This document shows, piece after piece, positions 1 through 33,358 of a stretch of DNA of 33,358 bases (position 1 is the first letter of the stretch; every line of letters begins with the position of its first letter). The stretch is from Planctomycetota bacterium (lineage in GTDB: Bacteria; Planctomycetota; Planctomycetia; Planctomycetales; Planctomycetaceae): NCBI GenBank assembly GCA_027618475.1, contig JAQCEJ010000057.1:1-33358 (forward strand), read 5' to 3'. The translations under genes were made by a program, and so were the position numbers. The notes beneath the pieces are model-generated. The model searched no databases, was not told the DNA's origin, and worked only from the letters and a program-made list of their open reading frames with translations.

Positions 1-62
1 ACCCGCTGATATCATGAACCCAAATCACTGCCAGCGTGGCGGGGACTGTTTCCATCTGGGAA

Positions 63-2537
63 ATGTCGGATCAAAGGATTTTGGGAATGTATGTCATCGC
101 TGCGGCGTCGTTTTTGTGCATCTCGCTAGGTGCAATCGAAGGAATTTTCGAAATTCCGCTCACAATTACCGAACCATCAGGTATCCAACGCGAAGATTGG
201 CCGGTGACGTCTGGCATTCCAATCCCGCGCGGCCGACTTACCGACGACAGCCGAGTCGCTCTCTTCACAGCATCCGATGTACGAGTTCCACTGCAGACGA
301 CTGTTCTTTCCCGCTGGTCTGATGGATCGATCAAGTGGCTGCTCCTCGATTTTCAAATCGATCTACTGCCTTCGGAAACGAAAGCGTTCGTGCTTAAAGA
401 AAACGCTGAGATTCGCAACCTCGATGATATCAGCAGCGTAACACTCGTGGATGACGGGTGCACAGTGACGATCCATACCGGTCCCTTGAAATTCAAACTC
501 TCACGAGACCGTTTCCACCTGTTCGAAGCCGTCGCTCTCGATCGAAATCGCGATGGACTTTTATCCGACGAGGAATTGGTTGCGGATTCGACGTTTAATT
601 CCGGCTTTGAACTCACTTCAGTCGACGGAACGATCTATCGTACCGACGATGTGCCCGTGGCGATAACCGTCGAAGATGCCGGGCCGATGCGAGCGTCGGT
701 TCGTATCGAAGGCCGCCATCGTGCTGGCGAGTCCTCGCTGTTCAAATATGTCATTCGTCTGCATGCATACGCAGGACTACCGTTCGTCAAGTGTCACTAC
801 ACGTTCATTAACGACCATCCTGTCGACCTGATGACCGACATCGAATCGATCGAACTTATCGCGCGGCATGATGTGACCGATGCCGCGCAATACATCGTCG
901 CGGGGCAGCCTTCGAAGACATTCGGAGACAATGCGATCCGATTATTTCAAAATGACGATCGCAGTTACAATTTAAACGGAACGAATCACGCAGGTCACGC
1001 CCTCGGCTGGGGGGCGATAGCTGGTGATCGCGATGGCGTAGCTCTTGGCCTGCGCCAGTTCTGGCAGAACTGGCCGAAGGGCGTCACCGCAAAAGAAAAT
1101 GAACTTCGCCTTGGAATTTGTCCTGATTTTGCTGCGGGGATGTACGACGGGCATCCACTGACTGAAGAATGCAAACTCTATTACTATCTTCGCAACGGGC
1201 GATATTCTTTCAAAGTGGGAGTCTCGCGTACACACGAAGTCACCGCCTTGTTCTTCGACGGGAAGCCGGACATTCCGCAGCTGACGAACTTCTATCGCGC
1301 CGCCGAACAACCGCTCATCGCTCAGTTTACTACGAAGTATCTTGCCGAGACTAATGCTAAAGGTAAGCTCCCGCCTGCCAACCATCACAAATACGTCGGG
1401 TACGATGCCTGGATGGACCAATTCTTCGATTTTCACCTGCAAGACCGCGAAAAGGTCCGTGAATTCGGCATGCTTAACTTCGGCGACTGGTATAACACAA
1501 ACTGGGATTCGTGGGGGAATCTCGAATACGACACAGCCCGCATCTGGTTTACCCATTACCTGCGATCAGGCAACCGGCGTTATTATGATCGCGCCGAACA
1601 GGCCGCCCGGCATTACCTCGACGTCGACGTGCTGCACGCGACCAATTCTGCCGTACAAAAATATCCGGGTTCGAGTAATATGCGAGTCGGTCAGATTTGG
1701 GCGCACAGTGTCGGACACACGGGTGGATATTACGAACGCTGGGTCAATGACCACTACGAAGATGAAGCACCGCTGAAACAAAAAGGGGCACCTCAAGTCG
1801 GATATTGGGATCTGGGCCATGTCTGGATCGGTGGTGTATTCGATTATTATCTTCTCACTGGAGACCGTCGGGCACTCGAAGTCGGCGTTCTGGCAGCCGA
1901 TTCGTTAGCCGAGATGTGTCCTACCAAATACACTGATCACATCCGCTGGATCGGTTGGCCGATGCATCTGCTGTTAAATGCCTATGACGTCACCTGCGAC
2001 CCGAAATACCTCTCAGCCCTCGATCTCGAATGGCAGACTCTCAAAGACAACTTCGACGCAGACAATGGCTGGGTGGTGATGCTCGCCTTCGGTCATTGCA
2101 GCAAAGAACGTGAAGCGGAACGTTGCCACGGGAACAACATGTACATGCTCGGATTTACGCTGACGGCACTCGCACGTTATCATCAGATCACGCAGGATCC
2201 CGAAGTGTTGAATGCCTTATCCGTCGGCATCGATCAGATGATTCGCGAAGGGTGGAGCGAAGAACACAAGTCATTTTATCTGACATCGTGTATACATCAG
2301 CGAAATTCACCCCCGCAAGCCTACAATTCGCCGACATTCCACGCCTCCGAGGCATTCGTGTATGAGTCAATTCTGACGGGCAATGAAGAACACCGTCGGA
2401 TCATTCGCGAAGCATTGCAATCCGCGATTCGCGCTGGACAAGCCGCCTTGATCTCAGGCGAACCGGCAGGCCAGACAGGATATTACGCAGGATCGTTTCA
2501 CTTTCCGCCGTTAGCGCTGCCCGTGTTGGATGAGTGA
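63..2537 (+). CDS. Secreted exo-rhamnogalacturonan lyase-like protein (YetA/PL26 type)
   Basis: Large exported protein of about 824 residues. I recognise the overall plan of the PcRGLX/YetA-like family: an N-terminal RIFT-type beta barrel with the phrases PLTITEPSG and GIPIPRGRL, a central beta domain, and a C-terminal alpha/alpha toroid rich in aromatic residues (WGNLEYDTARIWF, HSVGHTGGYYERW, YWDLGHVWIGG). The fungal founder of the family is an exo-acting rhamnogalacturonan lyase (PL26), so pectin breakdown is the likely role, but the substrate is inferred. A hydrophobic N-terminal segment looks like a signal peptide. The frame is open from a GTG at 36. ATG 63 puts arginine ahead of the hydrophobic stretch, while ATG 87 has a better ribosome-site-like AAAGGA at 8 nt, so the start is uncertain. 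An EF-hand-like loop (D-x-N-x-D-G-x-x-S-x-x-E) is encoded near 540-575. The DUF1559-like gene follows after 42 nt. Confidence 0.6.
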   Translation: MSDQRILGMYVIAAASFLCISLGAIEGIFEIPLTITEPSGIQREDWPVTSGIPIPRGRLTDDSRVALFTASDVRVPLQTTVLSRWSDGSIKWLLLDFQIDLLPSETKAFVLKENAEIRNLDDISSVTLVDDGCTVTIHTGPLKFKLSRDRFHLFEAVALDRNRDGLLSDEELVADSTFNSGFELTSVDGTIYRTDDVPVAITVEDAGPMRASVRIEGRHRAGESSLFKYVIRLHAYAGLPFVKCHYTFINDHPVDLMTDIESIELIARHDVTDAAQYIVAGQPSKTFGDNAIRLFQNDDRSYNLNGTNHAGHALGWGAIAGDRDGVALGLRQFWQNWPKGVTAKENELRLGICPDFAAGMYDGHPLTEECKLYYYLRNGRYSFKVGVSRTHEVTALFFDGKPDIPQLTNFYRAAEQPLIAQFTTKYLAETNAKGKLPPANHHKYVGYDAWMDQFFDFHLQDREKVREFGMLNFGDWYNTNWDSWGNLEYDTARIWFTHYLRSGNRRYYDRAEQAARHYLDVDVLHATNSAVQKYPGSSNMRVGQIWAHSVGHTGGYYERWVNDHYEDEAPLKQKGAPQVGYWDLGHVWIGGVFDYYLLTGDRRALEVGVLAADSLAEMCPTKYTDHIRWIGWPMHLLLNAYDVTCDPKYLSALDLEWQTLKDNFDADNGWVVMLAFGHCSKEREAERCHGNNMYMLGFTLTALARYHQITQDPEVLNALSVGIDQMIREGWSEEHKSFYLTSCIHQRNSPPQAYNSPTFHASEAFVYESILTGNEEHRRIIREALQSAIRAGQAALISGEPAGQTGYYAGSFHFPPLALPVLDE

Positions 2538-2579
2538 CCGCTGAAAGTCACATTAAAACAGCCACAAGTGAAGAAATCT

Positions 2580-3263
2580 ATGATCCAACAACAACGAGGG
2601 TATTGGGGACTGGCATTTGTTTTGATTTCGTCATCATTGTTGGCCGTCATGGCCTATCTTAGTTCTGACACGATGCAACATCGCCAGAAAAGTGGAAAGA
2701 AATTCGGCCAAATAGCACGCGCACTTCAACAATATCATGAACGGTTCGACGCGTTCCCGCCAGCGTATGTCTCCGGTCCCGACGGTTTGCCGTGGCATAG
2801 TTGGCGTGTTTTGATTTTACCATATCTTGGGCAAAATGAAGTTTATGAGAAATACCGATTTGATGAACCGTGGAATAGCGAAGCCAATCTGCGAATCGCC
2901 AATGAAGAACGGAATCCCTTCTCGATTCCTGTTGAAAACATGATTCACTCTCGTGCCCAATACATTGCAGTCGTTGGCGAACAAACGATGTGGCTAAACA
3001 CGGAATCGATTAGAAAAAGCAATATCCAAAACCCATTAAACGAAGTCGTTCAACTCGCCGAATCGTACAATTCCGACATCCTTTGGACTGAGCCTCGCGA
3101 TATAAATTTTGGTGATGCCAAGAAATGGCCCGCTGACGTACGACTGCCAGGAATTTCAGGACAGGTTGGCCCACCATATTTCGCATTCGCTGATGGCTCG
3201 GTTGACGTGTTATATTTACGAAACATGAAAAAGCCGTTCGAGAAATATCTGCTCGTAAAATGA
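2580..3263 (+). CDS. DUF1559-like (SBP_bac_10) membrane-anchored protein
   Basis: Protein of about 227 residues with one N-terminal membrane segment (GLAFVLISSSLLAVMAYL), then the DUF1559 pattern: a helix ending IARALQQYHERFDAFPP, the WHSWRVLILPYLGQ block, and a C-terminal FAFADGSVDVLYL block matching the family's ADGSV ending. Typical family members begin with a type IV pilin-like GFTLIELLVV prepilin site. Here it is replaced by GYWGLAFVLI with no glutamate at +5, so processing by prepilin peptidase looks unlikely and the protein should stay membrane-anchored. DUF1559 proteins are hugely amplified in planctomycetes and have no established function. A GTG at 2568 is an alternative in-frame start; ATG 2580 has GAAG about 10 nt upstream. 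It lies 42 nt after the lyase-like gene on the same strand and may be cotranscribed. Confidence 0.75.
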   Translation: MIQQQRGYWGLAFVLISSSLLAVMAYLSSDTMQHRQKSGKKFGQIARALQQYHERFDAFPPAYVSGPDGLPWHSWRVLILPYLGQNEVYEKYRFDEPWNSEANLRIANEERNPFSIPVENMIHSRAQYIAVVGEQTMWLNTESIRKSNIQNPLNEVVQLAESYNSDILWTEPRDINFGDAKKWPADVRLPGISGQVGPPYFAFADGSVDVLYLRNMKKPFEKYLLVK

Positions 3264-3698
3264 TGATCTTCTAACCATTTCGATATGTGAATTCACAAAT
3301 CCATGTGCCACGTGAGGACTATACAGTTCCATCTCACATTGCGGAGTGCTCTAATCGGGCGACTGACTTGTTGTCGTTGCTGTCTCGATAGAGGAAAACA
3401 TGGCGCGATGCTCGGCCTCAAGAAAATGGACCCATCGGCATTTTCCCCATTAAATGGACTACCGGCCGATCTACGTCAGACGGGCAATGGAAGCAGCAGG
3501 ATTTGCGAACCGCTCCGCCGACGTCGAGAACTTGTAGGTTCCTCGATATTATTTGCGGTGAAACGAATCGACCTGAAATCCGGTCTTGCAATGCCATCAC
3601 AAGCACTGCGTGCCGTTACGCTTTACACAGATTCCCAATGATCATTCATCTGATCGCGAGACGAACATTTTTTCGCCGCTACCCGCATTTGACGCGGC
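3264..3698. other. Intergenic region with no supported gene
   Basis: 435 bases between the DUF1559-like gene (+) and the 3' end of the sulfatase homologue (-). Short open frames occur on both strands (for example + 3303-3641 and - 3418-3606), but none has a recognisable domain, ribosome site or signal peptide, and their composition is rich in Arg, Cys and Ser as expected for chance frames. The sulfatase homologue ends sooner than usual just left of 3740, so part of this region could be a decayed remnant of its C-terminus. I cannot show that from sequence alone. Confidence 0.5.
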
Positions 3699-5462
3699 CT
3701 ACACTCCGCGATTTCGCTGAGGTGATATGATCACTGACTTGAGCACCTCTGGATGTTCGGCAGCAACATTGGTTGTTTCGCCGGGGTCGGTTTTGAGGTT
3801 GTAGAGTTCGAGATCTTCCATACCGTCGACGCCGGCGGGGCGGACGACTTTCCACTCTCCCTTGCGGACCGCTTGAGTGAATGACGGCGATTCCATTTGC
3901 CAATACAACAGATCGTCTCGCTGTGCATCGGATCCACCAAAGATCTTTACAAGTGATTGACCATCGAGTGTTCTCGGTCGCCGCTGGGCACTCGCGATTT
4001 CGGCGATGGTCGGATACAGGTCGCATAATGTAGCCGGGTAGTCGGAGACCGAACCCGCTTTTGTGCGACCAGACCAACGCATCAGACACGGAACACGCAA
4101 GGCTCCCTCGTGGAGCTTGCCCGGTTCCATTCGTAGGTCGTCAGTACTGGCAAAATATTCGCGTCCGGGTGTCCCCAGATGCGGACTGTTGTCGCTGGTG
4201 ACAATCACAACGGTGTTGTTCGCAAGATTCCGACGATCGAGCGTTTCCAGCAATCGGCCAATTTCGAGATCGAGCTGTGTGATACGTGCGGCATGCTGTT
4301 TCTTGCCGGCGGGCCAATTCTCGTTCGCGTAGGGCGTATCGGGAATGTTACGTGTCTCGACATTTGCCGACGGGAGTGGATAAGAAACTACCAAAAAAAA
4401 CGGACGGCGTTCATCTTCACGTTCCAGATATCTTACGGCTTCCTCAGTGAAGATTTCGGTTGCCACAATTCCCTGCTTGCCATCAGCATTCGCCGAAATT
4501 CCGATCTTCGAATGGTTACTCCAAATGATTTCAGGAAACAGATCGGTTTGATCGAGAGTGTCAGCCGTTCCCCACCATTCATCGAATCCATGCGACAAAG
4601 GATAATCATCCGCCGTGTCACCACGCATTCCCCATTTACCGATCCAGGCGGTATCATAGCTTGCCTGCCACATCATCTCGGCAAGCGTCATGTTGCTGCT
4701 CTGAAGTGCGGGGGGCCATTCGACCTCTTTCGGAAGATGTCCCGTATGCCGGCCAGACATCAAGCACCAGCGGGAAATCGCCCCGTCGGGACTGTTGGCA
4801 TAGAAACCGGTAAACCGAATTCCTTCGCGGGCCAGTCGATCAAGATGCGGCGTTTGAATCTGCGTCTGACCATAACAACCGAGTTCGCTGGGACCGAGAT
4901 CGTCGGCTAGAATCAGTAATACATTGGGAGGCCGACGCTGATTCAAGCGAATCTGACGATTCATGTTCTTGAGCGCAGCTCGATTTTCTCGTTTGACGCG
5001 TGTCAGTGTATCGTCGGCTTCTTCGAGCATTTCCTGCAGGCCATCTTTTTGATCGCCTTGAATGATCCGATCGGAGCCGAGTAATCCTTCGATTCCGCGG
5101 ATGAGCGGATTTTTCGATTTTATTGGTTGCGGCTCGACGGGGTCGGTAAGTTGTGAAACCGGATCATCCGGCAGTTCGATATTAGGTTGGTCTCTGAGAG
5201 GAACATCGCTTGTGCGATCGACTTCGTCATTCGATTGACGATCGTCGGTAGCAAGATGAGAGGCGAGCCCCTCCTGGTGAACGTCGCGCTGTGCCGACGG
5301 CAACGGCTTTTTCACTTGCGGTTCTTCGTCAATGACGGCACCACAACCATTGAGGATCGAACAGCTCCAGACGATAGCAATCGACGGGATAACAGTGTAA
5401 AAATTTGTCGGCCACGAAGTGCGAAATGTCCCGCCGGCGCGATATTGATTGCGACAGTTCAT
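3699..5462 (-). CDS. Lipoprotein sulfatase homologue lacking the catalytic Cys (probable pseudoenzyme)
   Basis: A 587-residue member of the type I sulfatase / alkaline phosphatase superfamily. The N-terminus has a hydrophobic segment and a lipobox-like L-N-G-C (Cys40), suggesting a lipid-anchored envelope protein. A polar linker and a short charged helical stretch follow, and the sulfatase domain starts near residue 178 (NVLLILADDLG). Metal-ligand motifs are kept: Asp-Asp 187-188 and TSDN at about 422-425. The formylglycine signature C-x-P-x-R, normally just before the S/TGRHTGH block, reads G-A-I-S-R (Gly227 in place of Cys), and the usual Pro-His of the YxxPHANxE motif reads Pro-Ser (Ser365). 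The domain also ends abruptly after TDPGETTNVAAEHPEVLK. Standard sulfatase catalysis should therefore be impossible. Binding, regulation, or a gene in decay are the alternatives. ATG 5462 has GGGGA 7 nt upstream; an in-frame TTG lies at 5480. Confidence 0.8.
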   Translation of the reverse strand: MNCRNQYRAGGTFRTSWPTNFYTVIPSIAIVWSCSILNGCGAVIDEEPQVKKPLPSAQRDVHQEGLASHLATDDRQSNDEVDRTSDVPLRDQPNIELPDDPVSQLTDPVEPQPIKSKNPLIRGIEGLLGSDRIIQGDQKDGLQEMLEEADDTLTRVKRENRAALKNMNRQIRLNQRRPPNVLLILADDLGPSELGCYGQTQIQTPHLDRLAREGIRFTGFYANSPDGAISRWCLMSGRHTGHLPKEVEWPPALQSSNMTLAEMMWQASYDTAWIGKWGMRGDTADDYPLSHGFDEWWGTADTLDQTDLFPEIIWSNHSKIGISANADGKQGIVATEIFTEEAVRYLEREDERRPFFLVVSYPLPSANVETRNIPDTPYANENWPAGKKQHAARITQLDLEIGRLLETLDRRNLANNTVVIVTSDNSPHLGTPGREYFASTDDLRMEPGKLHEGALRVPCLMRWSGRTKAGSVSDYPATLCDLYPTIAEIASAQRRPRTLDGQSLVKIFGGSDAQRDDLLYWQMESPSFTQAVRKGEWKVVRPAGVDGMEDLELYNLKTDPGETTNVAAEHPEVLKSVIISPQRNRGV

Positions 5463-5709
5463 GTCATCGTCCCCAGTCAATCATCGAGATCCGAATTCCA
5501 TGTAAACATACTATTTTTAAAACGGCCCCCCAAAGTGTAACGAGGATCGGGTGGAATTTACGCCACAACATCAGTACGCACCGCGACCCGTGAGAATTGC
5601 CAGAATTTACTCACCCCCCTATCGTACGCGAATTCGACAAGAATAGTCAACATGCGAAGAGTGAGTAGAAATCGCAATCAAGAGGAATTACAGGGCCATC
5701 GTGAGGCGA

Positions 5710-6066
5710 TTACAGCATTGACTCGATGGCGCTTACCAGTTCGCGATATTCAAAGGGGTGTGAAAGCATCTTGTATCGACCGTTTTCTACCACTGGATTT
5801 TTTGCCGACGAAATTTTTCCAATGATTATTCGCGGAATTTGAGCCCACTGTTCGCACGGGGGGACCGAATTATCATGTTCATCCACGACCAAGAGCTGGG
5901 GTGCACGACCGGACATGACGCCTATTCCGTCACTTATCTCACTAGCAGGAAATGAGTTACTTCTCCAGAGACGAACCGTATGACCCCTCGGCTCAAAAAC
6001 CGCCTTAAGAACTTCTTCGGTCTCGGACTGACCACCCCAAAGCACGACCGTGGACGGTTCTATCAC
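5710..6066 (-). CDS. Stand-alone degenerate response-regulator receiver (REC-like) protein
   Basis: 118 residues, the size of a single receiver domain. It reads as a REC fold: a first strand STVVLWGG followed by a helix (ETEEVLKAVFEPRGHTV), a middle strand with a possible phosphoacceptor Asp (LLVVDEHDN), and a final KMLSHPFEYRELVSAIESML block matching the usual L-x-K-P-F ending. The acidic pair normally after strand 1 is absent (GGQS) and the switch lysine before Pro-Phe is His, so phosphorylation by the classical mechanism is doubtful. I chose the GTG at 6066 because an AAGGAAGGG ribosome site lies 7 nt upstream and the resulting length equals one REC domain. The frame is open further up to a TTG at 6222 that touches the preceding lipoprotein gene, but those extra 52 residues look non-domain. 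Family assignment is by pattern only. Confidence 0.5.
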   Translation of the reverse strand: MIEPSTVVLWGGQSETEEVLKAVFEPRGHTVRLWRSNSFPASEISDGIGVMSGRAPQLLVVDEHDNSVPPCEQWAQIPRIIIGKISSAKNPVVENGRYKMLSHPFEYRELVSAIESML

Positions 6067-6218
6067 TCCAAATCCCTTCCTTGAGAGGAGTTTGACAACA
6101 AGAGACAAGATGGGATTGATACTGAAAACGTACGGTATCGTTCCCGATCGCGGCGGCAATTCACATCCCTGTTCAATTACGACCGCGCCGCTCAAGATAG
6201 TGGTTCCACCGAAATCTG

Positions 6219-6596
6219 TCAAAGCCGACTTCGGAGAACTTGCGCCGCAGGTGAATTGAGAGTCGGATAGGATCGATTGTTTCCTCGATCCTGAGGAATT
6301 GCGATACCTCTCGGAGACCTAGTCGGCACGGGATTGGTGATGGAATTGGGAAAAAACACTCCCGGCGGATCGGTTGATTCGTCAACGTGCTGCGGAAGGT
6401 ATTCACGAGGGAGGGACTTCGATGGTCCCCACAAGGCACGATGGTATGTACTACTGAAACCCTGCGGAAAATGGTAATCGGGAAGAATGCATCCGGAAAG
6501 AAAACATCCCCATAACCCAAATAGAAGACCGCAGACCCGCGGCGATCGCCGTTGCAAACTGCGATCTCGACGCAGGTTCACTGCGTTAACTGTCAT
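6219..6596 (-). CDS. Small predicted lipoprotein of unknown function
   Basis: 125 residues. A basic N-terminus (RRDRSLQRRSPR) is followed by a hydrophobic run and a lipobox-like L-S-G-C (cysteine about residue 36), giving a mature lipoprotein of roughly 90 residues. The mature part starts ILPDYHFPQGFSSTYHRALWG, and the rest is rich in Pro, Ser, Asn and Arg and probably unstructured. No enzyme motif is visible. ATG 6596 is preceded by GGGGG at 9 nt spacing, which supports this start. It lies 76 nt beyond the terminator of sodA on the same strand and about 150 nt before the REC-like gene, so those two may share a transcript. I believe it is real because of the signal and ribosome site, but I cannot assign a role. 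Confidence 0.55.
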   Translation of the reverse strand: MTVNAVNLRRDRSLQRRSPRVCGLLFGLWGCFLSGCILPDYHFPQGFSSTYHRALWGPSKSLPREYLPQHVDESTDPPGVFFPNSITNPVPTRSPRGIAIPQDRGNNRSYPTLNSPAAQVLRSRL

Positions 6597-6672
6597 CTTG
6601 ATATGCCCCCTGGAAAGAATTCGCCAATTCTTCTAATCGGTATTATCGGCATTTTTCCCAGCGACTCCCTAC

Positions 6673-6707
6673 AAAAAATGGCCTCTCAAGGGAATCGTGA
6701 GAGGCCA
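6673..6707 (-). terminator. Rho-independent terminator of sodA
   Basis: Inverted repeat GGCCTCTCA (6680-6688) and TGAGAGGCC (6698-6706), extended by one T-A pair outside, with a 9-nt loop. On the minus strand it is followed by six T residues (plus-strand A run 6673-6678). It lies about 36 nt beyond the sodA stop codon, the expected place for an intrinsic terminator. Confidence 0.9.
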
Positions 6708-6743
6708 AGGTATCGATTTCGTTATTCCGCAACAGACCGGGAA

Positions 6744-7352
6744 CTATTTTACAGCACCGAGACGTCGATTCACTTCGTCCCAATTGACGACATTCCAGAA
6801 CGCCGCAATATAGTCGGGGCGACGATTCTGATAATTGAGATAATAAGCGTGCTCCCAGACGTCGAGGCCAAGAATCGGCGTACGTCCTTCAGACAGCGGT
6901 GTATCCTGATTTGCCGTGCTTTCGACGACAAGCTTTCCCTTATCGACCGACATCCAGGCCCAGCCGCTGCCGAACCGCGTGGCGGCGGCTTTGTTGAACT
7001 GCTCTTTAAAGGCATCGAACGTGCCGAATGCACCATTGATCGCTTCCGCTACGGCACCAGAGGGGGCTCCCCCTCCCTTAGGAGAGAGAATCGTCCAGAA
7101 CAACGAATGATTCGCATGCCCGCCACCGTTGTTGCGAACCGCTGTCCGAATTGACTCTGGGACAGCAGCAAGGTTACTTACCAAATCCTCGACCGTTTTT
7201 GCAGCGAGATCAGCATGGGCTTCAAGAGCGGCGTTGACGTTATTGATGTATGCCTGATGATGTTTAGTATGATGGATTTCCATCGTACGTGCATCGAAAT
7301 GCGGCTCCAATGCATCGTAAGCATACGGCAAAGAGGGTAATGTGTAAGCCAT
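6744..7352 (-). CDS. sodA: Superoxide dismutase, Fe/Mn family (Mn-type)
   Basis: 202-residue cytoplasmic superoxide dismutase that converts superoxide to hydrogen peroxide and oxygen. All four metal ligands are present in the usual places: His27, His82 (in [11 protein letters not shown]), Asp164 and His168 (in DVWEHAYY). The GGGHANH block and the Gln in ANQDTP are the arrangement typical of manganese enzymes rather than iron ones, although a cambialistic enzyme cannot be excluded. The open frame continues 12 codons upstream, but ATG 7352 has a very strong GAGGAGGAAACC ribosome site immediately upstream, and the protein then begins [18 protein letters not shown] as family members do. It is monocistronic, with its own terminator downstream. 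There is no signal peptide. Confidence 0.97.
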
Positions 7353-7414
7353 GGTTTCCTCCTCAGATAATAAAATTGACTGGCACAATGTGGTTTCGAA
7401 TCTCCTTCACCTGT

Positions 7415-7442
7415 ATTCTAGGATTTCTCTGATTAAGTACAA
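7415..7442 (-). promoter_or_regulatory. Possible sigma-70-like promoter of sodA
   Basis: On the minus strand TTGTAC (plus-strand 7437-7442) and TAGAAT (7415-7420) are separated by 16 nt. The -10 box matches the consensus at 5 of 6 positions and the -35 box at 3 of 6. A transcript starting here would have a leader of roughly 55 nt. This is a weak match with no other support. Confidence 0.25.
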
Positions 7443-7601
7443 CTCACGCATACCACGGTTTTTTCGGCTTTGGTCAATAAAACAGGATTTCACTGAGCAG
7501 AACTCGCACCGTTTCTGCCGATTGACTTCGGCTGCGTGCATCGTAAAATGGGGAATCATCTATTTTTGAGGGCGTTTACGTTCCATTTGAAAGAAGTCGG
7601 T

Positions 7602-8342
7602 ATGACGCGTACATTGACGGCACTCCCTGTTTACAACGAAGCCAGTCATCTGCTCTCAGTGTTACAGGAAGTTCGTAAATATTGCGACGAAATACTTGTG
7701 GTCAACGACGGTTCTTCCGATGGAACCGCCCAATTGCTCGCCGATATAAGCGGCTTACATACGATCACACATGCAAAAAATCAGGGATATGGCGGAGCGT
7801 TGCGATCGGCCTTTCATTATGCAATCGCTCAGGAATTCGATGGACTTGTCACAATTGACTGCGATGGTCAGCACGAACCAAGACTCATTCCCAAAATGAT
7901 CGAAAAGCTCTTCTCTTCCGAAAGTCAGCCAATTGATATTGTTTCAGGAAGCCGGTATTTGACGCAGTTCCCGAATGATAGTATTCCTCCCGAAGAGCGT
8001 CGCCGCATCAATCTGGATATCACACGGCAATTGAATCGTCAGCTCGGCTGGCGATTGACCGATGCGTTTTGCGGCTTCAAGGCTTACCGCGTCGAATCGC
8101 TGAAGAAATTTCATGTGACCGAACTTGGTTACGCGATGCCGCTGCAGTTGTGGGCACAAGCCGCTGCAGCAGAAATGAACATCCTTGAATTTCCCGTTCC
8201 CTTGATTTATCTCGATGAAGAACGCTCGTTCGGAGGATCGATCGACGATGCAACATTGCGGCTCTCCTATTATCGTCGAGTATTACACCGTGAGATGTCG
8301 GCGTTATCAATCATGACCGGTTTAGGTTGCGGAGATTTCTGA
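7602..8342 (+). CDS. Family 2 glycosyltransferase (dolichyl-phosphate mannose synthase-like)
   Basis: 246-residue GT-A fold glycosyltransferase. It opens with TALPVYNEASHL, then the nucleotide-binding ILVVNDGSSDGT block, NQGYGGALRSAF, and the metal-binding DxD-like IDCDGQHEP. A later CGFKAYR block is typical of the DPM1/polyprenyl-phosphate sugar synthase branch. There is no membrane segment, so it is probably soluble or peripheral and uses an activated sugar nucleotide; donor and acceptor cannot be read. The frame is open back to 7536, but ATG 7602, with AAAGAAG upstream and the canonical motif starting at once, is the better start. The uncharacterised 565-residue gene follows after 46 nt on the same strand, suggesting an operon. 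Confidence 0.88.
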   Translation: MTRTLTALPVYNEASHLLSVLQEVRKYCDEILVVNDGSSDGTAQLLADISGLHTITHAKNQGYGGALRSAFHYAIAQEFDGLVTIDCDGQHEPRLIPKMIEKLFSSESQPIDIVSGSRYLTQFPNDSIPPEERRRINLDITRQLNRQLGWRLTDAFCGFKAYRVESLKKFHVTELGYAMPLQLWAQAAAAEMNILEFPVPLIYLDEERSFGGSIDDATLRLSYYRRVLHREMSALSIMTGLGCGDF

Positions 8343-8388
8343 AACACATCGGAACGGAAGGAGTCTGTTTCATCGGCAGGGGTAAACG

Positions 8389-10086
8389 GTGGGTTTGACG
8401 AATGAAATCGAACGCCCGTGGAATCGTCTAAGACTGAGGGCACCGCACGAATCACCAGGCTGGCTCGAACGCCCTCCGATTGTATCTTTTCGCGACGTAT
8501 TGACGAAAAACCTAAAAATCATTCGCGAATCGGATGGCTCGATTGCCGGGATCCCGCTACTTGAGTTTCGTCGTCGCTGTCGCGAAGAAGTCGCAAAGGC
8601 GGCTCAATCGTACGCTGAGGAGTTCGGCTGGGAAGTAAAGGCATCCAGAAACGAAGCAGACCTCCCGTGGATTGTAACCGGACATCAACCGATAATGGCT
8701 CATCCCGGCGTCTGGAGCAAGAATTTTGCAGCCCACTGGATGGCCCGAAATACGAATGGTGTTGCGCTCAATCTTATCGTCGACAACGATCTACTGACGA
8801 CGCCTGCGATTTCAGTCCCTTCGCTAAATGATAACCGATTGACGGTACACACGATTCCGTTCGTCGAGCAGCTTTCGCGCGCACCATGGGAGGAAATCGA
8901 CGTTTCTGATAGCGATTCGGCTGCCACACTATTTGCCGACTTTGGTTCACACCTTTCTCAATGGATGCGCGAACGCTGGAAAATCAATCCACTGATGGAC
9001 GAGTATTGGCCAACGGTCCTTAAGTATCGATCTTTTACACACCGACTATCGCACCTTCTTTCCGCCGCTCGGCACGAGGTTGAACTGCGCTGGGGAGTCA
9101 ACAACCTCGAGTTGCCGATCAGTCGGATGTGCGGACTGCCGACTTGCCAGCTCTTTGTTGGACACATTCTGCACCACGCAAGATCCTTTGCAGAAATCCA
9201 CAATCTCGTGTTGGCGGAATATCGCCAATTGTATCGCATCCGTAGTAGCACGCACCCGGTCCCCGTTCTGAAAATTGACGATGACGTTTGCGAAGTACCG
9301 TTCTGGATCTGGAAAGCCGGCGAAAGCCAACGCCGTCGTTTGTTCGTTCAGTATCAAAAGGATCTTGTCGTTTTGTGGGACGGTCGGAAACATCTGGGCA
9401 CATTGTCGGCGCCGCAGACTCCAGAAGCTGTAATAGAAACATTATGTCATCTCGAAACACTCGGTTATCGCCTGCGGATGCGAGCCTTGACGACAACACT
9501 CTTCGCCCGCCTCGGGATCGGTGATCTCTTCATTCATGGCATCGGTGGTGCTCAGTACGATGAGATAACCGATCGTATCATGAGTCGGTTCTTTGGAATC
9601 CGCGGACCGCAGTTTTTCACTTTAACTTCAACGCTGCATTTACCACTTGATTCGGTCTTAGGAACGGAGTCTCGCATCGGCAACGATGAAGTGGGAGATG
9701 CGTCACACAAATTGAGAGATTTTCGATATAACCCCGATCGATATCTCGCCGCGGCAGATGACGCCACCGTTGCCGCTCTGATCGCAGAGAAATACGAACT
9801 CTGCCGTCAGCAGCGTGAGATCGATGCACTGCCGGTCCAAACGGCCTCCCAACGACGTGAACACCGTGCCGAAAATCATCGCCGCTATCGAAGATTACGG
9901 GAGATCAACGAACGACTGCTCCCCTTCCTTGCCGAACAGGTAAAAGTTCAGGAAGCTCAAATGCTACGACTCCAAGACCGGGCACGCGATCAGCGCATTC
10001 GATACAATCGGGAATTCGCCGTTTGGTTATACCCTGAGGCCTTACTCCGGTCGTTTTATGCAAGATTTCTTCCTGCCTCGAAATAA
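8389..10086 (+). CDS. Conserved uncharacterised protein, possibly distantly BshC-like
   Basis: 565 residues, soluble, with no signal peptide. I do not recognise it firmly. Near residue 100 it has VTGHQPIMAHPGVWSKNFAA followed by NLIVDNDLL, and later FIHGIGGAQYDEITDR. These recall the TGQQPGLFxGP entry and the GPGE region of BshC, the putative cysteine-adding enzyme of bacillithiol synthesis, but the match is loose and the sequence lacks a BshC-like first motif in full. The C-terminal quarter (about 455-545) is highly charged and helical, probably coiled coil, also a BshC-like trait. GTG 8389 has AGGGG about 7 nt upstream. It follows the glycosyltransferase on the same strand. No bshA- or bshB-like gene is in the window. 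Treat the function as unknown. Confidence 0.7.
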   Translation: MGLTNEIERPWNRLRLRAPHESPGWLERPPIVSFRDVLTKNLKIIRESDGSIAGIPLLEFRRRCREEVAKAAQSYAEEFGWEVKASRNEADLPWIVTGHQPIMAHPGVWSKNFAAHWMARNTNGVALNLIVDNDLLTTPAISVPSLNDNRLTVHTIPFVEQLSRAPWEEIDVSDSDSAATLFADFGSHLSQWMRERWKINPLMDEYWPTVLKYRSFTHRLSHLLSAARHEVELRWGVNNLELPISRMCGLPTCQLFVGHILHHARSFAEIHNLVLAEYRQLYRIRSSTHPVPVLKIDDDVCEVPFWIWKAGESQRRRLFVQYQKDLVVLWDGRKHLGTLSAPQTPEAVIETLCHLETLGYRLRMRALTTTLFARLGIGDLFIHGIGGAQYDEITDRIMSRFFGIRGPQFFTLTSTLHLPLDSVLGTESRIGNDEVGDASHKLRDFRYNPDRYLAAADDATVAALIAEKYELCRQQREIDALPVQTASQRREHRAENHRRYRRLREINERLLPFLAEQVKVQEAQMLRLQDRARDQRIRYNREFAVWLYPEALLRSFYARFLPASK

Positions 10087-10170
10087 AAATCCACTTACTG
10101 CAAATAAAACCATAAGGATCATAGCCGTCGGAACTCATTGGGATTCCCACAATTTCCGCACTCTTCCGTC

Positions 10171-10200
10171 TTCACAGAACGAGTTGCACGATGTTACAAT
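10171..10200 (+). promoter_or_regulatory. Candidate sigma-70-like promoter for the DUF1501 pair
   Basis: TTCACA (10171-10176) and TACAAT (10195-10200), each 5 of 6 to consensus, spaced 18 nt. The predicted transcript would have a leader of about 138 nt before the first DUF1501 gene. That leader contains a small hairpin (AAGACA 10251-10256, TGTCTT 10263-10268) and a GTGAG-T-CTCAC palindrome at 10224-10234. Confidence 0.35.
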
Positions 10201-10344
10201 ATCGCATCAGAACATCTTGATTCGTGAGTCTCACAATCGTTTTTGTCGATAAGACATTTGAGTGTCTTGAAACGAGTTGAACTCTTCAATAAACGAGCAG
10301 CGAAAAAAGTCAGTAACGGTTGAGTACCGAAGCAAAGGTATCAA

Positions 10345-11793
10345 ATGGCTTCAGTGAAACGTTCTACGCAGAACTCTCGAATGAATCCTTCTGTACCGGG
10401 GTTATCCCGCCGCGACGTTTTGCAGATCGGTGGATTGTCACTCTTTACCGGCATGACGGTCCCCAAGTTGTTACACGCCTCGGTCAAGAACGCTTACGAA
10501 GAACCTAAAGCCAAATCAGTAATTCTGTTCAACATGCTCGGTGGTCCCAGCCATCATGATATGTTTGACATGAAACCTGAGGCCCCGGTCGAAATACGCG
10601 GCGAATTCAATCCCATCGATACCTCGGTCCCCGGTTTACAAATCTGCGAACATATGCCGCGCATATCGCGAATTATGCACAAAGCTACGCTGATTCGCTC
10701 GGTAACTCATGGATACAACGCGCATAATCCCCTGCCGATCATGTCAGGGTTTACAGGCGGTAATTTTGCACAAATCAAGACTGAACCCACCGATCCGCCG
10801 GACATCGGCGCGATCTGCCAGTATTTGCAGTTCGGCCCACATGACATGCCTGGGGCAGTGTGTCTGCCGTGTTATCCCGGATTCGGTGAAGCAGCAAACT
10901 ACCCTGGCATCCGACGGCCCGGACCTTACGGTGGCTTTTTAGGGAGCCAGTACGATCCACTATTTGCGGTATGCGAGCCGACGTTCGCGTATCTCCCCAA
11001 GACTCCGTATTACGAACCGGTCTGGCCCTACGGCGAACCGAAACTTCCCAACATCGCCGCTGAATCAGCACTCACCACGCAACAACTCGTTCAACGAAGA
11101 GAATTGCTCAATCGACTTGATGATTCATTCAAATCGGTGCGGAAATCGGCATCAATTGACCGAATGGAACATTTCCAAAAACGTGCTTTTTCGATGTTGA
11201 CGTCAAGCAAAGTGCGTGACGCCTTCGATCTGTCTCTCGAAGACAGCAACTTGCGCGATCGCTACGGACGGCATCTGTGGGGCTCCAGCATGATGGTGGC
11301 ACGTCGGCTAGTCGAATCGGGAGTGCCGTATATCAGCGTGCATGCCGAAAACTTTCCTCCACATGGCTACACTTACGACATGCACGAGAATAATTTCGCG
11401 ATGCTGCGTGATTACAATCTTCCAGTTCTCGATCAAATGCTTCCGACCCTTGTCGAGGATCTGGAACAACGAGGACTGCTAGAATCCACCGTCATCATGG
11501 TGATGGGAGAAATGGGGAGATCTCCTCGAGTCAACAGTAACGCTGGACGCGATCACTGGCCACAATGCGGATTCTGCCTGTTTTTCGGTGGAGGGTTCAA
11601 GAAGGGTGCCGTCTACGGCAAAAGTGACAAGCAGGCAGCCTATCCGACAGAAAACCCGACATCACCGGCTGATCTCGTCTGCACGATTTACCACCTGCTG
11701 GGGATCGATCCGCATACGATGGTTCCCGACTCGCTTGGACGTCCGATTTCTATTTCGCACGACGGGCACGTTCTTTGGGATATACTGGCATAA
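10345..11793 (+). CDS. Tat-exported DUF1501 protein, copy 1
   Basis: 482 residues. The N-terminus carries a twin-arginine signal, S-R-R-D-V-L-Q at about 21-27, followed by a short hydrophobic stretch (IGGLSLFTGM). DUF1501 proteins adopt an alkaline phosphatase/sulfatase-like fold. The family hallmarks are here: FNMLGGPSHHDMFDMKPEAP near the start, CEHMPRISRIMH, HNPLPIMSGF, and a C-terminal VMVMGEMGRSP followed by GRDHWPQCGF, which hold most of the candidate metal-binding Asp, His and Asn residues. Biochemical function is unknown. In planctomycetes these genes usually neighbour DUF1549/DUF1553 cytochrome-like proteins; none is in this window. ATG 10345 has AAAGGT 5 nt upstream. A highly similar second copy follows after 85 nt. 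Confidence 0.92.
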   Translation: MASVKRSTQNSRMNPSVPGLSRRDVLQIGGLSLFTGMTVPKLLHASVKNAYEEPKAKSVILFNMLGGPSHHDMFDMKPEAPVEIRGEFNPIDTSVPGLQICEHMPRISRIMHKATLIRSVTHGYNAHNPLPIMSGFTGGNFAQIKTEPTDPPDIGAICQYLQFGPHDMPGAVCLPCYPGFGEAANYPGIRRPGPYGGFLGSQYDPLFAVCEPTFAYLPKTPYYEPVWPYGEPKLPNIAAESALTTQQLVQRRELLNRLDDSFKSVRKSASIDRMEHFQKRAFSMLTSSKVRDAFDLSLEDSNLRDRYGRHLWGSSMMVARRLVESGVPYISVHAENFPPHGYTYDMHENNFAMLRDYNLPVLDQMLPTLVEDLEQRGLLESTVIMVMGEMGRSPRVNSNAGRDHWPQCGFCLFFGGGFKKGAVYGKSDKQAAYPTENPTSPADLVCTIYHLLGIDPHTMVPDSLGRPISISHDGHVLWDILA

Positions 11794-11878
11794 CGTTTGG
11801 GGGTCTTTTTGGCTCATCAGTGATCATTCCACTTTCCAGGGCATAAAACGACGCGGAAGAGATGTTGAAAGCAATCAC

Positions 11879-13339
11879 ATGTCTCGCAGTCCATTTAAGG
11901 TTCCACAATTCTCGACAGATCACAACGAACGTGGGCGTGGCTTCTCTCGCAGAGACGTTTTGCAGATCGGCGGTTTATCTTTATTCTCCGGGATGAATGT
12001 TCCTCGGCTATTACGTGCGGCGGACGCGACCATCGGTAATCCGGAACGTAAAGCCAAGTCGGTTATCCTCTTCAATCTACTGGGAGGCCCGAGTCATCAG
12101 GACATGTTCGATCTGAAACCCGAAGCTCCGGTCGAGGTTCGTGGCGAATTTCGACCTATCGATACGTCGCTCTCGGGATTGCAAATCTGTGAACATATGC
12201 CGGGCATCTCCCGCATCATGCACCGGGCGGCGCTCATTCGTTCGGTAACGCATGGTTACAATGCCCATAATCCGCTACCGATCATGACGGGCTATTCCGG
12301 TGGCCCGCCAGGACAGCTCAAGAATGAAGCCACCGATCCCCCAGATATCGGTGCGGTTTGTCAATTTCTGAATCTCGGCCCGAGCGACATGCCGGGGGCA
12401 GTCTGTCTCCCATGTTATCCGGGATGGGGCGAAAGCAGCGCATATCCTGGCATTCGTCGACCTGGCCCGTACGGCGGTTATCTCGGCAATCAATACGATC
12501 CACTCTTCAGTGTCTGTGAACCGAAGTACGCAAAGCGCGAGAAATATCAGGTCTATGATCCGGTAGTTCCGATGTGCGAGCCTATGCTTCCCAAAGTTTC
12601 AGAGGCAACAGCGCATATTACCCGCGAACAGATTCAAATTCGACGACGATTACTCGAACGGATCGACGAACCGTTTGAAGTCGCACGCCGGTCGTCGGCA
12701 ATTCATCGCATGCAACACTTTCAAGATCGCGCCTTCGACATGTTGACGTCTAGCAGGGTGCGCGACGCGTTTGACCTGAATCTTGAGTCCGATACCATGC
12801 GTAATCAGTACGGTCGAAACCTGTTTGGTTCGAGCATGCTCACCGCTCGCCGCCTGGTCGAAGCGGGAGTGCCGTACATCAGCATACACGCCGAGAATTT
12901 CATTCCTTACTGCTTTACGTATGACATGCATCAAAAGAATTTCAGCATGCTCAAGGATTTCAATCTTCCTATCCTCGACCAATTGCTTCCCGCATTGGTG
13001 ATTGATCTCGACGAACGGGGATTACTCGATTCGACGGTCGTTATGGTAATGGGAGAAATGGGGAGAACACCCAAAATTTCCGACAAAGCGGGGCGCGATC
13101 ACTGGCCGCAATGCGGCTTCTGCCTGTTGATTGGCGGTGGAATTAAAGAAGGTACCGTCTACGGCAAGAGCGATAAGCAGGCAGCGTATCCGACAGAAAA
13201 TCCAACGTCACCTGCAGATATTGTCTGTACCCTATACCATCTGCTCGGCATCGATCCGCATACGATGGTTCCCGACGCGCTTAATCGACCTCGATCGATT
13301 GCACACGATGGAAAAGTGATCTGGGACATTCTTGCGTAG
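11879..13339 (+). CDS. Tat-exported DUF1501 protein, copy 2 (tandem paralogue)
   Basis: 486 residues, clearly a duplicate of the gene before it. Long blocks are nearly the same (for example AKSVILFN, KPEAPVE, ISRIMH, HNPLPIM and GIDPHTMVPD), while the signal region and the segment around residues 230-290 have diverged. The Tat motif S-R-R-D-V-L-Q lies at about 23-29. The C-terminal VMVMGEMGRTP and GRDHWPQCGF blocks are intact, so nothing suggests decay of the second copy. The frame is open much further upstream (to 11588), but that part overlaps the end of copy 1 in another frame and has no signal-peptide character, so ATG 11879 directly ahead of the Tat signal is the sensible start. The two genes are probably cotranscribed. 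Confidence 0.92.
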   Translation: MSRSPFKVPQFSTDHNERGRGFSRRDVLQIGGLSLFSGMNVPRLLRAADATIGNPERKAKSVILFNLLGGPSHQDMFDLKPEAPVEVRGEFRPIDTSLSGLQICEHMPGISRIMHRAALIRSVTHGYNAHNPLPIMTGYSGGPPGQLKNEATDPPDIGAVCQFLNLGPSDMPGAVCLPCYPGWGESSAYPGIRRPGPYGGYLGNQYDPLFSVCEPKYAKREKYQVYDPVVPMCEPMLPKVSEATAHITREQIQIRRRLLERIDEPFEVARRSSAIHRMQHFQDRAFDMLTSSRVRDAFDLNLESDTMRNQYGRNLFGSSMLTARRLVEAGVPYISIHAENFIPYCFTYDMHQKNFSMLKDFNLPILDQLLPALVIDLDERGLLDSTVVMVMGEMGRTPKISDKAGRDHWPQCGFCLLIGGGIKEGTVYGKSDKQAAYPTENPTSPADIVCTLYHLLGIDPHTMVPDALNRPRSIAHDGKVIWDILA

Positions 13340-13411
13340 ACGAGGCACTGCCACTTTCAAACGCTACGACTCCCGTTTCTTTATCCGCCTGCCATACACT
13401 GGTGAAGGCGT

Positions 13412-14338
13412 TTATGAGTCGTCTACACATACGTCTTGAGCACGTTCTTGCACCCGGTCCAAGTCTAATCGGCTCGGCAGCAGTTGACCCGCATTATCGG
13501 CAGCGGCGGCGATGCCGATTCGGACCGCCTCGACCAACGACATGCCGCGATCGAGACCGAATGCCAATCCTGCAGCGAGACAATCACCGCATCCGATTGG
13601 ATTGATCACCGGTACATCGAGAGAATGAAAACGAAAAAACTCGGTGAGACTCGTCAACAGAACGGTTCCCCCCCCTTGAGAAATCAGCACCCATTGGGCT
13701 CCTCGCATATTAAGTTCGCGCATGGCAGCGACGATCTCTTCCTCCGTGTGTATTTCTCGATCGACTGTCCGGGACAGTTCTTCTCGATTAGGTTTTACCA
13801 GAAATGGTCGATACGGCAGCGCGTGCAATAATTCGCCTCCGCGGATGTCGAGAACAAAACGTACGTCGGTATGGGACGCTTCCAGGCATTCGGCAAACAT
13901 CGCCGTCGGTACGCCAGGTGGAATCGATCCCGTCAACACGACAATATTGGCCTGCAAGACCTCCTCAGCAAATCCGCACATGAAATCTGTGTATTCGGAG
14001 GGCGTCAGGGGACGGGCGTTTTCAACGAATTCAGTAATGATTCGTTCACGTTCTTCAATCACCGTAGTACAGACTCGCGTTTCTGAGGTGCATTGAATTG
14101 AACGCAGCGGAAGGCCGATCGACTCGAATTCTCGACGAATCTGTTCGCCGTTGTCACCCCCGAGCACCGTCAACGTCATCAGCGCCCCCCCCAGTGCGTG
14201 TACCGCGAGTGCGACGTTTGTAACTTTTCCCGACGAGCACCAGACGGCTTGCCGGGCACGATTGACTTCCCCTCGGTGGAATTCATCCATCACAAGGATC
14301 TGCTGCCATGCGGGGGACAATCCCGCGGCGAGAATCAC
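13412..14338 (-). CDS. PfkB-family sugar kinase (1-phosphofructokinase / tagatose-6-phosphate kinase type)
   Basis: 308-residue ribokinase-fold kinase. The N-terminal MILAAGLSPAWQQ matches the FruK/LacC branch, followed by the sugar-binding S-G-K-V-T-N block at about 36-41, TGSIPPGVP near 136-144, KPNREEL at 182-188, and the anion-hole/catalytic motif NPIGCGDCLAAG with catalytic Asp252. The second residue of the usual GAGD is Cys (GCGD). The FruK/LacC branch phosphorylates a phosphosugar at C1 or C6; the exact substrate is not readable. GTG 14338 overlaps the stop of the alcohol dehydrogenase gene (GTGA), and the AAGGAG in the end of that gene sits 5 nt upstream, so translation is coupled. 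The pair probably acts in one sugar or sugar-alcohol pathway. Confidence 0.88.
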   Translation of the reverse strand: MILAAGLSPAWQQILVMDEFHRGEVNRARQAVWCSSGKVTNVALAVHALGGALMTLTVLGGDNGEQIRREFESIGLPLRSIQCTSETRVCTTVIEERERIITEFVENARPLTPSEYTDFMCGFAEEVLQANIVVLTGSIPPGVPTAMFAECLEASHTDVRFVLDIRGGELLHALPYRPFLVKPNREELSRTVDREIHTEEEIVAAMRELNMRGAQWVLISQGGGTVLLTSLTEFFRFHSLDVPVINPIGCGDCLAAGLAFGLDRGMSLVEAVRIGIAAAADNAGQLLPSRLDLDRVQERAQDVCVDDS

Positions 14339-15501
14339 AGCATCTCCTTGAGAATCTGCATTAGTTCTTCATCGCTGATATCGCGGGGATTTCCCGAAAG
14401 ACTATTGCCATGCGATCCCTGCACCAGTGCAGGGATCATCGCCTCCGTTACTCCCACGTCCGACAGCCGTCGAGGTATCTTCAGACGGTCGAGCAATTCG
14501 TAGATGCGTTCGATCAACGCGGCGACGGCATCGTCATCACCGGTCAGCTGATGCAGAGCGGCCCGGGCCAGCGGCCCCAGTTCCCTCTCTTTTACCTCGC
14601 GATTCGCCTTGAGAGCGCTCGGCAACATCATGGCGCACGCCAAACCATGTGGCACTCGGGCGATCGAACCTAGCGCCGCCGCGACGCCGTGTGCCAATCC
14701 CAGCCCCGAATTCGCCAGCGATACGCCTGACAGAAACGCCGCAAAGGCCATCTGTTCGCGGGCCGATCGATCTCCCGGTTCTGCCACCGCCTTCTCGATC
14801 GAACACATCGCCCCTGCGAACGCCGAGCGAACCAACGCTTGCGGAATCGGCTGGGCCCACCGCGAGATGTAACTCTCGATCAACTGCGTGATCGCATCCA
14901 TCCCGCTCTGGGCAGTGACGTGCGGCGGGCAGCTCACCGTCAATTCCGGATCCCACAACACGCACTTCGGCACCATCAGCTCCGACCGCAAACTCTTCTT
15001 GAACGGCGGATCGTACGACGAGAGCACCGCATTCTTGGTTGCCTCGCTTCCGGTTCCCGCTGTGGTTGGCACGGCGATGACGGGCAACGGTGCCCGCTTG
15101 ATCCGAAGGCCGCGCCCCACCCCTTCGAGATAATCGGCAACGCTTTCTCCTTCACGATTCTTGGCCATCGCAGCAACAGCCTTCGCGAGGTCGATTGCCG
15201 AACCACCGCCGATGGCGATTATGACGTCGTTTTCTGCGGGAGCCGAGGCCAGCAACGTTGCCGTGACGTCATCGACGTCGCGCACTTCCGGTTCGTGACG
15301 GATGGTCGTCAGCAGCGTCGCTTCGATCTCAGCCAGCTTTAAGCCGGCAAAAATGTCATCGAGAACGCCGTTGCTGTTGAGGGTCTGCGAGCCCGAGACA
15401 ATCCATGCCCGCGCCGAATACCGCAAGACGCACCGTGGAAGCTCATCACGGCGTCCCCACCCGAATATCGTCTGCCCCGGCATAAAAAAGTCGTAGTTCA
15501 T
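14335..15501 (-). CDS. Iron-containing alcohol dehydrogenase
   Basis: 388-residue group III (metal-dependent) alcohol dehydrogenase, NAD(P)-binding Rossmann domain followed by a helical metal domain. Visible motifs: the cofactor-binding GGGSAIDLAKA at about 98-108, VPTTAGTGSEAT, then metal ligands Asp202 (SGMDAITQLIESY), His271 (LGLAHGVAAALG) and His285 (VPHGLACAMMLP). In lactaldehyde reductase-type enzymes the position four residues after the Asp is His; here it is Gln206. The C-terminal GSHGNSLSGNPRDISDEEL block is also typical. It is cytoplasmic, with no signal. The likely substrate is an aldehyde, ketose or polyol from sugar breakdown, inferred from the coupled PfkB kinase. No ribosome site is obvious before ATG 15501; instead a CGATAC-T-GTATCG palindrome sits just upstream. 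The gene looks more G+C rich than its neighbours. Confidence 0.92.
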   Translation of the reverse strand: MNYDFFMPGQTIFGWGRRDELPRCVLRYSARAWIVSGSQTLNSNGVLDDIFAGLKLAEIEATLLTTIRHEPEVRDVDDVTATLLASAPAENDVIIAIGGGSAIDLAKAVAAMAKNREGESVADYLEGVGRGLRIKRAPLPVIAVPTTAGTGSEATKNAVLSSYDPPFKKSLRSELMVPKCVLWDPELTVSCPPHVTAQSGMDAITQLIESYISRWAQPIPQALVRSAFAGAMCSIEKAVAEPGDRSAREQMAFAAFLSGVSLANSGLGLAHGVAAALGSIARVPHGLACAMMLPSALKANREVKERELGPLARAALHQLTGDDDAVAALIERIYELLDRLKIPRRLSDVGVTEAMIPALVQGSHGNSLSGNPRDISDEELMQILKEML

Positions 15502-15503
15502 TC

Positions 15504-15516
15504 CGATACTGTATCG
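15504..15516. promoter_or_regulatory. 13-bp palindrome abutting the alcohol dehydrogenase start codon
   Basis: CGATAC-T-GTATCG, a perfect 6+1+6 inverted repeat lying 2 nt upstream of the start codon of the alcohol dehydrogenase gene and within the 152-bp gap to the divergent NHL gene. It could be a repressor site or a weak hairpin over the ribosome-binding region. There is no independent evidence for either. Confidence 0.25.
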
Positions 15517-15653
15517 ATTGTCTCATATTTTACAATTCGCCGCGAGCTTTTCACGCGAATCAATACGCCATTGTTTCTGGACATCGCCGCAACACACCGG
15601 CTATTCTGTCGGATGATTCAACGACCGTCTCCTCATGCAGCGAGAACTCGTCC

Positions 15654-16760
15654 ATGAAAATCATTTCAACGTTCTTATTGCTCGCTCTCGCGACGTCGGC
15701 CATCTTAGCCGAAGAGGGCATCATCACCACCGTTGCGGGGACCGGGCACAACGAGAACAACGGTCACGAGGGGACGGCTGATAAAATCAATATCGGTCAG
15801 CCGTTCGGAGTTGAGATCGGCCCAGAAGGCGACCTGTTTATCACCGAAGTGGCAAATCATCGCATCTGGCAGCTCGATCGTAAGACCAGCGAACTCGCCG
15901 TCGTCGCCGGCACTGGAGAAATCGGCTACACCGGCGACGGAGGCGATCCCTTTGAGGCGAAAATGAACGAACCGTACGAAGTCCGATTCGACGGTGACGG
16001 CAATCTGTTCGTCGTCGAGATGCAGAACCACATCGTTCGTCGCATCGACCGAAAGACAGGCGTCATCACGACGATCGCCGGGACCGGTGAAGCAGGTTTC
16101 TCTGGTGACGACGGTCCCGCGACCGAAGCCCATCTCCGTGTGCCGCATGGCATCACGCTCGACGGCGCCGGTGGCTTGTACATCGCCGACATCGGCAACC
16201 ATCGCATCCGTCGCGTCGATCTCGAAACGGGGATTATCACGACGATCGCCGGGACCGGAGAGAACAAACTTCCCCAGGAGGGTAATCAGGCGAAGGGGCA
16301 TCCGCTCCCCGGACCACGGGCGATTGCTGCGACGAAAGATTCGCTGTATGTTGTGCTACGCGAAGGTCACTCGGTTTGGCGGATCGAATTCAATTCCGGC
16401 ATGCTGCACCACATCGCCGGTACCGGGAAATCGGGTTACTCGGGCGACGGCGGCCCCGCAATTGAAGCCACATTCAACGGTCCGAAAGGGATCGCCGTCG
16501 ATAAGGCGAAAAACATCTACGTCGTCGATTCCGAAAACGACGCGATCCGCTTGATCGATGCGAAGACGAAGACCATTCGTACGATCGCCGGCATTGGTCG
16601 CAGCCACGATTTTTGCGGCGACGATGGTCCCGCCGTCAAAGCCTGCTTTGCCCAGCCGCACGGTATCTGCGTCGACGCCGAAGGAACCGTCTACATCGGC
16701 GACACGCTGAATCACCGCGTACGGGCTTTTCGTCCCGGTGACAACAATAAAAACAATTAA
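15654..16760 (+). CDS. Secreted NHL-repeat beta-propeller protein
   Basis: 368 residues with a clean signal peptide (MKIISTFLLLALATSAILA) and six repeats of the NHL type. Each unit follows the pattern of a turn ending TIAGTGExGxxGDGGPAxEA, then a PxGIxxDxxGxLYIAD strand pair and a NHRIRRxD ending. The repeats are also visible at DNA level (acgatcgccgggaccgg appears near 16070 and 16240). The protein should fold as a six-bladed propeller outside the cytoplasm and probably binds protein or carbohydrate; no catalytic residues are apparent. The fourth unit (about 204-250) is the most diverged. The phosphodiesterase gene follows after 51 nt and has its own strong ribosome site, so the two may form an operon. 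Confidence 0.88.
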   Translation: MKIISTFLLLALATSAILAEEGIITTVAGTGHNENNGHEGTADKINIGQPFGVEIGPEGDLFITEVANHRIWQLDRKTSELAVVAGTGEIGYTGDGGDPFEAKMNEPYEVRFDGDGNLFVVEMQNHIVRRIDRKTGVITTIAGTGEAGFSGDDGPATEAHLRVPHGITLDGAGGLYIADIGNHRIRRVDLETGIITTIAGTGENKLPQEGNQAKGHPLPGPRAIAATKDSLYVVLREGHSVWRIEFNSGMLHHIAGTGKSGYSGDGGPAIEATFNGPKGIAVDKAKNIYVVDSENDAIRLIDAKTKTIRTIAGIGRSHDFCGDDGPAVKACFAQPHGICVDAEGTVYIGDTLNHRVRAFRPGDNNKNN

Positions 16761-16811
16761 GATCGGATTGCGTAATCGCCTCTGGATCGCACTGATCGTC
16801 AGGAGATCTAC

Positions 16812-18209
16812 ATGGTTTTGCTTCGTCGCTGTTTTCACTTCGCGTTCAATCTCGGGTTACTTGGCTTGATGTTTAATGTAGCGAACATCGCGGAAGCCGA
16901 TGACAAAACCACGCGGCATGTCATCGTGATCAGCGTTGATGGCTTACCCGCTTATTTATTCGACGATCCCAATGCCTCGATGAAGACGATTCGCGGGCTC
17001 GCCGCGAACGGTGCCGTCGCCGCCGGGATGACGGTGTCGAATCCATCGGTGACGTGGCCGAACCATACGTCGCTGGTCACTGGTGTACGGCCTGAAAAAC
17101 ATGGCGTGCTGTTCAACGGCGTGCTCGAAAAGGCAGGGCCAGGTCTGCCGATTAACGTCAATCCACACAAAACCAAATCAGAACTCGTCCGCGTGCGAAC
17201 TGTTGTTGACGTTGCCCACGAACAAGGACTGCGGACGGCCGGTATCAACTGGCCCTGCACGCGGAATTCCGGGACGCTGGACGTCGATTTCCCCGATTCG
17301 CCCGATACGTTTCAGTTTTCCACGCCGGAATTTCTTGACAGCCTGAAGCAAGCGAATTTGCTCTCCGATGAGATGATCGGCAATTTTACGAAGTACAGCG
17401 TCGTGAAGCGTGATGAAATCTGGACCGATGCAGTTTGCCATGTGATCCGCGAGCAAAAACCGCACCTTGTGTTGTTTCATCCCCTGAATGTCGATGCCGT
17501 CCATCATCGTTATGGACCGCAGACATGGGCTGGGTATTCGGCGGTCGCGTTCGCCGATGCCTGCATTCGTCGAGTGCTGGATGCCGTCGACAATGCGGGG
17601 ATTCGAGACACGACGACGATTTTTGTCGTCTCCGATCATGGATTCAACACGATTCCCAAAACGTTGCAGCCGAATGTGGTTCTTCGTCAAGCGGGATTGT
17701 TGACGGTCGAAGCGAACAAAGTCACCGCCACGCGTGCACATGTCTTTCCCGAAGGAGGGATCGGAATGTTGTACCTCACGGTCCCCGAGAAGAAGGAAGA
17801 AGACCGTAATAAAGTCGTCGAGTTGTTCGGAGGTCTTGAAGGAATCGATTCGATCGTGCTTCCCGATGAATTTGCGAAATACGGTTTACCGCAGCCCGAC
17901 GAGTACGAGCAGATGGCCGATATCATTCTTGTCGCCAAACCAGGTTATGGTTTTTCCGGCACAGCGACCGGCGACGAGTTCGTAATCCCAAGCACCAACG
18001 TGCTTGGTACGCACGGTTTTCTTTCGACCGATCCCAGGATGAATGCCACATTTGTCGTCTCCGGCGCGGGGATCACACCGGGCGTGACATTGCCCGTCAT
18101 CAACAACATCGACGTCGCCCCGACGGTGGCGCGTCTGCTCGGTCTGACGTTGGACGACGTCGACGGCCGTGTGCTGACGGAAGTACTGGATGATTCGAAT
18201 GCGAAGTGA
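16812..18209 (+). CDS. Secreted type I phosphodiesterase/nucleotide pyrophosphatase family protein
   Basis: 465 residues with an N-terminal signal peptide ending near AEA-DD (about residue 30). It belongs to the alkaline phosphatase superfamily, Phosphodiest type (ectonucleotide pyrophosphatase-like). Active-site residues are visible: Asp43 in VISVDGLPAY, the nucleophile Thr81 with Asn84 in SVTWPNHTSLVTG, a D-A-V-H-H pair near 230, VSDHGFN near 276 and GTHGF near 400. These supply the two-zinc site, so it should be catalytically competent on phosphodiesters or phosphonates outside the cytoplasm. AGGAG lies 7 nt upstream of ATG 16812. Its stop codon is separated by one base from the stop of the convergent mscL gene. 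Confidence 0.9.
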   Translation: MVLLRRCFHFAFNLGLLGLMFNVANIAEADDKTTRHVIVISVDGLPAYLFDDPNASMKTIRGLAANGAVAAGMTVSNPSVTWPNHTSLVTGVRPEKHGVLFNGVLEKAGPGLPINVNPHKTKSELVRVRTVVDVAHEQGLRTAGINWPCTRNSGTLDVDFPDSPDTFQFSTPEFLDSLKQANLLSDEMIGNFTKYSVVKRDEIWTDAVCHVIREQKPHLVLFHPLNVDAVHHRYGPQTWAGYSAVAFADACIRRVLDAVDNAGIRDTTTIFVVSDHGFNTIPKTLQPNVVLRQAGLLTVEANKVTATRAHVFPEGGIGMLYLTVPEKKEEDRNKVVELFGGLEGIDSIVLPDEFAKYGLPQPDEYEQMADIILVAKPGYGFSGTATGDEFVIPSTNVLGTHGFLSTDPRMNATFVVSGAGITPGVTLPVINNIDVAPTVARLLGLTLDDVDGRVLTEVLDDSNAK

Positions 18210-18210
18210 T

Positions 18211-18651
18211 TTACACCGTCCGTTCCGTCAACAAATCGCGAATCTCTGTCAGTAGCAGTTGATCTTTCGTAGGGGCAGGGGGTACTGCTGCCGCTTTGGC
18301 TTTGTTTCGCGTCAACCAGCCGAGGAATTTGACGATGAAGATGAACAGCGCGAACGAAACGATCAGAAAGTTGATGATATCGCCGATGAACAGACCGTAC
18401 GGAATTCCCTTTTCGGTCTGAGGGAACTTCAGTTCGAGATAACTCTGTTCGACCGGCATGAGCAGCGTCACCGCGGGCATGATGATGTTCTTGACCAGCG
18501 AATCGATGATTTTCGCAAATGCTCCGCCGATAACCACGCCAACGGCAAGATCGATGACGTTCCCTTTGAATGCGAATTTTTTGAACTCTTCATACAACGA
18601 AAACGTGACGCGTGCGGGATCGACTTCTGACAGTTTATTAAGCGGTTCCAT
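18211..18651 (-). CDS. mscL: Large-conductance mechanosensitive channel MscL
   Basis: 146-residue pentameric membrane channel that opens at high membrane tension and releases solutes on osmotic downshock. The family signature is clear: EEFKKFAFKGNVIDLAVGVVIGGAF with TM1, then KIIDSLVKNIIMPAVTLL, a periplasmic loop, TM2 (IINFLIVSFALFIFIVKFL), and a C-terminal amphipathic helix (KDQLLLTEIRDLL). Compared with the E. coli protein there are roughly 16 extra residues before the first helix. The frame runs upstream to 18714, but ATG 18651 has AGGAGA at 7 nt and gives the normal N-terminus. It lies 67 nt downstream of the SNF2 helicase stop on the same strand. Confidence 0.96.
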   Translation of the reverse strand: MEPLNKLSEVDPARVTFSLYEEFKKFAFKGNVIDLAVGVVIGGAFAKIIDSLVKNIIMPAVTLLMPVEQSYLELKFPQTEKGIPYGLFIGDIINFLIVSFALFIFIVKFLGWLTRNKAKAAAVPPAPTKDQLLLTEIRDLLTERTV

Positions 18652-18718
18652 AAGTGTTCTCCTGCGCTGACTGAGGTAATAACGATTGAGCCCAAAGTGC
18701 GAGCAAGAGAACAAAATG

Positions 18719-21700
18719 TTACGACAAGAGAAGCTCCAGATCCTCAGTGGTCAATTGCTGCAGCAATGAGCTGTTTTCTTCGAGAATGGCATGTGCCAAC
18801 TCTTTTTTCTTGGATTGTAGCTCGGCGATTTTTTCTTCAACGGTATTCCGGCAGATCAGTCGATAGGCGAAGACTTGACGCGTTTGCCCCATGCGGTGCG
18901 CCCGGTCAATCGCCTGACTTTCGGCTGCGGGATTCCACCACGGATCGAGAAGAAACACATAGTCGGCCGCGGTGAGATTCAGACCTAACCCTCCCGCTTT
19001 GAGGCTGATAAGAAAAATACCAACGTCGGGATCGTTCTGGAAGTGTTCGATGCGGGCTTTGCGGTCGCGGGTCTGGCCATCGAGATATTCATAGGTGAGC
19101 TTTCGGTCGTCGAGATGTTTTCTGACGACGGCGAGCAGACTTGTAAACTGTGAAAACACGAGAACTTTATGCCCTTCGTCGATCAACTCAGCGAGATAGG
19201 GGCAAAGGACATCGAGTTTTGCGGAGGGTTCATCAATCTTGGAGTCATCCAGGAGAGCAGGGTGACAAGCGGCCTGGCGCAGCCGCAACAACGCTTCGAG
19301 CACATGAATCTTGGACTTCGAAATTCCCTGATCGCGCACCATCCCTAAAAGCGCCGCGCGGTAATGATCGCGAAGTTCTTCGTATTGAAGCCGTTGTTTT
19401 TTGCCGAGATCGCAGTAAATCGTTTCTTCAATCTTTTCTGGAAGATCGCTGGCAACTTGTTTTTTCGTTCGCCGCAGTATAAATGGACGGAGCGCCTGTT
19501 GCAGCACGCGACGTGACTCGGGGTCTTCCGACTCGGACACATACATTTTAAACAGTGAACTCCGACCGAGCATCCCGGGATTGAGAAACTCGAAGATCGA
19601 CCACAAGTCACCAAGATGGTTTTCGATTGGCGTACCGCTCAGAGCCAGACGATGTTGTGCCTGTAACAACCGCGCAGCTTTGGCTACTTGCGAGTTAGCG
19701 TTCTTAATAATTTGCGCTTCGTCGAGCACGATGTAATCGAACACGAGATCTTTGAGGTATAATATATCTCGACGCATCATGCCGTACGTGGTAAGCACGA
19801 TATCGTGCTTCGGAATCTGATCGCGTAAACTGGTTCGGTCTATTCCTGCGTATTCCATGATCTTGAGATTGGGTGTAAATCGATGACACTCCATACTCCA
19901 ATTGAAAAGCAGCGACTTCGGCACTACAACCAGCGTGGGTATCTTCTTCTTACGACGGGTATATCGGTCTTCCAACAGTGCAAGCAACTGCACGGTCTTG
20001 CCGAGCCCCATGTCGTCGGCGAGACATCCGCCGAAGTGGAAATCCTGAAGAAATTTCAGCCAGCCCAATCCTTCGCGCTGATACGGACGCAATAATCCTT
20101 TGAAGGCCTTTGGTTCTGCAACTGAATCGACCCCGTCGAACTGTTTCAGGCGGTCACGCAGTTCCTGAAATTTTTCGTCATAATCGACAAAGGGTTGAGA
20201 CGAAAGCAATGCGTCAAGTAACCCCGCCTGCGTGGCAGAAAACCTGAGATGCTCTTCCTCAAGAGTTCCCAATCCGCCGAGAAAGCCATATTGCTTGGCC
20301 CATTCTTCGGGGATAAGTCCCAGTGAACCGTCGGCAAGACGGATCGTCGAATCACCTCGCGCAAGTGCCGAAAGCAACTCAGGGAGCTGAATCGATTGCC
20401 CTTCGAAGTTAACGTTGGCATGCAGTTCGAACCAATCAATCCCCGACTGGACTTTGAATTCGACCGGGGTCGGTTGATGCACCGGTTGACCGTCTGCTCG
20501 TACCAACCATCCCTCGGCGAGCAATTCACGAATTGCAGGACCCAGTTCGCGAGCAGGAATTTCGACATCGCCTTCGCGCATCCGCGGTGTATTTTGAATG
20601 CGATGAAATCCTAACCGCTGCAGCACATCCCAAAATTCTTTCTCGGCTTTGCGTCCACGAATCAGACAACGGCCCTCCTCACGCTGTACGATGGCCCATT
20701 GCCGGCTCGATCCGCGAATGACGGTATCGAGATATCGGAATTGGACTTCTCCGATCAGTTTTTCGTTGCGCCAACGAAATCCCTTAGGAGACCGGAGCAC
20801 GAGTTGCGGTGCAGGTTCGGCGATAACCTCATCAAGATGCAACGATTCGGGGAGATCGAGTCTGGGTAACGACGGAATATCGTGCAATCGCTCGACGAGC
20901 GATTCTTCATCGCCGGCCGGAACCTCGATCGGCCCGCTGGAAGTCATCTGTTCCAGCCAAGGAAATGTTCCCATGTCATCAAGCCGAGCGAGATGAGTCC
21001 GGGTGCATACGAATCCCCCCGGAACAACCAGAACAACATTCGGTAAGGGAATTATCGATTCTTCACGTCGTAGTTGTCCCTGCAATATCCACGATCCTTT
21101 GTCGGAATCGAAGATGAGTTGCAGGTTGACTTCGTATGGTACCCCGTCGTCCCACTGTAAAGACGAAGTTTGTTTCTCACTCGCCGATTTCACGCCTCGC
21201 GACTTTTCACGTCGCACTTTTTCGGATCGTTCGGCTTCCTGCGATTCCGTCTCAGACTTGTGTTTATCGTGCAAATAGCACAAACGCCCCGTTTCACAAA
21301 TCAAAGGTACCAACTGCAAACCTAGTTCGTAAGAAATTCGAAACCTGTGCGCCGGGGCCTGAAGTTCGGTCTGCTGCGCATACCAGTTGGTTCGCTCGGG
21401 AACGCCGCCGTATAAATAGCCAAGAATCTGGCGGTCTTGTTCGTCTTCGATCTCAGCGAGTCCGGCGGCACGCAGCTTAAGCGGTTTGAGCTTGCCCCAA
21501 TGACCGTTTGCGCGGCGTTGACGCTGCGACGTCTGCACGACAAGACACCCCGCGGCACGGCTCTCCTCGATATCAATTTCGTAATAGATTTCTCGTTCGC
21601 CGGCCATCGACTTTTGCCCGTCATCCCATGAAAGATCGAGCCGACTGCGAATCTGATCAAGTTTGGCCTCCCATTCTTTGCGCTGCACGACAGCCGCTGT

Positions 21701-22129
21701 TGTTTCGGCAGTTGTCCATGGGATACCTTTCGGCTGATATAGATCGCGACTGTCGTCATCATCGTCGACGTCATACTCGAACGTCTGATCGAAAGACGAA
21801 GACGATCGCCCGGCGACAGCGAACTCGGGGATATGCCCCGGTTTCGGTGTGCCGTTCATCAACTGAGAAGCATCGACGGCAAGAACAGTCGCCCAGATGT
21901 GCTTGCAGGTTGCATCGCTTTGACCGTTATTAGAGCAGTTGCAGAACATTCGCAACTGATCACTTTCACGTGAAAGCTGCGTGTGAAAATCCTGACCGTC
22001 CTTAACGATGCCGCACACCAGATTGGGAGTTACCTGTGTCAGTGCGACACGTTCGGCTTCCCAGTAGGCGGCTCCGCGAAACTTGATATCTCCCCGAAAT
22101 CTGGTCCCCAAGACTTCTGCGAGCGTCAT
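18719..22129 (-). CDS. SWIM zinc-finger SNF2-family helicase
   Basis: 1136-residue DNA-dependent ATPase. A SWIM finger lies at about 63-77 (C-N-C, 9 residues, C-K-H). The long middle part (about 100-660) matches the layout of bacterial SNF2-associated domains, with little recognisable motif content. The SNF2 ATPase core follows: motif I DDMGLGKT near 705, motif II DEAQIIKN, motif III LSGTPIENHLGDLWS, then the second RecA lobe with VFSQFTSLL, the GGLGLNLTAADYVFLLDPWWNPAAE block split across motifs V and VI, and AIDRAHRMGQ. All ATPase residues look intact. Bacterial proteins of this type are thought to remodel nucleoprotein complexes or transcription. ATG 22129 has GAGGAA about 9 nt upstream. 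mscL follows after 67 nt. I see no restriction or defence partners. Confidence 0.93.
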   Translation of the reverse strand: MTLAEVLGTRFRGDIKFRGAAYWEAERVALTQVTPNLVCGIVKDGQDFHTQLSRESDQLRMFCNCSNNGQSDATCKHIWATVLAVDASQLMNGTPKPGHIPEFAVAGRSSSSFDQTFEYDVDDDDDSRDLYQPKGIPWTTAETTAAVVQRKEWEAKLDQIRSRLDLSWDDGQKSMAGEREIYYEIDIEESRAAGCLVVQTSQRQRRANGHWGKLKPLKLRAAGLAEIEDEQDRQILGYLYGGVPERTNWYAQQTELQAPAHRFRISYELGLQLVPLICETGRLCYLHDKHKSETESQEAERSEKVRREKSRGVKSASEKQTSSLQWDDGVPYEVNLQLIFDSDKGSWILQGQLRREESIIPLPNVVLVVPGGFVCTRTHLARLDDMGTFPWLEQMTSSGPIEVPAGDEESLVERLHDIPSLPRLDLPESLHLDEVIAEPAPQLVLRSPKGFRWRNEKLIGEVQFRYLDTVIRGSSRQWAIVQREEGRCLIRGRKAEKEFWDVLQRLGFHRIQNTPRMREGDVEIPARELGPAIRELLAEGWLVRADGQPVHQPTPVEFKVQSGIDWFELHANVNFEGQSIQLPELLSALARGDSTIRLADGSLGLIPEEWAKQYGFLGGLGTLEEEHLRFSATQAGLLDALLSSQPFVDYDEKFQELRDRLKQFDGVDSVAEPKAFKGLLRPYQREGLGWLKFLQDFHFGGCLADDMGLGKTVQLLALLEDRYTRRKKKIPTLVVVPKSLLFNWSMECHRFTPNLKIMEYAGIDRTSLRDQIPKHDIVLTTYGMMRRDILYLKDLVFDYIVLDEAQIIKNANSQVAKAARLLQAQHRLALSGTPIENHLGDLWSIFEFLNPGMLGRSSLFKMYVSESEDPESRRVLQQALRPFILRRTKKQVASDLPEKIEETIYCDLGKKQRLQYEELRDHYRAALLGMVRDQGISKSKIHVLEALLRLRQAACHPALLDDSKIDEPSAKLDVLCPYLAELIDEGHKVLVFSQFTSLLAVVRKHLDDRKLTYEYLDGQTRDRKARIEHFQNDPDVGIFLISLKAGGLGLNLTAADYVFLLDPWWNPAAESQAIDRAHRMGQTRQVFAYRLICRNTVEEKIAELQSKKKELAHAILEENSSLLQQLTTEDLELLLS

Positions 22130-22592
22130 ACCACGTTCCTCATCCGATCGAATCTATCCCGCGTCGTCACAAGAGTCATAAGACTTGATTTCGACTCGGA
22201 TCACGGTCAATGAACCGTGTTGATTGTCATTTCTATTGATAAACCGGCGACCGTAATACATTCCGTGTCGCAACTTCAGACGTTGATTTGCGGGATGAAC
22301 GCCGTTTTGGCCTCCTTACCGCACATCGAAAATCGCCAAATCTGCAGGTTAATACATCTTCAATCTGTTTGACAGTCTCGCGCCCCTGAATCCGCAAATC
22401 TTAGGAGAATCAGTTAATTTATACCGTGCGAAATTCAATTCGATTGAGCACGTGTATCCGACTCCATGTACAGCGTTGGACCTGACCGCTTCGTTTGAAT
22501 CATCAAGGCTGGCCAGAACTATTCCGGTATGCTATAGGAGAACCGGTTAGTGACTTTCAACAACCCGATCTCGTTTAGGTTCCCGTAATTCA
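22130..22592. promoter_or_regulatory. Divergent intergenic region between helicase and LarA-family genes
   Basis: 463 bases without a supported gene. It must hold the promoters of the divergent helicase (-) and LarA-family (+) genes, but I see only weak matches: TTGACA at 22369-22374 without a good -10, and TGCTATAGG near 22530-22540 upstream of the LarA-family gene. A small inverted repeat CACGGT (22202-22207) / ACCGTG (22214-22219) lies about 75 nt ahead of the helicase start and could be in its leader. Confidence 0.35.
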
Positions 22593-23828
22593 ATGACTGC
22601 AAAACTCCCCATACTGTCGGATGCTGACGTCAGCAACTGGTTCGAAAGGGAAATTCCGCTCGATGATTTTCGCGGCCGAAGAGTGCTGGTAATCGTCCCC
22701 GATGCAACGAGAACAGCACCACTCGAATTGTTATTTCCTTTGCTCTATCGGCGACTACGACCGGTTGCACAAAAACTCGATGTGATGGTCGCTCTCGGAA
22801 CTCATCCCCCGATGCCACAGGCATCGATTCAGAAAATGCTCGGCATCACGTCTGACCTGCCTCGCATAAATGAGACACAACTGCTGAATCACGCCTGGGA
22901 CCAACCGTCACAACTCACGACATTGGGAAAACTGACACGCGACGAAACCTCGGCAATTACCAGCGGCGTTCTGGTCGACGAAGTCGCAGTAACCATTAAT
23001 AAAGCGATACTCGACTACGATGTACTACTCGTTCTTGGGCCGGTGTTTCCACATGAAGTGGTCGGTTTTTCCGGTGGGAACAAATACTTCTTTCCGGGGA
23101 TCTCCGGACCAGAGTTGCTAAATTTCTTCCACTGGCTCGGAGCATTAATAACCAACGTAGGCATCATTGGACAGAAGACAACGCCTGTTCGGCAGGTCGT
23201 CGATCGCGCAGCGTCGATGATACCGCAGATTCGCCGTTGTGTGGCATTCGTCGTCAACGCGCAGTGCGAACTTCATGGACTTTCGTTCGGTTCACCTGAA
23301 AACGCGTGGAACGACGCGGCCGATCTTTCGGCCCAAGTCCATATCGTGCGGGTCGCCCGCCCCTTTCGTCAGGTGCTTTCATGTGCTCCACCAATGTACG
23401 ATGAAGTCTGGGTCGCCGGTAAATGTATGTATAAACTCGAACCAGTCGTTGCCGACGGAGGTGAACTCATCATTTATGCCCCTCATCTACGTGAAATTTC
23501 GGTGACGCATGGCACGTTGATTGAGAAGGTCGGGTACCATGTCCGCGATTATTTCACAAAACAATGGGAAAATTTCAAAGACATACCATGGGGCGTACTT
23601 GCCCACTCGACGCACGTTCGCGGCTCGGGAACGTACGACAACGGCGTTGAGCATCCACGTGTGCAAGTGACGCTGGCCACACAAATTCCGCGTGATGTTT
23701 GCGAACGAATCAACCTCGGTTACCGGGATCCGGCGACTATTAACGTCAAAGATTTCGCCGACCGTGAAGACGAAGGAATCTTGCTCGTTCGTAAAGCCGG
23801 CGAGCAGCTTTACCGATTGGAACAGTGA
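22593..23828 (+). CDS. LarA-family (nickel-pincer) racemase-like protein
   Basis: 411-residue member of the lactate racemase catalytic-subunit family (DUF2088). Residues that bind the nickel-pincer nucleotide cofactor in Lactiplantibacillus LarA appear conserved in order and spacing: Asp37-Arg40 (VPDATRTAP), GTH at 69-71, His100 (LLNHAW), His154 and Lys164 (PHEVVGFSGGNKYFFPG), and His180 sixteen residues after the lysine, as in LarA. It should therefore be an active 2-hydroxyacid racemase or epimerase, but LarA homologues act on diverse hydroxyacids, so I give no gene symbol. No larB, larC or larE cofactor-synthesis gene is in the window. ATG 22593 has only a weak ribosome site. The phosphatase gene follows after about 50 nt. 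Confidence 0.85.
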   Translation: MTAKLPILSDADVSNWFEREIPLDDFRGRRVLVIVPDATRTAPLELLFPLLYRRLRPVAQKLDVMVALGTHPPMPQASIQKMLGITSDLPRINETQLLNHAWDQPSQLTTLGKLTRDETSAITSGVLVDEVAVTINKAILDYDVLLVLGPVFPHEVVGFSGGNKYFFPGISGPELLNFFHWLGALITNVGIIGQKTTPVRQVVDRAASMIPQIRRCVAFVVNAQCELHGLSFGSPENAWNDAADLSAQVHIVRVARPFRQVLSCAPPMYDEVWVAGKCMYKLEPVVADGGELIIYAPHLREISVTHGTLIEKVGYHVRDYFTKQWENFKDIPWGVLAHSTHVRGSGTYDNGVEHPRVQVTLATQIPRDVCERINLGYRDPATINVKDFADREDEGILLVRKAGEQLYRLEQ

Positions 23829-23879
23829 ATGCACTGTCAACAGGTTTTCATTTCAAGATTAACCTCATAGTTGAGAAAA

Positions 23880-24686
23880 ATGGACCAGCAAGAACTTCAA
23901 CAACGACTCGAATTTGCTTTGAGAATAACCGCAGAAGCCGAAGTTTTTATTCTGCAGCATTATCAGAGTACTTTGTTATCAGTCGACTGGAAGGCCGATC
24001 GGTCTCCCGTAACTGTCGCCGATCGGGGAGCCGAGGAATTGCTGCGTGAGCGGATCACCAGGGAGTTTCCTCAAGATGGCGTGCTCGGCGAAGAATTCGG
24101 CGAAACGGCGTCAAAAAACGGCTGCCATTGGATTCTTGACCCCATCGACGGGACAAAATCGTTCATGCACGGCGTTCCATTATTTGGAACATTGCTCGCT
24201 CTGGAAGTCGATGGTAACTCCGTGCTCGGGATTAATCGTTTTCCGGCGCTAGGGGAAATTGTATACGCTGCTGATGGACTCGGCGCATGGTGGCAAATGA
24301 GAGACGGGACGACACGCCCGGCGAAAGTAAACACCGTTGGGAACCTCTCAGACGCGCTCGTATGTATGACGACGTTCACACGATGGGATAAACTCGGATG
24401 TCAACCGGCATTCGACGCGTTGACCTCATATACGCGGCTCTCCCGTGGATGGGGGGACTGCTATGGCTACGCCCTCGTTGCCACCGGTCGCGCCGAAATT
24501 ATGGTCGACCCGATCCTCAACCCCTGGGACGCTGCCCCTATGATTCCGATCCTCAAAGAGGCAGGGGGATTCTACGTTGACTGGAACGGCAACTCGTCGA
24601 TCTATTCCGGTCAAGGTGTAGCGGTGAATTCGTTATTGAAAGAGCAGGTACTGGAAGTCCTCAGGCCTTTTGCCAGCTCGAAGTAA
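23880..24686 (+). CDS. Inositol-monophosphatase family phosphatase (histidinol-phosphatase-like)
   Basis: 268-residue Mg-dependent phosphatase of the IMPase/FBPase superfamily. Metal-binding motifs are intact: GEEFGE near 74-79, DPIDGTKSF near 90-98, and the C-terminal NPWDAAP motif. GTLLALEVDG and the GWGDCYGY segment resemble the HisN-type histidinol-phosphatase branch, so histidinol phosphate, inositol phosphate or another sugar phosphate are all possible substrates. It is soluble and cytoplasmic. The frame includes a TTG at 23871 three codons upstream; ATG 23880 is the more usual choice. It lies about 50 nt after the LarA-family gene on the same strand, so cotranscription is likely, although no biochemical link between the two is obvious. 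Confidence 0.88.
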   Translation: MDQQELQQRLEFALRITAEAEVFILQHYQSTLLSVDWKADRSPVTVADRGAEELLRERITREFPQDGVLGEEFGETASKNGCHWILDPIDGTKSFMHGVPLFGTLLALEVDGNSVLGINRFPALGEIVYAADGLGAWWQMRDGTTRPAKVNTVGNLSDALVCMTTFTRWDKLGCQPAFDALTSYTRLSRGWGDCYGYALVATGRAEIMVDPILNPWDAAPMIPILKEAGGFYVDWNGNSSIYSGQGVAVNSLLKEQVLEVLRPFASSK

Positions 24687-24817
24687 AGTCGACGTGTCAA
24701 ATACGAATGTCGCTCTTTGACAAGATCGAAAGACCCGCGTAACAAAGTCTATCACTAATCATCATTCGAACTTCGACATCTGACCGAATTTCTGACTTAC
24801 ATTTGACCTCACCGATA

Positions 24818-24826
24818 TGTTATTAT
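24818..24826 (+). promoter_or_regulatory. Candidate extended -10 promoter of the Gfo/Idh-lyase operon
   Basis: TGT-TATTAT: a TGn extension directly before a -10 box matching consensus at 5 of 6 positions, about 60 nt upstream of the oxidoreductase ATG. No good -35 at 17 nt is seen (a TTGACC lies only 12 nt upstream). The surrounding sequence is AT-rich. Confidence 0.3.
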
Positions 24827-24843
24827 GAAAGCTCAAAAATTGA

Positions 24844-24857
24844 TGTGTTATAACACA
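24844..24857. promoter_or_regulatory. Perfect 14-bp palindrome, likely operator
   Basis: TGTGTTATAACACA is an exact inverted repeat with no spacer, starting 42 nt upstream of the Gfo/Idh start codon and just downstream of the candidate -10 box. The absence of a loop makes an RNA hairpin unlikely and a dimeric repressor or activator site more plausible. Confidence 0.45.
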
Positions 24858-24885
24858 AACTTTCTTTACTTGGGAGCACAAGAGG

Positions 24886-26184
24886 ATGGCCGAACAAACA
24901 CGTACAGGCTCTAGTAATCGCCGAGAATTCATACAAAAGGGTGCGGTCGCGACGATGGCTGGTCTTGCCTTGAGTTCGAGCCTGCAATCGACGGCTCATG
25001 CCGCAGGAAGCGACATCATAAGAATCGGTCTTGTAGGATGCGGTGGACGAGGTACTGGAGCGGCTGCGCAGGCACTTGCCGCTGATCCTCAAAACCAACT
25101 GGTGGCGATGGGGGATACGTTCGGTGATCAGGTAGAGAATTCGTTGAAGAATCTCAAAGAGTCGTCCGGGGCCGGCGATCGTATTCTTGTTGACAAAGCT
25201 CATCAATTCGTCGGTTTCGATGCCTACAAAGGTGTGATCGACAGTTGCGATGTGGTACTGCTGGCGACACCGCCGCACTTCCGACCGGCTCACCTCAAGT
25301 ACGCTGTCGAAAAAGGAAAGCACGTCTTCGCCGAGAAACCGATCGCCGTCGACGCTCCCGGTTGCCGCAGTGTGATGGAAACGAGCAAACTCGCTGCTGA
25401 AAAAGGGCTCGCGCTGGTTTCCGGTCTCTGCTGGCGCTATCACAATGGGATGCGAGCGACATTCCAGCAATTACACGAAGGCACTGCGGGGGATATCGTC
25501 GCCATGCAATGCAGCTATAACACGCAAGGGTTGTGGACACGCCCCCGTCAGGAAAGCTGGAGCGACATGGAATGGCAGGTGCGTAACTGGCTGTATTTCA
25601 CTTGGCTTTCGGGTGATTTCAATGTCGAACAGCATGTTCACAGCCTCGATAAACTGGGCTGGGCCATGAACGATGAAACACCGATTATGGCCAGCGGCAC
25701 CGGTGGAAGACAAACGCGAATCGCCCCGGAATACGGCCACGTGTACGATCACTTCTCCGTAGTCTACGAATACGCGAACGGAGTGAAAGCCTTTGCCCGT
25801 TGCCGTCAACAGGATGGCTGCGAGAACGACGTCTCCGACCACATCTACTGCACGAAAGGGCGTGTCGATATTTTCAAGCACCGGATTCACGACCTCGACG
25901 GAAAAGTGATCTGGAAGTTCGAAGGCAAGAACAACAACATGTACCAGACCGAGCACGATGAACTCTTCGCCAGTATTCGTGCCGGCCAGCCGATCAACAA
26001 CGGAGAGTACATGACAAAAAGCACGATGCTGGCAATCATCGGGCGCATGTCGGCATATACAGGACGCGACATCACCTGGGAACAGGCCTGGAATTCGACC
26101 GAAGATCTTACGCCTCCCTCTTACGAATGGGGACCGCTCTCGGTTGCTCCTGTCGCGATGCCGGGTGTGACGCAGTTTACGTGA
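24886..26184 (+). CDS. Tat-exported Gfo/Idh/MocA-family oxidoreductase
   Basis: 432 residues. A twin-arginine signal (N-R-R-E-F-I-Q at 11-17 plus a hydrophobic stretch ending AHA) indicates export in folded form with bound NAD(P). The Rossmann motif follows (IRIGLVGCGGRGTGAA, 46-60) and the EKP motif with the conserved lysine at about 151. The catalytic region contains LSGDFNVEQHVHSLDKLGW, and the C-terminal half is the alpha/beta GFO_IDH_MocA_C-like domain. Planctomycetes carry many such exported paralogues; they act on sugars or sugar derivatives, with unknown substrates in most cases. GGGAG sits 9 nt upstream of ATG 24886. The isocitrate-lyase-family gene starts 1 nt after the stop, so the two form an operon. 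A perfect palindrome lies upstream. Confidence 0.92.
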   Translation: MAEQTRTGSSNRREFIQKGAVATMAGLALSSSLQSTAHAAGSDIIRIGLVGCGGRGTGAAAQALAADPQNQLVAMGDTFGDQVENSLKNLKESSGAGDRILVDKAHQFVGFDAYKGVIDSCDVVLLATPPHFRPAHLKYAVEKGKHVFAEKPIAVDAPGCRSVMETSKLAAEKGLALVSGLCWRYHNGMRATFQQLHEGTAGDIVAMQCSYNTQGLWTRPRQESWSDMEWQVRNWLYFTWLSGDFNVEQHVHSLDKLGWAMNDETPIMASGTGGRQTRIAPEYGHVYDHFSVVYEYANGVKAFARCRQQDGCENDVSDHIYCTKGRVDIFKHRIHDLDGKVIWKFEGKNNNMYQTEHDELFASIRAGQPINNGEYMTKSTMLAIIGRMSAYTGRDITWEQAWNSTEDLTPPSYEWGPLSVAPVAMPGVTQFT

Positions 26185-26185
26185 T

Positions 26186-27076
26186 ATGATGCCTGCAAAT
26201 CCAAATTCTCCCGGAAAACAACTGCGTCTTGTGTTATCACAAGGCCCAGTCGCTATTCCGGGGGTTTTTAATGCGCTGACGGCAAAAATCGCCGAGAGTA
26301 AAGGGTTCTCGGTCCTCTATCAATCGGGTGCAGCCCTTTCCGCAGGGTTGGCTGGACTGCCGGATATAGGCCTCGTTTCACAGACAGAGTTCGCCGAGCA
26401 GTCGCGGTATCTCACCAGCTCGGTGAGCGTACCGATTATCAGTGATGCCGACACCGGTTTCGGTGAAGCATTCGCCGTTCAACGGACGGTCGAACTCTTC
26501 GAAGCCGCGGGACTCGCAGGACTTCATATCGAAGACCAGGTACTCCCGAAACGATGTGGGCACCTCAGCGGAAAATCATTGATCGGGACGACGGAGATGA
26601 TGCAGAAAATTCGTGCCGCCGTTGCTGGTCGGAGAGATCCTGATTTTGTGATTATCGCCCGTACCGATGCACGAGGAGTCGAAAGCCTAGCCGGAGCCAT
26701 CGAACGAGGACAGGCGTATGTCGACGCTGGAGCGGATGTCGTTTTTCCTGAAGCATTGGAGACACCCGAAGAATTCGCCTCATTTGCACAAGCAATGAGA
26801 GTCCCGTTGATCGCCAATATGACCGAATTCGGCAAGAGTCCGCTTTTGTCCGTCGCTGAACTTGGAAAGCTCGGCTACGCGGGCGTGCTGTTTCCAGTTA
26901 CGCTGCTACGTTCGGCGATGAAAGCTGCCGAAAAAATGCTCGATGAGATTGCTGCAACAGGGACTCAGCGGCAAAACCTGGGTGACATGATGACACGAGC
27001 GGAGTTGTACGAGCTTCTCGGTTATCACGACTATGAAAAACGCGATCGATCCTTTTTCGGGAATGATAGTCAATGA
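26186..27076 (+). CDS. prpB: Isocitrate lyase/PEP mutase family enzyme, methylisocitrate lyase-like
   Basis: 296-residue cytoplasmic lyase. It follows PrpB closely: AIPGVFNALTAKIAE, the Mg-binding SDADTGFG at 86-93, HIEDQVLPKRCGH with catalytic Cys124, then DPDFVIIARTDA, YVDAGADVVFPEAL, IANMTEFGKSP and the C-terminal TRAELYELLGYHDYE. The K-R-C-G-H form is that of methylisocitrate lyase (2-methylisocitrate to pyruvate plus succinate) rather than isocitrate lyase. No prpC (citrate synthase) or prpD (dehydratase) is in the window, so a different 2,3-disubstituted malate could be the substrate. ATG 26186 begins 1 nt after the oxidoreductase stop, and a second ATG follows at once. The 3' end overlaps the convergent gene by 7 nt. 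Confidence 0.82.
   Translation: MMPANPNSPGKQLRLVLSQGPVAIPGVFNALTAKIAESKGFSVLYQSGAALSAGLAGLPDIGLVSQTEFAEQSRYLTSSVSVPIISDADTGFGEAFAVQRTVELFEAAGLAGLHIEDQVLPKRCGHLSGKSLIGTTEMMQKIRAAVAGRRDPDFVIIARTDARGVESLAGAIERGQAYVDAGADVVFPEALETPEEFASFAQAMRVPLIANMTEFGKSPLLSVAELGKLGYAGVLFPVTLLRSAMKAAEKMLDEIAATGTQRQNLGDMMTRAELYELLGYHDYEKRDRSFFGNDSQ
26228..26243. promoter_or_regulatory. Second TGTGTTAT-containing inverted repeat, inside prpB
   Basis: CTTGTG-TTAT-CACAAG has perfect 6-bp arms around 4 nt and shares the core TGTGTTAT with the palindrome at 24844. It lies in codons 15-20 of the lyase gene, so the match may be coincidental. Confidence 0.2.
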
Positions 27077-28353
27077 TGTGCTGAATCATCACCTTTCGCG
27101 TTTGATTCATCGACCGCTGTGAAATCTTCCATTTCTTCCGGATGCTCTACTTCCCAGCGCTTCCAGAAATCAGCCGGTCGAGTTTGTCGCCAAAGTGCCA
27201 GTGCATTGCCAACGTGGCTGTAGAAGGTGAATTTCCCTTGAATTGCCTCAAAGTTTTGTGACTTCGTCGTCTCGATGATCCACTTGGCGGCACGTTCGAT
27301 CTGCTCGTGCGGCGGATGCAGTTCTTTCGGTGCGATCGACAACCATTCGAGATGATGACCAGTGGAAATCACGTCTTCGTGAAGGGGGCTGACAATCGGC
27401 GTCTCGACGGCCGTCTTTCCCAGCCACCAATTGTCGGGCCATCGTCCGTCCGGAAGTTGTGAGACAACCAGAATATCGCGAATGTCGCCGAGATGCGCCA
27501 ACACTTTTTCTCGAACGGATGGAGTGAGGATATCGAATTCATCATCGAGGCGGATAAGCACCATCAGTGAATACAGTCGATGCGTTCCGGAGCAGACACC
27601 ATATTTGTTGTGCCCACGGAGTTGTCGTTCGGCAAGATCATCGAACGACAGCGTACGACCATCTTGCGACGTCCATTGTTTGATGGGTGGCAACCACAAT
27701 CCGAAAGCAAGAACAGTCCATTCGGTCTCACGTTCATCGAGACGAAAATCGAGCAACGACTGATGCAGCACACTTTCGATTGTCATCGATCTTTGGCCGG
27801 GTGTGAAAACCGGCTCGTGTAATGAGACCCCAGCTTCAGTCAAGCATGCAAGCCAATGATCGTGATGTACCGATGCGCCGGTTTCGCGCCCCCAACGAAT
27901 GGAAATACCTTCCGGCTGTTCCTGCAATAACGGTGCAACGTCATTGCCCCACGAGACAAGATACTTGCCGTGATCGATGAGAAAATCTCGCATCTCGATG
28001 CCGGACATTACCTCTGGATCTCGGAATTCGGCATCGACTCCCCACGTCCTCAGTGCATGTTCGACAAAATTCGGCTTTAACTGCTTCTGATCAAAACGGG
28101 GACGTACTTTCGACAGCACGGCTGCAAGATCGGCGTCACTGATCATTTCAGGTTCGTCGTACAATCCAGCGATTCGCAACGGCAGTTCTCGAGGGACTTT
28201 ATCCGAAGTGGCTGATGTCGCAAGCGTTGCATCCTCTTGCACTGAAATGGTGCGACTCGTCGAAGAAGACAAGGACCATGAGCCACCCCAGCCTGCGATT
28301 ATCGCAATCTGCAGGATCAATACGAATTTTGTAGAAATGGAGGATTGTCGCAT
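27070..28353 (-). CDS. Exported or membrane-anchored protein of unknown function
   Basis: 427 residues. A hydrophobic N-terminal stretch (FVLILQIAIIAGWGGSW) acts as signal peptide or anchor, and the rest is extracytoplasmic. I do not recognise a family. The body is helix-rich and has paired-helix phrases ending in aromatic residues (HNKYGVCSGTHRLYSLMVLIRL, split by short loops; LPDGRWPDNWW; ISTGHHLEWLSIAP), reminiscent of alpha/alpha-toroid proteins such as terpene-cyclase/prenyltransferase-like folds. His and Cys residues (YGVCSGTHR, STGHH) could form a metal site as in that fold class, but this is speculative. The C-terminal tail is acidic (EHPEEMEDFTAVDESN). It converges on and overlaps the lyase gene by 7 nt. 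ATG 28353 has only a weak ribosome site. Confidence 0.75.
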   Translation of the reverse strand: MRQSSISTKFVLILQIAIIAGWGGSWSLSSSTSRTISVQEDATLATSATSDKVPRELPLRIAGLYDEPEMISDADLAAVLSKVRPRFDQKQLKPNFVEHALRTWGVDAEFRDPEVMSGIEMRDFLIDHGKYLVSWGNDVAPLLQEQPEGISIRWGRETGASVHHDHWLACLTEAGVSLHEPVFTPGQRSMTIESVLHQSLLDFRLDERETEWTVLAFGLWLPPIKQWTSQDGRTLSFDDLAERQLRGHNKYGVCSGTHRLYSLMVLIRLDDEFDILTPSVREKVLAHLGDIRDILVVSQLPDGRWPDNWWLGKTAVETPIVSPLHEDVISTGHHLEWLSIAPKELHPPHEQIERAAKWIIETTKSQNFEAIQGKFTFYSHVGNALALWRQTRPADFWKRWEVEHPEEMEDFTAVDESNAKGDDSAHH

Positions 28354-28488
28354 GATAATTGATTCCGTATCGATTTCCCGGGGCGGCCGGTATGAATTTC
28401 AAAACAATAATTGACTTGAACGTGGCAACATAATAGTCGATGACATCCCTGCGAATTCATGAAGGATTATGAAATGAGGCGAATGATG

Positions 28489-30144
28489 TCAGATCGGTAC
28501 TTTGCGCTCGAAGATCACTGCGGTCCCGTCGTCGAGTTTGAGTTCCCATTTGTCACTATTTTTCATTACGTTGATGAGGGCTTCGCGATATCGATGATCG
28601 ATCACCACGGTATTCACGCCGTAACGTTCGAGTTGTTCGTCCCAACCGGAGCCCAGCTCGACAATGTGCATATAGGCTTGCCAGACTTCAACCGGTACAA
28701 GGTGGGCATGTGACGCGACGAAAACCTGAAGATTTTCGGGACCGGCCCACAGCAGATAATCACCCCACTCGTAAGTATTAAAAATTTGCCCACGCGGCGG
28801 ATTTTCATGCAGATATTTCACTGCTCCCAGAGGCGTGAATTGCGAGACAGCTTTTTGTTGTTCAGGAATACGACCATGCATGATCGCTCCTCCCAATGGT
28901 GCTATCGCCAGCGAAATCCAGATGAGGCCAATCGATGCAACAGTCCACATCCCTTTGGTTTCTCGAACCGATTCGACTCTTTTGCGCGATCTCCTCGCGT
29001 TCCATGCGGCGTGACCATGCAGGGCGAAAAACCACGCGGCCCACGGTGCCCACCAGACGATGAACCGCGATGACCACATCGTCCCACAGCCGAGCCCGAT
29101 CAGGATGAGTATCTCACTAGTAGAGATGCGTCGTGGACTGAACCGCAGGACGGCTATTAATGCCAGCGCAACTGTGACGAAAATTTTTCCCTGTCGCATT
29201 CGTAGCGTCAACGGTTGCCACTCGACGAGATCGCTCAGGTTGGATGTCGCGGAAAACGATAGCACTTCGCGATAGAGCTGCACTCCATATGGATTCAGCA
29301 GAACTGCAGTCGCTGCTAATTCCAACAGGAGCAGATCGTGCCTAAACGATGTATCTTTCCAAATCGTTGCGCTGGTTTTTGTCCGCCTCAATAGATCGAA
29401 GGCACGGCCGACAACGCATGCCGCGAGGCAGGAAAGCCCCACGATGAACGACCCATGTAAATTCGCCCAAGCCGCGAACAACACCGGGATGGTCACCAAT
29501 TGCCATCTCGTTCGATGGCGCGAGGTCAGCATTAACCATAAGAGAGCAAAGCAAACCTGACCGGCGATCTGCGGTCGTGCGATGCTCCATTGCATCCAAT
29601 TGAGAGCAATCAAAACGCTCATACCGGCGAGCGTCCACACGACATGTTCGGTCTTTCGATAACAACGCCAGACGAACAGTACCAGACACCCTGTGATCCC
29701 CGCTGCAAACAAAGCCTGAATCGCAGCTACGGAATAGAGCTGATATGACTGATAGCCAATCCACTGACTCAACCATTCGGTATCGACAAACGGCATACCA
29801 GTCGATAACGGCATCAGAGGTTCGGTGACAGGGATGTGCCCGGTTGTGGCTATCCAGCGTCCATACGAAAGATGTCCCCACAGATCAGTATGCCACAATG
29901 GCAAATAACTCAATAGGATAAAAATGACGGCCAATACCGACGTCAGCAGTGGTACCGCCAACGTGACGCGCCAGCGCTCGGGAAGATGGTCTTCCAGCAT
30001 ACCGGCGTGAGCCAAGGGGACATCGCTCCCATGTTCCGACGATGGTATTTCATCACACGAGCCGTGTTGATCTGACATCGCCGTATCATCAGGCAACGTC
30101 ATTGAATTTGTTCCGTTTGAGGAAGTGGGGGAATTTATGGGCAT
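28489..30144 (-). CDS. Polytopic membrane protein, GT-C glycosyltransferase-like
   Basis: 551 residues. A polar N-terminal tail of about 55 residues is followed by roughly ten hydrophobic helices between residues 60 and 440, then a soluble C-terminal domain of about 110 residues. The first extracytoplasmic loop carries an acidic residue in HTDLWGHLSYGRWI (Asp about 87), the position of the catalytic Asp in GT-C enzymes of the oligosaccharyltransferase/mannosyltransferase type. The C-terminal part has GQIFNTYEWGDYLLW and VNTVVIDHRY, typical of bacterial proteins of this sort. It may transfer a sugar from a polyprenyl-phosphate donor outside the membrane, but no donor or acceptor is readable. 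Several in-frame ATGs within the N-terminal tail leave the exact start open. It is followed after 135 nt by the unknown exported gene on the same strand. Confidence 0.78.
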   Translation of the reverse strand: MPINSPTSSNGTNSMTLPDDTAMSDQHGSCDEIPSSEHGSDVPLAHAGMLEDHLPERWRVTLAVPLLTSVLAVIFILLSYLPLWHTDLWGHLSYGRWIATTGHIPVTEPLMPLSTGMPFVDTEWLSQWIGYQSYQLYSVAAIQALFAAGITGCLVLFVWRCYRKTEHVVWTLAGMSVLIALNWMQWSIARPQIAGQVCFALLWLMLTSRHRTRWQLVTIPVLFAAWANLHGSFIVGLSCLAACVVGRAFDLLRRTKTSATIWKDTSFRHDLLLLELAATAVLLNPYGVQLYREVLSFSATSNLSDLVEWQPLTLRMRQGKIFVTVALALIAVLRFSPRRISTSEILILIGLGCGTMWSSRFIVWWAPWAAWFFALHGHAAWNARRSRKRVESVRETKGMWTVASIGLIWISLAIAPLGGAIMHGRIPEQQKAVSQFTPLGAVKYLHENPPRGQIFNTYEWGDYLLWAGPENLQVFVASHAHLVPVEVWQAYMHIVELGSGWDEQLERYGVNTVVIDHRYREALINVMKNSDKWELKLDDGTAVIFERKVPI

Positions 30145-30287
30145 GGGCGTAAGGGCTATTCATTGAGGAGACCGTGCACGGTTTTTCAATTGTGCGCTCC
30201 GGAAGGAGGGAGTCAAATGCCGTTACGATAAATGCAGCAAGTTCCACGAATTCCGATGATACGGATTATACTGACCATGCGATCTGA

Positions 30288-31631
30288 TCAGATTACCACA
30301 CCCTCAAGAGCACTCGAAGGGGCATCGATGTCAATCGACGGTGGTTTTGGACTCGGGTTTTGAGGAAGATTCCAGATCCTGTTGCGTGGCGACAATTGGT
30401 CATTCCGCGGAGGCAATGTCTCTGATCCCGGGAGCAATGTTAATTGCCTTTGAGAAGGCGTGAGCAGCAAATTGGCGTTCGAGGGTGATTGACTGGGAAC
30501 GACCACCAGACGACCTCTCATCGATATCACCTGCTTCAATTTCAATCGCAAATTCCAGTCGATTGCTTCATCACCGAAAACCTTTTCAAAGATAGTCAGT
30601 GCCTCCAGACGCATTTTTCGATTTCCCAGATTCGCCCAAATCAATCGCGATAGACGCACCCCCCTCTGATCCATCCGGTTATGGCGTAAACCGTTCAGGC
30701 ACGACTCCCATGCCGCAAGTCGATGTCCGGCCTGATACTGAGCTTGAGTCAAAAAATCCCAATAAACTGATTGAAAGGGATCGAGATTCGCTGCCGTCTG
30801 ATAGTGGCGAATCGACTCTTCCAAATCATTTGCTTCGAAGCCACGGTACCACTGGTAATCTGCATTGAAAATCGGAGCAACCGAATAATTAAGTGCTGGC
30901 CAAATGAAAATATGCATTCCCCAGAAGAGCATTCTCATCAATTTGGGAAATACGTATGGCACGCTGTAAACTGAACCAAACAGCCAGCCATATCCGAGCC
31001 CGCTGAAGTGGGCAAGATTGGCAATTCCCACGCCCTGCATCACTTCGGGGAATTGATTGATCACCAATCCGCTGGCCAGCATAATCATCGTGACTACGAT
31101 AAATGGAGGACTCAATACTTCCTGCAGTTCAGGATACCGACGACGAAAGACCAGTAATGCCCCCAATTGTGCACAGATCGTTCCTGAGATCCCAACGGCA
31201 TAATCACCGTTCAAATATTGCAACAACATGGTGAATGTCGCTGACCCGAGCAACAGAAAAAAATATGACAGCCGAGAACACCGCGGTTCGAGCAATGCTC
31301 CCAGGAACCAGAGAGAGGTAATGTTCATTGCCAGATGCCACCAACTGCCATGATGAAAGGCACTGATAGGAATCCGCCACCATTCCCCCTCCCAGACATC
31401 GAACGGCCCTGACGGTATATTCACATCCGATTTCATGCCGCGTGGTTGAGGATAGGTCAACCCTTCGACTGCCATCAATTCGCGCCGTGCATGATGTTCT
31501 GTTGTTTGTTCACGTCGAACATATGCTTCCACAGCAATGCTTAATCCCAAGCAGAGGAAAACACAAAGCATAGTGCTTGGGAATCTGCAACAGGAAATCC
31601 AAAGGATGTGGAAAGGGGTCTTAATGCTCAT
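30288..31631 (-). CDS. Rhomboid-family intramembrane serine protease with TPR-like tail
   Basis: 447 residues. The rhomboid core is recognisable and looks active: WWRIPISAFHHGSWWHLAMN with His99 and Asn103 of the H-x-x-x-N motif, the catalytic Ser149 in VGISG, and the catalytic His208 in NLAHFSG. Six to seven membrane helices lie between residues 20 and 260. After the core, residues about 265-360 read as two or three TPR-like helix pairs (YRGFEANDLEESIRHYQTAA, then AAWESCLNGLRHN and MRLEALTIFEKVFG), and the last 70 residues are rich in Pro, Ser, Asn and Leu and probably disordered. Rhomboids cleave membrane-spanning substrates; the TPR part may select partners. ATG 31631 is the only start downstream of an in-frame TAG; AAAGGAG lies rather far (15 nt) upstream. 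It is divergent from the RodA-like gene. Confidence 0.88.
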   Translation of the reverse strand: MSIKTPFHILWISCCRFPSTMLCVFLCLGLSIAVEAYVRREQTTEHHARRELMAVEGLTYPQPRGMKSDVNIPSGPFDVWEGEWWRIPISAFHHGSWWHLAMNITSLWFLGALLEPRCSRLSYFFLLLGSATFTMLLQYLNGDYAVGISGTICAQLGALLVFRRRYPELQEVLSPPFIVVTMIMLASGLVINQFPEVMQGVGIANLAHFSGLGYGWLFGSVYSVPYVFPKLMRMLFWGMHIFIWPALNYSVAPIFNADYQWYRGFEANDLEESIRHYQTAANLDPFQSVYWDFLTQAQYQAGHRLAAWESCLNGLRHNRMDQRGVRLSRLIWANLGNRKMRLEALTIFEKVFGDEAIDWNLRLKLKQVISMRGRLVVVPSQSPSNANLLLTPSQRQLTLLPGSETLPPRNDQLSPRNRIWNLPQNPSPKPPSIDIDAPSSALEGVVI

Positions 31632-31697
31632 AACGAAGGGCTAGAACTCCTTTCTCCTTGACAGTATGTACACATAACCCAGCCGATACCGTGCGTC

Positions 31698-31760
31698 GGG
31701 GGAGAATGCTGTTCCCCCATCAGGAAGAATCGGTTACATCTTCCCTTCCGTCAAGGGGAA
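31698..31760. promoter_or_regulatory. Two inverted repeats in the rhomboid-rodA divergent gap
   Basis: Hairpin 1: GGGGGA (31698-31703) with TCCCCC (31713-31718), loop 9 nt. Hairpin 2: a self-complementary stretch at 31741-31760 (TTCCCTT against AAGGGGAA with one bulge, 5-nt loop). Neither is followed by a T run, so they are not obvious terminators. They sit 50-115 nt before the RodA start and could form a structured leader. Confidence 0.3.
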
Positions 31761-31811
31761 GTCTGGAGTTAGTCCATATTCCGATACTGTTCGCGGTCAA
31801 ATGAAAGCCAT

Positions 31812-32960
31812 GTGACGATGCACATTGTCGAATGGGCCAGCCGTGTCTCCTGGTTGATTGTCGTTTGTGCCCTCATTCTGATGGGTTGGGGTTACGGTTG
31901 TATTGTGCGCGGCGATGAACTCGTTGGTAACGGTACGCTTGCAGCTCGTCAGGTCTTGTGGATTGCCTTTTCACTCCCCGTCATGTTGGGTGCGACGTTG
32001 ATACCATATCATGTCTTCCGGCGGTTTAGCTATCTGTTTTATGCGATCTGTCTCGTGCTATTGATGATCGCCTGTCTGATGCCCCCGATCAACGGATCGA
32101 GGGCATGGATTCCCCTTGGGTTTATGAATCTGCAACCGTCGGAGTTGAGCAAGATCGCATACATTATGACTCTGGCACACTATCTGATGTTCCGGCAAAA
32201 TTATCGAACATGGAGCGGTCTGATTGTGCCGTTTCTGCTCACAATCGTTCCTGTGTTGCTCATTCTCAAAGAGCCCGATCTTGGAAGCGCCCTGCTGTTT
32301 TTTCCGGTGTTATTCGCGATGCTGTTTGCCGCCGGTGCAAGACCGAGGCATCTGGTGCTTATTGCATTAATGGGAGTGTCGTCTCTTCCTGTGATCTGGT
32401 GGCAAATGAACGCCGAACAGCGGTCACGGATTATCGCGGTCTTTCTTCAGGAAGACGGTGGGGATGTCCCTAAAGGATCGCTATATCACCTGCATCAATC
32501 AAAACAGGTTCTTGCCCTCGGTGGCACGTGGGGAAGCCGCTGGGGAGGAATGCCCTCAGACGATCCTCTTGCATATCATTTGCCAGCTTCACGCACCGAC
32601 TTCGTTTTTTGCCTGCTGGGTGAACGCTTCGGATTCTGGAGTTGCGGCGTCGTGATGGCACTATATTTGATACTTTTTGCCAAAGGACTTCATATCGCGG
32701 CACAGACGCGCGAACCCTTTGGTCGTTTGCTCGCCGTCGGTATCGTTTCTTTGCTCGCAGCTCAGACAATCGTCAATTTGGGAATGACGGTCGGACTGAT
32801 GCCGATTACCGGTATCACTTTGCCGCTGATGAGCTACGGTGGTTCGAGTCTTCTGGCGACCTGTTTTGCACTCGGTTTGCTCATCAACGTTTATATGCGT
32901 CCGGGTTATCAAGTCTGCCCAGAACCATTCCGATTCGGTTCGAAAACGTTTTCCACTTGA
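31812..32960 (+). CDS. rodA: RodA/FtsW-family peptidoglycan glycosyltransferase
   Basis: 382-residue SEDS protein with about ten membrane helices. SEDS enzymes polymerise lipid II into glycan strands. Family marks: NGSRAWIPLGFMNLQPSE (residues 94-111), KEPDLGSAL (153-160), YHLHQSKQVLALGG before the large loop, the catalytic-type Asp263 in SRTDFVFCLLGERFG, and the C-terminal signature MTVGLMPITGITLPLMSYGGSS, split here only for length. The branch looks more like RodA than FtsW, but the two are hard to separate by eye, and no mreB, mreC or PBP2 gene accompanies it. The frame can start at GTG 31812 or ATG 31818. A five-codon ORF at 31801-31815 (ATG AAA GCC ATG TGA) overlaps the GTG. A peptidoglycan polymerase fits with planctomycetes having a cell wall despite lacking FtsZ. 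Confidence 0.9.
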   Translation: MTMHIVEWASRVSWLIVVCALILMGWGYGCIVRGDELVGNGTLAARQVLWIAFSLPVMLGATLIPYHVFRRFSYLFYAICLVLLMIACLMPPINGSRAWIPLGFMNLQPSELSKIAYIMTLAHYLMFRQNYRTWSGLIVPFLLTIVPVLLILKEPDLGSALLFFPVLFAMLFAAGARPRHLVLIALMGVSSLPVIWWQMNAEQRSRIIAVFLQEDGGDVPKGSLYHLHQSKQVLALGGTWGSRWGGMPSDDPLAYHLPASRTDFVFCLLGERFGFWSCGVVMALYLILFAKGLHIAAQTREPFGRLLAVGIVSLLAAQTIVNLGMTVGLMPITGITLPLMSYGGSSLLATCFALGLLINVYMRPGYQVCPEPFRFGSKTFST

Positions 32961-33140
32961 CTGCTGATGGAACACACGCACAAATTGGCCCTCTGGCATT
33001 GATTACGAGGGAGGAGTTCCATCCGAGATTCAAATCGGCCGACTCCCTCCGAAATCCCAACGAGAGTTCGTCGCAACAATCCGAATTCGTCCCGGTCGAC
33101 AGACTCTCGAAATGCGGACAAAATCGGCTATTATCAGATC

Positions 33141-33329
33141 ATGGTAACATCATCCCCATTACCTGATGACGTATCGTCCGCCACGGAACGACTACAAAAA
33201 GCATATTCCCCACAGTTTTTTGAGCAGCTCGCTCAAAAGTGGATTTGCGAAATGTCTCGACACATAGCCGAGGTTGAACGCGGTGATGGTCAGGGCCAGC
33301 GCGCACTCTGGGTTAACTTGGTAGTCTGA
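33141..33329 (+). pseudogene. Short ORF at right edge, possible truncated PLP-decarboxylase N-terminus
   Basis: 62-codon frame. Residues about 14-50 (RLQKAYSPQFFEQLAQKW, then ICEMSRHIAEVERGDGQ) resemble the N-terminal helices of pyridoxal-dependent amino acid decarboxylases (an AYxPxxFxxxGxxxxDxxADHL-like pattern). After GDGQ, at about 33285, the similarity stops and the frame ends at TGA 33327-33329. Either the gene is broken by a rearrangement or frameshift, the assembly is wrong near this edge, or this is a small unrelated protein. There is too little sequence to decide. ATG 33141 has no clear ribosome site. Confidence 0.3.
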
Positions 33330-33358
33330 GGCGACTTGCGCTGTGGTGTTGTGTGTGG

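Follow-up and report, generated by a model that had tools for sequence, protein, structure and literature searches.

The closest described relatives of the protein reported here are the S1 sulfatases. Their formylglycine motif is (C/S)xPxR, in which Ala is the chief substitute for Pro (PMC5066984), and the catalytic and calcium-binding residues in AtsA numbering are Asp13, Asp14, Arg55, His211, Asp317, Asn318, and Lys375 (PMC6388578). Planctomycetes are known to carry such genes in very large numbers, e.g., 104 sulfatase genes in Rhodopirellula baltica (PMC5066984). The same paper, which describes SulfAtlas, suspects nine sequences from Lentisphaerae and Planctomycetes of being inactive, the positively charged residue being lost to Ile or Leu, and advises that Thr-containing PF00884 proteins should not be called sulfatases. 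A second group of relevant systems is the Tad-type pili, in which the minor pilins TadE, TadF, and TadG have been argued, from the Kil system of Myxococcus, to form tips that customize the pilus (PMC12075869). Pili-like fibers were found at the crateriform structures of planctomycetes, and uptake of macromolecules by these structures was speculated (Boedeker et al., 2017; PMC5394234). A search of the open-licence literature returned no paper on the protein described below, anything returned dealing with other topics as judged by title and abstract.

The gene lies on the minus strand of contig JAQCEJ010000057.1 from a member of the Planctomycetaceae, analyzed over its whole length of 33,358 nt (hereafter the window). 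An intact ORF at 3699–5480 encodes 593 aa from a TTG codon, or 587 aa from the ATG at 5462; the shorter CDS (3699–5462, stop included) is used for residue numbering unless stated otherwise. GC content by codon position was similar to that of six other genes of the window, so the gene looks like a normal coding gene. The protein starts with a predicted signal/anchor region (residues 1–40; 5343–5462, minus strand) that ends in a match to the lipobox pattern, L-N-G-C at residues 37–40, where it may be lipidated. A helical linker module, delimited by a linker profile and an AlphaFold2 model, occupies residues 116–178 (4929–5117, minus strand; NPLIRGIEGLL...LEEADD...NRAALKNMNRQ). It is followed by a sulfatase-fold domain at residues 178–586 (3705–4931, minus strand), identified by Pfam (Sulfatase, PF00884, E 6e-44, residues 185–496 of the 593-aa frame), AlphaFold2, and Foldseek. 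The AlphaFold2 model, built on an alignment of 13 sequences that held no orthologue of the window protein, had a mean pLDDT of 71 and a pTM of 0.74. Foldseek searches with this model retrieved S1 sulfatase structures (best E 5e-30), and the nearest solved chains were 7ana/7anb, 7an1/7oqd, 6psm (S1_19), and 9fo1 (S1_16). For 6psm, 7an1, 7oqd, 7anb, and 9fo1, E-values ranged from 5e-30 to 1e-26 at 27–30% identity, with TM-scores of 0.68–0.71 when normalized by target. The window protein thus resembles S1 sulfatases (PF00884) in its fold and its C-terminal region. Sulfatase matches occurred at 40 places in the genome, the window gene included. Gene content (DUF1501, DUF1559, and numerous sulfatases) also points to planctomycetes as the source of this genome and its relatives. 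The window also encodes a second protein of the alkaline phosphatase superfamily (16812–18209, plus strand; PF01663, also PF00884 at E 4e-8).

Unlike S1 sulfatases, the window protein has no Cys or Ser nucleophile and its Pro-His pair is broken. The codons at 4770–4784 (minus strand; GGG GCG ATT TCC CGC) read Gly-Ala-Ile-Ser-Arg, a degenerate motif at residues 227–231 that replaces C-x-P-x-R. In an alignment with nine intact relatives, the Cys is changed to Gly, the Pro at +2 to Ile, and the His of the Pro-His pair to Ser, the last within PLPSANVE (residues 362–369; 4356–4379, minus strand). The residues kept are the DD pair (187–188, within ADDLG; 4893–4907, minus strand), the DN pair (within SDNSPH, residues 423–428; 4179–4196, minus strand), the Arg at +4, and the Lys of GKWGM (4626–4640, minus strand); the SGRHTGH block is at residues 236–242. 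The Gly of GKWGM was considered as a third catalytic loss, from His, and ruled out, because eight of the nine intact relatives also have Gly there. A preliminary description of this gene had given the same codons, the same kept motifs, the Pro-Ser in place of Pro-His, and a frame open over 587 codons despite the loss of two catalytic positions; all of these held when the codons, residue positions, and alignment were read again.

A search of related genomes gave matches in 59 of them, mostly at 33–45% identity among the matches listed. C-A-P-S-R is encoded at 28 of the 29 loci retrieved from other genomes. The highest identity among the matches listed (45%) was to locus L031, which was discarded as an orthologue, being an intact CAPSR sulfatase with no linker; its open frame of ~980 aa (G008:C9) holds two tandem sulfatase domains, with the Cys motif in both as judged by eye. 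The single exception to C-A-P-S-R was L032, from another genus, which lacks the Cys and has the N-terminal linker in common with the window protein. The two proteins are ~38% identical overall and their linkers 43% identical.

The linker was accordingly a marker by which relatives could be retrieved. A linker-only profile matched in 27 of 170 genomes of the taxonomic family, and a 26-row linker profile in 31 of the 170, spread over 14 of 58 genera with one match per genome; with the latter profile the linker was undetected in the other 139. In a class-wide sample there were matches in 30 of 397 genomes, 11 of them beyond the family: seven pseudosulfatases (six from one genus of family f5, one from f19), three small linker-only proteins that matched weakly (E 6e-6 to 6e-4), plus an apparent chance match. 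A phylum-wide sample gave matches in 11 of 392 genomes, every one inside the class; the three samples overlap. In all, the ~63-aa linker retrieved 35 full-length proteins, 28 from the same family and seven from elsewhere in the class. Left out of this set were L127 (judged a chance coiled-coil match), the linker-only L126, L128, and L129, the truncated L117 and L118, and a copy in genome G139 whose sequence was not read.

None of the 35 members has Cys at the nucleophile position, compared with all of 44 rows of intact sulfatases (43 genes), each of which carries C-x-P/A-x-R. These rows were matches with phmmer scores of 100 or more, each locus entering once and duplicates being dropped; L007 and L011 are one gene. 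A base-calling error, which had been named beforehand as a possible source of the missing Cys, is an unlikely explanation because 34 further members of the family lack it as well. The position is taken instead by Pro (10 members), Ser (6), Leu (4), Val (4), Thr (3), Gly (2), Ala (2), Asp (2), or Tyr (2). The rest of the site is eroded: both Asp of the DD pair are present in 4 of 35 members, the DN pair and the GKW Lys in one each (the window protein), and the His of the Pro-His pair in none, while the Arg at +4 is kept in 19. The residue after this Arg is Trp in 19 of 35 members, compared with Cys in all nine intact relatives. The Pro of an RVP motif (34/35) and the Trp of a WK motif (35/35) are conserved. 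Erosion is slightest in the window protein, with all four metal ligands (D, D, D, N) in place, at least one of which is missing in each of the other 34. The preliminary description had noted the retained metal site, which is correct for the window protein and does not extend to the family.

Could the site have changed its chemistry? Members with Ser or Thr at the old position might retain some activity, or the alkaline phosphatase-superfamily fold might catalyze another reaction. Four of 35 members read S-x-A-x-R, near the serine-type formylglycine motif given in PMC5066984, and could in principle, going by the motif, be serine-type formylglycine substrates; three others have Thr at the nucleophile position. 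The commonest replacement, however, is Pro, and Leu, Val, Gly, and others also occur, with Gly in the window protein; each of the four S-x-A-x-R members is missing two or more of the four metal ligands, the catalytic His being absent throughout. We consider a residual or switched enzyme very improbable.

In phylogenetic analysis the family fell on one side of a branch. In a tree of the sulfatase domain with 36 rows, one branch separated 27 pseudosulfatases from the nine intact proteins (support 100/99), and in a 79-row tree (35 + 44) made with the motif left out, one branch again separated the groups, with an SH-aLRT of 95 by a quick method. The internal branching order is unsure because of long branches. 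The dS was usable for 11 of 14 close pairs, and in these dN/dS was ~0.08–0.22 (NG86), e.g., dN and dS of 0.026 and 0.135 (L079/L087), 0.065 and 0.66 (L065/L066), 0.113 and 1.12 (L089/L082), and 0.089 and 1.18 (L120/L123). Of the remaining three pairs, L077/L085 and L083/L088 were saturated in dS and L121/L124 gave no estimate. All pairs belong to lineages other than that of the window gene, for which no orthologue is close enough for such an estimate, L032 being only ~38% identical. These coding-sequence comparisons show purifying selection in several lineages of the pseudosulfatase family, and the suggestion in the preliminary description of a pseudoenzyme maintained by selection is supported by them, together with the loss of Cys in every full-length protein that shares the linker.

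The same results bear on the possibility that the window gene is a recently formed pseudogene derived from an ordinary sulfatase. It is an isolated copy outside the neighborhood common to its relatives, and truncated remnants do exist in genus g72, where three genomes (G131, G139, and G142) have only a 56-aa linker frame; the other 28 linker matches in the family are in long open frames. In the two g72 loci that were read, ~155 N-terminal residues of a relative were still recognizable and nothing beyond. The g72 frames are a broken remnant in one genus, and the protein therefore seems dispensable there. These 56-aa frames of the linker region (L117, L118, and L171) lie beside a gene for a Cys-rich protein that is described below. 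For the window gene itself, however, 587 codons are open with normal codon-position composition, the linker is still 43% identical to that of L032, and the orthologues, which on recent decay would have been expected to keep C-x-P-x-R, with relaxed selection on the window gene, are without Cys in all 35 cases and are under purifying selection in other lineages. Recent decay is thus largely refuted, and we give it hardly any weight.

The N-terminal region was examined across the family. In 31 of 35 members, 17 consecutive residues near the N-terminus average >1.6 in hydropathy, the other four reaching 1.2–1.6. A loose lipobox pattern matched in only eight of 35, two of them doubtful, and missed L065 (LMGC). 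Of the unusual N-terminus noted in the preliminary description, the linker is the family marker, and the lipobox, present as LNGC in the window protein, is by the loose pattern a feature of a minority of members. In the AlphaFold2 model two helices are predicted for the linker, a short one and one of 41 residues that continues into the first strand of the sulfatase fold; the module had no Pfam match in the window protein. It also seems to occur without a sulfatase domain, by weak matches, in the small secreted proteins L126, L128, and L129, which in larger regions lie at L185:9638–10060, L186:7728–8486, and L187:9746–10576. A second linker copy was seen by eye in L129/L187, and in L185 a Tad-type secretin that has a pilus N-terminal domain is encoded 1.7 kb away from the linker-only lipoprotein.

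Comparison of 20 regions around orthologues revealed recurrent pilus genes. Pfam scans of chosen neighboring proteins identified TadE, TadG-like proteins, and secretin at several loci, L147 having prepilin peptidase, RcpC, and TadA as well; homologues of these Tad-type neighbors in other loci were identified by BLAST. Short proteins resembling Flp pilins were recognized near orthologues by eye only, with no Pfam pilin match. The arrangement was tightest in genus g49, in which the genes for TadE, the pseudosulfatase, and a TadG-like protein were consecutive on one strand in all four genomes read, separated by gaps of 8–15 nt (L146, L147, and L190) or overlapping by 17 and 4 nt (L189). The three g49 TadG-like proteins that were scanned scored 19–20 bits, under the curated Pfam cut-off of 22.3 bits.

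The linkage count covered 24 of the 35 genomes with a pseudosulfatase, with TadE taken among the matches listed, against 53 control places, which were the other sulfatases, among the matches listed, of eight of those genomes (29 from G000), pieces of one gene being merged where they were listed apart (10 merged). TadE lay within 15 kb of the pseudosulfatase in 13 of 24 genomes, compared with one of 53 controls (Fisher 1.6e-7), and at the shorter distance of 5 kb the counts were 10 of 24 and 0 of 53; these counts are not independent, since the 13 linked cases come from six of 14 genera, one of which contributes five. In the other 11 genomes no TadE was found within 15 kb among the matches listed. 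RcpC gave a weaker signal within 15 kb (7/24 compared with 2/53).

In the window itself the pseudosulfatase gene has no Tad neighbors. Its contig had no TadE, RcpC, or other Tad match, such matches being on other contigs of the same genome; no pilus family was found among the window ORFs scanned; and the window protein had no TadE/Tad match in Pfam, hence is no minor pilin by Pfam. With the gene away from Tad genes in its own genome, its tie to the Tad apparatus is argued from its relatives. A conserved gene pair in the window, encoding a protein with multiple membrane segments and a ~400-aa secreted protein (27070–30144, minus strand), exists as two paralogue sets in several genomes. BLAST first hinted that these two genes (27070–28353 and 28489–30144) were a remnant of a Tad locus, which was rejected because they belong to a different paralogue set: across eight genomes, their closest homologues (43–54% identical, in four of the seven others) lie away from the pseudosulfatase, and the copies near it form a second, more distant set (25–42%), represented in G000 by a copy on contig C210.

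A further recurrent neighbor is a Cys-rich secreted protein ending in LPxLEDLL, present in 11 of the 20 loci compared. The family (YPHYAYYP..YYFRPYNY..LPxLEDLL; e.g., L167:12711–13283) occurs beside secretin/Tad genes in several loci, adjoining secretin in some, including contig C90 of the window's genome. The only member scanned (L140:8597–9187) matched nothing in Pfam at E ≤0.1. A match at E <1e-20 was present in all 31 linker genomes of the taxonomic family; among the 28 with a full pseudosulfatase, the Cys-rich gene was within ~6 kb in 18, and in the remaining 10 the best match was on another contig of a draft assembly. The protein as an exclusive partner of the pseudosulfatase is not supported, as matches (E up to 0.001) were found in 130 of 170 family genomes and, at E <1e-15, in 27 of the 139 linker-less genomes. 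Eight Cys-rich neighborhoods of linker-less genomes (L162–L166, L168, L175, and L176), some on short contigs, held no pseudosulfatase, and that of L164 holds an intact sulfatase.

The neighborhoods and the metal ligands also bear on an alternative in which the protein would be a lectin-like pseudoenzyme for polysaccharide use, its pocket binding Ca2+ and sulfate esters without cleaving them, independently of any pilus. The window protein keeps DD, DN, the Arg at +4, and the GKW Lys; its nearest solved relatives are S1 sulfatases acting on carrageenan and mucin; and its genome is rich in sulfatases. Most orthologues, however, have lost the ligands, so that a function shared by the family cannot depend on them, and the recurrent neighbors identified are pilus genes (carbohydrate-use genes being outside the count). 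We regard this alternative as unlikely, less so than decay or a change of reaction.

The window protein belongs to a conserved pseudosulfatase family, and we consider it probable, from these sequence comparisons, that it is kept as an anchored protein without catalysis, either a partner of a Tad-type surface apparatus or one of its components. The preliminary description had suggested ligand binding, sensing, or enzyme inhibition as candidate roles; the gene neighborhoods of the relatives point to a Tad-type pilus/secretin system. Most simply, an S1-sulfatase-fold domain would have lost its formylglycine nucleophile once, in an ancestor, with metal and catalytic residues lost progressively afterwards; a conserved two-helix module separates the anchor from this domain. 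The anchor would keep the pseudosulfatase in the envelope, where its helical module may dock to a secretin or minor-pilin part of the Tad-type apparatus. The sulfatase-fold head may offer a surface for binding, perhaps of glycans, or have a structural use, instead of acting as an enzyme. The more specific proposal, that a sulfatase was recruited and its catalytic center dismantled to give a component dedicated to the Tad-type pili of planctomycetes or to their secretin pore, with the two-helix module as docking piece, is put forward tentatively, at somewhat short of even chances.

Compared with the systems described so far, the family differs from S1 sulfatases in its helical module, its pilus-gene neighbors, and the absence of metal ligands in most members. 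It is similar to the suspected inactive sequences of PMC5066984 in that a motif is lost in sulfatase-like proteins of the same phylum; the description of those nine, as far as used here, mentions neither a lost Cys nor a linker nor linkage to pilus genes. The g49 gene, placed between TadE and a TadG-like gene, recalls the variable tips attributed to TadE and TadG (PMC12075869), and suggests that a non-pilin binding domain was added to a Tad pilus. Unlike those minor pilins, the window protein consists of a signal/anchor, a helical module, and a sulfatase fold.

These results describe a clear case of a sulfatase pseudoenzyme that is kept by selection and filed by Pfam under Sulfatase. The Tad-gene neighborhoods suggest a second job for the pseudosulfatase outside metabolism, and the family may offer a handle on the surface machinery of planctomycetes. 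It may belong to the fibers of the crateriform pits, which are suspected of catching macromolecules, and a conserved non-pilin protein between TadE and a TadG-like protein is an entry point for finding out which genes might make the fibers of crateriform structures.
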